Source: an uncultured Eubacteriales bacterium
Lineage (GTDB): Bacteria; Bacillota; Clostridia; Lachnospirales; Lachnospiraceae
Assembly: GCA_900317515.1 (NCBI GenBank)
Contig: ONHA01000020.1
Location: forward strand, 1 to 47,033
Direction: 5' to 3'
DNA length: 47,033 bases
The notes under the pieces are model-generated. The model saw only the letters and a program-made list of their open reading frames with translations, made no database searches and was not told the DNA's origin. Within the stretch, counting starts at the first letter, position 1, and every line of letters begins with the position of its first letter. Positions 1-47,033 of the stretch are shown here, piece after piece. The position numbers and the translations under genes were made by a program.

Positions 1-902
1 AGGTCCGCTTTCCCTTTCAGCATCATGATGAAGCTGTAACCGTTCTCCTCCAGGTAGTAAATGTTGTCCTTGCTGAAATAGCCGCGGTCGAGCACAAACC
101 CGATCTTTTTATAGCCATATCCCTTTGCTTTATCAACCGTACACTGAAGCTGGGATATATCGTTAATGCTTCCGGGATACAACTCGTAAAAGAGCGGCTC
201 GCGATTCTCAGTGTCATAAGCGATCGCATAGTTGAAGATGTTCGTCTCCTCATTCTCTTTGGAGTGCCCCATCTCCACGATCCTCAGATCCCCGCCTTCA
301 CAGTGTATTGACGTTGAATCATAAGAAATGTATATCTTTTCCCTATGGTTCCGCTCCCTGTTCCAGTCATTCTGAAAAGCGACGCTGACTTCCCTGTCCA
401 TCGATTGAAGGAAATCGCTGACCTTTGAATCGCTGTATATCTTCATCCCTTCTGTAAACAGCGGATGGCTGTACGCGTAGGAAGGATAATGCTGTGCCCG
501 GTTGTCTTCCTCAATGATCGAATAAGCGCAAAGATCCAGGAGCAGACCAACATCCTTTTCCGGCAGATATCTGCCAAGTATCTCCGGGAGTTTATAATCA
601 TTCACGATCTTCCTGATGACGATCCATGTCCCTATACGGAGGGCGCAGCTCCTTTGGGCTCTGTCTTTTTCCTCCGGAAGAAGTGTATCCGGAAAGAATT
701 TCAAGAAGTTTTCATTCGGCTGCATTACCTGCCTGTCGATATCAGTCAGCTTACCGATCGTCTTTCTGCTGACCGTTGTGTACTTCTTCTCCGGCACATA
801 CACACGGGCACTTTCATACTCAACGTAGGTCGTATTTCCCTTCGTCCGGAAGGTTATTTTCCCCCTGGCTTCCGGAACTTTCACAAGTGAATTCAGGTAC
901 AT
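1..902 (-). CDS. IS1634/IS4-type DDE transposase, C-terminus beyond window edge
   Basis: Translating the reverse strand from the ATG at 902 gives 300 uninterrupted residues up to the window edge. An AGGAGG ribosome site (about 908-914) lies just upstream of this start. The protein begins MYLNSLVKV and has the layout of IS1634-like members of the IS4 superfamily. The first acidic catalytic residue is D195 in the YDSTS segment, followed by a GHSK segment. The second is D272 in LDRGYFS, the classical position of the second DDE aspartate. The third (glutamate) would lie beyond the window. The enzyme would cut and paste its own element. Frames on the opposite strand in this stretch are shadows. 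The family call comes from motif layout, not a database search, so the exact IS family is less certain than the transposase call. Confidence 0.85.
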   Translation of the reverse strand, partial: MYLNSLVKVPEARGKITFRTKGNTTYVEYESARVYVPEKKYTTVSRKTIGKLTDIDRQVMQPNENFLKFFPDTLLPEEKDRAQRSCALRIGTWIVIRKIVNDYKLPEILGRYLPEKDVGLLLDLCAYSIIEEDNRAQHYPSYAYSHPLFTEGMKIYSDSKVSDFLQSMDREVSVAFQNDWNRERNHREKIYISYDSTSIHCEGGDLRIVEMGHSKENEETNIFNYAIAYDTENREPLFYELYPGSINDISQLQCTVDKAKGYGYKKIGFVLDRGYFSKDNIYYLEENGYSFIMMLKGKAD

Positions 903-920
903 TTTTCTCCTCCTATTTTT

Positions 921-1057
921 AGTCGGAATTCCTACTAAATATAGGATAGCACGCTTGTTCGCGAAAAGCAATGGCTTTGGGCCGGAAGCCTTGATTTTGC
1001 TGGATTTTCTGCCCTTTCTCGGGTCGTTTTTCTAGTCGGAATTCCTTTTAGTCGGAA
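921..1057. repeat. IS end with repeated AGTCGGAA words
   Basis: The word AGTCGGAA occurs three times between the transposase start and the antiporter gene: near 921-928, at 1034-1041 and at 1050-1057. The first two are followed by TTCC, giving a short dyad (GGAATTCC). This arrangement marks the terminal and subterminal region of the element whose transposase starts at 902. The exact outer end and target duplication cannot be fixed without the other end of the element. The copies at 1034 and 1050 supply the last codons and stop of the neighbouring antiporter gene. Confidence 0.5.
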
Positions 1058-2486
1058 CCAGGGAAACCCACGGGGACAGCGTGAAGCCCGCGATCAGGTA
1101 GCCGACCGCGCAGACCGCCGCCACCAGCGTCGCGTAGGGAAGCTGCGTCTCCACATGCCGGATATGCATGCAGTCAGCTCCGGTCGAGGCCAGGATCGTC
1201 GTGTCGGAGATCGGCGAGCAGTGGTCGCCGTAGACCGAGCCCGCGAGAGTCGCTCCGAGTGCCGGGATGAGCAGCGCGCCGGCGCCGTCCGCCTCGCAGA
1301 TCATCGTGACGATCGGGATCAGCATGCCGAACGTGCCCCAGGAGGTTCCCATCGAGAAGCTCATGAGAGCTGCGATGACAAAGATCAGGAACGGCAGGAG
1401 CGCCAGCGGAAGGTTTGAGTCGCTGACAAAGCCGGAAATGAAGATCCCGGTGCCGATCAGCTGGCGGCACACCCCGCCCAGGCTCCAGGAGAGGATCAGG
1501 ATCAGCATCGGCGGGACGATATTTCCGATACCGCCCACGATGCAGTCGATGAACTCCTTCGGCGTCATGAGCTTCCGGGGGATGTACAGCAGGAAAGCGG
1601 TCACAAGGCCGGCAAAGGCGCCCAGCGAGAGGCCCGCTGTCGGGTTGTAGCCGATCGCCTCCGAGAAGCTCGTACCCTCAAAGAAACCGCCGACGTAGGC
1701 CATGCCGAGGATCGCGCAGATGATGAGGACCACGATCGGCAGGACCAGGTCGATCACCTTGCCTTTGGACTCCTCTTCCGCCTTGCCGCTCGTCTGCTCC
1801 GCGCCTTCCGCTCTCATCTTCTCCTCCGCCTTCTTCATCGGGCCGAAATCTCTCCCGGTGAAGGCGATGAAGAAGACCATGAGGATCGTCATAAGCGCAT
1901 AGAAATTGAAGGGGATCGTGGAGAGGAACACGTTGAAGCCATTCTGCTGGCTGACTTCACTCGCAACCGCGACCGCCCAGCTGGAGACCGGCGCGATGAT
2001 GCAGACAGGTGCGGCCGTCGCATCGATAATGTAGGCCAGCTTCTCCCTCGAGATGCGGAGCCTGTCCGTGATCGGCCGCATGACGGTTCCGACGGTCAGG
2101 CAGTTGAAGCCGTCATCGATGAAGATCAGGATGCCGAGGAACGACGTCGCAAATGCCGCCGCCCTGCGGCTGTTCAATCTCTTCCCCGCCCAGCGTCCGT
2201 AGGCCTGGCTGCCGCCCGATTTTCCCACGAGCATGACGACCGCCCAGAGCAGGGCCAGGAAGATGATCATATAGGAGTTGTCGGAGATCTTCGAGCTCAT
2301 CATGTCAAATGTCGTCGCCGCCGCGGACACGATCGTTCCGCCGCTTGAAAATGCATAGATCAGCATGCCCGAAAAAATGCCGATAAACAGTGAAGAATAG
2401 ACTTCCTTTGTGATCAGTGCGAGTGCGATTGCGATAATCGGCGGCAGAATTGACAGCCACCCGGTCTCTATCATCGTAAATTCCAT
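1032..2486 (-). CDS. NhaC-family Na+/H+ antiporter, 3' end altered by IS
   Basis: A 484-residue polytopic membrane protein with about twelve hydrophobic segments. It carries the NhaC-type segments IFIDDGFNCLTVG, APVSSWAVA and SMGTSWGTFGMLIP, and a polar cytoplasmic loop around residues 220-245. Members exchange sodium (or an organic acid counter-ion) for protons at the cytoplasmic membrane; the substrate cannot be read from sequence. The first ATG is used because a GGGAC-like ribosome site precedes it. The last six or so residues (TKRNSD) are encoded inside the AGTCGGAA repeats of the IS end, so the native C-terminus has been replaced, though all membrane segments remain. It lies 76 bp downstream of the CNNM pair and may be on the same transcript. 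Confidence 0.85.
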   Translation of the reverse strand: MEFTMIETGWLSILPPIIAIALALITKEVYSSLFIGIFSGMLIYAFSSGGTIVSAAATTFDMMSSKISDNSYMIIFLALLWAVVMLVGKSGGSQAYGRWAGKRLNSRRAAAFATSFLGILIFIDDGFNCLTVGTVMRPITDRLRISREKLAYIIDATAAPVCIIAPVSSWAVAVASEVSQQNGFNVFLSTIPFNFYALMTILMVFFIAFTGRDFGPMKKAEEKMRAEGAEQTSGKAEEESKGKVIDLVLPIVVLIICAILGMAYVGGFFEGTSFSEAIGYNPTAGLSLGAFAGLVTAFLLYIPRKLMTPKEFIDCIVGGIGNIVPPMLILILSWSLGGVCRQLIGTGIFISGFVSDSNLPLALLPFLIFVIAALMSFSMGTSWGTFGMLIPIVTMICEADGAGALLIPALGATLAGSVYGDHCSPISDTTILASTGADCMHIRHVETQLPYATLVAAVCAVGYLIAGFTLSPWVSLVPTKRNSD

Positions 2487-2562
2487 TGCAGAGTCCCTTT
2501 CATTTCAAAAAAACCTGAATTGCTTAAATGTTCGCCTCTTCTTACGTATGTCCGCTCGCTGC

Positions 2563-3864
2563 TTACGATGCTGTCCGGCTCACCAGCACCTTGCCGACCC
2601 GGTGAGACTCCATCTCGATCACCGTGATCTTCATTCCGTCGGTCTCGACGCTCTCGCCAGCTTTCGGGAACCTGCCGAAGGTCTCGATCGTGAACCCGCC
2701 GACCGTCTCGCTCTCGCACTCAAAATCATCCTCGCGGATCCCCATGAGATCGATGAGGTCCGTGATCGGCATGTCGCCGTCTATCTCGTAGACATCCTCC
2801 GCCCTCTTGACCACCTCGTTCTCGACGGTGTCCGTCTCATCCCATATCTCGCCGACAACCTCTTCAAGGACGTCCTCCATGGAAATGACGCCCAGCGTGC
2901 CGCCGTACTCGTCCACCACGATCGCGAGATGCTGTTTTTCTTTCCGGAAGGTCGCAAGAACCTCCGGCAGCTTCATGGTCTTATATACATAGCAGGGCTC
3001 CATCAGGAGACTCCTGATATCCACAATGTTCTCCCATTGGGCGCCATGGAGACTGGAGGGGTTTTCATTTCCCTCGGAGGCATCCGTCAGCGCTTTCAGG
3101 AACCGGTTCATATGCAGAACGCCGATCACATGGTCAATGCTGCCCTCGTAGACCGGGAAGCGCGTGTAGGTGGATCTCTCCAGTGTCTCGATGATCTCCT
3201 CCCAGGTGTCCTCGATGTCGATCGCAACCACGTCGACGCGGGCGGTCATCGCCTCCGAGGCGGAGACCTCCGAGAATCCGATTGCGGCCTGCACGATCTC
3301 GCTCTGGTCCTCGTCGAGGACGGATTCATTTTCCGCCGTCTCGATAATGGTCTGGAGCTCCTCCACCTTCTCGTCCGCCTCGGCCTCCTCGGCCGCCGGC
3401 AGCCGCTTCGTGATCACATTCACGAGAAATACGACCAGACGAACCAGCGGATACAGCAGGATCATCAGCACTCTGACCGGGTAGGCGCAGCTCTTGGCCC
3501 TGATGTTGGCGCCCTTTTTAGCCGTAATTTTGGGGATCGTCTCCCCGAAAATGACAACCAGGATCGTGATAATGACCGTCGCAACCCAGGCGTAGGCGTC
3601 ATTTCCCGCGATCAGGATGACCGCGACCGAGCCCAGCGAGGAGCAGGCGATGTTGACCAGGTTGTTGCCGATCAGAATTGCACCGAGCGCATCGTCGAAA
3701 TGGCGGGCTATAAAAAGCGCAAGCCCCGCCTTTTTATCGCCCTCATCCCGGTCATTCTCGAGCCGCAGTTCATTGCAGGACGAGAACGCCATCTCGGAAC
3801 CCGAGAAGAAGTTGGAGAGATAAATGCAGACAATAATCCCGAAAATGACAAGATACGTGGTCAT
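2563..3864 (-). CDS. CNNM/CorC (hemolysin-like) family protein, second of pair
   Basis: 433 residues with the domain order DUF21/CNNM membrane domain (about 1-190, starting MTTYLVIFGIIVCIYL), paired CBS domains (about 210-340) and a CorC_HlyC domain (about 350-430). The family is linked to magnesium and other divalent cation homeostasis; the label hemolysin is historical. The start ATG overlaps the stop of the upstream paralogue (shared bases 3862-3863), so the two are translationally coupled. A pair of non-identical CNNM proteins may form a heteromer, which is inference. No terminator separates it from the antiporter gene downstream. Confidence 0.9.
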   Translation of the reverse strand: MTTYLVIFGIIVCIYLSNFFSGSEMAFSSCNELRLENDRDEGDKKAGLALFIARHFDDALGAILIGNNLVNIACSSLGSVAVILIAGNDAYAWVATVIITILVVIFGETIPKITAKKGANIRAKSCAYPVRVLMILLYPLVRLVVFLVNVITKRLPAAEEAEADEKVEELQTIIETAENESVLDEDQSEIVQAAIGFSEVSASEAMTARVDVVAIDIEDTWEEIIETLERSTYTRFPVYEGSIDHVIGVLHMNRFLKALTDASEGNENPSSLHGAQWENIVDIRSLLMEPCYVYKTMKLPEVLATFRKEKQHLAIVVDEYGGTLGVISMEDVLEEVVGEIWDETDTVENEVVKRAEDVYEIDGDMPITDLIDLMGIREDDFECESETVGGFTIETFGRFPKAGESVETDGMKITVIEMESHRVGKVLVSRTAS

Positions 3865-5132
3865 CGCGCATCCCTCCCTTCATCCAGCACCTTCAGCATG
3901 ACCTTCCGAATCCGGTTGTGGTCCATCTGTGCGACGTAGACACGAAGTCCGTGATAGTCAAAATGCTCCCGCGCCTTGGGGATCTCCTGAAAATGCTCGA
4001 AAACCCACTCGCCCAGCCGCTTTCCGAGGAAGTCCTCGTCATCCTCCGGGCCTTCGAAGCCGATCTCGTCAAATGCATTTCCGAGTGTCTCGGCCGCATC
4101 TACCAGGTAGCTGCCGTTTTCAAGCCGCTCGATCGGGACCTCGACCACGTCCTCCTCGTCCCAGATGTCGCCGACCAGGGTCTCAAGGATGTCCTCGACC
4201 GTCACGATGCCGACGGTTCCGCCGTAGTGGTCCGCGACGATCGCAAGACTCTGGCGTTCGCGGGACATCTTCGGCAAAAGGTCGTGCAGCTTCGCGCTCT
4301 CCGTCACGTAGAGCGGCTCGTCGAGCAGCCGGGCGATATTGACGCTGCTGCCCTGATCGAGGTAGGCCCGGATAAAGCGGCGGATCCTTAGTATTCCGAT
4401 GATGTTGTCGATGCTGCCCTCGTAGACGGGCAGCCGGCTGTGGTTCTGATTTTTAATAAATGAAAGAATCTCCGCCTTGTCGTCGTCAATATCGATCGCA
4501 ACGACGTCCACACGGGGTGTAAGGACGCTCTCGACCGTGATGTCGCCGAACTCGAGCGCGGAGGTGATGAGGTCGCCCCGGTCGGAATCGAGCGTGCCCT
4601 CCTCGGTCATGTCCTCGATGATGTCGTGGATCTCGTCCTCGGTCACGGAGACTTCCGGGTCCCCCTTGACCATGCGGCTCGCGAGATTGCCGATCGCGGA
4701 GAGAACCGCGGTCGCCGGCGTGCAGATCCTGTCGATGATCATAAGAGGTCCGATGAAGCGCAGCGCGAGGTCGTCGCTGTATTTTTTCGCGATGCTCTTG
4801 GGTAGCATTTCCGCAAAGAAAAATACAATAAGAGAGGTCGCGATCGTCGAGATCGTGACCGCCGAGAGCCCGAATCGGCGCGTGACATACACCGTGACAA
4901 GCGATGCGGTGGAGAGGTGGGCGATGTTTGTACAGATGAGAATCGTGCTGATCGTGCGGTCGAAGTTATCGAGCGCCGTAAGGACAGAGGCAGCGCGGTC
5001 GTCCCCGTGGTCAGCCAGGGTTTTCATTTTCACCCTGGAGCAGGATGCGAGAGCCGTCTCCACAACTGCGATGTAATCCGCAAACAAAATGAATAGAATC
5101 GAGATGAGTATGGGCGCTAGGTCCCCGTCCAT
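3861..5132 (-). CDS. CNNM/CorC (hemolysin-like) family protein, first of pair
   Basis: 423 residues with the same architecture as its neighbour: four hydrophobic segments of a DUF21/CNNM domain (about 1-170, containing FFFAEMLPKSIAKKYSD), two CBS domains and a C-terminal CorC_HlyC domain. The EMLPKS segment matches the conserved E-x-x-P-K signature of this family. The start at 5132 is preceded by AAGGAGG with suitable spacing. It is the first gene of the operon and is read from a consensus promoter at 5177-5205. Known family roles are divalent metal transport or sensing; the metal is not determined. It faces a flotillin gene that may be manganese-regulated, so a manganese or magnesium theme is possible but unproven. 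Confidence 0.9.
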   Translation of the reverse strand: MDGDLAPILISILFILFADYIAVVETALASCSRVKMKTLADHGDDRAASVLTALDNFDRTISTILICTNIAHLSTASLVTVYVTRRFGLSAVTISTIATSLIVFFFAEMLPKSIAKKYSDDLALRFIGPLMIIDRICTPATAVLSAIGNLASRMVKGDPEVSVTEDEIHDIIEDMTEEGTLDSDRGDLITSALEFGDITVESVLTPRVDVVAIDIDDDKAEILSFIKNQNHSRLPVYEGSIDNIIGILRIRRFIRAYLDQGSSVNIARLLDEPLYVTESAKLHDLLPKMSRERQSLAIVADHYGGTVGIVTVEDILETLVGDIWDEEDVVEVPIERLENGSYLVDAAETLGNAFDEIGFEGPEDDEDFLGKRLGEWVFEHFQEIPKAREHFDYHGLRVYVAQMDHNRIRKVMLKVLDEGRDAR

Positions 5133-5176
5133 AAAAGATGTTTCCTCCTTACTTATTAAAAAGCTCTAATTAAAAT

Positions 5177-5205
5177 AGTGTAGTGGAAATGGCGGAAGTT
5201 GTCAA
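5177..5205 (-). promoter_or_regulatory. Sigma-A promoter of the CNNM operon
   Basis: On the reverse strand TTGACA (5205-5200) is followed after exactly 17 bp by TACACT (5182-5177), about 45 bp before the start codon at 5132. This is a near-consensus housekeeping promoter. Confidence 0.8.
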
Positions 5206-5252
5206 GGCGGTTCTTGGGTCTCCGGGACTGTTCTCGAAGGCCCTTGTCCAAA

Positions 5253-5321
5253 TTGTACAAAAATCAGTACAAAACTTTGGTTATTTCGATACTTGAATAT
5301 CGATTTAATTTGTGGTAGCAT
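5253..5321 (+). promoter_or_regulatory. Promoter and inverted repeats upstream of flotillin gene
   Basis: TTGAAT (5293-5298) and TAGCAT (5316-5321) are spaced 17 bp apart, with a TG extended -10 at 5313-5314. Two inverted repeats lie at and upstream of the -35: TTGTAC/GTACAA (5253-5258 and 5267-5272) and TCGATA/TATCGA (5286-5291 and 5298-5303, overlapping the -35). They look like operators for an unknown regulator. Confidence 0.5.
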
Positions 5322-5329
5322 TGTCTCAA

Positions 5330-5462
5330 CCGATAAGAGGGAGTAGCAGACCGGAAAACGGTTCCGAACCCGTCATGACGGTGCGATGAGCGCCCGGCAA
5401 GGAAGAGACTGCAAGACTTTTATCACGGACGCACCAGTCCTGTGATGAAAGTCTTTTTCTTT
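5330..5462 (+). ncRNA. Candidate yybP-ykoY (Mn2+) riboswitch with terminator
   Basis: The leader begins just after the predicted start of transcription with GAGGGAGTAGC, close to the conserved GGGGAGUAGC that opens the yybP-ykoY motif. It ends with GCAAGACTTTTATC, like the conserved closing stem strand. That strand pairs with GTGATGAAAGTCT (about 5441-5453), and the hairpin runs into TTTTTCTTTT, giving an intrinsic terminator. Inner hairpins (ACCGGAAAACGGT and CCGTCATGACGG) fit the two-arm architecture. Riboswitches of this class sense manganese and turn on efflux or homeostasis genes. The assignment is by eye; a covariance-model search against Rfam RF00080 would decide it. Confidence 0.55.
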
Positions 5463-5503
5463 TATCGGGAGCAGACAAACCCATTTTTAAAAGGAGGTAC
5501 GTT

Positions 5504-7018
5504 ATGGTTCCCATCATTATCGCAGCAGTCGTAATCGCACTCGTTGTCCTTATCATCGCAACCGGCTACGTCAAGGCCCCGCCGGACCAGGCATTCATCA
5601 TCTCGGGTCTCTCACGGGATCCCAAGATCATCAGCGGCGGCTCCGGTATCCGCATCCCGGTCCTGCAGCGCGTGGACAAGCTCTACTTAGGGCAGATGTC
5701 CGTCGACATCAAGACCGAGCAGGCCGTGCCGACCAACGACTTCATCAACGTCAACGTGGACGCCATCGCAAAGGTCCGCGTCTCCCCGGATCCCCAGGGC
5801 ATCCAGCTCGCGGCGAAAAACTTCCTTAATAAGAAGCCCCCGCAGATCGCGATGGAGCTCCAGGATTCCCTCCAGGGCAACATGCGTGAGATCATCGGCA
5901 CGCTGGAGCTCCGGGAGATCAACACCGACCGAGATTCATTTTCCGATCAGGTGGTCGCGAAAGCGTCCAAGGATATGGCGAAGCTCGGCATCGAGATCAT
6001 TTCCTGCAATATCCAGAATGTAACCGACGAGAACGGCCTCATCGCCGACCTCGGTATGGACAACACCTCCAAGATCAAGAAGGACGCTGCGATCGCGAAG
6101 GCGGAGGCCGACAAGGAGGTCGCGATCAAGAAAGCCGAGGCAGACCGCGCGGCAAATGAAGCCCGCGTCGCCGCCGAGACCGCCATCGCCGAGAAGAACA
6201 ACGCCCTCGAGATCAAGAAGCACGAGCTGAACAAGGCGGCCGCCATCAAGAAGGCCGAGTCGGACAGCGCCTACGAGATCCAGCGCCAGGAGCAGATGAA
6301 GACCGTCAACGAGGCCACCGTGAACGCGGAGATCAAGAAGGCGGAACGCGAGGCCGAGCTCCGCGAGCGGGAAGTCAGCGTCCAGAGACAGACGCTGGCC
6401 GCCCAGATCAAGGAGAAGGCGGACGCGGACAAGTACGCGATGGAGAAACAGGCTGAGGCTGAGCTGGCGAAGCGCCAGAGAGAGGCTGAAGCAAGGAAAT
6501 ATGAGGAAGAGCAGGCCGCCGAGGCCGAGAAGGCCCGCGCGGACGCCGCGAAGTACGCGGCCACCCAGGAGGCCGAGGGCATCCGGGCCAAGGGTCTCGC
6601 GGAAGCTGAGGCGATCCGGGCCCGCGGTACCGCGGAGGCGGAGGCCATGGACAGGAAGGCGGAGGCTTACCAGAAGTACAACCAGGCCGCCATGGCTGAG
6701 ATGATGATCAAGGTCCTGCCGGACATCGCGAAGAACATCGCGGACCCGCTCTCGAAGATCGGCGACATCACGATCATCGGCGGCGGCGATGGCGGAAACG
6801 GCGTCTCCACCGTGGCAGACAACGTCCCGCTCGTCATGACGAGGCTCTTTAAGACCATGAAGGAGGCCACCGGGGTCGACTTCGCGGAGATCATGCGGGC
6901 CGACACCTACGATGCGAAGGTGACAAGGAATATCAATGTGACCGGGATCACGAAGCCCGAGGCAGAGGCGGCGGCTGAGACAGCTGAAGCTGCCGATGTG
7001 ACTGATGTAACCGAGTAA
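5504..7018 (+). CDS. Flotillin-like SPFH domain protein
   Basis: 504 residues. One N-terminal membrane segment (about 2-24, rich in I, V and A) is followed by an SPFH/band-7 domain (about 28-190). Then comes a very long Ala/Glu/Lys-rich coiled coil (about 190-400) with repeated KKAEAD and AEAEAIRARG-type segments, and a C-terminal region of about 100 residues. Flotillins oligomerise at the inner face of the membrane and organise membrane microdomains. The start follows an AAGGAGG site. The gene is monocistronic, behind the candidate manganese riboswitch, and ends at a REP-like hairpin. No NfeD-type partner gene sits beside it, although many flotillins have one. Confidence 0.9.
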   Translation: MVPIIIAAVVIALVVLIIATGYVKAPPDQAFIISGLSRDPKIISGGSGIRIPVLQRVDKLYLGQMSVDIKTEQAVPTNDFINVNVDAIAKVRVSPDPQGIQLAAKNFLNKKPPQIAMELQDSLQGNMREIIGTLELREINTDRDSFSDQVVAKASKDMAKLGIEIISCNIQNVTDENGLIADLGMDNTSKIKKDAAIAKAEADKEVAIKKAEADRAANEARVAAETAIAEKNNALEIKKHELNKAAAIKKAESDSAYEIQRQEQMKTVNEATVNAEIKKAEREAELREREVSVQRQTLAAQIKEKADADKYAMEKQAEAELAKRQREAEARKYEEEQAAEAEKARADAAKYAATQEAEGIRAKGLAEAEAIRARGTAEAEAMDRKAEAYQKYNQAAMAEMMIKVLPDIAKNIADPLSKIGDITIIGGGDGGNGVSTVADNVPLVMTRLFKTMKEATGVDFAEIMRADTYDAKVTRNINVTGITKPEAEAAAETAEAADVTDVTE

Positions 7019-7024
7019 ACAGAC

Positions 7025-7096
7025 AGGGACGGTTCTCCGCAGAGGGGGACGGTTCTCCGCAGAGGAGAACCGTCCCCCTCTGCGAAGAACCGTCCC
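7025..7096. repeat. REP-like nested palindrome, GGGACGGTTCT family, copy 1
   Basis: A 72-bp near-perfect dyad in which each arm holds two GGGACGGTTCT words around CGCAGAGG, with a GCAGA loop. It lies between two convergent genes and probably also serves as a bidirectional terminator. Related copies are at 20714-20784 and 28211-28283. Confidence 0.85.
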
Positions 7097-7105
7097 CATA
7101 TGTCG

Positions 7106-7813
7106 TCACTTCACCTCAAACCGATACCCCTTCCCCCACACCGTCACAAGGTATGCGGGCACCTGAGGATCATCCTCGATCTTCTTCCGGATCCTCCGGA
7201 TGTGAACCATCACGGTATTGTTCGCGCTCAGGTAATAGGGCTCCTCCCAGACCGACTCGTAAATGTTGCCGATCGTGAAAACCTTCCCGGGATGCTCCAT
7301 AAACAGCTGCAGGATCTTGGACTCTAGCTCCGTGAGGTCGATCTTCTCGCCCCTCTTCAGCACATAGTTCCCGGTCCTGTGCATCTCAAGATCGCCCGCG
7401 ATGACCGCATCGTCCGCCCCCGTCTCCTCCGGCCGGTCGTAGACGTTGCGCCGCCGGATGAGCGCGCGCACCCTCGCGACCAGCTCGACATACGAAAACG
7501 GCTTCGTCAGGTAGTCATCGGCCCCGATCGTAAGCCCCAGCATCTTGTCGTAATCCCGGGACCGCGCGGTCAGAAGGAGCACCGGCACGCTCGACTTCTT
7601 CCTGAGCTCCTCCAGAACGTTGAACCCGGAGATGCCCGGCAGCATGATATCAAGAACCACCAGCTCCGTCTGTGCGTCAAACTTATCGAGCGCGTCCTCC
7701 CCGCTCGCCGCCTCCTCAACGAGGAACCCCTCGGCGTTCAGGATCACGCCGATCCCCTCGCGGATGTCCGCGTCATCCTCAACCAGCAGTATCTTGCTTT
7801 TCGGCTTCGCCAT
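7106..7813 (-). CDS. OmpR/PhoB-family response regulator
   Basis: 235 residues. An N-terminal receiver domain (about 5-120) has the acidic pocket EDD, the phospho-acceptor aspartate in VVLDIMLPG and the conserved lysine in LTKPF. A C-terminal winged helix (about 140-233) contains TVMVHIRRIRKKIEDD and ends YLVTVWGKGYRFEVK, as expected for OmpR-family DNA-binding domains. The start at 7813 has a strong GAGGGGGAG site and lies inside the 3' end of the sensor kinase gene (35 bp overlap), so the pair is coupled. Its targets are unknown. The direct repeats upstream of the nearby SH3/CPBP genes are of the kind this family binds, which is only a suggestion. Confidence 0.93.
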   Translation of the reverse strand: MAKPKSKILLVEDDADIREGIGVILNAEGFLVEEAASGEDALDKFDAQTELVVLDIMLPGISGFNVLEELRKKSSVPVLLLTARSRDYDKMLGLTIGADDYLTKPFSYVELVARVRALIRRRNVYDRPEETGADDAVIAGDLEMHRTGNYVLKRGEKIDLTELESKILQLFMEHPGKVFTIGNIYESVWEEPYYLSANNTVMVHIRRIRKKIEDDPQVPAYLVTVWGKGYRFEVK

Positions 7814-9110
7814 GTTTCTCCCCCTCTTTCGGAAAATGAAGTTCCGTCACATACCTGCCCTCCGCTTCCTGCGTAAAAAGCCCGCCTCCCATCGCTCTCA
7901 TCATGATCGCGATGTTCTTCGTGCCGATCCCGGCACTCTCCCGCCCGTTCCCGAGCGGCGAGACCGCGTTTTCAAAGCGGATGAGGATTTCATTTTCCGT
8001 CTCACGGACCGCAAGGAGCACCTCCGCCGCCCGGTCCGCATACTTCATAAAGTTCGAGACCAGATTATTCACGATCCGGCCCAGATAATCGTAGTCGACA
8101 AGGACCGTCCCCTTAAGATTGTCCATCCCCCGGGCCGTCACGGAGAACCCTTTCTCCGTAAGAACCGCACAGATTTCGGACAGGTAATCGGAAAATGCAG
8201 CCCCCGCGCTCTCCCGGGAAAGCTCCCGGTCTTTCCCGGCGCTGCTGACCCGGAAATGCTCGAACATCCCGTCCGAAAGTTCCCGGATCTCCTCCGCCTT
8301 CCCGGCAGCCCTGTCAAGGTACTTCGTTCCGTCCTCGCCCTGCCGCTTCGCGATCTCAAGGTACGTGGTCAGAGCCGTGAGCGGTGTCCGAAGGTCGTGG
8401 GACATCCCGAGGACCAGCTTCTCCTCCGCCTCGCGCATCTCGGCCTCGCGGGTTTTGCGCGCTTTCAGCTCCGCCCGCATCCGGTCAAGGTCCCGGGCGA
8501 GCTCCGCGATCTCGTCGTCCCCCTCAATGGTCACGTGCCCGTCGAAATCGCCGCGGCTGATCACGGCGACCTCCTTCTGCAGCTTCCGGATATAGTCGAC
8601 ATCCGCCTGCATGATGCCGGAAAAATAGCCGATCCCGGCCAGGATCGCGATGAGAGCCGAAAGGAAGGTCAGGCCGACGATGAGAGCCGGATTGTCCGTT
8701 TTTCCAAAATAAACCAGCGCCTGCCCGTCCGCAAAGTCCGCTTCCACAGTCGTCTTCATCGTTAACGCATCATAATCCCCGGAGCGAAAAAGACCGCCCC
8801 GGTCTCCCGTATAGAGGACGATCTCTCCCTCACGTATAACCACCAGCTGGCGGAGGAAGTGTTCCGTCCGGAAAGCCTCCACGGCAGCATAGTCTTCCGC
8901 CGTCACCTCATTAAGGCGGATGTATTCCTCAAACTCCTGTTTCAGGCTCTCTCTCTTAAGATGGGCTCCTTCGCTTCCGACGGTCAGATAGTCAACCGCT
9001 TCTCTTCCGATGAGATAGATTGAAGCGAACACCAATATGGCAAAAAATGCGCTCTTAAAAAGTCTCTTTCTCGACTTGGCCGCCAGCCCAGATCCGTTTT
9101 TCTTCTCCAT
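7779..9110 (-). CDS. Membrane sensor histidine kinase
   Basis: The ATG at 9110 (MEKKNGSGL) is chosen because a CAGGAAA site precedes it. The longer frame to 9188 would start inside a perfect hairpin. The protein has about 443 residues: a first membrane segment (about 18-38), an extracellular sensor region of about 110 residues, a second membrane segment, and a HAMP-like linker. The HisKA helix carries the phospho-acceptor in SHDLRTPLTAL. A C-terminal HATPase_c domain has an N-box-like NNLVSNFMKY and the glycine-rich GIGTKNIAIMM. It would sense an envelope signal and phosphorylate the overlapping response regulator. The ligand cannot be inferred. Confidence 0.92.
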   Translation of the reverse strand: MEKKNGSGLAAKSRKRLFKSAFFAILVFASIYLIGREAVDYLTVGSEGAHLKRESLKQEFEEYIRLNEVTAEDYAAVEAFRTEHFLRQLVVIREGEIVLYTGDRGGLFRSGDYDALTMKTTVEADFADGQALVYFGKTDNPALIVGLTFLSALIAILAGIGYFSGIMQADVDYIRKLQKEVAVISRGDFDGHVTIEGDDEIAELARDLDRMRAELKARKTREAEMREAEEKLVLGMSHDLRTPLTALTTYLEIAKRQGEDGTKYLDRAAGKAEEIRELSDGMFEHFRVSSAGKDRELSRESAGAAFSDYLSEICAVLTEKGFSVTARGMDNLKGTVLVDYDYLGRIVNNLVSNFMKYADRAAEVLLAVRETENEILIRFENAVSPLGNGRESAGIGTKNIAIMMRAMGGGLFTQEAEGRYVTELHFPKEGEKHGEAEKQDTAG

Positions 9111-9166
9111 GCCTGTATTTCCTGCACCGCTCCTTATCCGCCGCCTTCGCTTCGACCAAATATATC

Positions 9167-9210
9167 GTAACTGTTCAGCACCCCCCATTCGCGGGGTGCT
9201 GAACAGTTAC
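9167..9210. repeat. Perfect 18-bp hairpin, TTCAGCACCCC family, copy 1
   Basis: GTAACTGTTCAGCACCCC (9167-9184) is exactly inverted at 9193-9210 around the loop CCATTCGC. It sits between the PaaK-like gene and the sensor kinase gene and may act as a terminator. A relative at 31354-31403 shares the TCAGCACCCC arm and the CATTCGC word. Confidence 0.8.
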
Positions 9211-9216
9211 ACTATA

Positions 9217-10530
9217 TCACAAACCCGGGGCCTTTTTCCACCTGTTCTCGACATACCTGCGCTTGCCGGAGGCCAGCACCGGGATCTCGTCGACAAAGAC
9301 CGGCGTGATTGTTGCATTTTCCCCGAAATACGGGCGGATACGGCCGAGGATGTCGTCGACGTCCATCTTAAACGGATCGCCGTTGAGCTCGAGCGTGTAC
9401 TTATCAGCGCTCTCCTGAATAAAGCGGTACTGCATGACGCCCGGAGCATCCCACAGATTGATCGAGAGAATGTACGGCGACAGGGTATTGCCCTTCGTGT
9501 CACAGATCATATCACCTCTCCGGCCGTAGATCTCGGTCAGGAAGAGGCGGTAACGGTCCCCGCGCACCTCGCGCTTCGCTTTTGCCAGGTCTCCCGTGTC
9601 GTAGCGGATGATCGGCATCGCACGGTTCCGAAGGTCCGTGATGACGATGCGGCCGAGCTCCCCGTCCTTACAGGGCTCGTCAGAGTCCGGTTTCAGGATC
9701 TCGAAGTGGAAATTTTCGCTGTCAATATAATAGGAAGTCCCTTCCCGGGGCTGGATTCCCATGATCCCGTTCTCCTCGTTGGAGTACCAGGCCTGGACCG
9801 GGCAGGAAAACTGCTCCGCGAGGCGCTTTCTGGCTGCGGGCGGCATGCTCTCCGAGATCGGGATGATTGAGCGGATGCTGAAGCGGCTCGTATCCACGTC
9901 GTTCCTGTCGATATAGCGGGAAAGCTCCGCGAGCGAGGAGGCGTAGCCGATGAGGCATTTCACCTTCTTCCTTTTGAACATGTCCAGCATCTTCCTGATA
10001 TCGGCATCCCCCAGACTCGAGGTCTCCACCATGATCATGTTTTCCGCAAAGAGGCGCAGCGCGCTCTTCTTATTTCCGTGGACCCAGACGCGCAGGAAGC
10101 CCATCTTCATGCCGATGTAGTAACCCGCCATCGCGCCGAAGAAAATGCCGTCCGCCGTGTCGTGGTCAATCTTATCCCGGTCCTGGATGATCTGAAGCGG
10201 CGTCCCGGTCGAGCCGCTGGTGGACATCACGCGGCTCCCCTTCGCGTTCCGGTACTCGCTCGAAAGAAATGCGTCGTACTGTCCCCGGTAGGTATCCTTG
10301 TTTACGACCGGCAGCCTCTCAAGCGGCGTATCTTCGGCAAAACCCTTATAGTAGCCGGTCGTTCTCACCGCGTGGCTGATGATCTCCTTAATTTTCCCGT
10401 CGGTCTCCCTGACGGAAGTTCCCTCGCGGTAACCCTTCCTGATCTCATCGTAATATTTCCTGATCTTCCCGCCCCGCAGGCTGTCCAGCAGGAAAAATGC
10501 AAACCATCTTCCTCTTTCGTCTAAAATCAT
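9217..10530 (-). CDS. PaaK/CapK-like adenylate-forming enzyme
   Basis: 437 residues, the usual length for phenylacetate-CoA ligase-like proteins. The phosphate-binding loop is STSGSTGTPLQII (about 123-135). The acyl-adenylate motif region includes AWYSNEENGIMG, followed by RYDTGDLAKAK and a small C-terminal domain with YGRRGDMI. Such enzymes activate a carboxylate as its adenylate, then transfer it to CoA or another acceptor. Close homologues often sit in capsule or secondary-metabolite loci, so the substrate is open. The start has a GGAGGG site. It is 15 bp downstream of the CPBP-like gene on the same strand, with no terminator between, so co-transcription is likely. Confidence 0.85.
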   Translation of the reverse strand: MILDERGRWFAFFLLDSLRGGKIRKYYDEIRKGYREGTSVRETDGKIKEIISHAVRTTGYYKGFAEDTPLERLPVVNKDTYRGQYDAFLSSEYRNAKGSRVMSTSGSTGTPLQIIQDRDKIDHDTADGIFFGAMAGYYIGMKMGFLRVWVHGNKKSALRLFAENMIMVETSSLGDADIRKMLDMFKRKKVKCLIGYASSLAELSRYIDRNDVDTSRFSIRSIIPISESMPPAARKRLAEQFSCPVQAWYSNEENGIMGIQPREGTSYYIDSENFHFEILKPDSDEPCKDGELGRIVITDLRNRAMPIIRYDTGDLAKAKREVRGDRYRLFLTEIYGRRGDMICDTKGNTLSPYILSINLWDAPGVMQYRFIQESADKYTLELNGDPFKMDVDDILGRIRPYFGENATITPVFVDEIPVLASGKRRYVENRWKKAPGL

Positions 10531-10544
10531 TACTCCCTCCTGTC

Positions 10545-11438
10545 TTAAGCTGCCGCGCTCTTTTGTCCGGTCATTGAGCCTGTTTCCCTTTTCCGGATTT
10601 TGGCGTACAGATACGCTATGAGCAGCAGATGAATGACCGCTATCGGAACAGAATCAATAACAACCGTGCCAATCATAAGCCGATTTAACGCCCGGTTCGG
10701 ATTGGCTGCCTGATGGTAAAACAGGATATTCACATCATAGGGATGCGGAGGCGTATAACTGCACACAAAACTGAAGAGAGCGAGTCCGCGGAGCAGGATT
10801 TCCAAAGCCGCGTCATAAAGCACCGCTGACCATACCGACCCGGTATACTCGGCTATCATGCTCAAAGCAGCCGCCCAGATTCCCAGGAAAGCCCACATGG
10901 CGATATCGAAAGCAGAGTCAAATCCGGTGTTTTCCAGCACCGTGACAAGAGCCCAAACGCCGATAAGGGCGGCCGGCAGGCTCATTCTTCTCCTCAGCGC
11001 GCCGTAAAATATACCGGCATATATAACCGCCGGAAGGCATGCCCCATTTATAAGATATCTTTTTACGTTCATCCATACAGCCGACAGGACAGAAGAGACA
11101 AGCGATTCACCGGCATGAACCGTCCAGTTACCCGGAAGGACCAGCAGCACAACCCCTGCGTAAAGGGCTGCCGACAGGATCCCGAATATGAACCAGCGAA
11201 GCTTCGGAGCTCCGCCAAGGTAATAATCTTTGAGCTCGGCCTCAGCCAGCAGCCTTATATAGAGGATGAGCACGGCAAACGCAATTGCCTCCGGCACAAG
11301 GCACAGGACTAAATCCGAAAACCGGCTCCGGAGAAAGGCGTTGTTTAATGCCCAGCCGGTTATCTTGTCTAAAAAGAGATATACGACGACAAGACCGAAT
11401 ACGATATCGAGCGCCGCAGCCCCAAATTTCTTTCTCAT
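10545..11438 (-). CDS. Degenerate CPBP-like polytopic membrane protein, copy 1
   Basis: 297 residues with about eight hydrophobic segments and a short basic C-terminus. The segment AGIFYGALRRRMSLPAALIG followed later by AEYTGSVWSAVLYDAALEI resembles the CAAX/CPBP protease fold (EExxxR ... H). The glutamates and histidine of the active site are replaced here, so proteolysis is unlikely. Family members in Firmicutes are often bacteriocin-immunity or maturation factors; that role is only a possibility. It is clearly paralogous to the gene at 11975-12877: both share LLAEAELKDYYL, FYGALRRRMSL and AEYTGSVWSA. It follows a secreted SH3-like gene, with a GC hairpin between them. The start has a GAAGGGAG site. 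Confidence 0.6.
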   Translation of the reverse strand: MRKKFGAAALDIVFGLVVVYLFLDKITGWALNNAFLRSRFSDLVLCLVPEAIAFAVLILYIRLLAEAELKDYYLGGAPKLRWFIFGILSAALYAGVVLLVLPGNWTVHAGESLVSSVLSAVWMNVKRYLINGACLPAVIYAGIFYGALRRRMSLPAALIGVWALVTVLENTGFDSAFDIAMWAFLGIWAAALSMIAEYTGSVWSAVLYDAALEILLRGLALFSFVCSYTPPHPYDVNILFYHQAANPNRALNRLMIGTVVIDSVPIAVIHLLLIAYLYAKIRKRETGSMTGQKSAAA

Positions 11439-11456
11439 GAATCTCCCTTCTTACAA

Positions 11457-11474
11457 GGGCCCCTTCCGGGGCCC
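11457..11474. terminator. Intercistronic GC hairpin between SH3-like and CPBP-like genes
   Basis: GGGCCCCTTCCGGGGCCC forms a compact stem. The same 18 bases recur at 12896-12913. There is no clear T-run on the transcribed strand, so partial attenuation or RNA processing is as likely as full termination. Confidence 0.55.
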
Positions 11475-11490
11475 CTTTTCCTCAGCGGCA

Positions 11491-11826
11491 TCACCAGCGC
11501 GGAGCCAGATACTCGGTCGACACATAGCAGTAATTTCCGCAGAAATTAACCATAGCCCATCCGTCGCCCAGATCGCGGGCCTGAATATGCACGTTCGGGC
11601 AGACAGCGCCCCGGATATTACCCGCGTCTGCAGTGGATCTCTCCGCCCGAATGTTCAGATACTCCGGTGCGGTGCAGGTGTACCAGGAATACCCCCTTTC
11701 GAGAGGCAGCTCAGTACCCGATGCGCCGCAGGAAGCTGACTCTTCCGAGGCGAAGGCCATCCCGGCCGTTCCGAGCAGCATGAGTGCGGCAAGAAGCAGC
11801 GCGATTGTCGTTTTCGATTTTTTCAT
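11491..11826 (-). CDS. Small secreted SH3b-like protein
   Basis: 111 residues with a clear signal peptide (MKKSKTTIALLLAALMLLGTAG, likely cleavage after AFA near residue 26). The mature part of about 85 residues has five cysteines. The pattern YTCTAPEYLNIRAERSTADA ... GWAMVNFCGNYCYVSTEYL matches bacterial SH3 (SH3_3) domains, in which a LNIRSGPS-like strand is followed by GWxxV and GYVxxxYL. Such domains bind cell-wall peptides or glycans. It is preceded by an AGGAGG-like site (CCTCC at 11834-11838) and a promoter with direct repeats. It is the first gene before CPBP-like copy 1; the second transcription unit in this duplication has lost its copy. Confidence 0.8.
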   Translation of the reverse strand: MKKSKTTIALLLAALMLLGTAGMAFASEESASCGASGTELPLERGYSWYTCTAPEYLNIRAERSTADAGNIRGAVCPNVHIQARDLGDGWAMVNFCGNYCYVSTEYLAPRW

Positions 11827-11880
11827 CTTCTAACCTCCTGATTAACATTTCTCTTTTGTCCGTTCGAAGTGATCACTCCT

Positions 11881-11955
11881 GACAGCGACTACTATAGCAG
11901 ATAGTTCTTACGGGAGCCCTTAAGGAATTCTTACAAATTCTTAAATCGTGCGCTA
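11881..11955 (-). promoter_or_regulatory. Regulated promoter with TAAGAA direct repeats, copy 1
   Basis: Read on the reverse strand, four TAAGAA/TAAGGG words spaced 10-12 bp apart lie upstream of a TATAGT -10 (11896-11891). No -35 is present 17 bp upstream (GGGCTC), so activation by a regulator bound to the repeats is likely. The segment is about 75 bp long and repeats at 12914-12990. Confidence 0.6.
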
Positions 11956-11974
11956 AGGTAAAAAAACGCCCGGA

Positions 11975-12877
11975 TCACTCCGGGCTTCCACTCCTTTTCC
12001 GAATTTTAGCATAGAGGCATGCGATAAGCAGAAGATAAAATATCGCCATCGGCACAGTGCAGGCATGGTCATAGGCACTTGTTCCAATCATGAGTTCATT
12101 TAACAGCCGATCCGGATTGTTCGGCTGATGGATAAGCAATACCCCGGCATCCATCGGACTCCAATGAGCATAGCCCTGAAAGAGATTGATAACCTGATGC
12201 TCCATCAGAATCACAAAAGGAAAGTCCATGAGCAGCGCAGACCATACCGACCCGGTATACTCGGCAATCAGACCGAACGCTGCCCCCTGAATGCCGCAAA
12301 AAAGCATATACGTGACATCTGCCGCAGATGTAATCCCATTGTAGGACAACACTGCAATGATCCCTCCGACAGCGAACAGGGCTGACTTAAGGCTCATCCT
12401 TCTCCTTAAAGCACCGTAAAACACGCCTCCCATTAAAAGTACCGGAAAGTATTGCGCATTCGTAAGATAGGTTATTACGCTTTTCCGAACGGCCGCTAAA
12501 ACAGATGACAGTGGCGGCTCCCCGATTTGAACGATCCATTTACCGGGAAGGATCAGCTGCACCGTCGCTGTATAGAAGACCACAGACAGGACTCCGACTA
12601 AAATCCATCGGAGCTTCGGCGGTCCGCTCAGGTAATAGTCTTTGAGCTCTGCTTCAGCCAGCAGCTTAATATAAAGGATAAGCACAACAAAGGCCGCCGC
12701 ATGAATCGGGAGCGGCACGGCCCAATGAGCCCCTCCCGGAAAAGTCGTCGACGGAAAATATCTTCGAATCGTCTCATTGTTTACAGCCCATAGCGTCAGT
12801 TTGTCCATAAACAGGATATAGACGACAGAGCTAAATAAAATATCGAGCGCCGCATACCTGATTCCTTCTCTTTTCAT
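11975..12877 (-). CDS. Degenerate CPBP-like polytopic membrane protein, copy 2
   Basis: 300 residues and about eight membrane segments, paralogous to the protein at 10545-11438 along its whole length. Shared blocks are ILYIKLLAEAELKDYYL, PKLRW, FYGALRRRMSL and AEYTGSVWSALL. The catalytic residues of true CPBP proteases are again missing. An AGGAGG site precedes the start. Unlike copy 1 it directly follows the promoter repeat and the GC hairpin, with no SH3-like gene between. A hairpin overlapping its stop (CGCCCGGATCACTCCGGGC, around 11968-11987) probably ends the transcript. Function is unknown; immunity or membrane-protein maturation are possibilities from the family only. Confidence 0.6.
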   Translation of the reverse strand: MKREGIRYAALDILFSSVVYILFMDKLTLWAVNNETIRRYFPSTTFPGGAHWAVPLPIHAAAFVVLILYIKLLAEAELKDYYLSGPPKLRWILVGVLSVVFYTATVQLILPGKWIVQIGEPPLSSVLAAVRKSVITYLTNAQYFPVLLMGGVFYGALRRRMSLKSALFAVGGIIAVLSYNGITSAADVTYMLFCGIQGAAFGLIAEYTGSVWSALLMDFPFVILMEHQVINLFQGYAHWSPMDAGVLLIHQPNNPDRLLNELMIGTSAYDHACTVPMAIFYLLLIACLYAKIRKRSGSPE

Positions 12878-12895
12878 TCACATTCCTCCTCAAAA

Positions 12896-12913
12896 GGGCC
12901 CCTTCCGGGGCCC
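12896..12913. repeat. Second copy of the GGGCCCCTTCCGGGGCCC hairpin
   Basis: Identical in 18 bases to 11457-11474 and abutting the promoter repeat that starts at 12914. This junction marks where the SH3-like gene has been lost from the duplicated unit. Confidence 0.8.
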
Positions 12914-12990
12914 GACAGCGACTACTATAGCATATATTTCTTACGGGAACCCTTAAGAATTTCTTACAAATTCTTAAATCGTACGCGCAA
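12914..12990 (-). promoter_or_regulatory. Regulated promoter with TAAGAA direct repeats, copy 2
   Basis: Near-identical to 11881-11955: same -10 (TATAGT, 12929-12924), same non-consensus -35 and the same ladder of TAAGAA words. It drives CPBP-like copy 2. Confidence 0.6.
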
Positions 12991-13166
12991 GCGCAAAAAA
13001 ACCGCCCGGAGAGCAAGCGATATGATGTCCCGGGGGTATTTATATTTCCTGCTGCCTTTCTGCATTTTTCTACCCGAAAAGAGGTTCAGGGTGTATAATG
13101 AAAATGATACGCAATGCCGGAAAGCCGGCGCACTATTTGAAGAGCAAATCAATGGAGGTAATACTT

Positions 13167-13439
13167 ATGATGTATCCTTTTCTTACATTGGATGATGATA
13201 CCGAGATTGTCCATTCCGAGATGCTGGCGAATGGCAAAGTAAAAGTATACATAGAAAAACCTGATGAAAAAGACTGTTTTCACCACGCGACATGCTATCT
13301 TCCGGATTATGCGGTTGAGGATGTAGACGGATTTTCAGAAGCTGAAATGCAGAAATATCTGAAGGTCATACAGGATACTGCTCATTTGATTCTTGAGTTT
13401 TCCAAATGCGGAGGGTTTGAAAATGCCTCAGGTCTTTAA
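13167..13439 (+). CDS. Small protein paired with DUF4160 protein, possible antitoxin
   Basis: The ATG at 13167 is preferred because GGAGG (13154-13158) lies at the right distance. This gives 90 residues starting MMYPFLTLDDDTEIVHSEM. It is acidic (isoelectric point clearly low by inspection) and has no membrane segment. Its end overlaps the next gene by 17 bp. I do not recognise a family. The small, acidic, first-in-pair arrangement before a DUF4160 protein is typical of the two-gene DUF2442/DUF4160 type cassettes that are often called toxin-antitoxin-like, but no toxicity is known. A TATAAT at 13094-13099 may be its -10; no good -35 is seen. Confidence 0.7.
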   Translation: MMYPFLTLDDDTEIVHSEMLANGKVKVYIEKPDEKDCFHHATCYLPDYAVEDVDGFSEAEMQKYLKVIQDTAHLILEFSKCGGFENASGL

Positions 13440-13701
13440 AATCGGATCCTATTGGGTCTTTTTCTGGGCTAATGAAAACGACCCTCTTGAGCCGGTTCAT
13501 GTACATGTAGCGCAGGGGAAACCGACGGCAAATGCAACAAAGATATGGATTACGCGAAGCGGCAAATGCCTGCTTGCCAATAATAATTCCAGAATCCCCG
13601 AAACAACTCTGAAAAATATTATGCGGATTATAGAAGCTCGAAGCGAAGATGTTCTCCGAAAATGGAATGATTATTTTGGAAAATCAGATTTTTACGTTTA
13701 A
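13423..13701 (+). CDS. DUF4160 family protein
   Basis: 92 residues from the ATG at 13423, which has a GGAGGG site at 13410-13415. The pattern FFWANENDPLEPVHVHVAQGKP ... IMRIIEARSEDVLRKWNDYFG is the DUF4160 signature: HxHV near the N-terminus and a C-terminal helix ending in W-N-x-Y-F. The paired histidines suggest metal or nucleic-acid binding, but the biochemical role of the family is not established. It is translationally coupled to the gene upstream. Local GC is lower than in its neighbours (many A/T third positions), consistent with horizontal arrival of the pair. Confidence 0.8.
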   Translation: MPQVFKIGSYWVFFWANENDPLEPVHVHVAQGKPTANATKIWITRSGKCLLANNNSRIPETTLKNIMRIIEARSEDVLRKWNDYFGKSDFYV

Positions 13702-13708
13702 TACGGCT

Positions 13709-13735
13709 GCCGCCCGGAGAGCAACTCCGGGCGGC
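13709..13735. terminator. Bidirectional terminator hairpin
   Basis: An 11-bp perfect stem GCCGCCCGGAG/CTCCGGGCGGC around AGCAA, between convergent genes. A similar stem is at 15628-15653. Confidence 0.7.
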
Positions 13736-13748
13736 ACCTCATGTTTCC

Positions 13749-15338
13749 TTATTCTACTGTCTTCCAGTCCTTAAGAATCCTCTTCTCACTGTCAAATGAA
13801 ACCCCGACTCTTACGAGCCTCCGGCTGTCCGCCGCATAGGGGGCGGCGCAGCCCTTCTCCTCGATCTGGGAGAGGGCCTCGTCGGCGGTGCAGTCGCGCT
13901 TGAACTCGAAAATATACACATACGCATCCGTCTCAACGATGCAGTCCGCCCTTCCCTCGGCGCTGTGAACCTCCGCATGGACATACTGACCAAGAAGCGT
14001 AAAGACAAGATAGATAACCGTCTGGAAATCATGCTCGAACGGCACATCCTTCGTCGTGTAGGGAATACTCGCATAAAGCGCCTTAAAAGCAGATGCGAGT
14101 TTTTCCGTCTCACCATTTTCAATGTATTCCGTGATCGACTGGATATCCTTCCCGGATTCCATACGCACCGCAGGAGCATACTCCGGCATCAGGGAATCAA
14201 GGAACCCGTATTTGACCTCCTCATTCGGAAAGCCAAGCGCAAGCCGCACGTTGATGCCGCTCTTCCTGACCCCGGTGATCGTGAGATAGCCGGTCTGGTA
14301 AAGAAGCGGCAGGGGATCTGTGCTGTCACCGCGGTAATCCATCAGGCGCTTCGGCGTCGCATATAAAGTACTATCGGAGAATGACCGGATATCAAATCCC
14401 ATCTCACATAATCTTCGGACAAGGAAGGTCGGCGTGCCTGTCTCGAACCAGTAATCACCGAACTCCATATTTGCAAAGCAGTTCAAAAGACTGAACGGGT
14501 TATAAACCCCCTCACTCGACTGATGGAACCGATAACCGTCATATTTTTCCTTAAGCCGTGCAAGGCACTCATCCTTTGAGAGCTCCTGCTGCACAGCCAG
14601 CCTGTCAATCTCAGGCCCGAAATTGTCCAGAAGCTCCTGCCCCGTGATTCCGCAGATCCCGGCATAGTCCGCGACCATCGAGATATCATAAAGCTGGTTC
14701 AGATCACTGAAAATGCTCACCTTGCTGAACTTCGTCACCCCGGTGATGTACACGAACCGGATATAATCATCGTAGCTCTTTAAGGTGCTGAAGAATCCCT
14801 TGAACACCGCCTTGTTGTGCTCCTCAAGTATCGGGTCCTTCATCACCTCAAGGAGCGGCTTGTCATACTCGTCCACGAGGATGACCACCCGGCGTCCGGT
14901 CCTGTCTACGGCCCGCTTTATAAGGTTCCGAAATCGCTCCTCCAACGGGCAGCCGTCCTCACTTGCCCCATATACCGCCTCATATTCTCTTAGGATGGCA
15001 CCGAGAACTTCGTAAAGCGCGGTCTCGCGCTGATAATTCGCCTGATTGAAATCAAAGTAAAAAACCGGATAGGGCTTCCATGCATCCGCATCCCCTTCCA
15101 CAAGCCGCTCGATCGCGAGTCCCTTAAAGAGCTCCTTTTTCCCCTCAAAGAAGGCCCTCATGGTGGAGAGCAGCAGACTCTTACCGAACCTTCTGGGACG
15201 GAACAGAAAATACTGCCGGCTCCCCTGGGTCAGCTTATAGATATATGCCGTTTTGTCGACATACAAAAACCCATCGCCGCGAAGGCTCTGAAAGCCCTGC
15301 ACGCCGATGGGAAGCTTACGCAAACCGTTTCCGTTCAT
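13749..15338 (-). CDS. AAA-ATPase_like / PD-(D/E)XK nuclease superfamily protein
   Basis: 529 residues. The N-terminal AAA-ATPase_like domain (about 5-280) starts LPIGVQGFQSLR, then VDKT, a Walker A-like FRPRRFGKSLLLS (about 46-58) and a Walker B-like VVILVDEYDKPLL. The C-terminal PD-(D/E)XK domain (DUF1703, about 420-525) has the core ADCIVETDAYVYIFEFKRD, with D, E and K in the expected D-x(n)-E-x-K arrangement. These proteins are abundant, multi-copy and fast-changing in Lachnospiraceae and Bacteroidetes, and are suspected of roles in defence or mobile DNA. The function is unknown. The gene is monocistronic with a TTGGAGG site. Confidence 0.9.
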   Translation of the reverse strand: MNGNGLRKLPIGVQGFQSLRGDGFLYVDKTAYIYKLTQGSRQYFLFRPRRFGKSLLLSTMRAFFEGKKELFKGLAIERLVEGDADAWKPYPVFYFDFNQANYQRETALYEVLGAILREYEAVYGASEDGCPLEERFRNLIKRAVDRTGRRVVILVDEYDKPLLEVMKDPILEEHNKAVFKGFFSTLKSYDDYIRFVYITGVTKFSKVSIFSDLNQLYDISMVADYAGICGITGQELLDNFGPEIDRLAVQQELSKDECLARLKEKYDGYRFHQSSEGVYNPFSLLNCFANMEFGDYWFETGTPTFLVRRLCEMGFDIRSFSDSTLYATPKRLMDYRGDSTDPLPLLYQTGYLTITGVRKSGINVRLALGFPNEEVKYGFLDSLMPEYAPAVRMESGKDIQSITEYIENGETEKLASAFKALYASIPYTTKDVPFEHDFQTVIYLVFTLLGQYVHAEVHSAEGRADCIVETDAYVYIFEFKRDCTADEALSQIEEKGCAAPYAADSRRLVRVGVSFDSEKRILKDWKTVE

Positions 15339-15410
15339 TTTCCGCCTCCAACAAAATGAAGTGATCTCTTTCTATCAGTTTAGACGAAACTGCGGCGGAC
15401 TTCAAGCAAT

Positions 15411-15581
15411 TTACGGCTGAAACAGATCATCCAGAGTGATTGTATTCATAAAATCACCGAAATATTCCGTGCGCTTCAGTCCGAATGTTGTAATCAGCGT
15501 ATTCTGTATCGACATTTTTTTCGGCAGCATCTCACGAAGAAGGCGTTCCCGCCGGACAAGAGAACAATGTTGAACGCGGAT
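15411..15581 (-). pseudogene. C-terminal remnant of an ATP-binding protein gene
   Basis: The reverse strand reads 56 codons without a stop before TAA at 15413-15411, ending MSIQNTLITTFGLKRTEYFG then DFMNTITLDDLFQP. The pattern LLREMLP ... IQxTLITTxGL ... Y ... V/ITLDDLF is familiar from the C-termini of ATPase_2-type (archaeal ATPase/DUF234-like) ATP-binding proteins common in these bacteria. No start, Walker motifs or upstream body remain; the frame fades at an inverted repeat. It is a decayed fragment. Family assignment is from memory of the C-terminal pattern and is moderately secure. Confidence 0.5.
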
Positions 15582-15627
15582 ATTTTTCGGTGAAGTCAGT
15601 TTTTTTACACTTCACCGAAATATAAAA

Positions 15628-15653
15628 CCGCCCGGAGCGCAAACTCCGGGCGG
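15628..15653 (-). terminator. Terminator of the rhomboid gene
   Basis: Stem CCGCCCGGAG/CTCCGGGCGG followed on the reverse strand by TTTTATATTT, 14 bp after the rhomboid stop codon. Confidence 0.75.
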
Positions 15654-15666
15654 CACCTCAAGCAAT

Positions 15667-16245
15667 TTACGGCTCTATCGTGCGCTTAAGCGCAAATGCA
15701 AACGCAAGCCCGAACACAAACCCCCCGAGATGCGCAAACGCGTCCACCCCCGGCGTATAGAACCCGGGCAGGAGCGCCAGCGCCGCCCCAAAGATCACCC
15801 GGCCGACCACCATGCGGGGCATGTTCCTGCGGTTTTTAAGGAGCAGGAAGACGTAGCACCCGAGGAGGGCGAAGACCGCGCCCGAGGCCCCCGCGGAGAT
15901 CCCCGTTCTGCCGATCAGAAGATCGTGAGCGAAGGCAAGGAGATTGCCGGCGAGGCCTCCCGCGAGATAGAGAAGGGCGTAGCGGACAGGGCCGAGCACA
16001 TTTTCAAGATTTTCGCCCAGCGCAAAGAGGACGATCATGTTGTTTGCAAGATGCATGAACCCGAAATGCAGGAACATCGAGGTGAAAAGCCGCCAGTACT
16101 CCCCCTCCTTTATGAGCGGGGCGGACGCCGCGCCGAGGCGCAGCATCGTCGCATAGTCCTCGGACCCGCCAAGGAGCTCCGAGGCGAAGAAGACGATCAG
16201 GTTGGCGGCGAGAAGGATGTAGGTAGCGTAAGGTGTTTTTTTCAT
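15667..16245 (-). CDS. Rhomboid-family intramembrane serine protease
   Basis: The ATG at 16245 is chosen because GGAGG (upstream, spacing about 9) precedes it, giving 192 residues. Six hydrophobic segments fit the minimal rhomboid core. The catalytic serine is S121 in GASGAVFALLG. The catalytic histidine is H172 in AFAHLGGFVFG. The oxyanion-side motif HFGFMHLANNM (residues 60-70) holds the conserved H and N. The protease would cut transmembrane helices of unknown substrates. Its 5' region faces the meso-DAP dehydrogenase gene across a shared regulatory region with two palindromes. Confidence 0.92.
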   Translation of the reverse strand: MKKTPYATYILLAANLIVFFASELLGGSEDYATMLRLGAASAPLIKEGEYWRLFTSMFLHFGFMHLANNMIVLFALGENLENVLGPVRYALLYLAGGLAGNLLAFAHDLLIGRTGISAGASGAVFALLGCYVFLLLKNRRNMPRMVVGRVIFGAALALLPGFYTPGVDAFAHLGGFVFGLAFAFALKRTIEP

Positions 16246-16275
16246 GGAAAGAACCTCCGGGTTCATTTTCTCACG

Positions 16276-16322
16276 AAATCAAGATTTTTCAAAGACGTAT
16301 TTTGCACCAAATCAAGATTTTT
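16276..16322. promoter_or_regulatory. Two AAATCAAGATTTTT palindromes, candidate operator
   Basis: AAATCAAGATTTTT occurs at 16276-16289 and again at 16309-16322, exactly 33 bp apart (about three helical turns). Each contains the perfect inverted repeat AAATC-AA-GATTT. They lie between the divergent rhomboid and meso-DAP dehydrogenase genes, upstream of the ddh -35. Confidence 0.6.
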
Positions 16323-16342
16323 GGCGCTCTCTCAACTTTTTC

Positions 16343-16371
16343 TTGCATTAACGCGCAAAAGCGCAGATAAT
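16343..16371 (+). promoter_or_regulatory. Promoter of meso-DAP dehydrogenase gene
   Basis: TTGCAT (16343-16348), a 17-bp spacer, then GATAAT (16366-16371), 46 bp before the start codon. Confidence 0.75.
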
Positions 16372-16416
16372 AGGAACATCGAAAAAATGCACTACACACT
16401 TTCGAGGAGGATTATT

Positions 16417-17403
16417 ATGAGCATCAGAATCGGTATCTTAGGCTACGGAAACTTAGGGCGGGGTGTCGAGAGCGCTATCCGCCAGAATGAAGATATGGAA
16501 CTGGCCGCCGTCTTCACGCGGCGCGCCCCGGAGAGCGTCTCCCTTCGGACCCCGGGCATCCCGGTCGTAAATGTCGATGAGATCGGCGCATGGAAGGACA
16601 AGATCGACGTCCTTATCCTCTGCGGCGGCAGCGCGACCGACCTGCCGGTCCAGACCCCGATCTACGCAAAGGATTTCAACGTGATCAACAGCTTCGATAC
16701 GCACGCGCGCATTCCGGAGCATTTTGCGGCGGTCGACGCCGCCGCGAAGGAAGGCGGCAAGGCCGGCCTCATCTCCTGCGGCTGGGACCCGGGCATGTTC
16801 TCGCTCCTCCGCATGATCTCCACCGCCTGCCTCCCGGACGGCAAAAACTACACCTTCTGGGGCCGCGGCGTCTCCCAGGGCCACTCTGACGCGGTCCGCC
16901 GCATCGAGGGCGTCGTCGATGCCCGCCAGTACACGATCCCGGTCGAGGATGCCGTCGCGCGTGTCCGCGCAGGCGAGCAGCCGGAGTTTGTGACCCGCGA
17001 GATGCACACCCGCGAGGTCTTCGTGGTCGCCGAGGAAGGTGCCGACAAGGCCCGCATCGAGAAAGAGATCAAGGAGATGCCGAACTACTTCGCCGATTAC
17101 GACACGACGGTGCATTTCATTTCCATGGACGAGATGAAGCGCGACCACGCCGGCCTCCCGCACGGCGGCTTCGTGATCCGCTCCGGCAGGACCGGTTTTG
17201 AAAATGAACACACCGAGATCATCGAGTACAACTTAAAGCTCGACTCGAACCCGGAGTTCACCTCCTCGGTCATCATCGCCTACGCCCGTGCGGTCGCCCG
17301 CATGGCCGCGGAGGGGAAGACCGGCTGCATGACCGTCTTCGATGTCCCGCCGGCATATCTCTCCCCGCTTTCGGGTGAGGAGCTCCGCGCGCATCTCTTA
17401 TAA
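16417..17403 (+). CDS. ddh: meso-diaminopimelate D-dehydrogenase
   Basis: 328 residues, the normal length for this enzyme, which reductively aminates L-2-amino-6-oxopimelate with NADPH and ammonia to give meso-DAP in one step. The N-terminal Rossmann motif is GILGYGNLGRGVE (about 5-17). CGGSATDLP, SFDTHARIP, SCGWDPGMFSLLR and FWGRGVSQGHSDAVRRI are hallmark substrate and cofactor segments. The ATG at 16417 follows GAGGAGG directly; the open frame continues far upstream on this strand only because of GC-rich codon bias opposite the rhomboid gene. It has its own promoter and a strong terminator. It supplies meso-DAP for lysine and peptidoglycan. Confidence 0.97.
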   Translation: MSIRIGILGYGNLGRGVESAIRQNEDMELAAVFTRRAPESVSLRTPGIPVVNVDEIGAWKDKIDVLILCGGSATDLPVQTPIYAKDFNVINSFDTHARIPEHFAAVDAAAKEGGKAGLISCGWDPGMFSLLRMISTACLPDGKNYTFWGRGVSQGHSDAVRRIEGVVDARQYTIPVEDAVARVRAGEQPEFVTREMHTREVFVVAEEGADKARIEKEIKEMPNYFADYDTTVHFISMDEMKRDHAGLPHGGFVIRSGRTGFENEHTEIIEYNLKLDSNPEFTSSVIIAYARAVARMAAEGKTGCMTVFDVPPAYLSPLSGEELRAHLL

Positions 17404-17416
17404 AATGAAAACCGAA

Positions 17417-17456
17417 GCGGCCTTTCTGCTCTGATGGGCAGAGAGGCCGCCTTTTT
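17417..17456 (+). terminator. Terminator of ddh
   Basis: Stem GCGGCCT...AGGCCGC with an inner CTGCTC/GGGCAG arm, followed by CTTTTTG. Confidence 0.88.
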
Positions 17457-17457
17457 G

Positions 17458-17486
17458 TTGTCCTTTTCGGGGTTTAAGGGTATACT
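17458..17486 (+). promoter_or_regulatory. Promoter of the Hsp70-like module
   Basis: TTGTCC (17458-17463) and TATACT (17481-17486) with a 17-bp spacer, about 38 bp before the first start codon. It begins within the T-run of the ddh terminator. Confidence 0.7.
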
Positions 17487-17523
17487 ATAAGGAGACACTT
17501 CCACAGAATAAGAAGGTAAGACT

Positions 17524-18348
17524 ATGAACGCCAGAGAACTCCTCGAAAATGACAAAGAGCGACTCTTAACCGGCCTCGCCGCCTCGGACTCGCCGGAGCA
17601 CGCCGTCCGCCTCTTAGACGACGAGCTCTCCCGCATCCAGCTGCGCCTCGCCGCCCAGCGCGAGGACGCCTCCGCCCACGGGCCACTCCTGGCCTCGGCC
17701 CGGGCAGCCCTCTCGCTCATCGACAGCGCGGGCGAGGTGAAGGTCTATTCCCCCCTGAAGGCGGGCTCCGGGAGAAGCGCCGCCCTGATTCCGGCCGCCG
17801 CTGCCGCAGGCTCGGCCGCCGGCGGCGCGCTGGTCCTTGCGCTCGCGCCCGCCGCGCTCTCCCCGGTCGGGATGGCGCTCATGGCTGCGGGTGCGGTGTT
17901 TGCATTTTTTGCGGGAATGCGGTTCGGCGCGGGAAAACCCGCCCGGCGAAACGAGGACAAGCTTGAGATCGTGCTCGACGGCGAGAAGATCTACCACAAC
18001 GTAAAGAACCTCCTCACGGTCGTCGACGAGACCGCCCGCGAGGCGGAAAATGAAAAGCTGACCGCGGCAGCCGTCGTCGAAGACGCCGAGATTCCCGAAG
18101 AGCTCCTTACGCTCTTCTCCCAGCTCCTCGAGGCAGCCTGCCGGAACCCGGACGACCCGGGGTCGAAGGACACGGTCTCGGAGATCCGCTACTATCTCCA
18201 CCGCCGCGGGATCGAGGTGCTTATGTTTGACGAGAGTACCCGGAAATATTTCAGTCTCATGCCCGGAGTGAAGACGAGAACTCTGAGGCCCGCGCTCGTG
18301 AAGGACAACGTCCTCCTTGTAAGGGGCCTCGCAGCCGGAGGTATGTGA
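17524..18348 (+). CDS. Unknown membrane partner of Hsp70-like ATPase
   Basis: 274 residues that I do not recognise. The N-terminal 70 residues are helical and charged. Two Ala/Gly-rich hydrophobic segments follow (about 86-110 and 113-133, with small-residue zipper patterns such as AAAGSAAGGA). A soluble region of about 135 residues comes next. Its centre (EIPEELLTLFSQLLEAACRN) and end (YYLHRRGIEVLMFDE) look helical then beta-rich. The C-terminal strand pattern is faintly like GrpE-type beta domains, which would fit a nucleotide-exchange partner, but this is speculative. One base separates its stop from the Hsp70-like gene, so the two are made together. There is no signal peptide at the N-terminus. 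Confidence 0.75.
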   Translation: MNARELLENDKERLLTGLAASDSPEHAVRLLDDELSRIQLRLAAQREDASAHGPLLASARAALSLIDSAGEVKVYSPLKAGSGRSAALIPAAAAAGSAAGGALVLALAPAALSPVGMALMAAGAVFAFFAGMRFGAGKPARRNEDKLEIVLDGEKIYHNVKNLLTVVDETAREAENEKLTAAAVVEDAEIPEELLTLFSQLLEAACRNPDDPGSKDTVSEIRYYLHRRGIEVLMFDESTRKYFSLMPGVKTRTLRPALVKDNVLLVRGLAAGGM

Positions 18349-18349
18349 A

Positions 18350-20260
18350 ATGGATAAATTCTACGGATTTGACCTCGGCGACGCCGAGAGCGCGATCGCC
18401 CTTCTTGACAGCCCGGACGCAAAGGAGCCCCGCATCCTGCCCGTCCGCGACGCGAAAAGCTTCATCACCGCCTACGCAAAGACCGCCGGCGGCGCCCTCC
18501 TCATCGGCGAGGAGGCCTGCCTTGCGCCGGACGCCTCCGAGCGGGCTCTCCGCTTCAAGAGCCGTTTCCTGACCGACCGCGCGAGCGCAAAGGACATCAA
18601 AAGCTTTGCCGCCGGCGTCCTCGGCGAGCTCTTAACGGGAGGCGACCTCATAAAAGGCGAGGATTCCTGCTTCTACATCGGCTGCCCGGCCGGGTGGGAT
18701 GCGGCGGCGCGCGAGCGCTACCGCGCGATTTTTGAAGATTTGAATTATCCGCCCGCGAGGATCATCTCCGAGTCCCGGGCGGCCCTGGTCGCGGCCTGCC
18801 AGTCGCGGCACCTCGAGGTCGGCTACGACATCTTATCGCGCCCGGTTCTCGTCGTCGACATCGGCTCCTCCACGACGGATTTCGCCTACATAAGAGGCGG
18901 CCGCGAGGTGGAGCTCAAGACCGCCGGCGAGGTCGCGCTCGGCGGCGGCCTCATGGACGAGATGCTGCTCGACCTCGCGGTCGAGGCCTCCCCCCACAGG
19001 AAGGAGATCCGGACGGTCTTTGAGGCCAGCACCCCCTGGAGAAGCTACGCCGAGTTTGCCGCGCGGCGCCTCAAGGAGAAGTATTTCGCCGACGAGGAGT
19101 ACTGGTCGGAGGCGGGCTGTGAGAACACCCTGCAGCTCTTCTACGAAAAACCCCTCGATCTGACCCTCCGCATGGACAAAAAGACTGCGGACCAGATCTT
19201 AAACGGAAAATGCAAACCCCTGGGCGGCCGCTCCTTCAAGGCGGTCTTCACGGAGAGCCTCCGCGAGCTTCGCGGGCGCCTTTCCGGCGAGCTCCCCGAG
19301 CTCCTCTTCCTGACCGGCGGCGTCTCCCGACTGCCGGCCGTCACCGAGTGGTGCCGGGAGGTATTTCCCGAGGCGGTCATCATCCGCGAGCGCTCACCCG
19401 AGTTTTCGGTGGCGAGGGGTCTTTCATTTTGCGGAAGGATCGACGCGGATGTCCGCGCGTTCCGCCGGGAGGTCAGGGAGCTCATCGACTCGACCGCGGT
19501 CGAGAAGATCGTCTCCGAGACCATCGACGACCTCTACATGCGGGCGGTCGACTCGCTCACGGGGCCGATTCTCGAGCATGCCGTCCTCCCCGTCATCTAC
19601 CGCTGGCGGGACGGCGAGATTCGCCGCCTTTCCGACATCGATGCGGAGCTTGAAACCGCCATCACGGCTTATCTGCACACGGACGAGGCCAAAAAGCTCC
19701 TCGTGAAGCCGGTCGCGGCCTGGCTTAAGCCCGTCTCCTACGCTCTCGAGGACCTGACGGTGCCGATCTGCACCCGCCACAAGGTGCCCTACCGGGCGCT
19801 CAGCCTCTCCTCCTACCTCTCGCTCTCCGAGATCGACATCCGGCTCGACACCAAAAATGTCTTCGCCGTCGACGAGATGACCTTCCTCATCGACACGATC
19901 ATCTCGGTGATCGTCGGCCTCCTTTGCGGCGGGAGCGGCGTCGCCCTCGTCTCGAGCGGCCCGACCGGGATCATCGCGGGCGCGGTCGTGACCCTGCTGG
20001 TCCTTCTCCTCGGCAAGAAGCCGATGCAGGAGATGCTCCTTCGGGCCGATATTCCGGTCCCGATGCGGAAGCTCATCCCGAAGAAGCGCCTTGCGGAGCG
20101 GCTCGCGGATCTTACGGACGACATCCGGAACAGCTTCTACACGAGCCTCGAGAAGGAGAAAAATGAAGAGATCTCCTCCCGCATGGTCCGCGAGATCTCC
20201 GAGCAGATCGAGACCTGCCTCATGCGGATGGCCGAGATCGTGGAAGTCCCGCTGGGGTGA
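18350..20260 (+). CDS. Membrane-anchored Hsp70/actin-like ATPase
   Basis: 636 residues. An N-terminal Hsp70/actin-fold ATPase has phosphate-1 FYGFDLGDAESAIALL (4-19), phosphate-2 VVDIGSSTTDFAYI (168-181) and the adenosine motif LFLTGGVSRLPAV (319-331). The spacing is shorter than in DnaK (about 380 residues for the ATPase). No DnaK substrate-binding beta-sandwich is evident. Instead a 130-residue helical region is followed by a glycine-rich hydrophobic hairpin (about 512-555, containing GGSGVALVSSGPTGIIAG) and a charged helical tail. The ATPase would therefore be tied to the membrane. It is translationally linked to the unknown membrane protein before it. The client or assembly it acts on is unknown; it is not DnaK, MreB or a sugar kinase. 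Confidence 0.85.
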   Translation: MDKFYGFDLGDAESAIALLDSPDAKEPRILPVRDAKSFITAYAKTAGGALLIGEEACLAPDASERALRFKSRFLTDRASAKDIKSFAAGVLGELLTGGDLIKGEDSCFYIGCPAGWDAAARERYRAIFEDLNYPPARIISESRAALVAACQSRHLEVGYDILSRPVLVVDIGSSTTDFAYIRGGREVELKTAGEVALGGGLMDEMLLDLAVEASPHRKEIRTVFEASTPWRSYAEFAARRLKEKYFADEEYWSEAGCENTLQLFYEKPLDLTLRMDKKTADQILNGKCKPLGGRSFKAVFTESLRELRGRLSGELPELLFLTGGVSRLPAVTEWCREVFPEAVIIRERSPEFSVARGLSFCGRIDADVRAFRREVRELIDSTAVEKIVSETIDDLYMRAVDSLTGPILEHAVLPVIYRWRDGEIRRLSDIDAELETAITAYLHTDEAKKLLVKPVAAWLKPVSYALEDLTVPICTRHKVPYRALSLSSYLSLSEIDIRLDTKNVFAVDEMTFLIDTIISVIVGLLCGGSGVALVSSGPTGIIAGAVVTLLVLLLGKKPMQEMLLRADIPVPMRKLIPKKRLAERLADLTDDIRNSFYTSLEKEKNEEISSRMVREISEQIETCLMRMAEIVEVPLG

Positions 20261-20318
20261 GTGCGCGGGGTTCATTTGTCAGAAATAGCTAATCTTTCTG
20301 ACTTTTGCGCGGTTAGCG

Positions 20319-20347
20319 TTGACTTTTTGCACAATTTTTAATACACT
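20319..20347 (+). promoter_or_regulatory. Promoter of FeoA-like gene
   Basis: TTGACT (20319-20324), a 17-bp spacer and TACACT (20342-20347). The 70-base leader that follows can pair CCCGCC with GGTAGCGGG around 20373-20420, so some structure near the ribosome site is likely. Confidence 0.65.
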
Positions 20348-20421
20348 CAGGGTAGATACTCGGGCAGTCCCGCCGGACAGATCATCGATTCAAAGCCTTT
20401 GACAGCGTTTGGTAGCGGGAG

Positions 20422-20652
20422 GTGAGAGAGATGATGAGTCTTGCCAGTGCGGAGAAGGGGAGTGACTGCCGGGTCATCTGGATGCTCGGTGAGTACGTGG
20501 AGGCCCTGAAGGCCCAGTTCAATGTCCGGGAGAACACGATTCTTTATGTGCTGCAGAACCTCAGCGGTTCGGTGTGTGTCCGGACCCCGGAGGGACGGAC
20601 GCTCGGGATGAGTCCCGAGGTCTCGCGGCGCATCAAGGTCGTCTGCATCTAA
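20422..20652 (+). CDS. FeoA-like SH3-fold small protein
   Basis: 76 residues (MREMMSLASAEKGSDCRVIW); a later ATG at codon 4 or 5 is possible, with GGGAGGTGAGAG just upstream. The layout of C-x-V-x-W, a helix (EYVEALKAQF), a turn (NVRENT), then ILYVLQN and GRTLGMSPEVSRRIKVV fits the FeoA domain: a small beta-barrel with a final G-x-x-L-x-M/L ... A-x-x-I-x-V strand. FeoA normally assists the FeoB ferrous iron transporter. No feoB lies in the window, so this is either a stand-alone FeoA-like protein or a related SH3 protein of other use. Confidence 0.65.
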   Translation: MREMMSLASAEKGSDCRVIWMLGEYVEALKAQFNVRENTILYVLQNLSGSVCVRTPEGRTLGMSPEVSRRIKVVCI

Positions 20653-20713
20653 AACTGCTCATAGAATGGCAAAGGCCGCTGCCGGTTTGGCAGCGGTCAT
20701 TTTTTCGCAGAGG

Positions 20714-20784
20714 GGGACGGTTCTTCGCGGAGGGGGACGGTTCTCCGCAGAGGAGAACCGTCCCCCTCCGCGAAGAACCGTCCC
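20714..20784. repeat. REP-like nested palindrome, GGGACGGTTCT family, copy 2
   Basis: Same two-word-per-arm structure as copy 1, with loop GCAGA and CGCGGAGG between words. A further partial unit (CGCAGAGG) precedes it. It lies between two convergent genes. Confidence 0.85.
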
Positions 20785-20795
20785 TCAAATACTAC

Positions 20796-22913
20796 TCAAA
20801 TATTAAACTCCGCCCGAACCGCAGAACGGCCCGTAAGAGAAGCGCTCAGCGGATCCGGCTGAGACGTCCCCGCAAAAACCGTAAAGCGTCTCCCTCGAAG
20901 CGCCCGCACGCCGGCATCATCGACGCTCGTGAACGCCCGGACAGGGAGGGAAACAGTCACCTTCTTCGTCTCACCGGGTGTAAGACGGACACGGGCGAAC
21001 CCCGCAAGCGCCGGGTGCGGCACCGCACAGGGGTCATCCTCTCCCTTTATGTAAACCTGTACGACATCCTCCGTCTCCTGCGCCCCCGCATTCGTGAGTG
21101 TCACGTGAGCCAGCGCGCCGGCAAACGTCTCCTTTCCCCGGATCTCGCCGACAGCGAGATCCGCCGCATACACATCCCCGTACGTCAGGCCGTAGCCGAA
21201 GGGATAGAGGGGCGTCCCCTCGTAATAGCGGTACGTGCGCCCCTTCATGGCGTAGTCCGTGAAAGCCGGCAGATCGTCCGTATTTTTGTAAAATGTTACG
21301 GGGAGCTTCCCGGAAGGCGAGCATTTTCCGAAAATGACATCCGCCGCATCGCGCCCGCCTCTCCCGCCCGGATACCAGGCCTGCAGAATCGCGGCCGCCT
21401 TCTCATCGGCAAGCGAGAGATTGACGGCGCTTCCGGTCATATTCACGAGAACAACCGGCTTCCCGCAGGACAGAACCGCCTCCATGAGCGCGCGCTGGGG
21501 GGCGGGGAGCTCCAGATCCTTTTTGTCACCCGAAGCGTCGGAATTGCCGGTATCGCCCTCCTCGCCCTCAAGGGTCTCATCGAGCCCGGTGACGAGGATC
21601 ACAACATCCGAATGCGCTGCGACAGCCATCGCCTCCGCAAGCCTGTCATTTCCGGCATCTGAGGAGAGCGACTCAATGTTCTTCTTCCAGAGATGGCAGC
21701 CTTCCGAGTAGAGGACCCGCACGCTCTCCGGAACCGCGTCCTGGATCCCCTCAAGGATCGTGACATAGCGGGAGGATGTGCCGTGGTAGTTGCCGATAAG
21801 GGCGCTGCGGCTGTTCGCGTTCGGCCCGATGACGCCGATCGTCTTAAGAGCGGTGACATCGAGCGGGAGAATTCCTTCATTTTTAAGAAGAACGAAGCTC
21901 TCCTTCGCCGCCCGGGAGGCAAGCGCCAGATGCTCCGGACTCTCAACCTCCGTGTAGGGGATATCATCGTAAGGCGTCCGGTCAAAGAGACCGAGGAGAA
22001 AACGTGTCGTAAAAAGTCTGACCGCGGACCGCCGGATGAGACTTTCATCGATCAGTCCCTCCCGGTATGCGTTCATCACGCGCTCGTAGGTGCAGCCGCA
22101 GTTGAGGTCGCAGCCGTGCGTCAGCGCGAGTGTCACGGATTCCTCCGGGCGGGAGGTCACCTTGTGATTTTCATGAAAATCGCGAACCGCCCAGCAGTCA
22201 GAGACGAAATGCCCGTCAAAGCCCCATTTTCCCCGCAGGATATCATCCATGAGCGGTCCGTTGGCGCAGCAGGGCTCGCCGTTCGTCCGATTGTAAGCAC
22301 CCATGACGGCCTCGACATGCGCCTCCGTGACGCAGGCCTCAAACGCCGGCAGGTAAGTCTCCTCCAGATCCTTGGGCGAAGCCTCCGCATTAAAGAAATG
22401 CCGCAGCGCCTCGGGCCCGGAGTGCACCGCAAAATGCTTGACGCAGGCAGCCGCCTTCATGTATTCGCCGTCTCCCTGCAGACCTTTTATAAAATGAACC
22501 CCGAGCCGCGACGTGAGAAACGGATCCTCGCCGTAGGTCTCGTGACCGCGGCCCCAGCGGGGATCGCGGAAAATATTTACGTTCGGGGACCAGAACGTGA
22601 GCCCCTTATAGATGTCACGGTCGCCCCGCTTTGCCTGTTCATTGTATTTGGCGCGCCCTTCCACGGCGATGCAGTCTCCGATCTCCTCCATGAGCTCCGT
22701 ATCGAAGGCTGCCGCAAGGCCGATTGCCTGAGGAAATACCGTCGCAGTGCCGGCCCGGGCCACCCCGTGCAGGCCTTCATTCCACCAGTTGTAGGCGGGG
22801 ATCCCGAGCCGCGGGATCGCCTCCGCATTAAATTTGAGCTGGGATGCCATCTCCTCGACCGTCATTTTTGCGACCAGTTCTTCCGCTTGCTTCTTCGCTT
22901 TAATCTTGTCCAT
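20796..22913 (-). CDS. Glycoside hydrolase family 3 (beta-xylosidase/glucosidase type)
   Basis: 705 residues. The N-terminal catalytic barrel has NEGLHGVARAGTATVFPQAI and the nucleophile aspartate in HFVSDCWAVRDF. A second alpha/beta domain with GVIGPNANSR and a KGRTYRYYEGTPLYPFGYGLTY segment follows, with a fibronectin III-like C-terminal domain (about 600-700). There is no signal peptide, so it acts in the cytoplasm on imported oligosaccharides. The LHGV...TVFPQ pattern is typical of beta-xylosidase-like GH3 enzymes, but specificity cannot be fixed. The start has an AGGGAG site. It sits divergent from an AraC regulator and close to a sugar importer. Confidence 0.93.
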   Translation of the reverse strand: MDKIKAKKQAEELVAKMTVEEMASQLKFNAEAIPRLGIPAYNWWNEGLHGVARAGTATVFPQAIGLAAAFDTELMEEIGDCIAVEGRAKYNEQAKRGDRDIYKGLTFWSPNVNIFRDPRWGRGHETYGEDPFLTSRLGVHFIKGLQGDGEYMKAAACVKHFAVHSGPEALRHFFNAEASPKDLEETYLPAFEACVTEAHVEAVMGAYNRTNGEPCCANGPLMDDILRGKWGFDGHFVSDCWAVRDFHENHKVTSRPEESVTLALTHGCDLNCGCTYERVMNAYREGLIDESLIRRSAVRLFTTRFLLGLFDRTPYDDIPYTEVESPEHLALASRAAKESFVLLKNEGILPLDVTALKTIGVIGPNANSRSALIGNYHGTSSRYVTILEGIQDAVPESVRVLYSEGCHLWKKNIESLSSDAGNDRLAEAMAVAAHSDVVILVTGLDETLEGEEGDTGNSDASGDKKDLELPAPQRALMEAVLSCGKPVVLVNMTGSAVNLSLADEKAAAILQAWYPGGRGGRDAADVIFGKCSPSGKLPVTFYKNTDDLPAFTDYAMKGRTYRYYEGTPLYPFGYGLTYGDVYAADLAVGEIRGKETFAGALAHVTLTNAGAQETEDVVQVYIKGEDDPCAVPHPALAGFARVRLTPGETKKVTVSLPVRAFTSVDDAGVRALRGRRFTVFAGTSQPDPLSASLTGRSAVRAEFNI

Positions 22914-23026
22914 TTTTCTCCCTTTCGCATTCTTTACACAGGACGGAAACCGGAATATAATCTAAGTTAACAGACTTCTTTTTGATTTTCTTTGATTGTT
23001 CAAACGTTTTAAGAGGGATAAAGTAT

Positions 23027-24004
23027 ATGAAACCGTATCAGTACAGCATACCGGAAAAATACCGGCAGCCAATACGGGCCTTTTACGGCCGGGATGTCGT
23101 CGGGACACTTGAGCGGGTTGACTATGTACCGGAAACACATCTGCGCATCTGGTACAACAATCAGCTGGAAGGCTATGCTCCTCACCACCACGCGGCGACC
23201 GAGATCATCCTTGTCCTTGAAAATAATTACTACGTCACCGTCAACAACATCGAGTACTGTCTCACACCCGGTGATATTCTTTTCATCCCTCCGCATGCCC
23301 TCCATACCATTAAAAGCACTCCCGGTGCAAGATTCATTATGCTGATTGATTTTGAACCGGTCAAGAGCCTTATGGATGTAAAAGCATGCGAACCCCTGTT
23401 TCTCATGCGGACGGTTTGCTTCCGCAAGGAGGAGGACCCGGAATTTTATCAGACGGTCCGCGGATACCTGGACCGCATTACGGATCTCTATTTCGAGGCC
23501 GGAAGCATGTGGGAGCTTTTCATTTTCTCAGAGCTCCTGAAGCTTCTGGCTGACACCGCAAAGTACCTGTTCAATCGGACAGCGGGATTCTCCGCTGACA
23601 AAACCAGGAATTCCGCGGTCAACTACGAGAAGTTTGCCGGCCTGCTGAACTATGTCGACACCCACTACATGGAAGACCTGAGCCTTGAGTGGGCGGCGGA
23701 CTATGCCGGCTTTTCCAAATATTATTTTCATCGTCTGTTCGCCGAATACAGCGGCACGACGTTTCGCGACCATCTGGAGAGCAAGCGCATCCAGGTTGCG
23801 GAACGCCTGCTCTCCGCGGGACAGGGGCAGACCGTCTCGGAAATCGCCTCTGCCGTGGGCTTCAACAACGCCTCATCCTTCAACCGGGCTTTCCGGAAAT
23901 GTACCGGCATGTCGCCGACCCAGTACCGCAAGCTTAAAGAGACATCGGATGATCACGGAATAAGCCGAAGCCTTCTTGAAAATGAACCCCCCCTCAGCCC
24001 TTGA
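23027..24004 (+). CDS. AraC-family transcriptional regulator with cupin sensor domain
   Basis: The ATG at 23027 has a GAGGGA site and gives 325 residues. The N-terminal half carries a cupin segment (HHHAATEIILVLENNYYV ... GDILFIPPHALHTI), typical of AraC regulators that bind a sugar. The C-terminal 100 residues hold two helix-turn-helix motifs (LSLEWAADYAGFSKYYFHRLF and TVSEIASAVGFNNASSFNRAF) ending CTGMSPTQYRK. It probably activates the divergent GH3 gene and the ABC importer. It is transcribed divergently from GH3; its 3' end overlaps the end of the convergent permease gene by 11 bp. Confidence 0.93.
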   Translation: MKPYQYSIPEKYRQPIRAFYGRDVVGTLERVDYVPETHLRIWYNNQLEGYAPHHHAATEIILVLENNYYVTVNNIEYCLTPGDILFIPPHALHTIKSTPGARFIMLIDFEPVKSLMDVKACEPLFLMRTVCFRKEEDPEFYQTVRGYLDRITDLYFEAGSMWELFIFSELLKLLADTAKYLFNRTAGFSADKTRNSAVNYEKFAGLLNYVDTHYMEDLSLEWAADYAGFSKYYFHRLFAEYSGTTFRDHLESKRIQVAERLLSAGQGQTVSEIASAVGFNNASSFNRAFRKCTGMSPTQYRKLKETSDDHGISRSLLENEPPLSP

Positions 24005-24836
24005 CGCTACCTAAAGCCACGCCTGCGACAATGTATTTCGAGAGCAGCAGGTACACGATGATGAGCGGTGCCGCCGTCAGCGTGAGGCCCAGGTAGACCG
24101 CGCCGTACTCCGTCTTGTAAATATCGCCGCGAAGGAGCGAGATCATGATCGGCAGCGTGTATTTCTTCTGGTCCGTCAGAAGGATGAGAGGCGTGAACAG
24201 GTTGTTCCAGGAGGAGACGAAGGTGAAGATCGCCTGGGTCGCAATGGCCGGCTTCATGATCGGGAGCGCAATCGCATTAAAAATGTAAAACTCCTTCGCT
24301 CCGTCGATTCTCGCGGACTGCACGATTTCCATGGAGAGTGCCGGCTTCATATACTGGCGCATGAAGAATACCATGGACGGTGAGGCGATTGCCGGCAGGA
24401 TCAGCATGGACAGCTGATTGGTCATGTGAATCTTGTAGACCATCTGGTAGAACCCGATCATCGTGATCTGCGCGGGGATCATCATGATGGCGATGATGAA
24501 TTTAAAGAAGACATCCCTGAGCTTCCACTCATAGACCACCAGCGAATAGGCGGTCAGCGTCGAGAAGTAGGTGGCGAGAGCCGTCGCCCCGACAGAGACG
24601 ATCAGAGAATTCTTGAAACCGACGGCCGGGTTAAAGCTCTTGCCGACCAGGATCTTCAGGTTGTTCATAAAATAGGTCGACGGGATGAGCGATACCGCGC
24701 TCTGCTGGATCTGTGTCGTCGAGCGGGTCGAGTTCACGATCATGATGATGAACGGCATGAGGGAGAGGACCGCCAGAAAAACGCATATGATGAAAATTAC
24801 GATCTTCTTTGCATTGAACGATTTCGTCTTTTTCAT
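23994..24836 (-). CDS. Sugar ABC transporter permease, MalG type
   Basis: 280 residues with six membrane segments. The EAA loop DGAKEFYIFNAIALPIMKPA is the cytoplasmic contact for an ATPase. It starts inside the last codon of the upstream permease (4 bp ATGA overlap), so the two are coupled. Together with the MalF-type protein it forms the channel of a CUT1 importer. There is no ATPase gene in the cluster, as is common where a shared MsmK-type ATPase elsewhere powers several importers. Confidence 0.93.
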   Translation of the reverse strand: MKKTKSFNAKKIVIFIICVFLAVLSLMPFIIMIVNSTRSTTQIQQSAVSLIPSTYFMNNLKILVGKSFNPAVGFKNSLIVSVGATALATYFSTLTAYSLVVYEWKLRDVFFKFIIAIMMIPAQITMIGFYQMVYKIHMTNQLSMLILPAIASPSMVFFMRQYMKPALSMEIVQSARIDGAKEFYIFNAIALPIMKPAIATQAIFTFVSSWNNLFTPLILLTDQKKYTLPIMISLLRGDIYKTEYGAVYLGLTLTAAPLIIVYLLLSKYIVAGVALGSVKG

Positions 24837-25828
24837 GACGCCGCCTCCTTTCTCTTCGCGGCCTTAACCGGCTTGTTTCTTCTCTTAATCTCCTTGCGGA
24901 GCGCTTCCTCGTCCTTGTCACGCAGTGTCCAGAAGAGGACCGCCGATGCCGCGATGATGATCATGAAGGTGATCATGCTGGCTGCCGATGCCCGGTTGTA
25001 GAGATAACCGCCGCTGAATGCGAGATTGTAAATGAAAACACCCAGCGTGAGCGTCGCATTGTCCGGACCGCCCTGCATGAAGAGCTTCGGGATATCGAAC
25101 ATGTTGAGACCGCCGATCAGGGATGTCACAAGCGTAAAGAGCAGAATCGTCTTGATGTTCGGCAGGGTGATCATCCAGAATGTCTGCCAGCCGTTGGCGC
25201 CGTCGACCTCAGCCGCCTCGAATATCTCCGTACTGATACCGAGAACACCCGAGATCAGGATGATCATTGTGTAGCCGTACCACATCCAGGTCTGAATGAA
25301 AATGACAATGCCGCGGGAAATCGTCTTCTTGACCAGAAAGTTGAACGGTTCCGACAGAATGCCGAGCTTTTGCAGCAGACTGTTGACAGGTCCCATCGGG
25401 TAGCCGAAAAGTGCGTAGAACAGGATCGCGACCGTCGCAGCCGTGATGATGTTCGGCATATAAAAGAGAACCTTGAACGCGCCTTCCCCGGGGATCTTAA
25501 AGCGCCTGTCCGTAAACCATGCGGTGAGAAGCAGCGCTAAAAGAAGCTGAGGAACGAAGTTGCAGATCCACATGACGACCGTGTTCTTTAGAGCCAGCTG
25601 GAAGGTCGGGCTCGTGAGAATCGTGCGGTAATTCGCAAAAATATCCTCCGTGAGGAAACGGAAGGAGGTCTTGCCGATTCCTTTCAGGTCAGTGAAACCG
25701 ATAATCATGGTGTAAAGGGTCGGATACAGGGAAAATATAAGATAGGCGATCATGAAAGGCATGGCGAAGAGATATCCGTATTTCGCATAGCCTTTTTTCT
25801 TTTTCTTTGGCATGATTTTTCTCCTCAA
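24833..25828 (-). CDS. Sugar ABC transporter permease, MalF type
   Basis: 331 residues, six membrane segments, with a Lys-rich N-terminus. The EAA loop AAEVDGANGWQTFWMITLPNIK is clear. The start is preceded by GGAG. The C-terminal tail is unusually basic (KRRNKPVKAAKRK). It follows the binding-protein gene after an intercistronic hairpin and is coupled to the second permease. Confidence 0.93.
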   Translation of the reverse strand: MRRKIMPKKKKKGYAKYGYLFAMPFMIAYLIFSLYPTLYTMIIGFTDLKGIGKTSFRFLTEDIFANYRTILTSPTFQLALKNTVVMWICNFVPQLLLALLLTAWFTDRRFKIPGEGAFKVLFYMPNIITAATVAILFYALFGYPMGPVNSLLQKLGILSEPFNFLVKKTISRGIVIFIQTWMWYGYTMIILISGVLGISTEIFEAAEVDGANGWQTFWMITLPNIKTILLFTLVTSLIGGLNMFDIPKLFMQGGPDNATLTLGVFIYNLAFSGGYLYNRASAASMITFMIIIAASAVLFWTLRDKDEEALRKEIKRRNKPVKAAKRKEAAS

Positions 25829-25858
25829 ATTATATGATTAGCTGCCTGAGACCACTTT

Positions 25859-25890
25859 CCGGTGCCGCCGGAGATTTCCGACGGCACCGG
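25859..25890 (-). terminator. Intercistronic hairpin between binding protein and permeases
   Basis: CCGGTGCCG...CGGCACCGG forms a 14-bp arm with one mismatch. There is no T-run, so it probably protects the upstream mRNA or attenuates, giving excess binding protein over permease. Confidence 0.6.
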
Positions 25891-25911
25891 TCAGCGGGTT
25901 TCAATATTGCA

Positions 25912-27372
25912 TTAAGCAGCGGGATCGATGCCGAGATTATCGGAAACCGTCTGCTTGAAGTCCGCGATTGCGGCATCACGGGTCTTCTCGCCGGCTGCGT
26001 ATGCGCGTACCTGGTCTCTCCAGAATGTGTTGATGGATTCATCGTACTGAGTCAGGTTCTTGCCGTTTGCGAAATCGTTGGCCGGTACGAAGTAATCAAA
26101 CATATTCTGACCGCCGAGGAATTCAAGTTCGCCGTTGGAGACTTCCATGACCGCACCGGCTGCAACCGCATCCTTGGTGCCGCCTTCTCCGTACAGGGTT
26201 CCGTTCGCCCACTTGTACTGGAGACCGTCTTCCGTGCCGTTTAAAGTAACCCACTCGATGAACTCAGCCACAGCCTGAGCCTTGGCGGAATCGATGTTCT
26301 TATTTGCAAGGAGCCATGTGCCGCCCCAGAAGAAACCGATCGGGGAAGAGCAGACAGCCCAGTCACCGTAGGTGCCTTCACCGACTGCCTCGCCGCCGCA
26401 GTTCGGAGCGATCGTATAGTTGATGAGCCATGCCGGGCCGAAGAAACCGAATACCGGCTTTGCTCCGGTGCCCTTCATATCCGCAAACCATGCATCCTGC
26501 CAGTCCTGCGTCTGGTTGGACCATCCTTTGTCGGTGAGATCCTTGGAAATGTCAAGGAATGCTTCTCTCTTCGGATCAATGACGAGCTGTCCGGCATCAT
26601 TCAGCCAGCCGCTGTCGGAGCTGTTCTCAACCGCGTGCCAGACATCGCCGTCGCTGGAGACGATAGCCGTGCCGTTTTCAGCGAGCTTTGCCGCAGCCGC
26701 CCAGAATTTATCCCAGGATCCAGAACCACCGCCGAGGACTTCGGATATCTCTGCCGGATCATCGGTTCCGAAAACCTCTTTCGCGATCGACCGCCTGTAA
26801 ATGAAGCAGCCGCCGGTCGCCTGATACCCCAGGCCTACGACATCGCCCGAAGTATTGGTGCCGATATCGACAGCATACTGAGCAATTTTTGAGGAGGCAA
26901 TCTCTCCGTCAACATCGATACCGAGATCCTTATACGGCATCGCGAAGCTCTCCATGTCGCCCTTCGTGTATTTCAGTACGAAAGCTGCCTCCGCGCAGTA
27001 GATGTCCGGCTGGCCCTCGCCGCCGGCCTGAAGCGCTGCGTCAAGCGCGGGCTGGTAAGCACCTTCGGTCGTGGCAATGATCGTGGGATTGAACGTGTAC
27101 CCGAAATCCGGATGTGTTTCCGCGTATTTTGCGGCCATGTTCGGAACCTCATCCGTGAAGGCCCAGAGATTGATGACGTTGTCGCCGCCGGCCGGTGCCG
27201 CCGCCTGGCCTGCTGCCGCGCCTTCGGAGGCGGGTGCCGCCGTCGATCCTGCCGCCGCGCCTTCAGACGCCGGCGCCGCAGTCGATCCTGTGCTGCCGCT
27301 GCCGCCGCAGCCGGCCAGCATGCCGGCCGTCATGGCGCCGATGAGAGTAAGAGCCAATAATTTCTTCTTCAT
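25912..27372 (-). CDS. Extracellular sugar-binding lipoprotein of ABC importer
   Basis: 486 residues. The signal sequence ends in the lipobox LAGC with the lipidated cysteine at residue 22, followed by a Gly/Ser/Ala/Pro-rich linker that holds two near-identical copies of a GSTAAPASEGAAA unit (about 27-60). The rest has the clamshell layout of family 1 solute-binding proteins (WAFTDEVPNMAAKY, then GFFGPAWLINY, GGTWLLANKN). It should bind an oligosaccharide on the cell surface and deliver it to the two permeases. The start has an AGGAGG site. The duplicated linker is a sign of recent slippage. Confidence 0.93.
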   Translation of the reverse strand: MKKKLLALTLIGAMTAGMLAGCGGSGSTGSTAAPASEGAAAGSTAAPASEGAAAGQAAAPAGGDNVINLWAFTDEVPNMAAKYAETHPDFGYTFNPTIIATTEGAYQPALDAALQAGGEGQPDIYCAEAAFVLKYTKGDMESFAMPYKDLGIDVDGEIASSKIAQYAVDIGTNTSGDVVGLGYQATGGCFIYRRSIAKEVFGTDDPAEISEVLGGGSGSWDKFWAAAAKLAENGTAIVSSDGDVWHAVENSSDSGWLNDAGQLVIDPKREAFLDISKDLTDKGWSNQTQDWQDAWFADMKGTGAKPVFGFFGPAWLINYTIAPNCGGEAVGEGTYGDWAVCSSPIGFFWGGTWLLANKNIDSAKAQAVAEFIEWVTLNGTEDGLQYKWANGTLYGEGGTKDAVAAGAVMEVSNGELEFLGGQNMFDYFVPANDFANGKNLTQYDESINTFWRDQVRAYAAGEKTRDAAIADFKQTVSDNLGIDPAA

Positions 27373-27562
27373 TTCAATTTTCCTCCTGACAAGTATTCTT
27401 GAATTACAATAATGAAACCCGTTACCGGAAACACATCAGGCCTGAAGATTTCCTTGTTGTACATATTATGCAATATTCAAAAATATCCCGTCTTTACAAA
27501 AATTGCCGGGAAATTTTCGATTCTTGCGAAGAAATTTGGCAATAAATCGCAAAAACAGTGCA
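27373..27562. other. Upstream region of the importer operon
   Basis: An AT-rich stretch of 190 bp upstream of the binding-protein gene. A TG-extended -10-like TGCATAAT is visible on the reverse strand (about 27470-27477), without a good -35, consistent with activator-dependent transcription. I see no gene in it. Confidence 0.4.
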
Positions 27563-27596
27563 TAAAAAAAAGAGACGGTTCTTCGGAACCATCTCT
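27563..27596 (-). terminator. Terminator of the metalloprotease gene
   Basis: AGAGATGGTTC/GAACCGTCTCT stem, followed on the reverse strand by eight T, 20 bp after the stop at 27616. Confidence 0.85.
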
Positions 27597-27615
27597 GACC
27601 CCTCTCTATTTTTTC

Positions 27616-28182
27616 TCACGGCATCCTCGCCATAATCGCCGGCCCGTGCTTCTTCAGCCACCCGTGCCACCGGTCATACTCCGGATACACCCGGCACACC
27701 TCCCGGTAGAACCGCGGCGAGTGGTTCATTTCCAGCCTGTGGCAGAGCTCGTGGACCACCACCGAGTCGATGACCGGAAGCGGCATACACATGAGCAGGC
27801 AGTTGAAGTTCAGATTTCCCTTCGCGGAGCAGGACCCCCAGCGGGTCCTCTGGTTCCGGATCGTGATCCGGCCGTAGGTCACCCCGACGAGCGGCGCATA
27901 GTGGGCGACCCGCTCCGGGATCAGCCGCACCGCCTGCTCTGCGAGCTGCCGAAGCTCATCTTTCGTGTATTTTTGCACGGTTCCCATCTCGGCCCGCCGG
28001 GCCGCCGCGCGCGCTGCGTGCGTCCCAAGCCACTCCTCCCGCGACCTTACAAAGGCCTCGATCTCCCGGTTCGTCATCCGCCGGGGTGCCCGGACGAGGA
28101 TCTCCCCGTCCGACCGGATCTCGAGCGCGACGGTCCGCCGGGCGGAGCGCACGATCGTTATGTCATATCCGCAAATCTTCAA
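27616..28182 (-). CDS. YgjP/SprT-like zinc metallopeptidase (DUF45)
   Basis: 188 residues. The zinc-binding HExxH is in VVVHELCHRLEMNHSPRFY, with the third ligand expected in the following N-H-S-P-x-F segment. RWGSCSAKGNLNFNCLLM is the other invariant block of this family. These soluble minigluzincin-like proteases are widespread; substrates are unknown. The start codon is the first ATG, in front of which a REP-like element (28211-28283) separates it from the lactonase gene. Confidence 0.9.
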   Translation of the reverse strand: MKICGYDITIVRSARRTVALEIRSDGEILVRAPRRMTNREIEAFVRSREEWLGTHAARAAARRAEMGTVQKYTKDELRQLAEQAVRLIPERVAHYAPLVGVTYGRITIRNQRTRWGSCSAKGNLNFNCLLMCMPLPVIDSVVVHELCHRLEMNHSPRFYREVCRVYPEYDRWHGWLKKHGPAIMARMP

Positions 28183-28210
28183 TCAGCATCTGTCCTTTCT
28201 TTCAACGTAC

Positions 28211-28283
28211 GGGGACGGTTCTTCGCGGAGGGGGACGGTTCTCCTCTGCGGAGAACCGTCCCCCTCCGCGAAGAACCGTCCCC
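28211..28283. repeat. REP-like nested palindrome, GGGACGGTTCT family, copy 3
   Basis: Same structure as the copies at 7025 and 20714, but the loop reads TCTGC, the reverse complement of their GCAGA, so this copy is inserted in the opposite orientation. Confidence 0.85.
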
Positions 28284-28293
28284 ACCTGCGATC

Positions 28294-29364
28294 TCAAACG
28301 CTGACCACGCAGGTCGGGCTCGGAAGCGCCAGCGAGCTCGCCACACCCCCGAACCGCTCAGAGGCGCGGTCAAACGGGACCGCCGTCACAAGGCCCGAAT
28401 CCTGGTGCGCCGCGATCACCGTATCCCCGACGACCTCAATGTCCCTCGGGGTGATCCCGCCGGTGCGCACCGCATCACAGAAATGAAGGCCACCGTCCTC
28501 TGATGCCCTGAACGCCGACACCGTCTGGTACCCCAGCCGGCACGTGGCGAAAGCATACCTCCCGTCCTCGCTCAGCTTGATCGCCGCGCCGATGCTCAGC
28601 ACATCCGCGGTCTGAGGAACCATGAGCGCCGGATCCGCCGAAAGCCCCGGCACCGCGCTCACCGCCTGCCTGATCTCCCAGCCGGAAGCCCCCTTCTTTA
28701 AGAAGAACACCTCCGCCGTGAGCTCCGAGAGCACATAGAGCCGGTCCCGGTGCATTTTATCGAACACCAGGTGGCGCGGCCCCGTGCCCGCGGGGAACAC
28801 GATGTCCTCCCCCGAAGGCGAAAGCTCCCCGCTCTCACGGTCAATATTGTATACAAAAACCTTATCAAGGCCCAGATCCACCACAAAGAGCTGCCCATCT
28901 GTCTCCGCCGCAAAATGCGGATGCGGCCGGTCCTGCCGCAGCGGATGTGCGCCGCGCCCCTCATGCCTCACCATCGAGGAAAACGCCAGCCCGCCGTCCT
29001 CATTGATCCGGAAAACCGCGACCGTCCCCTTGCCGTAGCTCGCAAAATAGACGAAATCGCCCCTCTCCGACACCGACACATGGCAGGGCCCGAGAAAATC
29101 CGCCTTACAGCGGGAAAGCAGCTCAAGCCTGTCCGGAAACACCCGGTACGCCAGGACCGCCCCGTCCGGCGGGTCCTTCTCAAACGTGTAGAGAAATCTC
29201 TCCCCATGCATCTCGTGCAGCGCCAGATAAGAGGGCTGCGCCGCACCGGTGAAGCCCTTCATTTTCCGCAAAGTCCCGTCGGCGGCGAGCTCCGCAAGGC
29301 AGATTGCCTCCTCCGAAGCCTTCCCGTACCCGCTCACATAGAAGCTGTGCCTATCGTTCGTCAT
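28294..29364 (-). CDS. Lactonase family beta-propeller protein (YkgB-like)
   Basis: 356 residues that fit the seven-bladed beta-propeller lactonase family (6-phosphogluconolactonase-like): repeated blades with D-G or N-E-D-G turns, PHPHFA (the conserved H-P-H segment) near the middle, GTGPRHLVF, DGRYAFATCRLG and TPRDIEV. It has no signal peptide. In other bacteria the family hydrolyses 6-phosphogluconolactone in the pentose phosphate pathway, but paralogues of other specificity exist. The ATG at 29364 overlaps the stop of the reverse transcriptase gene by 4 bp (ATGA), so it is translationally coupled to it, an unusual partnership. Confidence 0.88.
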   Translation of the reverse strand: MTNDRHSFYVSGYGKASEEAICLAELAADGTLRKMKGFTGAAQPSYLALHEMHGERFLYTFEKDPPDGAVLAYRVFPDRLELLSRCKADFLGPCHVSVSERGDFVYFASYGKGTVAVFRINEDGGLAFSSMVRHEGRGAHPLRQDRPHPHFAAETDGQLFVVDLGLDKVFVYNIDRESGELSPSGEDIVFPAGTGPRHLVFDKMHRDRLYVLSELTAEVFFLKKGASGWEIRQAVSAVPGLSADPALMVPQTADVLSIGAAIKLSEDGRYAFATCRLGYQTVSAFRASEDGGLHFCDAVRTGGITPRDIEVVGDTVIAAHQDSGLVTAVPFDRASERFGGVASSLALPSPTCVVSV

Positions 29365-30569
29365 TTCTTTTCATTTCCCTCATATTGATAGTAGGCGTGC
29401 ACAAGGCTCTCAAATCCCATGGCCTTGATGTCCTCGTACCGCACATTGTACCTGGCTTTCGTCCGCCTGCCGCTCACAAGGAACCGCAGGCAGTCCTCCG
29501 CATAAGAGTCGATTTCATGGAGACTCTCCGTCGTCGTGATCATCGAGAAGAACCAGCCGCTCCAGCTGAGATCCTTATCGAACGAGCTCTCGAGAAGCTT
29601 CCTCTTGAAAATACGGACAAACGCCCGCCCCGCCTTCTCCCCCTCGATGTCATTTCGGAGACGCCAGCGAAGAAGGGCTCTCGCCTTCCTTCTCATTTTC
29701 TTTTTAAGCTTCACCACCGAAGCCGGCGCGATATCCGTCTCGCCGCCCTTTACAAGAAACCCGAGGAACACGAACCCGTCCTCCGGCCCACCGCAAATCT
29801 CCTTGGCGGGGTTCACTGAGAGCCCCTTCCCGGCAAGAAACCCGCGGATCTCCTCCGCGTACGCATCCCGCTCCTCCCGCGTTCCGGCAAACAGGATGAT
29901 ATCGTCCGAGTACCTCGCATAGGGGATCCCCCGCGCGGCAAACAGGCGGTCCAGGTCCTTCAGATAGAGATTTGCAAAAAATGAAGCCAGCGGACAGCCC
30001 GCCATGATCCCCATCTGCTCCCGGAGCTCCTCCCCCATAAAGAGAGTGCGCTCCTTCATGAGCAGACTTTTTAAAAATGAAAACAGCTCCGGATCATCGC
30101 AAAGCGCCTCCTCAAGAACCGGCAGAAACCTGTCCATCGGAATCGAATTAAAATAATTGCTTATATCCGTCTTGTAGGAGTACATGCTTCTGATCCCGGG
30201 AAGGGCTCGAAGGCGCTTCACCGCATCCTTGGCGCCCCTGCCGGCCCGGAACGAGTACAGATTGTCGGCAAAGAGCCCGTCATATTTCCGGATCATGAGA
30301 TATGTCAGGAGCTTTAGAACCGTGTTTTCATTTTTCGGATAGATGTAGACGGTCCGCTTCTTCTCCGTCCCCTGCTTCCTCAGGATCCTCTTTGCGGGAA
30401 GCGGAAAATCCTCCCCCGCATAGATCCCCTCCGCGGCGGGCAGGTACTCCTTCCGGTCGATGAAGCGCCGGAGCTCCTCCGCCTCCCGCACCGGGAACGC
30501 GAGGGAGGTCTTGTATCCGTAGTATCGCTCCCAGCATTCGGGCCGGGAGAGCATTTCAAGGAGTGGCAT
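29361..30569 (-). CDS. Stand-alone reverse transcriptase, group unassigned
   Basis: 402 residues with a complete RT palm. The fingers motif is YSFRAGRGAKDA (105-116). Motif A is KTDISNYFNSI with D135. Motif B is GIMAGCPLASFFANLYL. The catalytic YSDD is at 220-223 and the FLGF primer-grip motif at 268-271. A basic region of about 120 residues follows, with repeated RR and KKKMRRK, likely thumb. There is no maturase or HNH endonuclease domain, and no intron-like, retron-type (VTG) or CRISPR-associated features that I can assign. The start has a GGAGG site. The family group (for example an unknown-group or defence RT) would need a phylogeny. It overlaps the lactonase gene downstream. Confidence 0.9.
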   Translation of the reverse strand: MPLLEMLSRPECWERYYGYKTSLAFPVREAEELRRFIDRKEYLPAAEGIYAGEDFPLPAKRILRKQGTEKKRTVYIYPKNENTVLKLLTYLMIRKYDGLFADNLYSFRAGRGAKDAVKRLRALPGIRSMYSYKTDISNYFNSIPMDRFLPVLEEALCDDPELFSFLKSLLMKERTLFMGEELREQMGIMAGCPLASFFANLYLKDLDRLFAARGIPYARYSDDIILFAGTREERDAYAEEIRGFLAGKGLSVNPAKEICGGPEDGFVFLGFLVKGGETDIAPASVVKLKKKMRRKARALLRWRLRNDIEGEKAGRAFVRIFKRKLLESSFDKDLSWSGWFFSMITTTESLHEIDSYAEDCLRFLVSGRRTKARYNVRYEDIKAMGFESLVHAYYQYEGNEKK

Positions 30570-30763
30570 GGTATCCTCCGTCCGGCAAAATTCTAAAGAG
30601 GACGGTCCGCGTGGGACCGTCCCGTCATAAAGAGCGGAAAATCATTAAATTCCGGAAATTCCGGAATGTACCGGATCGTACACGGGCGGCTGCCTGCGAA
30701 GCCTTTTATGAAGCCCGTGCCTGACCCGCCGCAGGCGCAAACGCGTTTCCGCTCAGGATGACC
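30570..30763 (-). other. Structured leader upstream of reverse transcriptase gene
   Basis: A 194-bp gene-free stretch with four dyads. GGACGGTCC/GGACCGTCC lies at 30600-30622. A 19-bp palindrome (ATTCCGGAA around a central A, 30649-30667) is followed by a further CCGGAT. CACGGGC (30681-30687) pairs with GCCCGTG (30713-30719). A GCCTG/CAGGC hairpin lies at 30719-30736. It may be a promoter and operator, or encode an RNA partner for the RT. Confidence 0.4.
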
Positions 30764-31321
30764 TTATGCGTTGCTCTCAAGTGCCTCCCGCACGCGCACA
30801 TACACGTACTCTCTCGTGTTCCACCAGCCCTCATGGTTGTAGTAGAAGCGCACGTAGGGGGTTCCTTCCTCCCTGCATTTTCTGCGGATCGAGTTCGCCT
30901 CGCTCTTCTCGTCCATGACCTCCACGAGGAGCGCTTTCCGCCCGCCGTCCATGAAGTTGAAGACGGCTCCCCTCGGTGTGTCGCTGCAGACAATTTCGTA
31001 GTGGGGGAAGTAATCCGCAAAGACCTCCAGGAAATACTCCTTCCAGGTCCCCGGGTAGTTGAACTGGTTCGGCTCCGCCGGCATGACCGGCCCCCAGGAG
31101 AACCCCGACGGTCCTTCCGGAACCTCCTCATACGCTTCAAACGTCTCGTTCTCAAGCTGTTCATCCATCTTGTCAAGTTTGTCGAATGCTTCCTGCACTC
31201 CGCTGAAGACGTCCTTCATCTCGGAAAATGCAGACCCCACCTTCTCCGACTTCGAGACCTTCTCCACCGCTTCCTCAGCCTTACCCAGAATGCCTTTGAG
31301 CGCTTTGTCAAATAAACCCAT
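30764..31321 (-). CDS. Unknown protein, possible restriction-endonuclease-like fold
   Basis: The ATG at 31321 has a GGAGG site and gives 185 residues starting MGLFDKALKGIL. The first 85 residues are Lys/Glu-rich and probably helical (EKVSKSEKVGSAFSEMKDVF). The C-terminal half has FNFMDGGRKALLVEVMDEKSEA then PYVRFYYNHEGWWNTREYV. The strand-acidic-strand-helix order (D, then E in LLVEV) is faintly like PD-(D/E)XK or VSR-type folds, but no convincing catalytic lysine is seen. I do not recognise the family. It is upstream of the reverse transcriptase on the same strand; the structured region between may or may not end its transcript. Confidence 0.7.
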   Translation of the reverse strand: MGLFDKALKGILGKAEEAVEKVSKSEKVGSAFSEMKDVFSGVQEAFDKLDKMDEQLENETFEAYEEVPEGPSGFSWGPVMPAEPNQFNYPGTWKEYFLEVFADYFPHYEIVCSDTPRGAVFNFMDGGRKALLVEVMDEKSEANSIRRKCREEGTPYVRFYYNHEGWWNTREYVYVRVREALESNA

Positions 31322-31353
31322 AACGCACCTCCTTTGACCGATTATGCTTCTAT

Positions 31354-31403
31354 TCAGCACCCCATTCGCAGCCGCTCAAGCGGCTGCTTCCGAGGGGTGC
31401 TGA
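31354..31403. repeat. TTCAGCACCCC family hairpin, copy 2
   Basis: TCAGCACCCC (31354-31363) and GGGGTGCTGA (31394-31403) enclose an inner stem GCAGCCGC/GCGGCTGC (31368-31375 and 31380-31387). It shares the outer arm and the CATTCGC word with 9167-9210. Confidence 0.75.
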
Positions 31404-31461
31404 TTATTTACATTCTACCATGAACCAGGCCGCTTATCCACTCTTTCCTCATATATCCTCA

Positions 31462-33927
31462 TCACCGGATGTCATATACGCTCCGGACCCTGAGCTTCTC
31501 CGGCACAAACCGGCCCTCGGCGACCCGGATCGTCCTTGTCCCGGGCTCCATATCAAAGAAATTGTCGTCAAACCGGACCGAGGCATCCTCCGCATAGACC
31601 TCCACCGCCTTTGCATAAGCAGCCGCCGTCACCGTCACCGTCCCGTTCTCGCTGTCAGCCTGAACCGACAGACACGGATCCGCAAACCGGTAATGCTTCG
31701 GCGGGCAGAAAAGAACGCTTCCGCCGCTCCCACATTCCTTCATGCGGTAGGAGAGGTGGACCTCATGCCGGTCATAAGACGAGAAATCAAGCTTCGGCAG
31801 CCACACCGCCGAGAGCGGAGGCACCGAAACGTCCTCCTCCCCGGAAATGAAAACCTCCCCCAGCGGCCCCCTGAGCTCCCACTGCACGATGCCCCGCACC
31901 GTTTTACGGGTTTCATTTGACACAGAGAGCCTTGCCGTGTTCTTCACCGGCCCGGGCTCGGTCACGCAGGTCCTGCCCTCCGAGGCCTCGCCCTCCTCCT
32001 CGCAGGAGAGAAGCACCGGCGCAAAGAAGCGCTTCGCGAAGTACATAAGGGCCTTCCAGCGGTGGAAATAGTCCACCGACGACCAGGACGCGACCGGCCA
32101 GATGTCGTTCAGCTGCCAGTAGACGGCGCCCATGCAGCGGTCTTCATTTCTGTTGCGGCGGAAATGCTCGACCCCGTAGCGGATCGCCTCCGCCTGCAGG
32201 AGCTGGGAGGCGTAGATAAGCGTCCCAAGATCCCCCGGATAGCGGTAGGTCGCCGACAGGTATTTCATGATTTTCCCGTTCGCGCCGGCATTCCGCTGGT
32301 GCATCTCCATCACATAGGAGAAAATGTTTCGGTCCTCCGGCAGCGTAAAGCTCTTCACCGTCTCATGACAGGGGAATGACTGAAACCCGAACTCCGACAG
32401 ATACCGGAAATGGTACTTCCGGTAGGCGGTAAACGGCTCATCTCCGTGCCAGACATCCCAGTAGTGCACGTCTCCCCGGTTCGGGTCCGTCGGAGCGAGG
32501 AATTTTCCGCCCGAGGAGGGCGAGGACGGCCAGTAGAAGCGGTCCGGATCCTCCTCCTTAAGGATTTCGGGGATGATATATTCATTGAGGATCAGGTAAT
32601 CCGCCGCGGTTTCATCCGTCCCCTCATACTCGCGGACCAGCGCGAACTGCTCCATCTCGTTGTTTCCGCACCAAAGCCCCAGGCTTGCGTGGTGGCGGAG
32701 CCGCCGCACGTTCTGCCGGATCTCCTCGGTGATATTTCTGACAAACGCCTCCTCCGCGCGGTAATTGGCGCAGGCAAACATCAGATCCTGCCAGACAAGA
32801 AGTCCCAGCTCGTCGCAGAGGTCATAGAAATAATCCATCGGGTAGATGCCGCCGCCCCAGACCCGGATCACATTAAAATGACACTCCCGGCACGCCTTAA
32901 GGAGATGGGCTGTCTTCTCCCGGCTCATTCTGGAAAGCAGATTGTCCTCCGGGATATAGTCGGCTCCCATGGAGAAGAAATTGATCCCGTTTACCTGGGC
33001 CGCGAAGGACTCCCCGAAGCGGTCCTTCCTCCGGCACATCGTCGCCGTCCGAAGCCCGATCCGCTTTTCCACCCTCTCGCCCGGAATTTCAGCCCGCACC
33101 GTATAGAGAGGCTGGTCTCCGAGCCCGTTCGGCCACCAGAGCACAGGGTTCGGAACTGCGAACGGTTCGCCCTCCTGCATGTCATACTCCCTGCCGTCCG
33201 GGCTGATGAGCGCAATCTTAAGCGTGGTCTCCCCGTCGCAGCTCACCTTCACGGTAAGCGCCACCTGAACAGCTCCCTCAAGGGCCGCTGCCCCGTGTTC
33301 CGGGTCGCCCATGGCCGGCCTTCCGCCGGGCAGACAGTGCTCCTGCCGGATTTCGACCTCCGTGATCCTCGCCCTGTCCCAGCCGATGAGCCTTACATCC
33401 TTCCAGATCCCCATATCAGGCAGGCGCGGCCCCCAGTCCCAGCCGAACATGCAGTGGGCTTTCCGAAGATGAGGGAATCCCCGCATGCTCTCATAAGAGC
33501 CTCCCAGATGGTGCTCCTTGTCCTTCTTCCGGATATAGGCGACCGGCGATGAGAGCGCGACTTTCAGCGTATTCTTGCCCGACCTCAAGATATCCTTCAC
33601 ATCATATTCCCGGTAACAGTGCATGTTGTCGGTCTTCCCGAGTCTGACTCCGTTCAGGAAGATCTCCCCCAGGGTATCGATTCCGTCGAACCGGAGAACC
33701 TGGTGCTCCGCCACGAGGATCGCGAGGTCCGCTTCAAACCTGCACGTGAATATGTAGTCATTATCCATGAGCGCGAGTGCCTTAAGCTCATTGTCCCGGT
33801 AGTAAGGGTCTTCCATCTCGCCCGAATCGAGCAGAAAAGAATAGACCGATCCGGGGACCTTCCCTTTTACGGGGTCCCCGCCCGGCCATTCCATTGTCCA
33901 GATTCCGTTTAAGCTCTGTTCCTTCAT
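31462..33927 (-). CDS. Glycoside hydrolase family 2 beta-mannosidase
   Basis: The ATG at 33927 is used because GGAGG lies eight bases upstream; two earlier ATGs fit less well. This gives 821 residues, the usual beta-mannosidase length. Features are the N-terminal jelly-roll (MKEQSLNGIWTM ... DGIDTLGEIFLNGV), the diagnostic FGWDWGPRLPDMGIWKDV, the acid/base glutamate in WCGNNEMEQF, and the nucleophile glutamate in RYLSEFGFQSFP. There is no signal peptide, so it acts on imported manno-oligosaccharides. Its nearest sugar importer is the ABC system at 24-27 kb, though the two are not in one operon. Confidence 0.95.
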   Translation of the reverse strand: MKEQSLNGIWTMEWPGGDPVKGKVPGSVYSFLLDSGEMEDPYYRDNELKALALMDNDYIFTCRFEADLAILVAEHQVLRFDGIDTLGEIFLNGVRLGKTDNMHCYREYDVKDILRSGKNTLKVALSSPVAYIRKKDKEHHLGGSYESMRGFPHLRKAHCMFGWDWGPRLPDMGIWKDVRLIGWDRARITEVEIRQEHCLPGGRPAMGDPEHGAAALEGAVQVALTVKVSCDGETTLKIALISPDGREYDMQEGEPFAVPNPVLWWPNGLGDQPLYTVRAEIPGERVEKRIGLRTATMCRRKDRFGESFAAQVNGINFFSMGADYIPEDNLLSRMSREKTAHLLKACRECHFNVIRVWGGGIYPMDYFYDLCDELGLLVWQDLMFACANYRAEEAFVRNITEEIRQNVRRLRHHASLGLWCGNNEMEQFALVREYEGTDETAADYLILNEYIIPEILKEEDPDRFYWPSSPSSGGKFLAPTDPNRGDVHYWDVWHGDEPFTAYRKYHFRYLSEFGFQSFPCHETVKSFTLPEDRNIFSYVMEMHQRNAGANGKIMKYLSATYRYPGDLGTLIYASQLLQAEAIRYGVEHFRRNRNEDRCMGAVYWQLNDIWPVASWSSVDYFHRWKALMYFAKRFFAPVLLSCEEEGEASEGRTCVTEPGPVKNTARLSVSNETRKTVRGIVQWELRGPLGEVFISGEEDVSVPPLSAVWLPKLDFSSYDRHEVHLSYRMKECGSGGSVLFCPPKHYRFADPCLSVQADSENGTVTVTAAAYAKAVEVYAEDASVRFDDNFFDMEPGTRTIRVAEGRFVPEKLRVRSVYDIR

Positions 33928-34006
33928 ATTCATTGCCTCCGTGCGCATCGCTGCAGTTCCTTACCTAAGTCTACCACACAGAAGCGCCCGGGGCACTATT
34001 CTTTTC

Positions 34007-34864
34007 TTATTTGGAAATGAAATCCGCAAGCTCCCCCAGCCTTCCGTCAAAATCGGAGACGGCCAGGTCGTACATGGCCCGGTTTTCATTTTCATCGAGC
34101 GCAAATGTCCCCACCGGAAGGTGCCGGCTCGGGGCAAACACGAAAGCCTTCCCCTGCTTCTCGAGCTCGTACATGAGCTTCTGCTCCCGTCGGTACATGA
34201 TGTGGCGGCGGTCGATGCAGCGGACGAACTTCGGCCACCGGCAGCAAAGGATCGAGTAGGCGGCCCGGTAGTTCTCCGGCATTTTCACGAAATCCCGGGG
34301 CTTTGAGGTGATGACCACCAGCCTGTCGCACTTTTTGTGCAGCGCCCTTGCAATCGGGATCGAATCCGTGACCCCGCCGTCATAGTAGGGGTCGCCGTCG
34401 ATCATGACCGGCCGGCAGGCCCCGGGCAGCGCGCAGGAACCCATGATGATCCGGTAATCGTCCTGCTTAAGTTCGCTCTTATCAAAATAGCGGGGCGCGC
34501 CGAGCCGCGCGTTGGTCGCAACCAGCTCATACTCTGTCGGGTTGGCCATAAGTGCCGGAAAATCGAGCGGATCGGCCCCGTCCGAGTTGGTCAGAGTGCC
34601 GTAGATGTACCCGAGCCCGAAGAGATTCCCTGTTTTCAGAAAGTTGCCGAACCCCATGTAGCCCGGCTCATGGATGTGGTCTGTGTAAAAGCGGAGGTTT
34701 CTCCCGCGCTGGCCGGCGAGATAGGATGCGACGTTCGCGACGCCCGCCGACACGCCGACACAGTAGTCAAATGTGATTCCCTCGTCGAGAAACCGGTCCA
34801 GAATACCGGCGCTGTACGCGCATTTCATGCCTCCGCCCTCGACGACAAGTCCGATTCGTCCCAT
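34007..34864 (-). CDS. Patatin-like phospholipase
   Basis: The ATG at 34864 has a GGAGAGG site and gives 285 residues. The oxyanion loop is VVEGGGMKCAY (8-17). The nucleophile serine is S39 in GVSAG. The dyad aspartate is D162 in YYDGGVTDSIPI. These soluble enzymes hydrolyse lipid esters and are similar to RssA/YjjU proteins; the physiological substrate is unknown. The divergent neighbour is a YegS-like lipid kinase, so a joint role in lipid turnover is plausible. Confidence 0.93.
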   Translation of the reverse strand: MGRIGLVVEGGGMKCAYSAGILDRFLDEGITFDYCVGVSAGVANVASYLAGQRGRNLRFYTDHIHEPGYMGFGNFLKTGNLFGLGYIYGTLTNSDGADPLDFPALMANPTEYELVATNARLGAPRYFDKSELKQDDYRIIMGSCALPGACRPVMIDGDPYYDGGVTDSIPIARALHKKCDRLVVITSKPRDFVKMPENYRAAYSILCCRWPKFVRCIDRRHIMYRREQKLMYELEKQGKAFVFAPSRHLPVGTFALDENENRAMYDLAVSDFDGRLGELADFISK

Positions 34865-35012
34865 TGATCCTCTCCTTAAGCACTCATTTCCATGCATTAT
34901 AAAGAAAATTTTACCCGCTGTCGAAAGGCAATTTTCCCCGATTGTCTATGGAACTCTCACGAGGTTCATCTTACACTATACTTGAAAATTCATCAAAAAA
35001 GCGGAGGCCCCC

Positions 35013-35942
35013 ATGTCTCAGAAATATTACTTTATCGTCAATATCACCGGCGGAAGCGGACGCACCGCGAAAGAGTGGAAGAAGCTCGAAGCAATCCTGA
35101 ACGAGAAGGGTGTCGATTACGAAGTTCTCCGGACCGAGAAGGCCGGAGACGCCAGGCGCTACGCCGATGCGCTGACCGCGGTCAGGACCGGCGAGATCAG
35201 CCTCGTCGTTGTCGGCGGCGACGGAACCATCAACGAAGTCCTGAACGGGATCCGCGATTTCTCGAAGGTCCGCTTCGCGGTCATTCCCTCCGGCTCGGGC
35301 AACGACTTCGCCCACGGCCTTACTATCTACGCAAAGCCCGAAAAGGCCCTCATGCGCATCCTGGAGAGCACGGAGGTTCGAACCGTCGACCTCGGCGCCG
35401 TCTCCGTTCCGGGAAATGAAAACCACATCTTCGGCATCAGCGCAGGCCTGGGCCTCGACGCGATCGTCTGCAAGAAGGCTCTCACCTCCGACCAGAAGCG
35501 CTGGCTCAATAAGCTCGGCCTCGGGAGCCTCATTTATCTCCTGCTCACGGTCGAGACCTGGTTCTCCATGGAGCCCTTCACCATCAAGGCCCGCACGGAC
35601 GGCCGGGAGATAAGAACCTTCTCCCGCTCGATCTTCCTCGCCGGCATGAATGTCCGTGCGGAGGGCGGCGGCGTCCCGATGACCCCGAACGCCTCCGCTT
35701 CCGACGGGAAGCTCTCCTTCATCGTCGGCCACCACATCGCGAAATGGAAGGCCCTCTACGTCCTTCCCCTGCTGGTCCTGGGCCGTCACTCCTTCCTCAG
35801 GTGCTTTGACTTCCGCGATGCAGCCTCCATCGACATCCGGACGGACACACCCATGGTCGTCCACGCCGACGGAGAATACGTCGGCACTTCCGACAAGATC
35901 AAAATGGTCTGCCTGCCGGACAGGCTCCGCCTCATCGTGTAA
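35013..35942 (+). CDS. YegS/DagK-like lipid kinase
   Basis: 309 residues, normal for the family. The N-terminal nucleotide-binding domain carries VVVGGDGTINEVLNGI (about 68-83) and the PSGSGNDFAHGL segment. The C-terminal beta-sandwich domain contains GISAGLGLDAIVC and GGGVPMTPNASASDGKL. It would phosphorylate diacylglycerol or a similar lipid at the membrane, recycling it into phosphatidic acid. The start is preceded by GCGGAGG. It is divergent from the patatin gene. A possible -10 (TATACT, 34977-34982) is present upstream. The gene ends at a strong terminator. Confidence 0.93.
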   Translation: MSQKYYFIVNITGGSGRTAKEWKKLEAILNEKGVDYEVLRTEKAGDARRYADALTAVRTGEISLVVVGGDGTINEVLNGIRDFSKVRFAVIPSGSGNDFAHGLTIYAKPEKALMRILESTEVRTVDLGAVSVPGNENHIFGISAGLGLDAIVCKKALTSDQKRWLNKLGLGSLIYLLLTVETWFSMEPFTIKARTDGREIRTFSRSIFLAGMNVRAEGGGVPMTPNASASDGKLSFIVGHHIAKWKALYVLPLLVLGRHSFLRCFDFRDAASIDIRTDTPMVVHADGEYVGTSDKIKMVCLPDRLRLIV

Positions 35943-35952
35943 AAAATATAAG

Positions 35953-35994
35953 GCGGGTACGGTTCATTCCGTTAAGAAAGAACCGTACCCGCCT
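35953..35994 (+). terminator. Terminator of the lipid kinase gene
   Basis: A perfect 14-bp stem GGCGGGTACGGTTC/GAACCGTACCCGCC, followed by TTTCACTTTTC. Its GGTTC...GAACC core resembles the REP-like arms. Confidence 0.85.
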
Positions 35995-36016
35995 TTCACT
36001 TTTCTCATCGCTCCTG

Positions 36017-36235
36017 TCAGCCTACGATGTCAAAGAACTCAATCTCATTGTCCAGAAGACACACCGGGCCTTCCGGATCCTCCACACAGAAACTGGCTGC
36101 CCCGGCTTCGTCCTCGTCCTCCTCCATGAAGAGGGCTGCCTTCCCGGTATACACCATACCGTCCGTGCAGCGAACCTTCACCACAGCACCTTTCTCCGAG
36201 GCTTCCTGCATGCGCCTTACTTTACCTGATGCCAT
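36017..36235 (-). CDS. Unknown small acidic protein
   Basis: 72 residues from the ATG at 36235, starting MASGKVRRMQEASEKGAVVK. A short basic helix is followed by five beta-like strands (VVKVRCTDG, VYTGKAALFM, AASFCVEDP, PVCLLDN, EIEFFDIVG), reminiscent of small SH3/Sm-like barrels. It ends in acidic turns, DEDEAGAA in the middle and EIEFF near the end. The start lies four bases after the stop of the tiny gene at 36240-36377, with GAGAGGACGCG as a poor ribosome site, so translation is probably coupled. Function unknown. Confidence 0.7.
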   Translation of the reverse strand: MASGKVRRMQEASEKGAVVKVRCTDGMVYTGKAALFMEEDEDEAGAASFCVEDPEGPVCLLDNEIEFFDIVG

Positions 36236-36239
36236 TTTC

Positions 36240-36377
36240 TCACGCGTCCTCTCTACCGACCGGCATCGGCTCCGTCTCACTTGGTGAATGGACAACTTCC
36301 CCCTGGGGACTTGTGCACACAATATCCTGTTCTCCAATCATAATGATCTCAAGATCAAACCCTTCATACTTTTCCAT
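36240..36377 (-). CDS. 45-residue peptide gene, Lachnospiraceae short-peptide type
   Basis: A 45-residue frame starts at the ATG at 36377 with a strong GGGAGGAG site: MEKYEGFDLEIIMIGEQDIV, then CTSPQGE and the tail MPVGREDA. The promoter at 36416-36444 is near-consensus. The pattern of short K-Y-E start, E-hydrophobic-I-x-x-x-x-x-D-I/V-C/T-S recalls a group of short peptides common in Lachnospiraceae (pattern EAPEMEIIEF...DVITTS, from memory), whose function is unknown and which resemble RiPP-like leaders. No modification enzyme is nearby. It is coupled to the gene at 36017-36235. Confidence 0.7.
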   Translation of the reverse strand: MEKYEGFDLEIIMIGEQDIVCTSPQGEVVHSPSETEPMPVGREDA

Positions 36378-36415
36378 TAGGCTCCTCCCGACAGGAATAA
36401 TTTCTTTGAACTTTT

Positions 36416-36444
36416 ATTTTACATGATTCCGAACAGAAATGCAA
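36416..36444 (-). promoter_or_regulatory. Promoter of the small peptide operon
   Basis: TTGCAT (36444-36439), a 17-bp spacer and TAAAAT (36421-36416) with TG two bases before the -10. It is 39 bp before the start codon. Confidence 0.75.
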
Positions 36445-36454
36445 GGCGCTCTCT

Positions 36455-37387
36455 TCACTCAAAGAGTGCCGTCGACAGATACCTGTCCCCCGAATCCGGA
36501 AGCAGCACCACGATATTCTTACCGGCATTCTCCGGCCGGGCGGCAAGGATAAGTCCCGCCTTAAGCGCCGCACCGGAGGAGATGCCCACAAGGATCCCCT
36601 CGGAAGAGGCAAACCGCTTCGCCTCCGCGACCGCGTCCTCATCCTCAATGGTCAGGACCTCGTCATAGACGGTCTTATCCAGCGCATCCGGCACAAAATT
36701 CGCGCCGATCCCCTGGATCCCGTGGGGACCCGCACAGCCTTTCGAGAGGAGCGGAGAGCCTGCCGGCTCCACCGCGACGATCTTCACGTCCGGGTTCTGC
36801 TCTTTCAGGCAGCGCCCGACGCCGGTCAGGGTCCCGCCGGTGCCGACACCCGCGGCAAATATGTCCACCTTTCCGTCCGTCTGTGCCCAGATTTCCGGGC
36901 CCGTCGTCCGGTAATGGGCCTCCGGGTTGGCCGGGTTCACGAACTGGCCGAGGATCACGGCACCGGGGATCTCATTTTTAAGCTCCTCCGCCCGGTCAAC
37001 GGCCCCCTTCATGCCCTTTGCGCCTTCCGTGAGCTCGATTTCCGCCCCGTAGATCGTGAGCATCTTTCTTCTCTCGGCGCTCATGGTCTCCGGCATCGTA
37101 AAGATTGCCCTGTAGCCCCTCGCGGCCGCCACGGCGGCAAGGCCGATGCCCGTGTTTCCGCTCGTTGGCTCGATGATCGTCGCGCCGGGAGCAAGGATCC
37201 CCTTCTCCTCAGCGTCCCGGACCATGGACCACGCGGCCCGGTCCTTGGTCGAGCCGGCCGGATTCAGGTATTCCAGCTTCGCAAGAAGCGCCGTGCCGTC
37301 AAGGCCGGCCGCCCTGCTGTAATTCGAGGCCCGAAGGAGGGGCGTATTTCCGATCAGCTCCAGAAAATTCTCCTTGATATCCGCCAT
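36455..37387 (-). CDS. cysK: Cysteine synthase A (O-acetylserine sulfhydrylase)
   Basis: 310 residues from the ATG at 37387 (AAGGAGG site). The PLP lysine is K48 in PAGSTKDRAAWSM. The PTSGNTGIGLA loop binds the cofactor and substrate. GTGGTLTGVGRCLKE and EGILVGISSGAA are further hallmarks. It makes L-cysteine from O-acetyl-L-serine and sulfide. It lies 13 bp downstream of a lipoprotein gene and appears to share its promoter, which is an unusual arrangement. No serine acetyltransferase gene is adjacent. Confidence 0.95.
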   Translation of the reverse strand: MADIKENFLELIGNTPLLRASNYSRAAGLDGTALLAKLEYLNPAGSTKDRAAWSMVRDAEEKGILAPGATIIEPTSGNTGIGLAAVAAARGYRAIFTMPETMSAERRKMLTIYGAEIELTEGAKGMKGAVDRAEELKNEIPGAVILGQFVNPANPEAHYRTTGPEIWAQTDGKVDIFAAGVGTGGTLTGVGRCLKEQNPDVKIVAVEPAGSPLLSKGCAGPHGIQGIGANFVPDALDKTVYDEVLTIEDEDAVAEAKRFASSEGILVGISSGAALKAGLILAARPENAGKNIVVLLPDSGDRYLSTALFE

Positions 37388-37400
37388 CGTCCCATCCTCC

Positions 37401-38504
37401 TTACGGGTTGCAGAGATCGCAGGGTGCGTAGCCCTCCGCCTCAAGATTCTCTCTTGTCCCGGTATAATCCTGCCGGGTTCCTTCTCTCATGATATCGATC
37501 CTGGCGCAGCCCGGCAGATGGAAAACTTTCATCCCCTCATCGAGGACATATGTGTGCTCCTCCGTGGGTATCTCCGGGAGCTCAACATCCGGCTCGGGTT
37601 CTGCCGTCGGTTCCGGTTCAGGCTCCGGCTCGGGCTCCGCCGTCGGTTCAGGCTCCGGCTCTGCCGTCGGTTCCGGTTCAGGCTCCGCGGTCGGTTCCGC
37701 GGTCGGCGCCGGCGTCTCTGTCGGCGCTGCGGTTGCCGTCGGTGTCGCGGTCGGTGTTGCGGTTGCCGTCGGCGTCGCGGTCGGCGTCGCGGTCGGTGTT
37801 GCGGTCGGTGTTGCGGTTGCCGTCGGCGTCGCGGTCGGCGTCGTCTTTGCGGCTCCTCCGCCTATTTTAACGATCAGCGCTGCGGTCCGCTTATTTCCGT
37901 CCTGGTCCTCCACCGAGTAGACGACCTTGTAGGTCCCGGCCTTGCCCAGGGTCACCTGGGAGTCATCCACCTTGATCTTATTTGTCAGATCCCCGTAGAT
38001 CGAGCTCTTCGCTGTCGCAAGTTTCGAAAAATCATACGCCTTCACCGCAGCCGAGAGATCCAGTTCTTCCTTCTGCAGCGTGATCTCGGGCAGCACCTTG
38101 TTGTAGGCCGTGACCTGCATGGTGCCCCTTGCGGCATTTCCCGAGCTGTCCTCCGCCGTCAGTTCGACGTTGTAGGTGCCGGCATTTTTAAAAATGACAT
38201 ACGCCCCGTCCGACGCAACTTCCGCGCCCCCGTCGCACCCGGTGATCCTGATCTTCGGTTCCGGATCGACCTCATCTTCCGGTCTTACCATCTCCTTTGC
38301 ATAGACGCGCTGGTCGAGCGGAAACTCCTTGCCGACCTCCCAGAGCTCCGGAGCCTTTGTATCGGCGTTCGCATCCGTCTTCACGCTCTCCGCCGCCGGC
38401 TTGCTGCCTTTCCCAAATCCGCAGCCGCCGATTCCTCCGAGCACACAGGCAGATACAAGAAAGAGCACTGCCGTTCTCCGAAATTTATTTCCTGATTTTG
38501 CCAT
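37401..38504 (-). CDS. Lipoprotein with Ig-like domains, PT/EP linker and zinc-site tail
   Basis: 367 residues. The lipobox cysteine is C28 in GGIGGC. Two Ig-like (Big_3/DUF5011-type) domains follow (about 85-135 and 140-220; the second ends YKVVYSVEDQDGNKRTAALIV). Next comes a low-complexity linker (about 227-310) made first of PTAT repeats and then of EPEPTAEP repeats. The C-terminal tail VFHLPGCARIDI ... CDLCNP is the Cys/His zinc-binding domain found at the end of many secreted nucleases and ComEC-like proteins (H-x3-C...C-x2-C). The long linker would reach through the wall. Function is unknown. It shares an operon with cysK. Confidence 0.85.
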   Translation of the reverse strand: MAKSGNKFRRTAVLFLVSACVLGGIGGCGFGKGSKPAAESVKTDANADTKAPELWEVGKEFPLDQRVYAKEMVRPEDEVDPEPKIRITGCDGGAEVASDGAYVIFKNAGTYNVELTAEDSSGNAARGTMQVTAYNKVLPEITLQKEELDLSAAVKAYDFSKLATAKSSIYGDLTNKIKVDDSQVTLGKAGTYKVVYSVEDQDGNKRTAALIVKIGGGAAKTTPTATPTATATPTATPTATPTATPTATATPTATPTATAAPTETPAPTAEPTAEPEPEPTAEPEPEPTAEPEPEPEPEPTAEPEPDVELPEIPTEEHTYVLDEGMKVFHLPGCARIDIMREGTRQDYTGTRENLEAEGYAPCDLCNP

Positions 38505-38527
38505 TTTTCCGTCTCCTTTCCTTTTTT

Positions 38528-38556
38528 ATGATAGCCCCAATATCGGTTTTCGTCAA
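38528..38556 (-). promoter_or_regulatory. Promoter of the lipoprotein-cysK operon
   Basis: TTGACG (38556-38551), 17-bp spacer, TATCAT (38533-38528). It overlaps the last codons of the transglutaminase gene. Confidence 0.8.
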
Positions 38557-40808
38557 CCTTCGGAAGGACTCCCGTCCCCACGCACAAGCCTCTCCCTGAG
38601 GCTTCTTGCGTGCTCACTTTCCGAGGGGGTGACGCCGGCCGGTTCATTTCCGTAGATAAGCCGGTAATAGACCTCAATGACGCCCCGAAGCTCCTCCCGG
38701 AAGCCTTCGGGCGCTCTCACAAGATAGTCCGACATGAGCCCCCTCTCAAAAAATGCCTCCCCGCTCTGCCGCCGGATGCTCCGCCGGATCACCCGGACAT
38801 CCATCATAAACCTCTCTTCCGGAGAAGCGAGCCGATAGCGGATCCTCCCGGCAAGAAAGACCCCCGCAATGACTCCGAAAAGGAGGAGAAGCATCGCAAG
38901 AAGCACCGTTCCGATGGCACCCGGGAATCCTCCGCCCGGCTCCTCCTCAAGTGCAGGCTCCTCCGCTTCCGGAAGCTCCGGGACCGCCGGCTTTTCGGGC
39001 ATCGGCCCGGCAGAGGTTTCTCCGCCCGTCGTCCTGCGCCAGGTGTAGGCCGCCGGCATAAGGACGCCCGCCGTCGGTTCAAACGGGACCCAGCCGATGC
39101 CGGCAAGATAGGCCTCCGGCCAGGTGTGGGCGCAGCCTCCGTCCACCTCGTAGGCCTCCTCCTTCTCAAACGGAAATACATACCGATACCCAAACGACGC
39201 CCTCGCAGGGATCCCCGAGAGCCGAAGGAGCATGACCATCGAGGACGTATAGTGCACACAGTATCCCGTCTGGGTCTCAAATAAAAACCGGTCCGCGATA
39301 TCCGCCATCCCCGCATCCGAGCTCATGTCGGACTTCGGATCGTGCCCGCCCGCTGCCTTCCGGCTGTAGGGGTACTGCCGGAGATAGGCTTCGATCTGCC
39401 TGCACCGCTCGTAATCGGTGGCCGCTCCCTCCGTGATCGTCTCCGCAAGGGCAGCCATCCGCTCCGAGGCGCCCTCCGTGAGCAATTCCTCCTCCGAAAA
39501 GCGGGTGTGACACGCCGCCTCATACTCCTCCTCGTCCATGACATTCGAGAACTGTATGGAGTAGAGTTCCTTTGCATATGCCGAGATCTCCTCGTAGGAG
39601 AGCATTTTCTCCGGGAGGTTTTCATTTTCCGCAAGGAGCTCCGTGAGATACGGGCTCCCATAATCGACGTCGATGTACCGGGCCGTGAGCGTGTAGCCCT
39701 TCTTGTGGCGCCTTGCGCTCCGCCCGCTCCTGATCGGTTCCCTGTCCGATACAAGGCAAAAGGCATTTTCCGGGGCGATCTCATCCGCCGTATCGAGGTA
39801 CTCGTAGGTCACATCGACCGTGAGGGCCCTTGAAAAGAGCTCCGCCGTCTCCCGGTCGGCGCCGCACGCATAAAGAAAATGAAGGAACCGCACCAGCTGT
39901 GCCCCTTCCGCGCCTCTGCCCCCGGTCAGGTAGAGGATCCGCCGGACCCGCATGCCCTTTCCGGTCTCCTCATCCCGGTAGACGTGATAAGGGGCTTCCG
40001 AGGCCCTCAGGATGATCTCCGTCTTTCCGGAGCCCTCGGTGCTCTCCCCCGCCGGCCCCAGCGCGCTGTAGCCGGTCTCGTAGGAATCTCCCTCAAAGAA
40101 GGAGGAGAAATAGTAGGCCGCATCGTCCGCCGCATCCATCACCCGGTCGACCACCCTCTCGCCGGCCCGGATGACCGGCGTCCAGTCGATCGGCTCCCTG
40201 CCCATCGGCAGGCTCACAACAAGGAGCCCCACAATCGCAAAGAAGCAGAACGGGAACTCCTTCCCGCCCCTCTCGCAGAGGAGCTTCTGCAGCGCCGCCA
40301 TCGTCATCACGGCAAGGGCGGCAAAGAGGAGCTTGTCCGTAAGAAAGCTCCCGTCAAGGACGTGTTCCCCGAGGCAGAGGTAAAGCGCCGCGGCGTCCAG
40401 CACGAAGGTGAGGGCGATCAGCGCCTTTTCCCGGTGCGGCAGAAAAATGAACACCGCCCGCATCCCCGCCGCCGCAAGAATCGCGGCACTAAGGAGAGGC
40501 CCGGCCTCGGCGTCCCGGAGGAGCCAAATGAAAAGGGCTGCGGGGATGAGGGCCGCCGCCTCCGCGGCCCTCATCCCCGCGGCAATCCCCACCGCATTTG
40601 ACAAAACCGCAAAAAAGAAGAAAAAGCCCGCAAACGCCAGCGCGAACATCCCCCTAGGGAAATCCTCCGCGCCTGCATTTGCGAGCAGAAACAGCTCCGC
40701 GCCGATGACCGCCGCGGAAAATGCCGCCATATGAACCTTAGCCTCACCCGAAAGCAACGAGATGATCTTCTCCCGGTCCGGGATCTTCTCTGATAAGAAC
40801 ACAGGCAT
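38553..40808 (-). CDS. Membrane transglutaminase-like protein (TgpA type)
   Basis: 751 residues. The N-terminal third has about six to seven membrane segments. A transglutaminase-core domain holds the catalytic Cys in TGYCVHYTSSMVMLLRLSGI (about 485-505), the His in GGCAHTWPEAYL and the Asp or Glu region in WVPFEPTAG. A further membrane segment (IGTVLLAMLLLLFGVIAGVF) and a DUF4129-like cytoplasmic tail end the protein. TgpA family proteins go with DUF58 and MoxR proteins in a conserved trio of unknown detailed function in the envelope. The ORF overlaps the end of the DUF58 gene by 65 bp. Confidence 0.9.
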   Translation of the reverse strand: MPVFLSEKIPDREKIISLLSGEAKVHMAAFSAAVIGAELFLLANAGAEDFPRGMFALAFAGFFFFFAVLSNAVGIAAGMRAAEAAALIPAALFIWLLRDAEAGPLLSAAILAAAGMRAVFIFLPHREKALIALTFVLDAAALYLCLGEHVLDGSFLTDKLLFAALAVMTMAALQKLLCERGGKEFPFCFFAIVGLLVVSLPMGREPIDWTPVIRAGERVVDRVMDAADDAAYYFSSFFEGDSYETGYSALGPAGESTEGSGKTEIILRASEAPYHVYRDEETGKGMRVRRILYLTGGRGAEGAQLVRFLHFLYACGADRETAELFSRALTVDVTYEYLDTADEIAPENAFCLVSDREPIRSGRSARRHKKGYTLTARYIDVDYGSPYLTELLAENENLPEKMLSYEEISAYAKELYSIQFSNVMDEEEYEAACHTRFSEEELLTEGASERMAALAETITEGAATDYERCRQIEAYLRQYPYSRKAAGGHDPKSDMSSDAGMADIADRFLFETQTGYCVHYTSSMVMLLRLSGIPARASFGYRYVFPFEKEEAYEVDGGCAHTWPEAYLAGIGWVPFEPTAGVLMPAAYTWRRTTGGETSAGPMPEKPAVPELPEAEEPALEEEPGGGFPGAIGTVLLAMLLLLFGVIAGVFLAGRIRYRLASPEERFMMDVRVIRRSIRRQSGEAFFERGLMSDYLVRAPEGFREELRGVIEVYYRLIYGNEPAGVTPSESEHARSLRERLVRGDGSPSEG

Positions 40809-41811
40809 CTTTCCCGTACCTCATTCCCCGGCCTTCGGCCATTTCCTGCATTTTCAAAAATTCCTCTTCCGCGCTGTAGAAGATACCGTCCGCCGCCCTG
40901 CCGTAGAACTCCATGAAAGCCTCCATGGAGTCGACCAGACTCTCGCGGATCTCCCCGGCCGGGTAAATCAGCCTGACCGGGATTCCCGCCTCGGCAAAAT
41001 GCCAGGCCGCCGACACGACAAGCTCCAGAAAATAGTCCCTCTTCCTCAAAAACGCGATATCCTCGGCATTATCCGGCACGAAAGCGGCCTGCATGAGGAT
41101 CGTCACCGTGCGTTTCTCCATTCGGTCAGGCACCCTGACCATAAGGTCAGAGAGTCTGGCCGAGACCTTCCAGTTGACGGCACTCAAAGGGTCCCCCGGC
41201 CGATACGCCCTCATATCGCTCCCGGGCGTCTCCTCAAAGAGCTCCCGGCTCTTAAGCCCCCGCGAGAAGAGCGGATTTTCGAGGTCGAGCGCGGCATGGG
41301 CGAGGTCCGTAATCGGCGGGCTCACGACCGCCCGGAAGGTATACGGAACCTTCAGCTCCGCATTAAAAATGAAAAACGGATCCGCAAACCCCACGCTCCG
41401 GATCCCCACATAGTAGGACCCCGCATAGCGGCAGCTGATTCCGGACGTAAGCTCCCGCTTTTCGCGCCCGCCGAGGGATATTTCCTGCCCGTTTTCGATC
41501 TCATAGATATCGCAGCGGTCATCAAAGAGGATGAGGCGCATCCGGTGGATCGGGAGGAGCCCTTCATTTTCAATGATCGCCCTGAAGGTGTGGTCCTCAC
41601 TCCTCACAACACGGTGCACTTCGATCTCCTGGAAGATGCGCAGAAACTTATAATTCAGAAAAATGTAACCCGCCGAAACCGGCAGAAGCATCAAAAGGGC
41701 GTACAGCCACACGTACGTGACCGGACCCCCACGAAAGCTTGCCGCCGTGACAGCTGCCGCCAGCGCAAGAAGATAAACGGCAGCCCCTTGTTTGTTGACC
41801 TGAATCTTCAT
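40744..41811 (-). CDS. DUF58 domain protein
   Basis: 355 residues with two N-terminal membrane segments (about 10-50) and a vWA-like domain. RELFEETPGSDMRAYRPGDPLSAVNWKVSARLSDLMVR is the defining DUF58 block (about 188-225). It is part of the MoxR-DUF58-transglutaminase operon; its start overlaps the MoxR stop by 4 bp (ATGA). Its domain probably presents a metal site to a partner substrate. Confidence 0.93.
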   Translation of the reverse strand: MKIQVNKQGAAVYLLALAAAVTAASFRGGPVTYVWLYALLMLLPVSAGYIFLNYKFLRIFQEIEVHRVVRSEDHTFRAIIENEGLLPIHRMRLILFDDRCDIYEIENGQEISLGGREKRELTSGISCRYAGSYYVGIRSVGFADPFFIFNAELKVPYTFRAVVSPPITDLAHAALDLENPLFSRGLKSRELFEETPGSDMRAYRPGDPLSAVNWKVSARLSDLMVRVPDRMEKRTVTILMQAAFVPDNAEDIAFLRKRDYFLELVVSAAWHFAEAGIPVRLIYPAGEIRESLVDSMEAFMEFYGRAADGIFYSAEEEFLKMQEMAEGRGMRYGKDACVLIREDPGPGEDHLVAFG

Positions 41812-42731
41812 GACACCTTGACCTGCCCGAGGATCTTCCTCACAAGATCCTCCCGGGTCACATGGGAGAGCTTAGCGCCGGTCGAGAGGATCAGCCGGTG
41901 CGGGAGCGTGAGGCCTGCCGCCTCCGCGATATCCTCCGGAATGCAGTAGGTCCTCCCCGCCATATACGCGATGGCCTGGGCACACCGGATCATCATGAGG
42001 AGGGCTCTCGGCGAGGCACCGCAGACGATCTCCGCCTTGCGGCGGGTCTCCTCCACAATCGCGGCCGCGTAGGCAATGAGCTCCTTATGCACGGCGACAC
42101 GGGTCACATCCTCCCGCATGGAAAGAACATCCGCCCCCGTAAGGACCGGCTTCGTCTCCCCGTGGAGCTGCCCTGCAAGGAACCGCTCCGCCATATCCTC
42201 CGCGGCCTCCGCATCCGGGTAGCCGACGGATAGTTTCATCAAAAATCGGTCCAGCTGGGACTCCGGCAGAGGGTAGGTGCCCGCCATCTCCGCAGGGTTC
42301 TGGGTCCCGATCACCATAAAGGGCTCCGGCACCGCGATCGCCCGCCCGTCGATCGTCACCTTGTGCTCCTCCATCACCTCGAGAAGGGCGGACTGGGTCT
42401 TCGGCGAGGTCCGGTTGAGCTCGTCCGCGAGCACAATGTTGTTCACGACGGGACCCGGCGAGACCTCAAACGTGCCCTCCGCCGGCTTATAAAATGAAAA
42501 CCCCGTCACATCCGAAGGCGTCGTGTCCGGGGTGCACTGGATCCTCGCGAAGGAGAGCGCGAGCGAGTCCGCCAGGGCCTTCGCGAGCGAGGTCTTGCCG
42601 ACCCCGGGGACGTCCTCGAGCAGCACATGCCCGCCGGCGAGCAGCGCGGTGATGACCTTCCCGACCACGCCGCTCTTGCCGACGATCCGCTGTTCCATGC
42701 TTTCTTTCAGCTTTGATATTTTCTCATTCAT
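41808..42731 (-). CDS. MoxR-family AAA+ ATPase
   Basis: 307 residues from the ATG at 42731. The P-loop is GVGKTS (43-48). Walker B is NIVLADELNR, the sensor region is IGTQNPAEMAGTYPLPESQLDRF, and VCGASPRALLMMIR is in the lid. MoxR ATPases act as chaperones for metal-cofactor insertion or complex assembly. There is no recognisable ribosome site for this start; it lies inside the end of the Rpn gene (8 bp overlap), so it depends on translation of that gene. It would be co-regulated by the LexA-box promoter upstream. Confidence 0.93.
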   Translation of the reverse strand: MNEKISKLKESMEQRIVGKSGVVGKVITALLAGGHVLLEDVPGVGKTSLAKALADSLALSFARIQCTPDTTPSDVTGFSFYKPAEGTFEVSPGPVVNNIVLADELNRTSPKTQSALLEVMEEHKVTIDGRAIAVPEPFMVIGTQNPAEMAGTYPLPESQLDRFLMKLSVGYPDAEAAEDMAERFLAGQLHGETKPVLTGADVLSMREDVTRVAVHKELIAYAAAIVEETRRKAEIVCGASPRALLMMIRCAQAIAYMAGRTYCIPEDIAEAAGLTLPHRLILSTGAKLSHVTREDLVRKILGQVKVS

Positions 42732-43764
42732 ATTTCGAGAGTGCTTCACGAAGTCTCGTGACCTCGGCCTCAAGATCGGAGTTTTTCCTCTCGGCCTCGG
42801 TCAGCTTCTTATCTGTTTCCGCCAGCTTCTTATCTGTTTCCGCCAGCTTCTTATCTGTTTCCGCCAGCTTCTTATCTCTTTCTGCCAGCTTCTTATCTGT
42901 TTCTGCCAGCTTTTTATCTGTTTCTGCCAGCTTTTCCTCTGATACAGCCAGCTTTTCCTCTGATACAGCCAGCTTTTCCTCTGCTTCAACCGCCCGTTTC
43001 TCAGCCCGCTTAAAAAAGGCCTCTCTCGTCTGATACCGACGGGAGGCCTCCTCCCTCAGCATGATTTCCCATTTGAGCTTATCATCAGACATTCCTTTCA
43101 CGGCCGTGGAAGCAGCATCCTCAATTGCAGGGTTATTTGCAGCCAACATTTGCAGTTCCTCCCATGTCGAAGCGGTGAAGAATCTCGCCCAGTCGACAAG
43201 CCCGGACTCGACATCTTCAGGCGTTGCCAGATCTATACAATTCAATGATACCACGTCCAGGACAAATTTGTCACTGTAAACCTTGTGGGTTTTAACATTC
43301 GATATCTTGAATTCCGAGAAGAAGGCCGGATCATCCTTAAAGAGCTGAAAATTCAAAAATCCGATATGCGTAGCCGGTATGACATCCGAGTACTCCTCCC
43401 CGCTGTTCACATTATTAAAAATGCGGGAAAGATACACCAGCGATCTGTCCGTCCAGTCGTACTCATTCAGGACCTGCATTTCAATATTCAGTGTTCTTTC
43501 ATGGTTAAGGGTAAGCAAAATGTCGAGAATGCATGTCTTTTCATTGATCCGTGTACCCGGGACAATGACATTCATGACCTCTATCGAATGGATTTTCATA
43601 ACCGGAATATGCAGGCAGGCACCAACCAGCGACTTCAGGGCGGTTTCCGACTCCTGCATGACAATGTGAAACAGAAGGTCATTGCACATCCTGACCTTGA
43701 GCTCGCCTCTCATTTCATAAAAGGCATCTAAATCTTCTTTATTCAAAGGATAAAAAATACTCAT
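42724..43764 (-). CDS. Rpn/PDDEXK_2 family protein with tandem-repeat coiled coil
   Basis: 346 residues. The N-terminal PDDEXK_2 domain (about 10-230) has the core TCILDILLTLNHERTLNIEM followed by Q: the D and E-x-Q catalytic positions of the Rpn/YhgA-like family, which are nuclease-like proteins promoting recombination in E. coli. The tail from about 255 is a coiled coil of about nine near-identical 7-residue repeats (EEKLAVS, DKKLAET). It ends LREALSKYE. The gene has a GGGAAA site, a strong promoter and a LexA box directly upstream. It is translationally coupled to MoxR. Confidence 0.9.
   Translation of the reverse strand: MSIFYPLNKEDLDAFYEMRGELKVRMCNDLLFHIVMQESETALKSLVGACLHIPVMKIHSIEVMNVIVPGTRINEKTCILDILLTLNHERTLNIEMQVLNEYDWTDRSLVYLSRIFNNVNSGEEYSDVIPATHIGFLNFQLFKDDPAFFSEFKISNVKTHKVYSDKFVLDVVSLNCIDLATPEDVESGLVDWARFFTASTWEELQMLAANNPAIEDAASTAVKGMSDDKLKWEIMLREEASRRYQTREAFFKRAEKRAVEAEEKLAVSEEKLAVSEEKLAETDKKLAETDKKLAERDKKLAETDKKLAETDKKLAETDKKLTEAERKNSDLEAEVTRLREALSKYE
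42795..42985. repeat. 21-bp tandem repeat in the Rpn gene (heptad coiled coil)
   Basis: A 21-bp unit (for example CAGCTTCTTATCTGTTTCCG) recurs about nine times with few changes, coding for the heptads KLAETDK/KLAVSEE. The count can change by slippage while the frame is kept, because the unit is a multiple of three. Confidence 0.85.
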
Positions 43765-43831
43765 AAATTTCCCTTTCTTTTATAATGCCGAAATGCCTGC
43801 AGCCATCAAGGGAAATAGCGTTCGTTTTTTC

Positions 43832-43843
43832 GAACATACGTTC
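43832..43843. promoter_or_regulatory. LexA-type SOS box
   Basis: GAACATACGTTC is a perfect 4+4 inverted repeat matching the Firmicute LexA box (GAAC-N4-GTTC). It starts one base downstream of the -10 of the Rpn promoter, so binding would block transcription. A second, wider dyad GTTCG-T6-CGAAC overlaps at 43820-43835. Confidence 0.8.
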
Positions 43844-43872
43844 ATTATAGCATGGTTATGTTGCTTTTGCAA
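43844..43872 (-). promoter_or_regulatory. Promoter of the Rpn-MoxR-DUF58-transglutaminase operon
   Basis: TTGCAA (43872-43867), 17-bp spacer, TATAAT (43849-43844) with a TG extension. The LexA box follows directly. The leader is about 70 nt. Confidence 0.85.
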
Positions 43873-43904
43873 GTTCAAAATAAAAAAGAGGAGGCCTCGC
43901 CCCC

Positions 43905-44402
43905 TCACAGCTCTCTCGCCCACACCTCCGTGTAAACGGTCTTCCCGTCCTTAAACGTCGACTTCATCAGCGAGATTTTCTTCACCATCATCTCACCCTT
44001 CGGGGCCGGAACGCTCTTCCAGTTCCCCGTCATCCGCCGCACGATCGTGATGTGCGGCTTAAACTTCTTCCCGTCGCAGGGGATCCCCGCGGCGAGGAGA
44101 GCGTCCCGCACCCCCTTGGCGGCTCCCGAGAGCCCCTGGTTGCCCTTCACTCCGACCCAGAGAAGGTCCTCAAAGGTTCCCATCCCGTCCAGCGAGAGCT
44201 TAAACGGCTTGCAGGCGACCCCCGCGAGGGCCTTCTTCACCGGGGCGGCATCCTCCGCCTCTCCAATGAACGCGAGCGTCAGGTGCAGGTTCTGCTTCGG
44301 GGCGTAGCTGCCCCCGACACCCTGCTTCTTCAGCCCGTGCATCGTGTCCGTGATTGATTTTTTGATCTCCTCCGAGAGCTGCACCGCGACAAATAGCCTC
44401 AT
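43905..44402 (-). CDS. thpR: RNA 2',3'-cyclic phosphodiesterase
   Basis: 165 residues from the ATG at 44402, where GGGGAGG is well placed. The two HxTx motifs of the 2H phosphoesterase fold are HLTL (H40) and HITI (H117). The first strand MRLFVAVQLSEEI is characteristic. The enzyme hydrolyses RNA 2',3'-cyclic phosphates to 2'-phosphates. It is read on its own strand between a long intergenic region and the Rpn promoter. Confidence 0.93.
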   Translation of the reverse strand: MRLFVAVQLSEEIKKSITDTMHGLKKQGVGGSYAPKQNLHLTLAFIGEAEDAAPVKKALAGVACKPFKLSLDGMGTFEDLLWVGVKGNQGLSGAAKGVRDALLAAGIPCDGKKFKPHITIVRRMTGNWKSVPAPKGEMMVKKISLMKSTFKDGKTVYTEVWAREL

Positions 44403-44616
44403 CTTCTGCCTCCCCACATACGTTTTCCTTCATTTTACATCACTTTTCCCGGGTTTTCAACGCCTGAGGGACAGTCCCCACAACGGTGCCCCTGCCGACC
44501 AGGCGGCTCGCCAGGACGACAGCCCTCAGCCCGCCGTGCGATGATCTTAGCATGCCGACCTTTGCAACTTCTTTGCATTTTCGAAAGAAAAATAAAAACA
44601 TTCTGCGAAAAAAATT

Positions 44617-44641
44617 CCCCGTCCGGCTGCCCGGACAGGGG
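44617..44641 (-). terminator. Terminator of the secreted paralogue
   Basis: A CCCC-GTCCGG/CCGGAC-GGGG stem with a one-base bulge, 16 bp after the stop codon and followed by AATTTTTTT on the transcribed strand. Confidence 0.85.
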
Positions 44642-44656
44642 TTTCACTCATTTTTA

Positions 44657-46324
44657 TTATGCTGCGAGGAAGAAAAGCAGATCTGCTTCAACAGCCCCCG
44701 GATAATAGCTCTTGATTTTAATTTTGTCATTTCCTGCGCCGACCTGATCCATAGCAATCGCCTGCACACGTACATACATGGGCGGTACGCAGTAACCGAA
44801 GCTCATCTCTGTCACATGCTCCAGATTCTGGGCCCCGGTTACGAGGTAGGGATGGCCCGTCACGATGTGCCTTGTCATATCAGCCGCCTCAAACGGGTAG
44901 ACATTCTGGACATCATAAATGCCCTGCGCAGTCCTTTCAGCCTTCTCCTCATCCGTAACTCTCACCGGATAGAACTTCATATCGTTGATCAGATACTCAA
45001 AGAGCGTCTTTCCCCTCTCTGCGGCATACTTTGCCAGGGCTTCAACCTGATCCTTGTTCAGCGGGTTCGCCTTCATAAAGGCCGGAGTCACGTTCTTCTC
45101 GTATTTAAGGGACTTACCGTAGTTTTCCTTGACCAGCAGCTGCTTCTTCAGGCGAATGCTGCAGTTGCCCTTGTTGATGAAGACATCGCGATCGGTCTTG
45201 TAGAACTCCTCGTATCTTTTCATCACCGTTTCCATGCTCTGGTCCAGGGACTCGCGGGAAGATTTCGCGAACGCAGTCCCATTCGAGAGCTGGCTGGCAT
45301 CAAGGACCTCATTGATCACGCCGTAGGCGTACGCATACTTGCCCATCAGGCGCGCAAGGTACGGTGTGACCCCGTCGATGACCTCGCCGGAGAACATATT
45401 GCTTTCGGACTGCTTTCTGTAGGCCGCGCCGAAAATGCTGACCTCGTCCAGCTCAATGCTCGTTTTTCCTTCATACGCCATCGTCGCGTCGTTGAAGGTG
45501 GCTACCGCAGCTGCGTACTCGGCACTGTTATACAGCGCGCCGATCCTTGCAAGCTTCTCTTCCCTGTTGATGTATCCCGCATCGTAGAGGTCGTAGACAT
45601 CCTTGACTTTTATGCCCAGCGCTTTCGCTCTGCTGTCCAGTGAGCTGAACGCGTTGCCCAGCGTATTAAGGGTGACGATATTGCCCGTAGACCTCTTGAC
45701 AGACGCTTCAAGCATATCGACCTGGAAACTCAGGTCTTTCAGTTTCTGTTCGATCACCTTTGTCCGGTCCTCCGTATTGAAGCCATAGGCATCGGCAATG
45801 ATGGCCTTGAGGGTCCCGCCAAGGGGCGTCAGCCCCGGGAACTGCTTGATCACATAATCGAGAGAATTCTCTATCAGCAGCTTCGCGCGCTTTCTGGTCT
45901 CCTTCAGCACAGCTTCAAATTCATCTTTTTCTGCCTTCTTCTCCTCGGCATTCTTCGTGCCGCCGTGGAAGAACTCGTCGTCAAGACTGCCGGATCCCTT
46001 GTCTGTCCTGACCGCGGCCGCTGCCTTCGTCGCGATCGCAGAAGCTGCGCCGACCGTCTGAGCCTCGGCAGACTCATCTTCGACAGCCGTCTCTTCCCCG
46101 GCAGCCTCAGCCTCTTCGCTCTCGGCCGCAGCCTCAGCGCTCTCGGCCTCTGCCTCAGCGCTCTCTGCCTCATTCTCAGTACTCTCAGCCTCCGCACTCT
46201 CGGCCTCAGCGCTCTCAGCCTCAGCCTCAGCGCTCTCGGCCTCTGCCTCTTCGCTCTCTTCCTCTGCAAGGCTCTCAGCGGTCTCTTCCGGTGCCTCCTC
46301 CGAAGCGGCCTCCTCCGAGACCAT
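44657..46324 (-). CDS. Secreted-type protein paralogue with lost signal peptide
   Basis: 555 residues from the first ATG. The first 95 residues are an A/E/S low-complexity tract; residues 110-555 are a soluble domain I do not recognise (for example KRYEEFYKTDRDVFINKGNC, SIRLKKQLLVKENYGKS, then GKTLFEYLINDMKFYPVRV, ending VEADLLFFLAA). The upstream frame reads HSAAVHAEVLPTT in phase with the ATG, exactly like the end of a signal peptide with an AxA-type cleavage site. It is cut by a TGA at 46379-46381, directly beside the terminator of the next paralogue. The n- and h-regions are missing, so secretion would fail unless another start is used. Confidence 0.75.
   Translation of the reverse strand: MVSEEAASEEAPEETAESLAEEESEEAEAESAEAEAESAEAESAEAESTENEAESAEAEAESAEAAAESEEAEAAGEETAVEDESAEAQTVGAASAIATKAAAAVRTDKGSGSLDDEFFHGGTKNAEEKKAEKDEFEAVLKETRKRAKLLIENSLDYVIKQFPGLTPLGGTLKAIIADAYGFNTEDRTKVIEQKLKDLSFQVDMLEASVKRSTGNIVTLNTLGNAFSSLDSRAKALGIKVKDVYDLYDAGYINREEKLARIGALYNSAEYAAAVATFNDATMAYEGKTSIELDEVSIFGAAYRKQSESNMFSGEVIDGVTPYLARLMGKYAYAYGVINEVLDASQLSNGTAFAKSSRESLDQSMETVMKRYEEFYKTDRDVFINKGNCSIRLKKQLLVKENYGKSLKYEKNVTPAFMKANPLNKDQVEALAKYAAERGKTLFEYLINDMKFYPVRVTDEEKAERTAQGIYDVQNVYPFEAADMTRHIVTGHPYLVTGAQNLEHVTEMSFGYCVPPMYVRVQAIAMDQVGAGNDKIKIKSYYPGAVEADLLFFLAA
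46085..46270. repeat. Low-complexity A/E/S repeat tract
   Basis: Short units coding for AESAEAE and SAEAE repeat many times, with sequence like CAGCGCTCTCGGCCTC. The tract spans the start region of the 44657-46324 gene and is prone to slippage. Confidence 0.75.
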
Positions 46325-46384
46325 CGTGGTCGGGAGGACCTCCGCGTGTACAGCCGCCGAATGAAAACCGCCGCAACGTCAAAA

Positions 46385-46407
46385 CCCCCGTCCTGCCCGG
46401 ACGGGGG
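46385..46407 (-). terminator. Terminator of the right-hand paralogue
   Basis: CCCCCGTCC/GGACGGGGG with loop TGCCC, followed on the transcribed strand by TTTT. It shares the CCCCGTCC word with the terminator at 44617. Confidence 0.8.
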
Positions 46408-46421
46408 TTCTCTCATTTTTA

Positions 46422-47033
46422 TTAAGCTGCGAGGAAGAAGAGCAGATCTGCTTCAACGGCATCTGAGCCGCTGCTCCAAATCTTAATTTTGTCAGTCCCC
46501 GCGCCAACCTGGTTCATAGCGACCGCGTTCACATATACATAATGGGGCGGCAGGCAATAGTAAATCCCACAGGGGATCTCTTCTTCCTTATAGAGATTCT
46601 GGGCCCCTGCCGCAAGGTAGGGATGACCCGCCACGATATGCCTTGTCATATCAACCGGCTCAAACGGGTAGACATTCTGGACATCATAGATGCCCTGTGC
46701 AGTCCTCTCAGCCTTTTCTTCATCCGTAACTCTCACCGGCTGGAACTTCATATCAGATACTCGAAGAGCGTCTTTCCCCTCTTCGCGGCATACTCAGCCA
46801 GATGCTGCGCCTGCTCTGCATTCAGCGGATTCTCCTTCATAAAGGACGGAGTCGGGGTCTTTTCGTAATCGATGGTCTTCCCGTAGTGTTCCTTGACCAG
46901 CAGCTGCTTTTTCAGGCGGATGCTGCAGTTGCCGCCGTCGATGAAGACATCCCGGTCAGTATTGTAGAACTCCTCGTATCTTCCCATCACGGTCTTCATT
47001 TTCTGATCCAGAGATTCGCGGGAAGATGTCCCA
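46422..47033 (-). pseudogene. Frameshifted paralogue of the secreted protein, 5' end beyond window
   Basis: Two frames together match the 44657-46324 protein. One ends KRGKTLFEYLI then stop (46748); the next begins MKFQPVRVTDEEKAERTAQG, which is the continuation in the paralogue. Where the intact copy has CTGATCAACGATATGAAG this copy has CTGATATGAAG: seven bases are missing between two GAT words, giving a frameshift. The C-terminus (EADLLFFLAA) is intact. Translation would give a truncated protein unless the frame is restored. Confidence 0.85.

Follow-up and report, generated by a model that had tools for sequence, protein, structure and literature searches.

Two adjacent genes, here called A and B, lie on the forward strand of the window, by which we mean the whole 47,033-nucleotide stretch of DNA that was analysed (Table 1). 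Gene A ends with TGA and is followed by a single base (18349) and then by the ATG of gene B, which confirms the one-base gap and the coordinates given for the two reading frames in the first-pass annotation. The genes belong to the same apparent transcription unit, as that annotation had proposed. The promoter-like site ahead of A comes after a terminator-like stem behind the upstream diaminopimelate dehydrogenase gene (ddh), an arrangement that agrees with the earlier claims of a separate promoter and a clean separation from ddh, both signals being consensus matches only. Between positions 17200 and 20800 there are two promoter-like sites, versus 0.3 in shuffled sequences, and nine terminator-like sites, versus 3.1, again counted as consensus matches only. 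Membrane hairpins had been claimed for both products, and hydropathy does reveal a two-part hydrophobic stretch in each, at about residues 86-133 of A and 504-559 of B.

Table 1. Features of the A-B locus, in window coordinates
Feature	Position	Strand	Basis
Terminator-like stem (15 pairs and a T-run) following the diaminopimelate dehydrogenase gene that lies upstream	17417..17450	+	Terminator scan
Sigma-70-type promoter-like site before A, TTGTCC-17-TATACT	17458..17486	+	9/12 consensus bases; consensus match only
Gene A, 274-aa membrane protein, C-terminal half GrpE-like by predicted fold	17524..18348	+	ORF, relatives, structure model
A residues 86-133, hydrophobic Ala/Gly-rich hairpin	17779..17922	+	Kyte-Doolittle scan; pLDDT low in part
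A residues 146-274: helices at 153-187, 192-207 and 212-227, then a beta domain at 231-272	17959..18345	+	Structure model, alignment, fold search
Shine-Dalgarno-like GGAGG within the 3' end of A, 8 bases ahead of B	18337..18341	+	Sequence
Gene B, 636-aa Hsp70-like ATPase with membrane hairpin	18350..20260	+	ORF, Pfam, relatives, profile and fold matches
B residues 1-380, Hsp70-type nucleotide-binding domain	18350..19489	+	Alignment, profile, structure model, fold search
B residues 383-476, all-helical region at the place of DnaK's linker and beta substrate domain	19496..19777	+	Structure model
B residues 504-559, glycine-rich hydrophobic hairpin	19859..20026	+	Alignment, hydropathy; mostly pLDDT <50
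B residues 578-631, C-terminal helices past the hairpin, with a basic stretch before them	20081..20242	+	Structure model, sequence

Conservation and genomic context of the pair

Within the genus, both genes occur in 21 of the 37 genomes. B is found in 21 other genomes of the genus, at 58-65% identity over essentially its full length in 18 and as split or cut matches (55-91% identity) in three, and A is found in 21 other genomes at 28-81% identity. Because they are conserved in this way, A and B are not chance reading frames. A adjoins B in 27 of the 29 loci compared, both exceptions lying at contig ends, and in all eight loci from distant Clostridia (L047-L054), where it is upstream of B in seven and 533 bases downstream in L053. 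On a Calothrix plasmid, A again lies beside B, the latter being 26% identical. A profile built on 29 A sequences from the genus and its near relatives, excluding the genes to be ranked, placed the nine A genes of L047-L054 and Calothrix at the top of 425 ORFs, with E values from 1e-29 to 5e-7. Conservation of A and B together, on which the earlier account of a two-gene system depended, is borne out by all three sets of loci. Apart from A and B, no gene is shared by more than four of the 29 loci, in keeping with the proposal that the pair is an independent module.

The distant B genes of genomes G257 and G459 each have an A-shaped neighbour with no significant sequence match. An A-profile search of G257 gave no match, the neighbour itself scoring E 0.067; the G459 neighbour did not match, and an unrelated ORF obtained 14.8 bits with the larger profile. 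A profile match in G287 was rejected as a chance one (52 of 294 positions, with no B-like ORF within the 6.2 kb read). Extra weak B matches in G000, G004 and G020 (E 1e-7 to 5e-6) were taken as DnaK-like, by inspection for G000 and by score for the other two, and were not counted.

The pair is thus carried by some gut and rumen bacteria and by at least one cyanobacterial plasmid, but it is rare when the class or the phylum is sampled. One carrier with a named record is Lachnospiraceae bacterium NK3A20. The plasmid search produced one relative, that of Calothrix; a match on a Nocardia plasmid, with 41% coverage, is probably an ordinary Hsp70. Phage records and viral contigs gave no match to the pair, so a phage origin is not supported. 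We found no published description of the A-B pair in literature searches that covered mostly top-ranked results.

Patchy presence and varied gene contexts would suit a cassette for anti-phage defence or another conflict, in which an Hsp70 switch triggers membrane damage through the hairpins. In the same direction, the plasmid with the Calothrix copy is typed as conjugative and phage-type integrase genes lie on either side of the pair, and published conflict systems contain HSP70 and GrpE (PMC7159879). Nevertheless, we consider this explanation very unlikely. Among 74 neighbour proteins from 21 loci, each of 25 listed PADLOC families (of 32) matches at most one protein, and in a Pfam scan of the same proteins no family among those listed matches more than two. 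The neighbour ORFs were chosen by length, so that some may be in wrong frames, and five of 79 were excluded, namely two A genes and three ORFs of doubtful status (102, 112 and 442 aa). For the pair itself PADLOC gave nothing for A and one unusable match for B (0.061), which upholds the earlier view that neither is a known phage-defence protein. Cas6, HerA-type and helicase models are among the PADLOC families matched by neighbour proteins.

Two published groups of systems bear comparison. The GAP1-N2 conflict systems of actinobacteria and Firmicutes are centred on a GTPase and contain HSP70 and GrpE, a subset having an HSP70 without the peptide-binding domain (PMC7159879). The likeness lies in such an HSP70 neighbouring GrpE and in the Firmicutes among the hosts; in contrast, the two genes described here recur alone, both products have membrane hairpins, and genes for a GTPase, FNIII or DnaJ do not recur next to them (29 loci; no gene in more than four). 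The Hsp70-like proteins of the CoCoNuT systems resemble B in being divergent Hsp70-like ATPases of an accessory system, but they are described as having both NBD and SBD, as accompanying McrBC-type genes and as predicted RNA binders (PMC11090510).

The Hsp70-type ATPase of B

In the nucleotide-binding domain of B, residues K70, E141, D170 and T175 are in register with the catalytic residues of DnaK, are invariant in all 19 aligned B proteins and are retained in the distant copies of L059, Calothrix and G459. The B protein of the window exceeds the cut-off of the Pfam HSP70 model (PF00012; 22.9 versus 20.6 bits, E 3e-5), which also matches 16 of the 19 aligned relatives at E≤0.01 and gives 55.1 bits with the G459 protein. 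When the predicted model was searched against PDB folds there were 590 matches at E≤0.001, the best 50 all belonging to the Hsp70 family (top E 1e-14), and a profile search against PDB found 125 sequences at E≤1, of which the best 60 are all Hsp70s (top E 7.3e-11). Identity to Hsp70 chains in the fold alignments is 14-21% among the matches listed. The description of B as an ATPase that has the Hsp70 fold and a membrane hairpin is therefore supported by the Pfam score, the best folds and the hydrophobic stretch. The remark that it does not look like DnaK was too strong, Hsp70 chains being the closest by both profile and fold among the matches listed.

B is, however, not a DnaK chaperone proper. 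It shares the nucleotide-binding fold and catalytic residues of DnaK/Hsp70, but neither the linker nor the beta substrate domain with helical lid is predicted, and NCBIfam DnaK models score far below their cut-offs. The VLLLDV-type motif that forms the hydrophobic interdomain linker of DnaK is absent from its sequence. In the structure model no strand of three or more residues is predicted beyond residue 346, and hence B appears to have no beta substrate domain. The region that takes this place is predicted to be helical, and all 19 aligned proteins share its residues W419, L427 and W458. The earlier idea that the hairpin replaces the substrate domain thus holds in part: no beta substrate domain is predicted, but "in place of" is a simplification, because about 100 residues of predicted helices separate the hairpin from the ATPase domain. 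Among the Pfam and NCBIfam models only the general HSP70 one passed its cut-off; a match of B to a described Hsp70-like family of known function, which would have counted against the earlier proposal, did not emerge. The DLGTT of DnaK reads DLGD[AG]E or DLGHGE in the B proteins, G459 excepted (DLGDAE in the window), and this altered first phosphate motif could change hydrolysis.

B might instead be a membrane-pinned filament former of the MreB, ParM, FtsA or PilM type, with A as a membrane scaffold and with filament assembly, rather than an exchange cycle, as the function. MreB_Mbl matches 14 of the 19 B proteins at E≤0.01 (best 4.3e-7) and ParM_N matches four. The lowest family E value of the window protein, 4.6e-7, is for a PHROG partition-protein family and lies below that for Pfam HSP70, the match being a local one of 54 residues around the phosphate motif. 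The G459 protein is over the MreB_Mbl cut-off (31.5 versus 27 bits) as well as matching HSP70, and for the Calothrix and G257 proteins, where Pfam HSP70 falls short of E 0.05, weak matches to actin-type models are the sole ones. Against a filament former stand the best 50 folds and best 60 PDB sequence matches, which are Hsp70s and not actin-like proteins, and the resemblance of the partner to GrpE in predicted fold. Actin-like motifs, besides, are common to the whole superfamily. For the window protein, moreover, the FtsA and MreB family models are under their cut-offs and a PilM-like model is far under. We therefore judge filament formation to be quite unlikely.

The likeness of A to GrpE

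A gave no usable match to curated families (Pfam, NCBIfam, PADLOC, PHROGs), and a profile search against PDB sequences gave no meaningful one. A J-domain was considered and rejected, there being no HPD motif in the sequence. The predicted elements of its C-terminal half follow the order of GrpE, which a review gives as stalk helix, short helices and C-terminal beta domain (PMC12987570). When the model of this half was compared with 350,542 PDB chains by Foldseek, GrpE ranked first and second of 23 matches (1dkg_A, E 0.15, probability 0.92; 9a81_A, E 0.16, probability 0.44), the others having probabilities of 0.12 or less. An E of 0.15 is not significant alone, and the TM-scores are 0.24/0.39 for an A model with a pTM of 0.49. 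All 18 aligned A proteins share residues E203, L225, F243, R255-P256-A257 and G268, and all such invariant residues fall within the GrpE-like half.

Sequence comparisons do not extend this likeness. Pfam GrpE (PF01025) matches none of the 18 A proteins at E≤0.1, and in all 13 hhalign comparisons listed the probability is 0.09-3.3%, none being significant. These consisted of eight comparisons and then of deeper alignments (39 A and 30 GrpE sequences) over three regions; for the GrpE set, five of 30 fetched loci were left out as having no gene-finding motif, and five long-type GrpE ends were added from eight loci. The two highest values (2.3 and 3.3) belong to the N-terminal region of A, which lies outside the GrpE-like half; for the C-terminal part no value exceeds 2.0. 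Because the profile comparison is not significant, the relation of A to GrpE is one of fold resemblance and not of proven homology. A is like GrpE in its predicted element order, its top fold matches and its being the gene partner of an Hsp70-type protein; it is unlike GrpE in its N-terminal helical domain and membrane hairpin.

An exchange-factor role for the partner, suggested as one option in the first-pass annotation, is consistent with these fold matches. Alternatively, A may be an anchor or assembly partner only, with a GrpE-like shape that is convergent and no exchange activity. The profile comparison and the Foldseek E value argue for this, whereas it would be an improbable accident for the two best among 350,542 chains to be GrpE when the gene lies beside one for an Hsp70, and the confinement of the invariant residues to the C-terminal half also speaks against it. 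We regard a pure anchor as unlikely.

A possible Hsp70-type machine in the membrane

On balance we lean, with modest confidence, towards B being an Hsp70-like ATPase anchored in the membrane and A being its dedicated GrpE-like exchange partner; together they would form a two-protein, ATP-driven membrane machine. Both proteins would sit at the inner face of the cytoplasmic membrane, A being held by its own hairpin in the same membrane as B. The GrpE-like arm of A (stalk helix, short helices and beta wing) would press on the ATPase domain of B and open it, so that ADP is released and B can cycle. In B, which would act without a peptide-binding domain, the nucleotide state may be relayed through the helical region to the glycine-rich hairpin. 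The work might then be done on or in the membrane, with hairpin packing or a client membrane protein as its target, rather than on soluble peptides. Of this picture, the gene pair and its conservation, the Hsp70-type domain with its conserved catalytic residues and the hydrophobic stretches are observed; exchange by A is deduced from its predicted fold, and the coupling to the hairpin and the nature of the work are more conjectural. As possible roles for the ATPase the first-pass annotation had put forward membrane remodelling, secretion or a chaperone step.

Hsp70s are best known as soluble, peptide-holding chaperones. Here the ATPase and its apparent exchange partner both look membrane-built, with no peptide-holding part in evidence; if the proposal is true, the Hsp70-GrpE cycle has been re-used for work in a membrane. 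More tentatively, and as a possibility that we hold with some doubt, the pair may represent an Hsp70 engine turned membrane machine, in which a hairpin-wired ATPase and a dedicated, membrane-anchored GrpE-like exchange factor are carried together across phyla on a mobile cassette of two genes. Being so small, the proposed machine would lend itself directly to tests in a laboratory host.

A related scenario, which seems to us rather unlikely, is that the helical region of B (383-476) is a client-binding domain near the membrane, and that the pair protects membrane proteins or inserts them, A being the exchange factor. The Hsp70-type core and the three invariant residues of the predicted helical region are consistent with such a chaperone, but no beta substrate domain is predicted in B, and no neighbouring gene, whether for a J-domain protein or anything else, is shared by more than four of 29 loci. 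Also in its favour is that an ordinary GrpE is present in 60 of the 61 genomes searched, including the pair's own genome, and the pair would therefore be an extra, specialised set.

The gene pair and its Hsp70-type ATPase

The pair consists of gene A, which encodes a membrane protein, and gene B, which encodes an Hsp70-like ATPase with a membrane hairpin. Both are on the plus strand and are separated by a single base, as the first-pass annotation had correctly placed them. A GGAGG motif lies within A, 8 bases ahead of the start of B. The product of the upstream gene matches a diaminopimelate dehydrogenase C-terminal domain, and downstream of the pair there is a family 3 glycoside hydrolase gene on the opposite strand.

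Features of the A-B locus in the window
Feature	Positions	Strand	Product or location
Gene A	17524-18348	+	274 aa
Gene B	18350-20260	+	636 aa
Terminator-like stem	17417-17450		3' of upstream gene
Promoter-like site	17458-17486		ahead of A

Window B passes the Pfam HSP70 model (22.9 bits; cut-off 20.6), which is matched by 16 of 19 aligned B proteins (E<=0.01). A profile of the 19 proteins matched 125 PDB sequences at E<=1 (top E 7.3e-11), and a Foldseek search with the AlphaFold model of B (mean pLDDT 75, pTM 0.69) gave 590 matches at E<=0.001 (top E 1e-14). A different possibility is that B is an actin-like filament former. MreB_Mbl matches 14 and ParM_N 4 of the 19 proteins (E<=0.01), and a PHROG partition-protein family matches window B over 54 residues (E 4.6e-7); the distant B proteins of a Calothrix plasmid and of genome G257 give weak matches of actin type only, with no HSP70 match at E<=0.05, and that of genome G459 passes MreB_Mbl (31.5 vs 27 bits) besides HSP70 (55.1 bits). 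However, the best 60 of the 125 PDB matches and the best 50 of the 590 fold matches are all Hsp70s; these weigh more than the actin-type matches, and a filament former is unlikely.

When B is aligned to the DnaK-like protein of the source genome, its K70, E141, D170 and T175 fall on the catalytic lysine, glutamate, aspartate and threonine of DnaK. All four are unchanged in the 19 B rows and are present in three far copies. The first phosphate motif is DLGDAE, DLGDGE or DLGHGE rather than DLGTTN, the G459 protein excepted. Past the ATPase domain, the model contains only helices (354-476), then a glycine-rich hydrophobic segment (residues 504-559 in the hydropathy scan; its structure is poorly predicted) and C-terminal helices, and neither a DnaK-type linker nor a beta substrate domain is seen in the sequence or predicted model. 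The hairpin is followed by a basic stretch, which suggests a cytoplasmic C-terminus; the hairpin would then enter and leave the membrane on one side.

Predicted fold of A

Family models gave no useful match for A (Pfam, NCBIfam, PADLOC, PHROGs) or for its aligned relatives (Pfam). The predicted structure (mean pLDDT 80.5, pTM 0.49; block means >=90 at residues 151-170 and 191-270, and 64-83 at 171-190) begins with helices at the N-terminus, followed by a hydrophobic stretch (86-133); beyond it come a helix of 35 residues, two shorter ones and a small beta domain. A review (PMC12987570) describes GrpE as a stalk helix, a short helical domain and, at the C-terminus, a beta wing that acts as a wedge to open the ATPase domain of Hsp70. 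Among 350,542 PDB chains, Foldseek returned 23 hits for the A model, the first two being GrpE: 1dkg_A, bound to DnaK (E 0.15, probability 0.92), and 9a81_A (E 0.16, probability 0.44); each remaining hit has a probability of <=0.12. Comparison with GrpE by hhalign gave probabilities of 0.09-3.3%, the two highest from the N-terminal region of A, and because this sequence comparison is negative we term A GrpE-like by predicted fold and not a GrpE. An ordinary GrpE is encoded elsewhere in the source genome, which is one of the 60 genomes with a GrpE among the 61 searched. In genome G000, the grpE match is on contig C25, and not on C15 with a DnaK-like gene (588 aa; locus L060 1626-3392, minus strand) that lies beside an apparent anaerobic ribonucleotide reductase gene.

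Conservation and spread of the pair

Of 37 genomes in the genus, 22 carry B (leaving out one weak DnaK-like hit in G004), 22 carry A and 21 carry both. The two single-gene genomes are cut by contig ends: the B match of G034 stops at one, and A of G001 is ~110 bases from one. Genome G010 may hold two copies, with a full B match (C15 68-1975) and a partial one (C28 36-821). Near-complete genomes of the genus, e.g., G027 (98% complete, one contig), lack the pair, and its presence is therefore patchy; both genes are absent from all 24 other genomes of the order. Across 29 loci (the window, 20 of the genus and 8 taken from named records), A is present in 28, B in 28 and the two adjoin in 27, and no further gene family occurs in >4; the loci do not amount to 29 independent insertions, some being near relatives and some perhaps one organism by two routes.

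A pattern-seeded, non-exhaustive scan of 84,980 species genomes gave 27 B loci, with ruminant guts named in several titles. Eighteen are 59-84% identical, titled mostly Lachnospiraceae; eight are 28-40% identical, titled Clostridia, Clostridiales or Christensenellaceae; and one is a contig end. An A gene is near B in all eight distant loci: in seven it lies directly upstream, and in L053 it is located downstream of B at a distance of 533 bases. Conjugative-type plasmid AP018209 of Calothrix brevissima NIES-22 carries a B with 26% identity across 97% (E 7e-56), with an A relative upstream and phage-type integrase genes flanking both sides. Against 425 ORFs, an A profile of 29 sequences from the genus and near relatives (window A counted twice; none of the nine top genes included) ranked the eight distant A genes and the Calothrix neighbour 1-9 (E 1e-29 to 5e-7), with rank 10 at E 0.039. 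The Calothrix relative (L100 6997-7803) stops early, and the conserved C-terminal motif lies beyond the stop in another frame; this copy is therefore broken or misread.

Further distant B genes are found in G257 (E 7e-33) and G459 (E 2e-19), each preceded by an A-shaped gene; in G459 the gap between the two is once more a single base. The A profile does not match these neighbours significantly (E 0.067 and no hit, respectively) and found no match in a search of G257; an unrelated ORF reaches 14.8 bits with a larger profile. Their kinship to A is therefore judged only from gene position, the hydrophobic segments and the similar way in which the proteins end. The B profile separates all of these B genes, at 78-420 bits, vs <=33 for ordinary Hsp70s in the same test. 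B was found in 2 of 391 genomes of the class sample (own genome and G257; E<=1e-20) and 2 of 398 of the phylum sample (own genome and G459; E<=1e-18), and the pair is therefore rare.

The less likely reading of the pair as a defence cassette agrees with its patchy spread and its occurrence on a plasmid; against it, none of the defence families listed matches more than one of 74 neighbour proteins (21 loci). Cas6 models match one of the 74 (PADLOC scan; member unnamed), and a gene beside the G459 pair (L102 2738-3490) looks Cas6-like. Phage records and viral contig collections gave no match to the pair.

Possible mechanism and related systems

The gene pair, the Hsp70-type domain with its residues and the hydrophobic stretches are established. 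The reading we consider most likely, with moderate confidence, is an Hsp70 ATPase and its exchange factor, both anchored by hairpins in the cytoplasmic membrane. B would hydrolyse ATP, and the beta wing predicted for A would aid ADP release; we infer this exchange role from the modelled fold. Instead of a peptide-binding domain, the cycle would drive the hairpin of B and its helical region, and through this conjectural coupling to the membrane its work could target membrane-protein clients or the membrane itself.

No description of the pair was found among the papers listed in searches of an open-access library. Conflict systems of actinobacteria and Firmicutes contain HSP70, GrpE and, in a subset, HSP70 without the peptide-binding domain, according to extracts of PMC7159879. 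Those systems, however, are centred on a GTPase, and the extracts mention no membrane hairpins for their HSP70 and GrpE proteins.

Eight loci in other families of the order (L092-L099) resemble the HSP70/GrpE theme of these extracts. Most have a row of genes for an Hsp70, a long protein with a GrpE end (320-645 aa) and as many as three more Hsp70-like proteins, often preceded by an apparent TPR protein; the final Hsp70 in the row appears to carry a fused vWA-like end. In L097, the only genes of this kind are the GrpE-ended one and a single Hsp70-like one.

Elsewhere in the window, a protein with AAA-ATPase_like and PDDEXK_9 domains is encoded at 13749-15338 (minus strand), and the sole Rfam match above the gathering score is an RT-5 RNA (RF03026) at 30637-30740 (minus strand; 93.3 bits).
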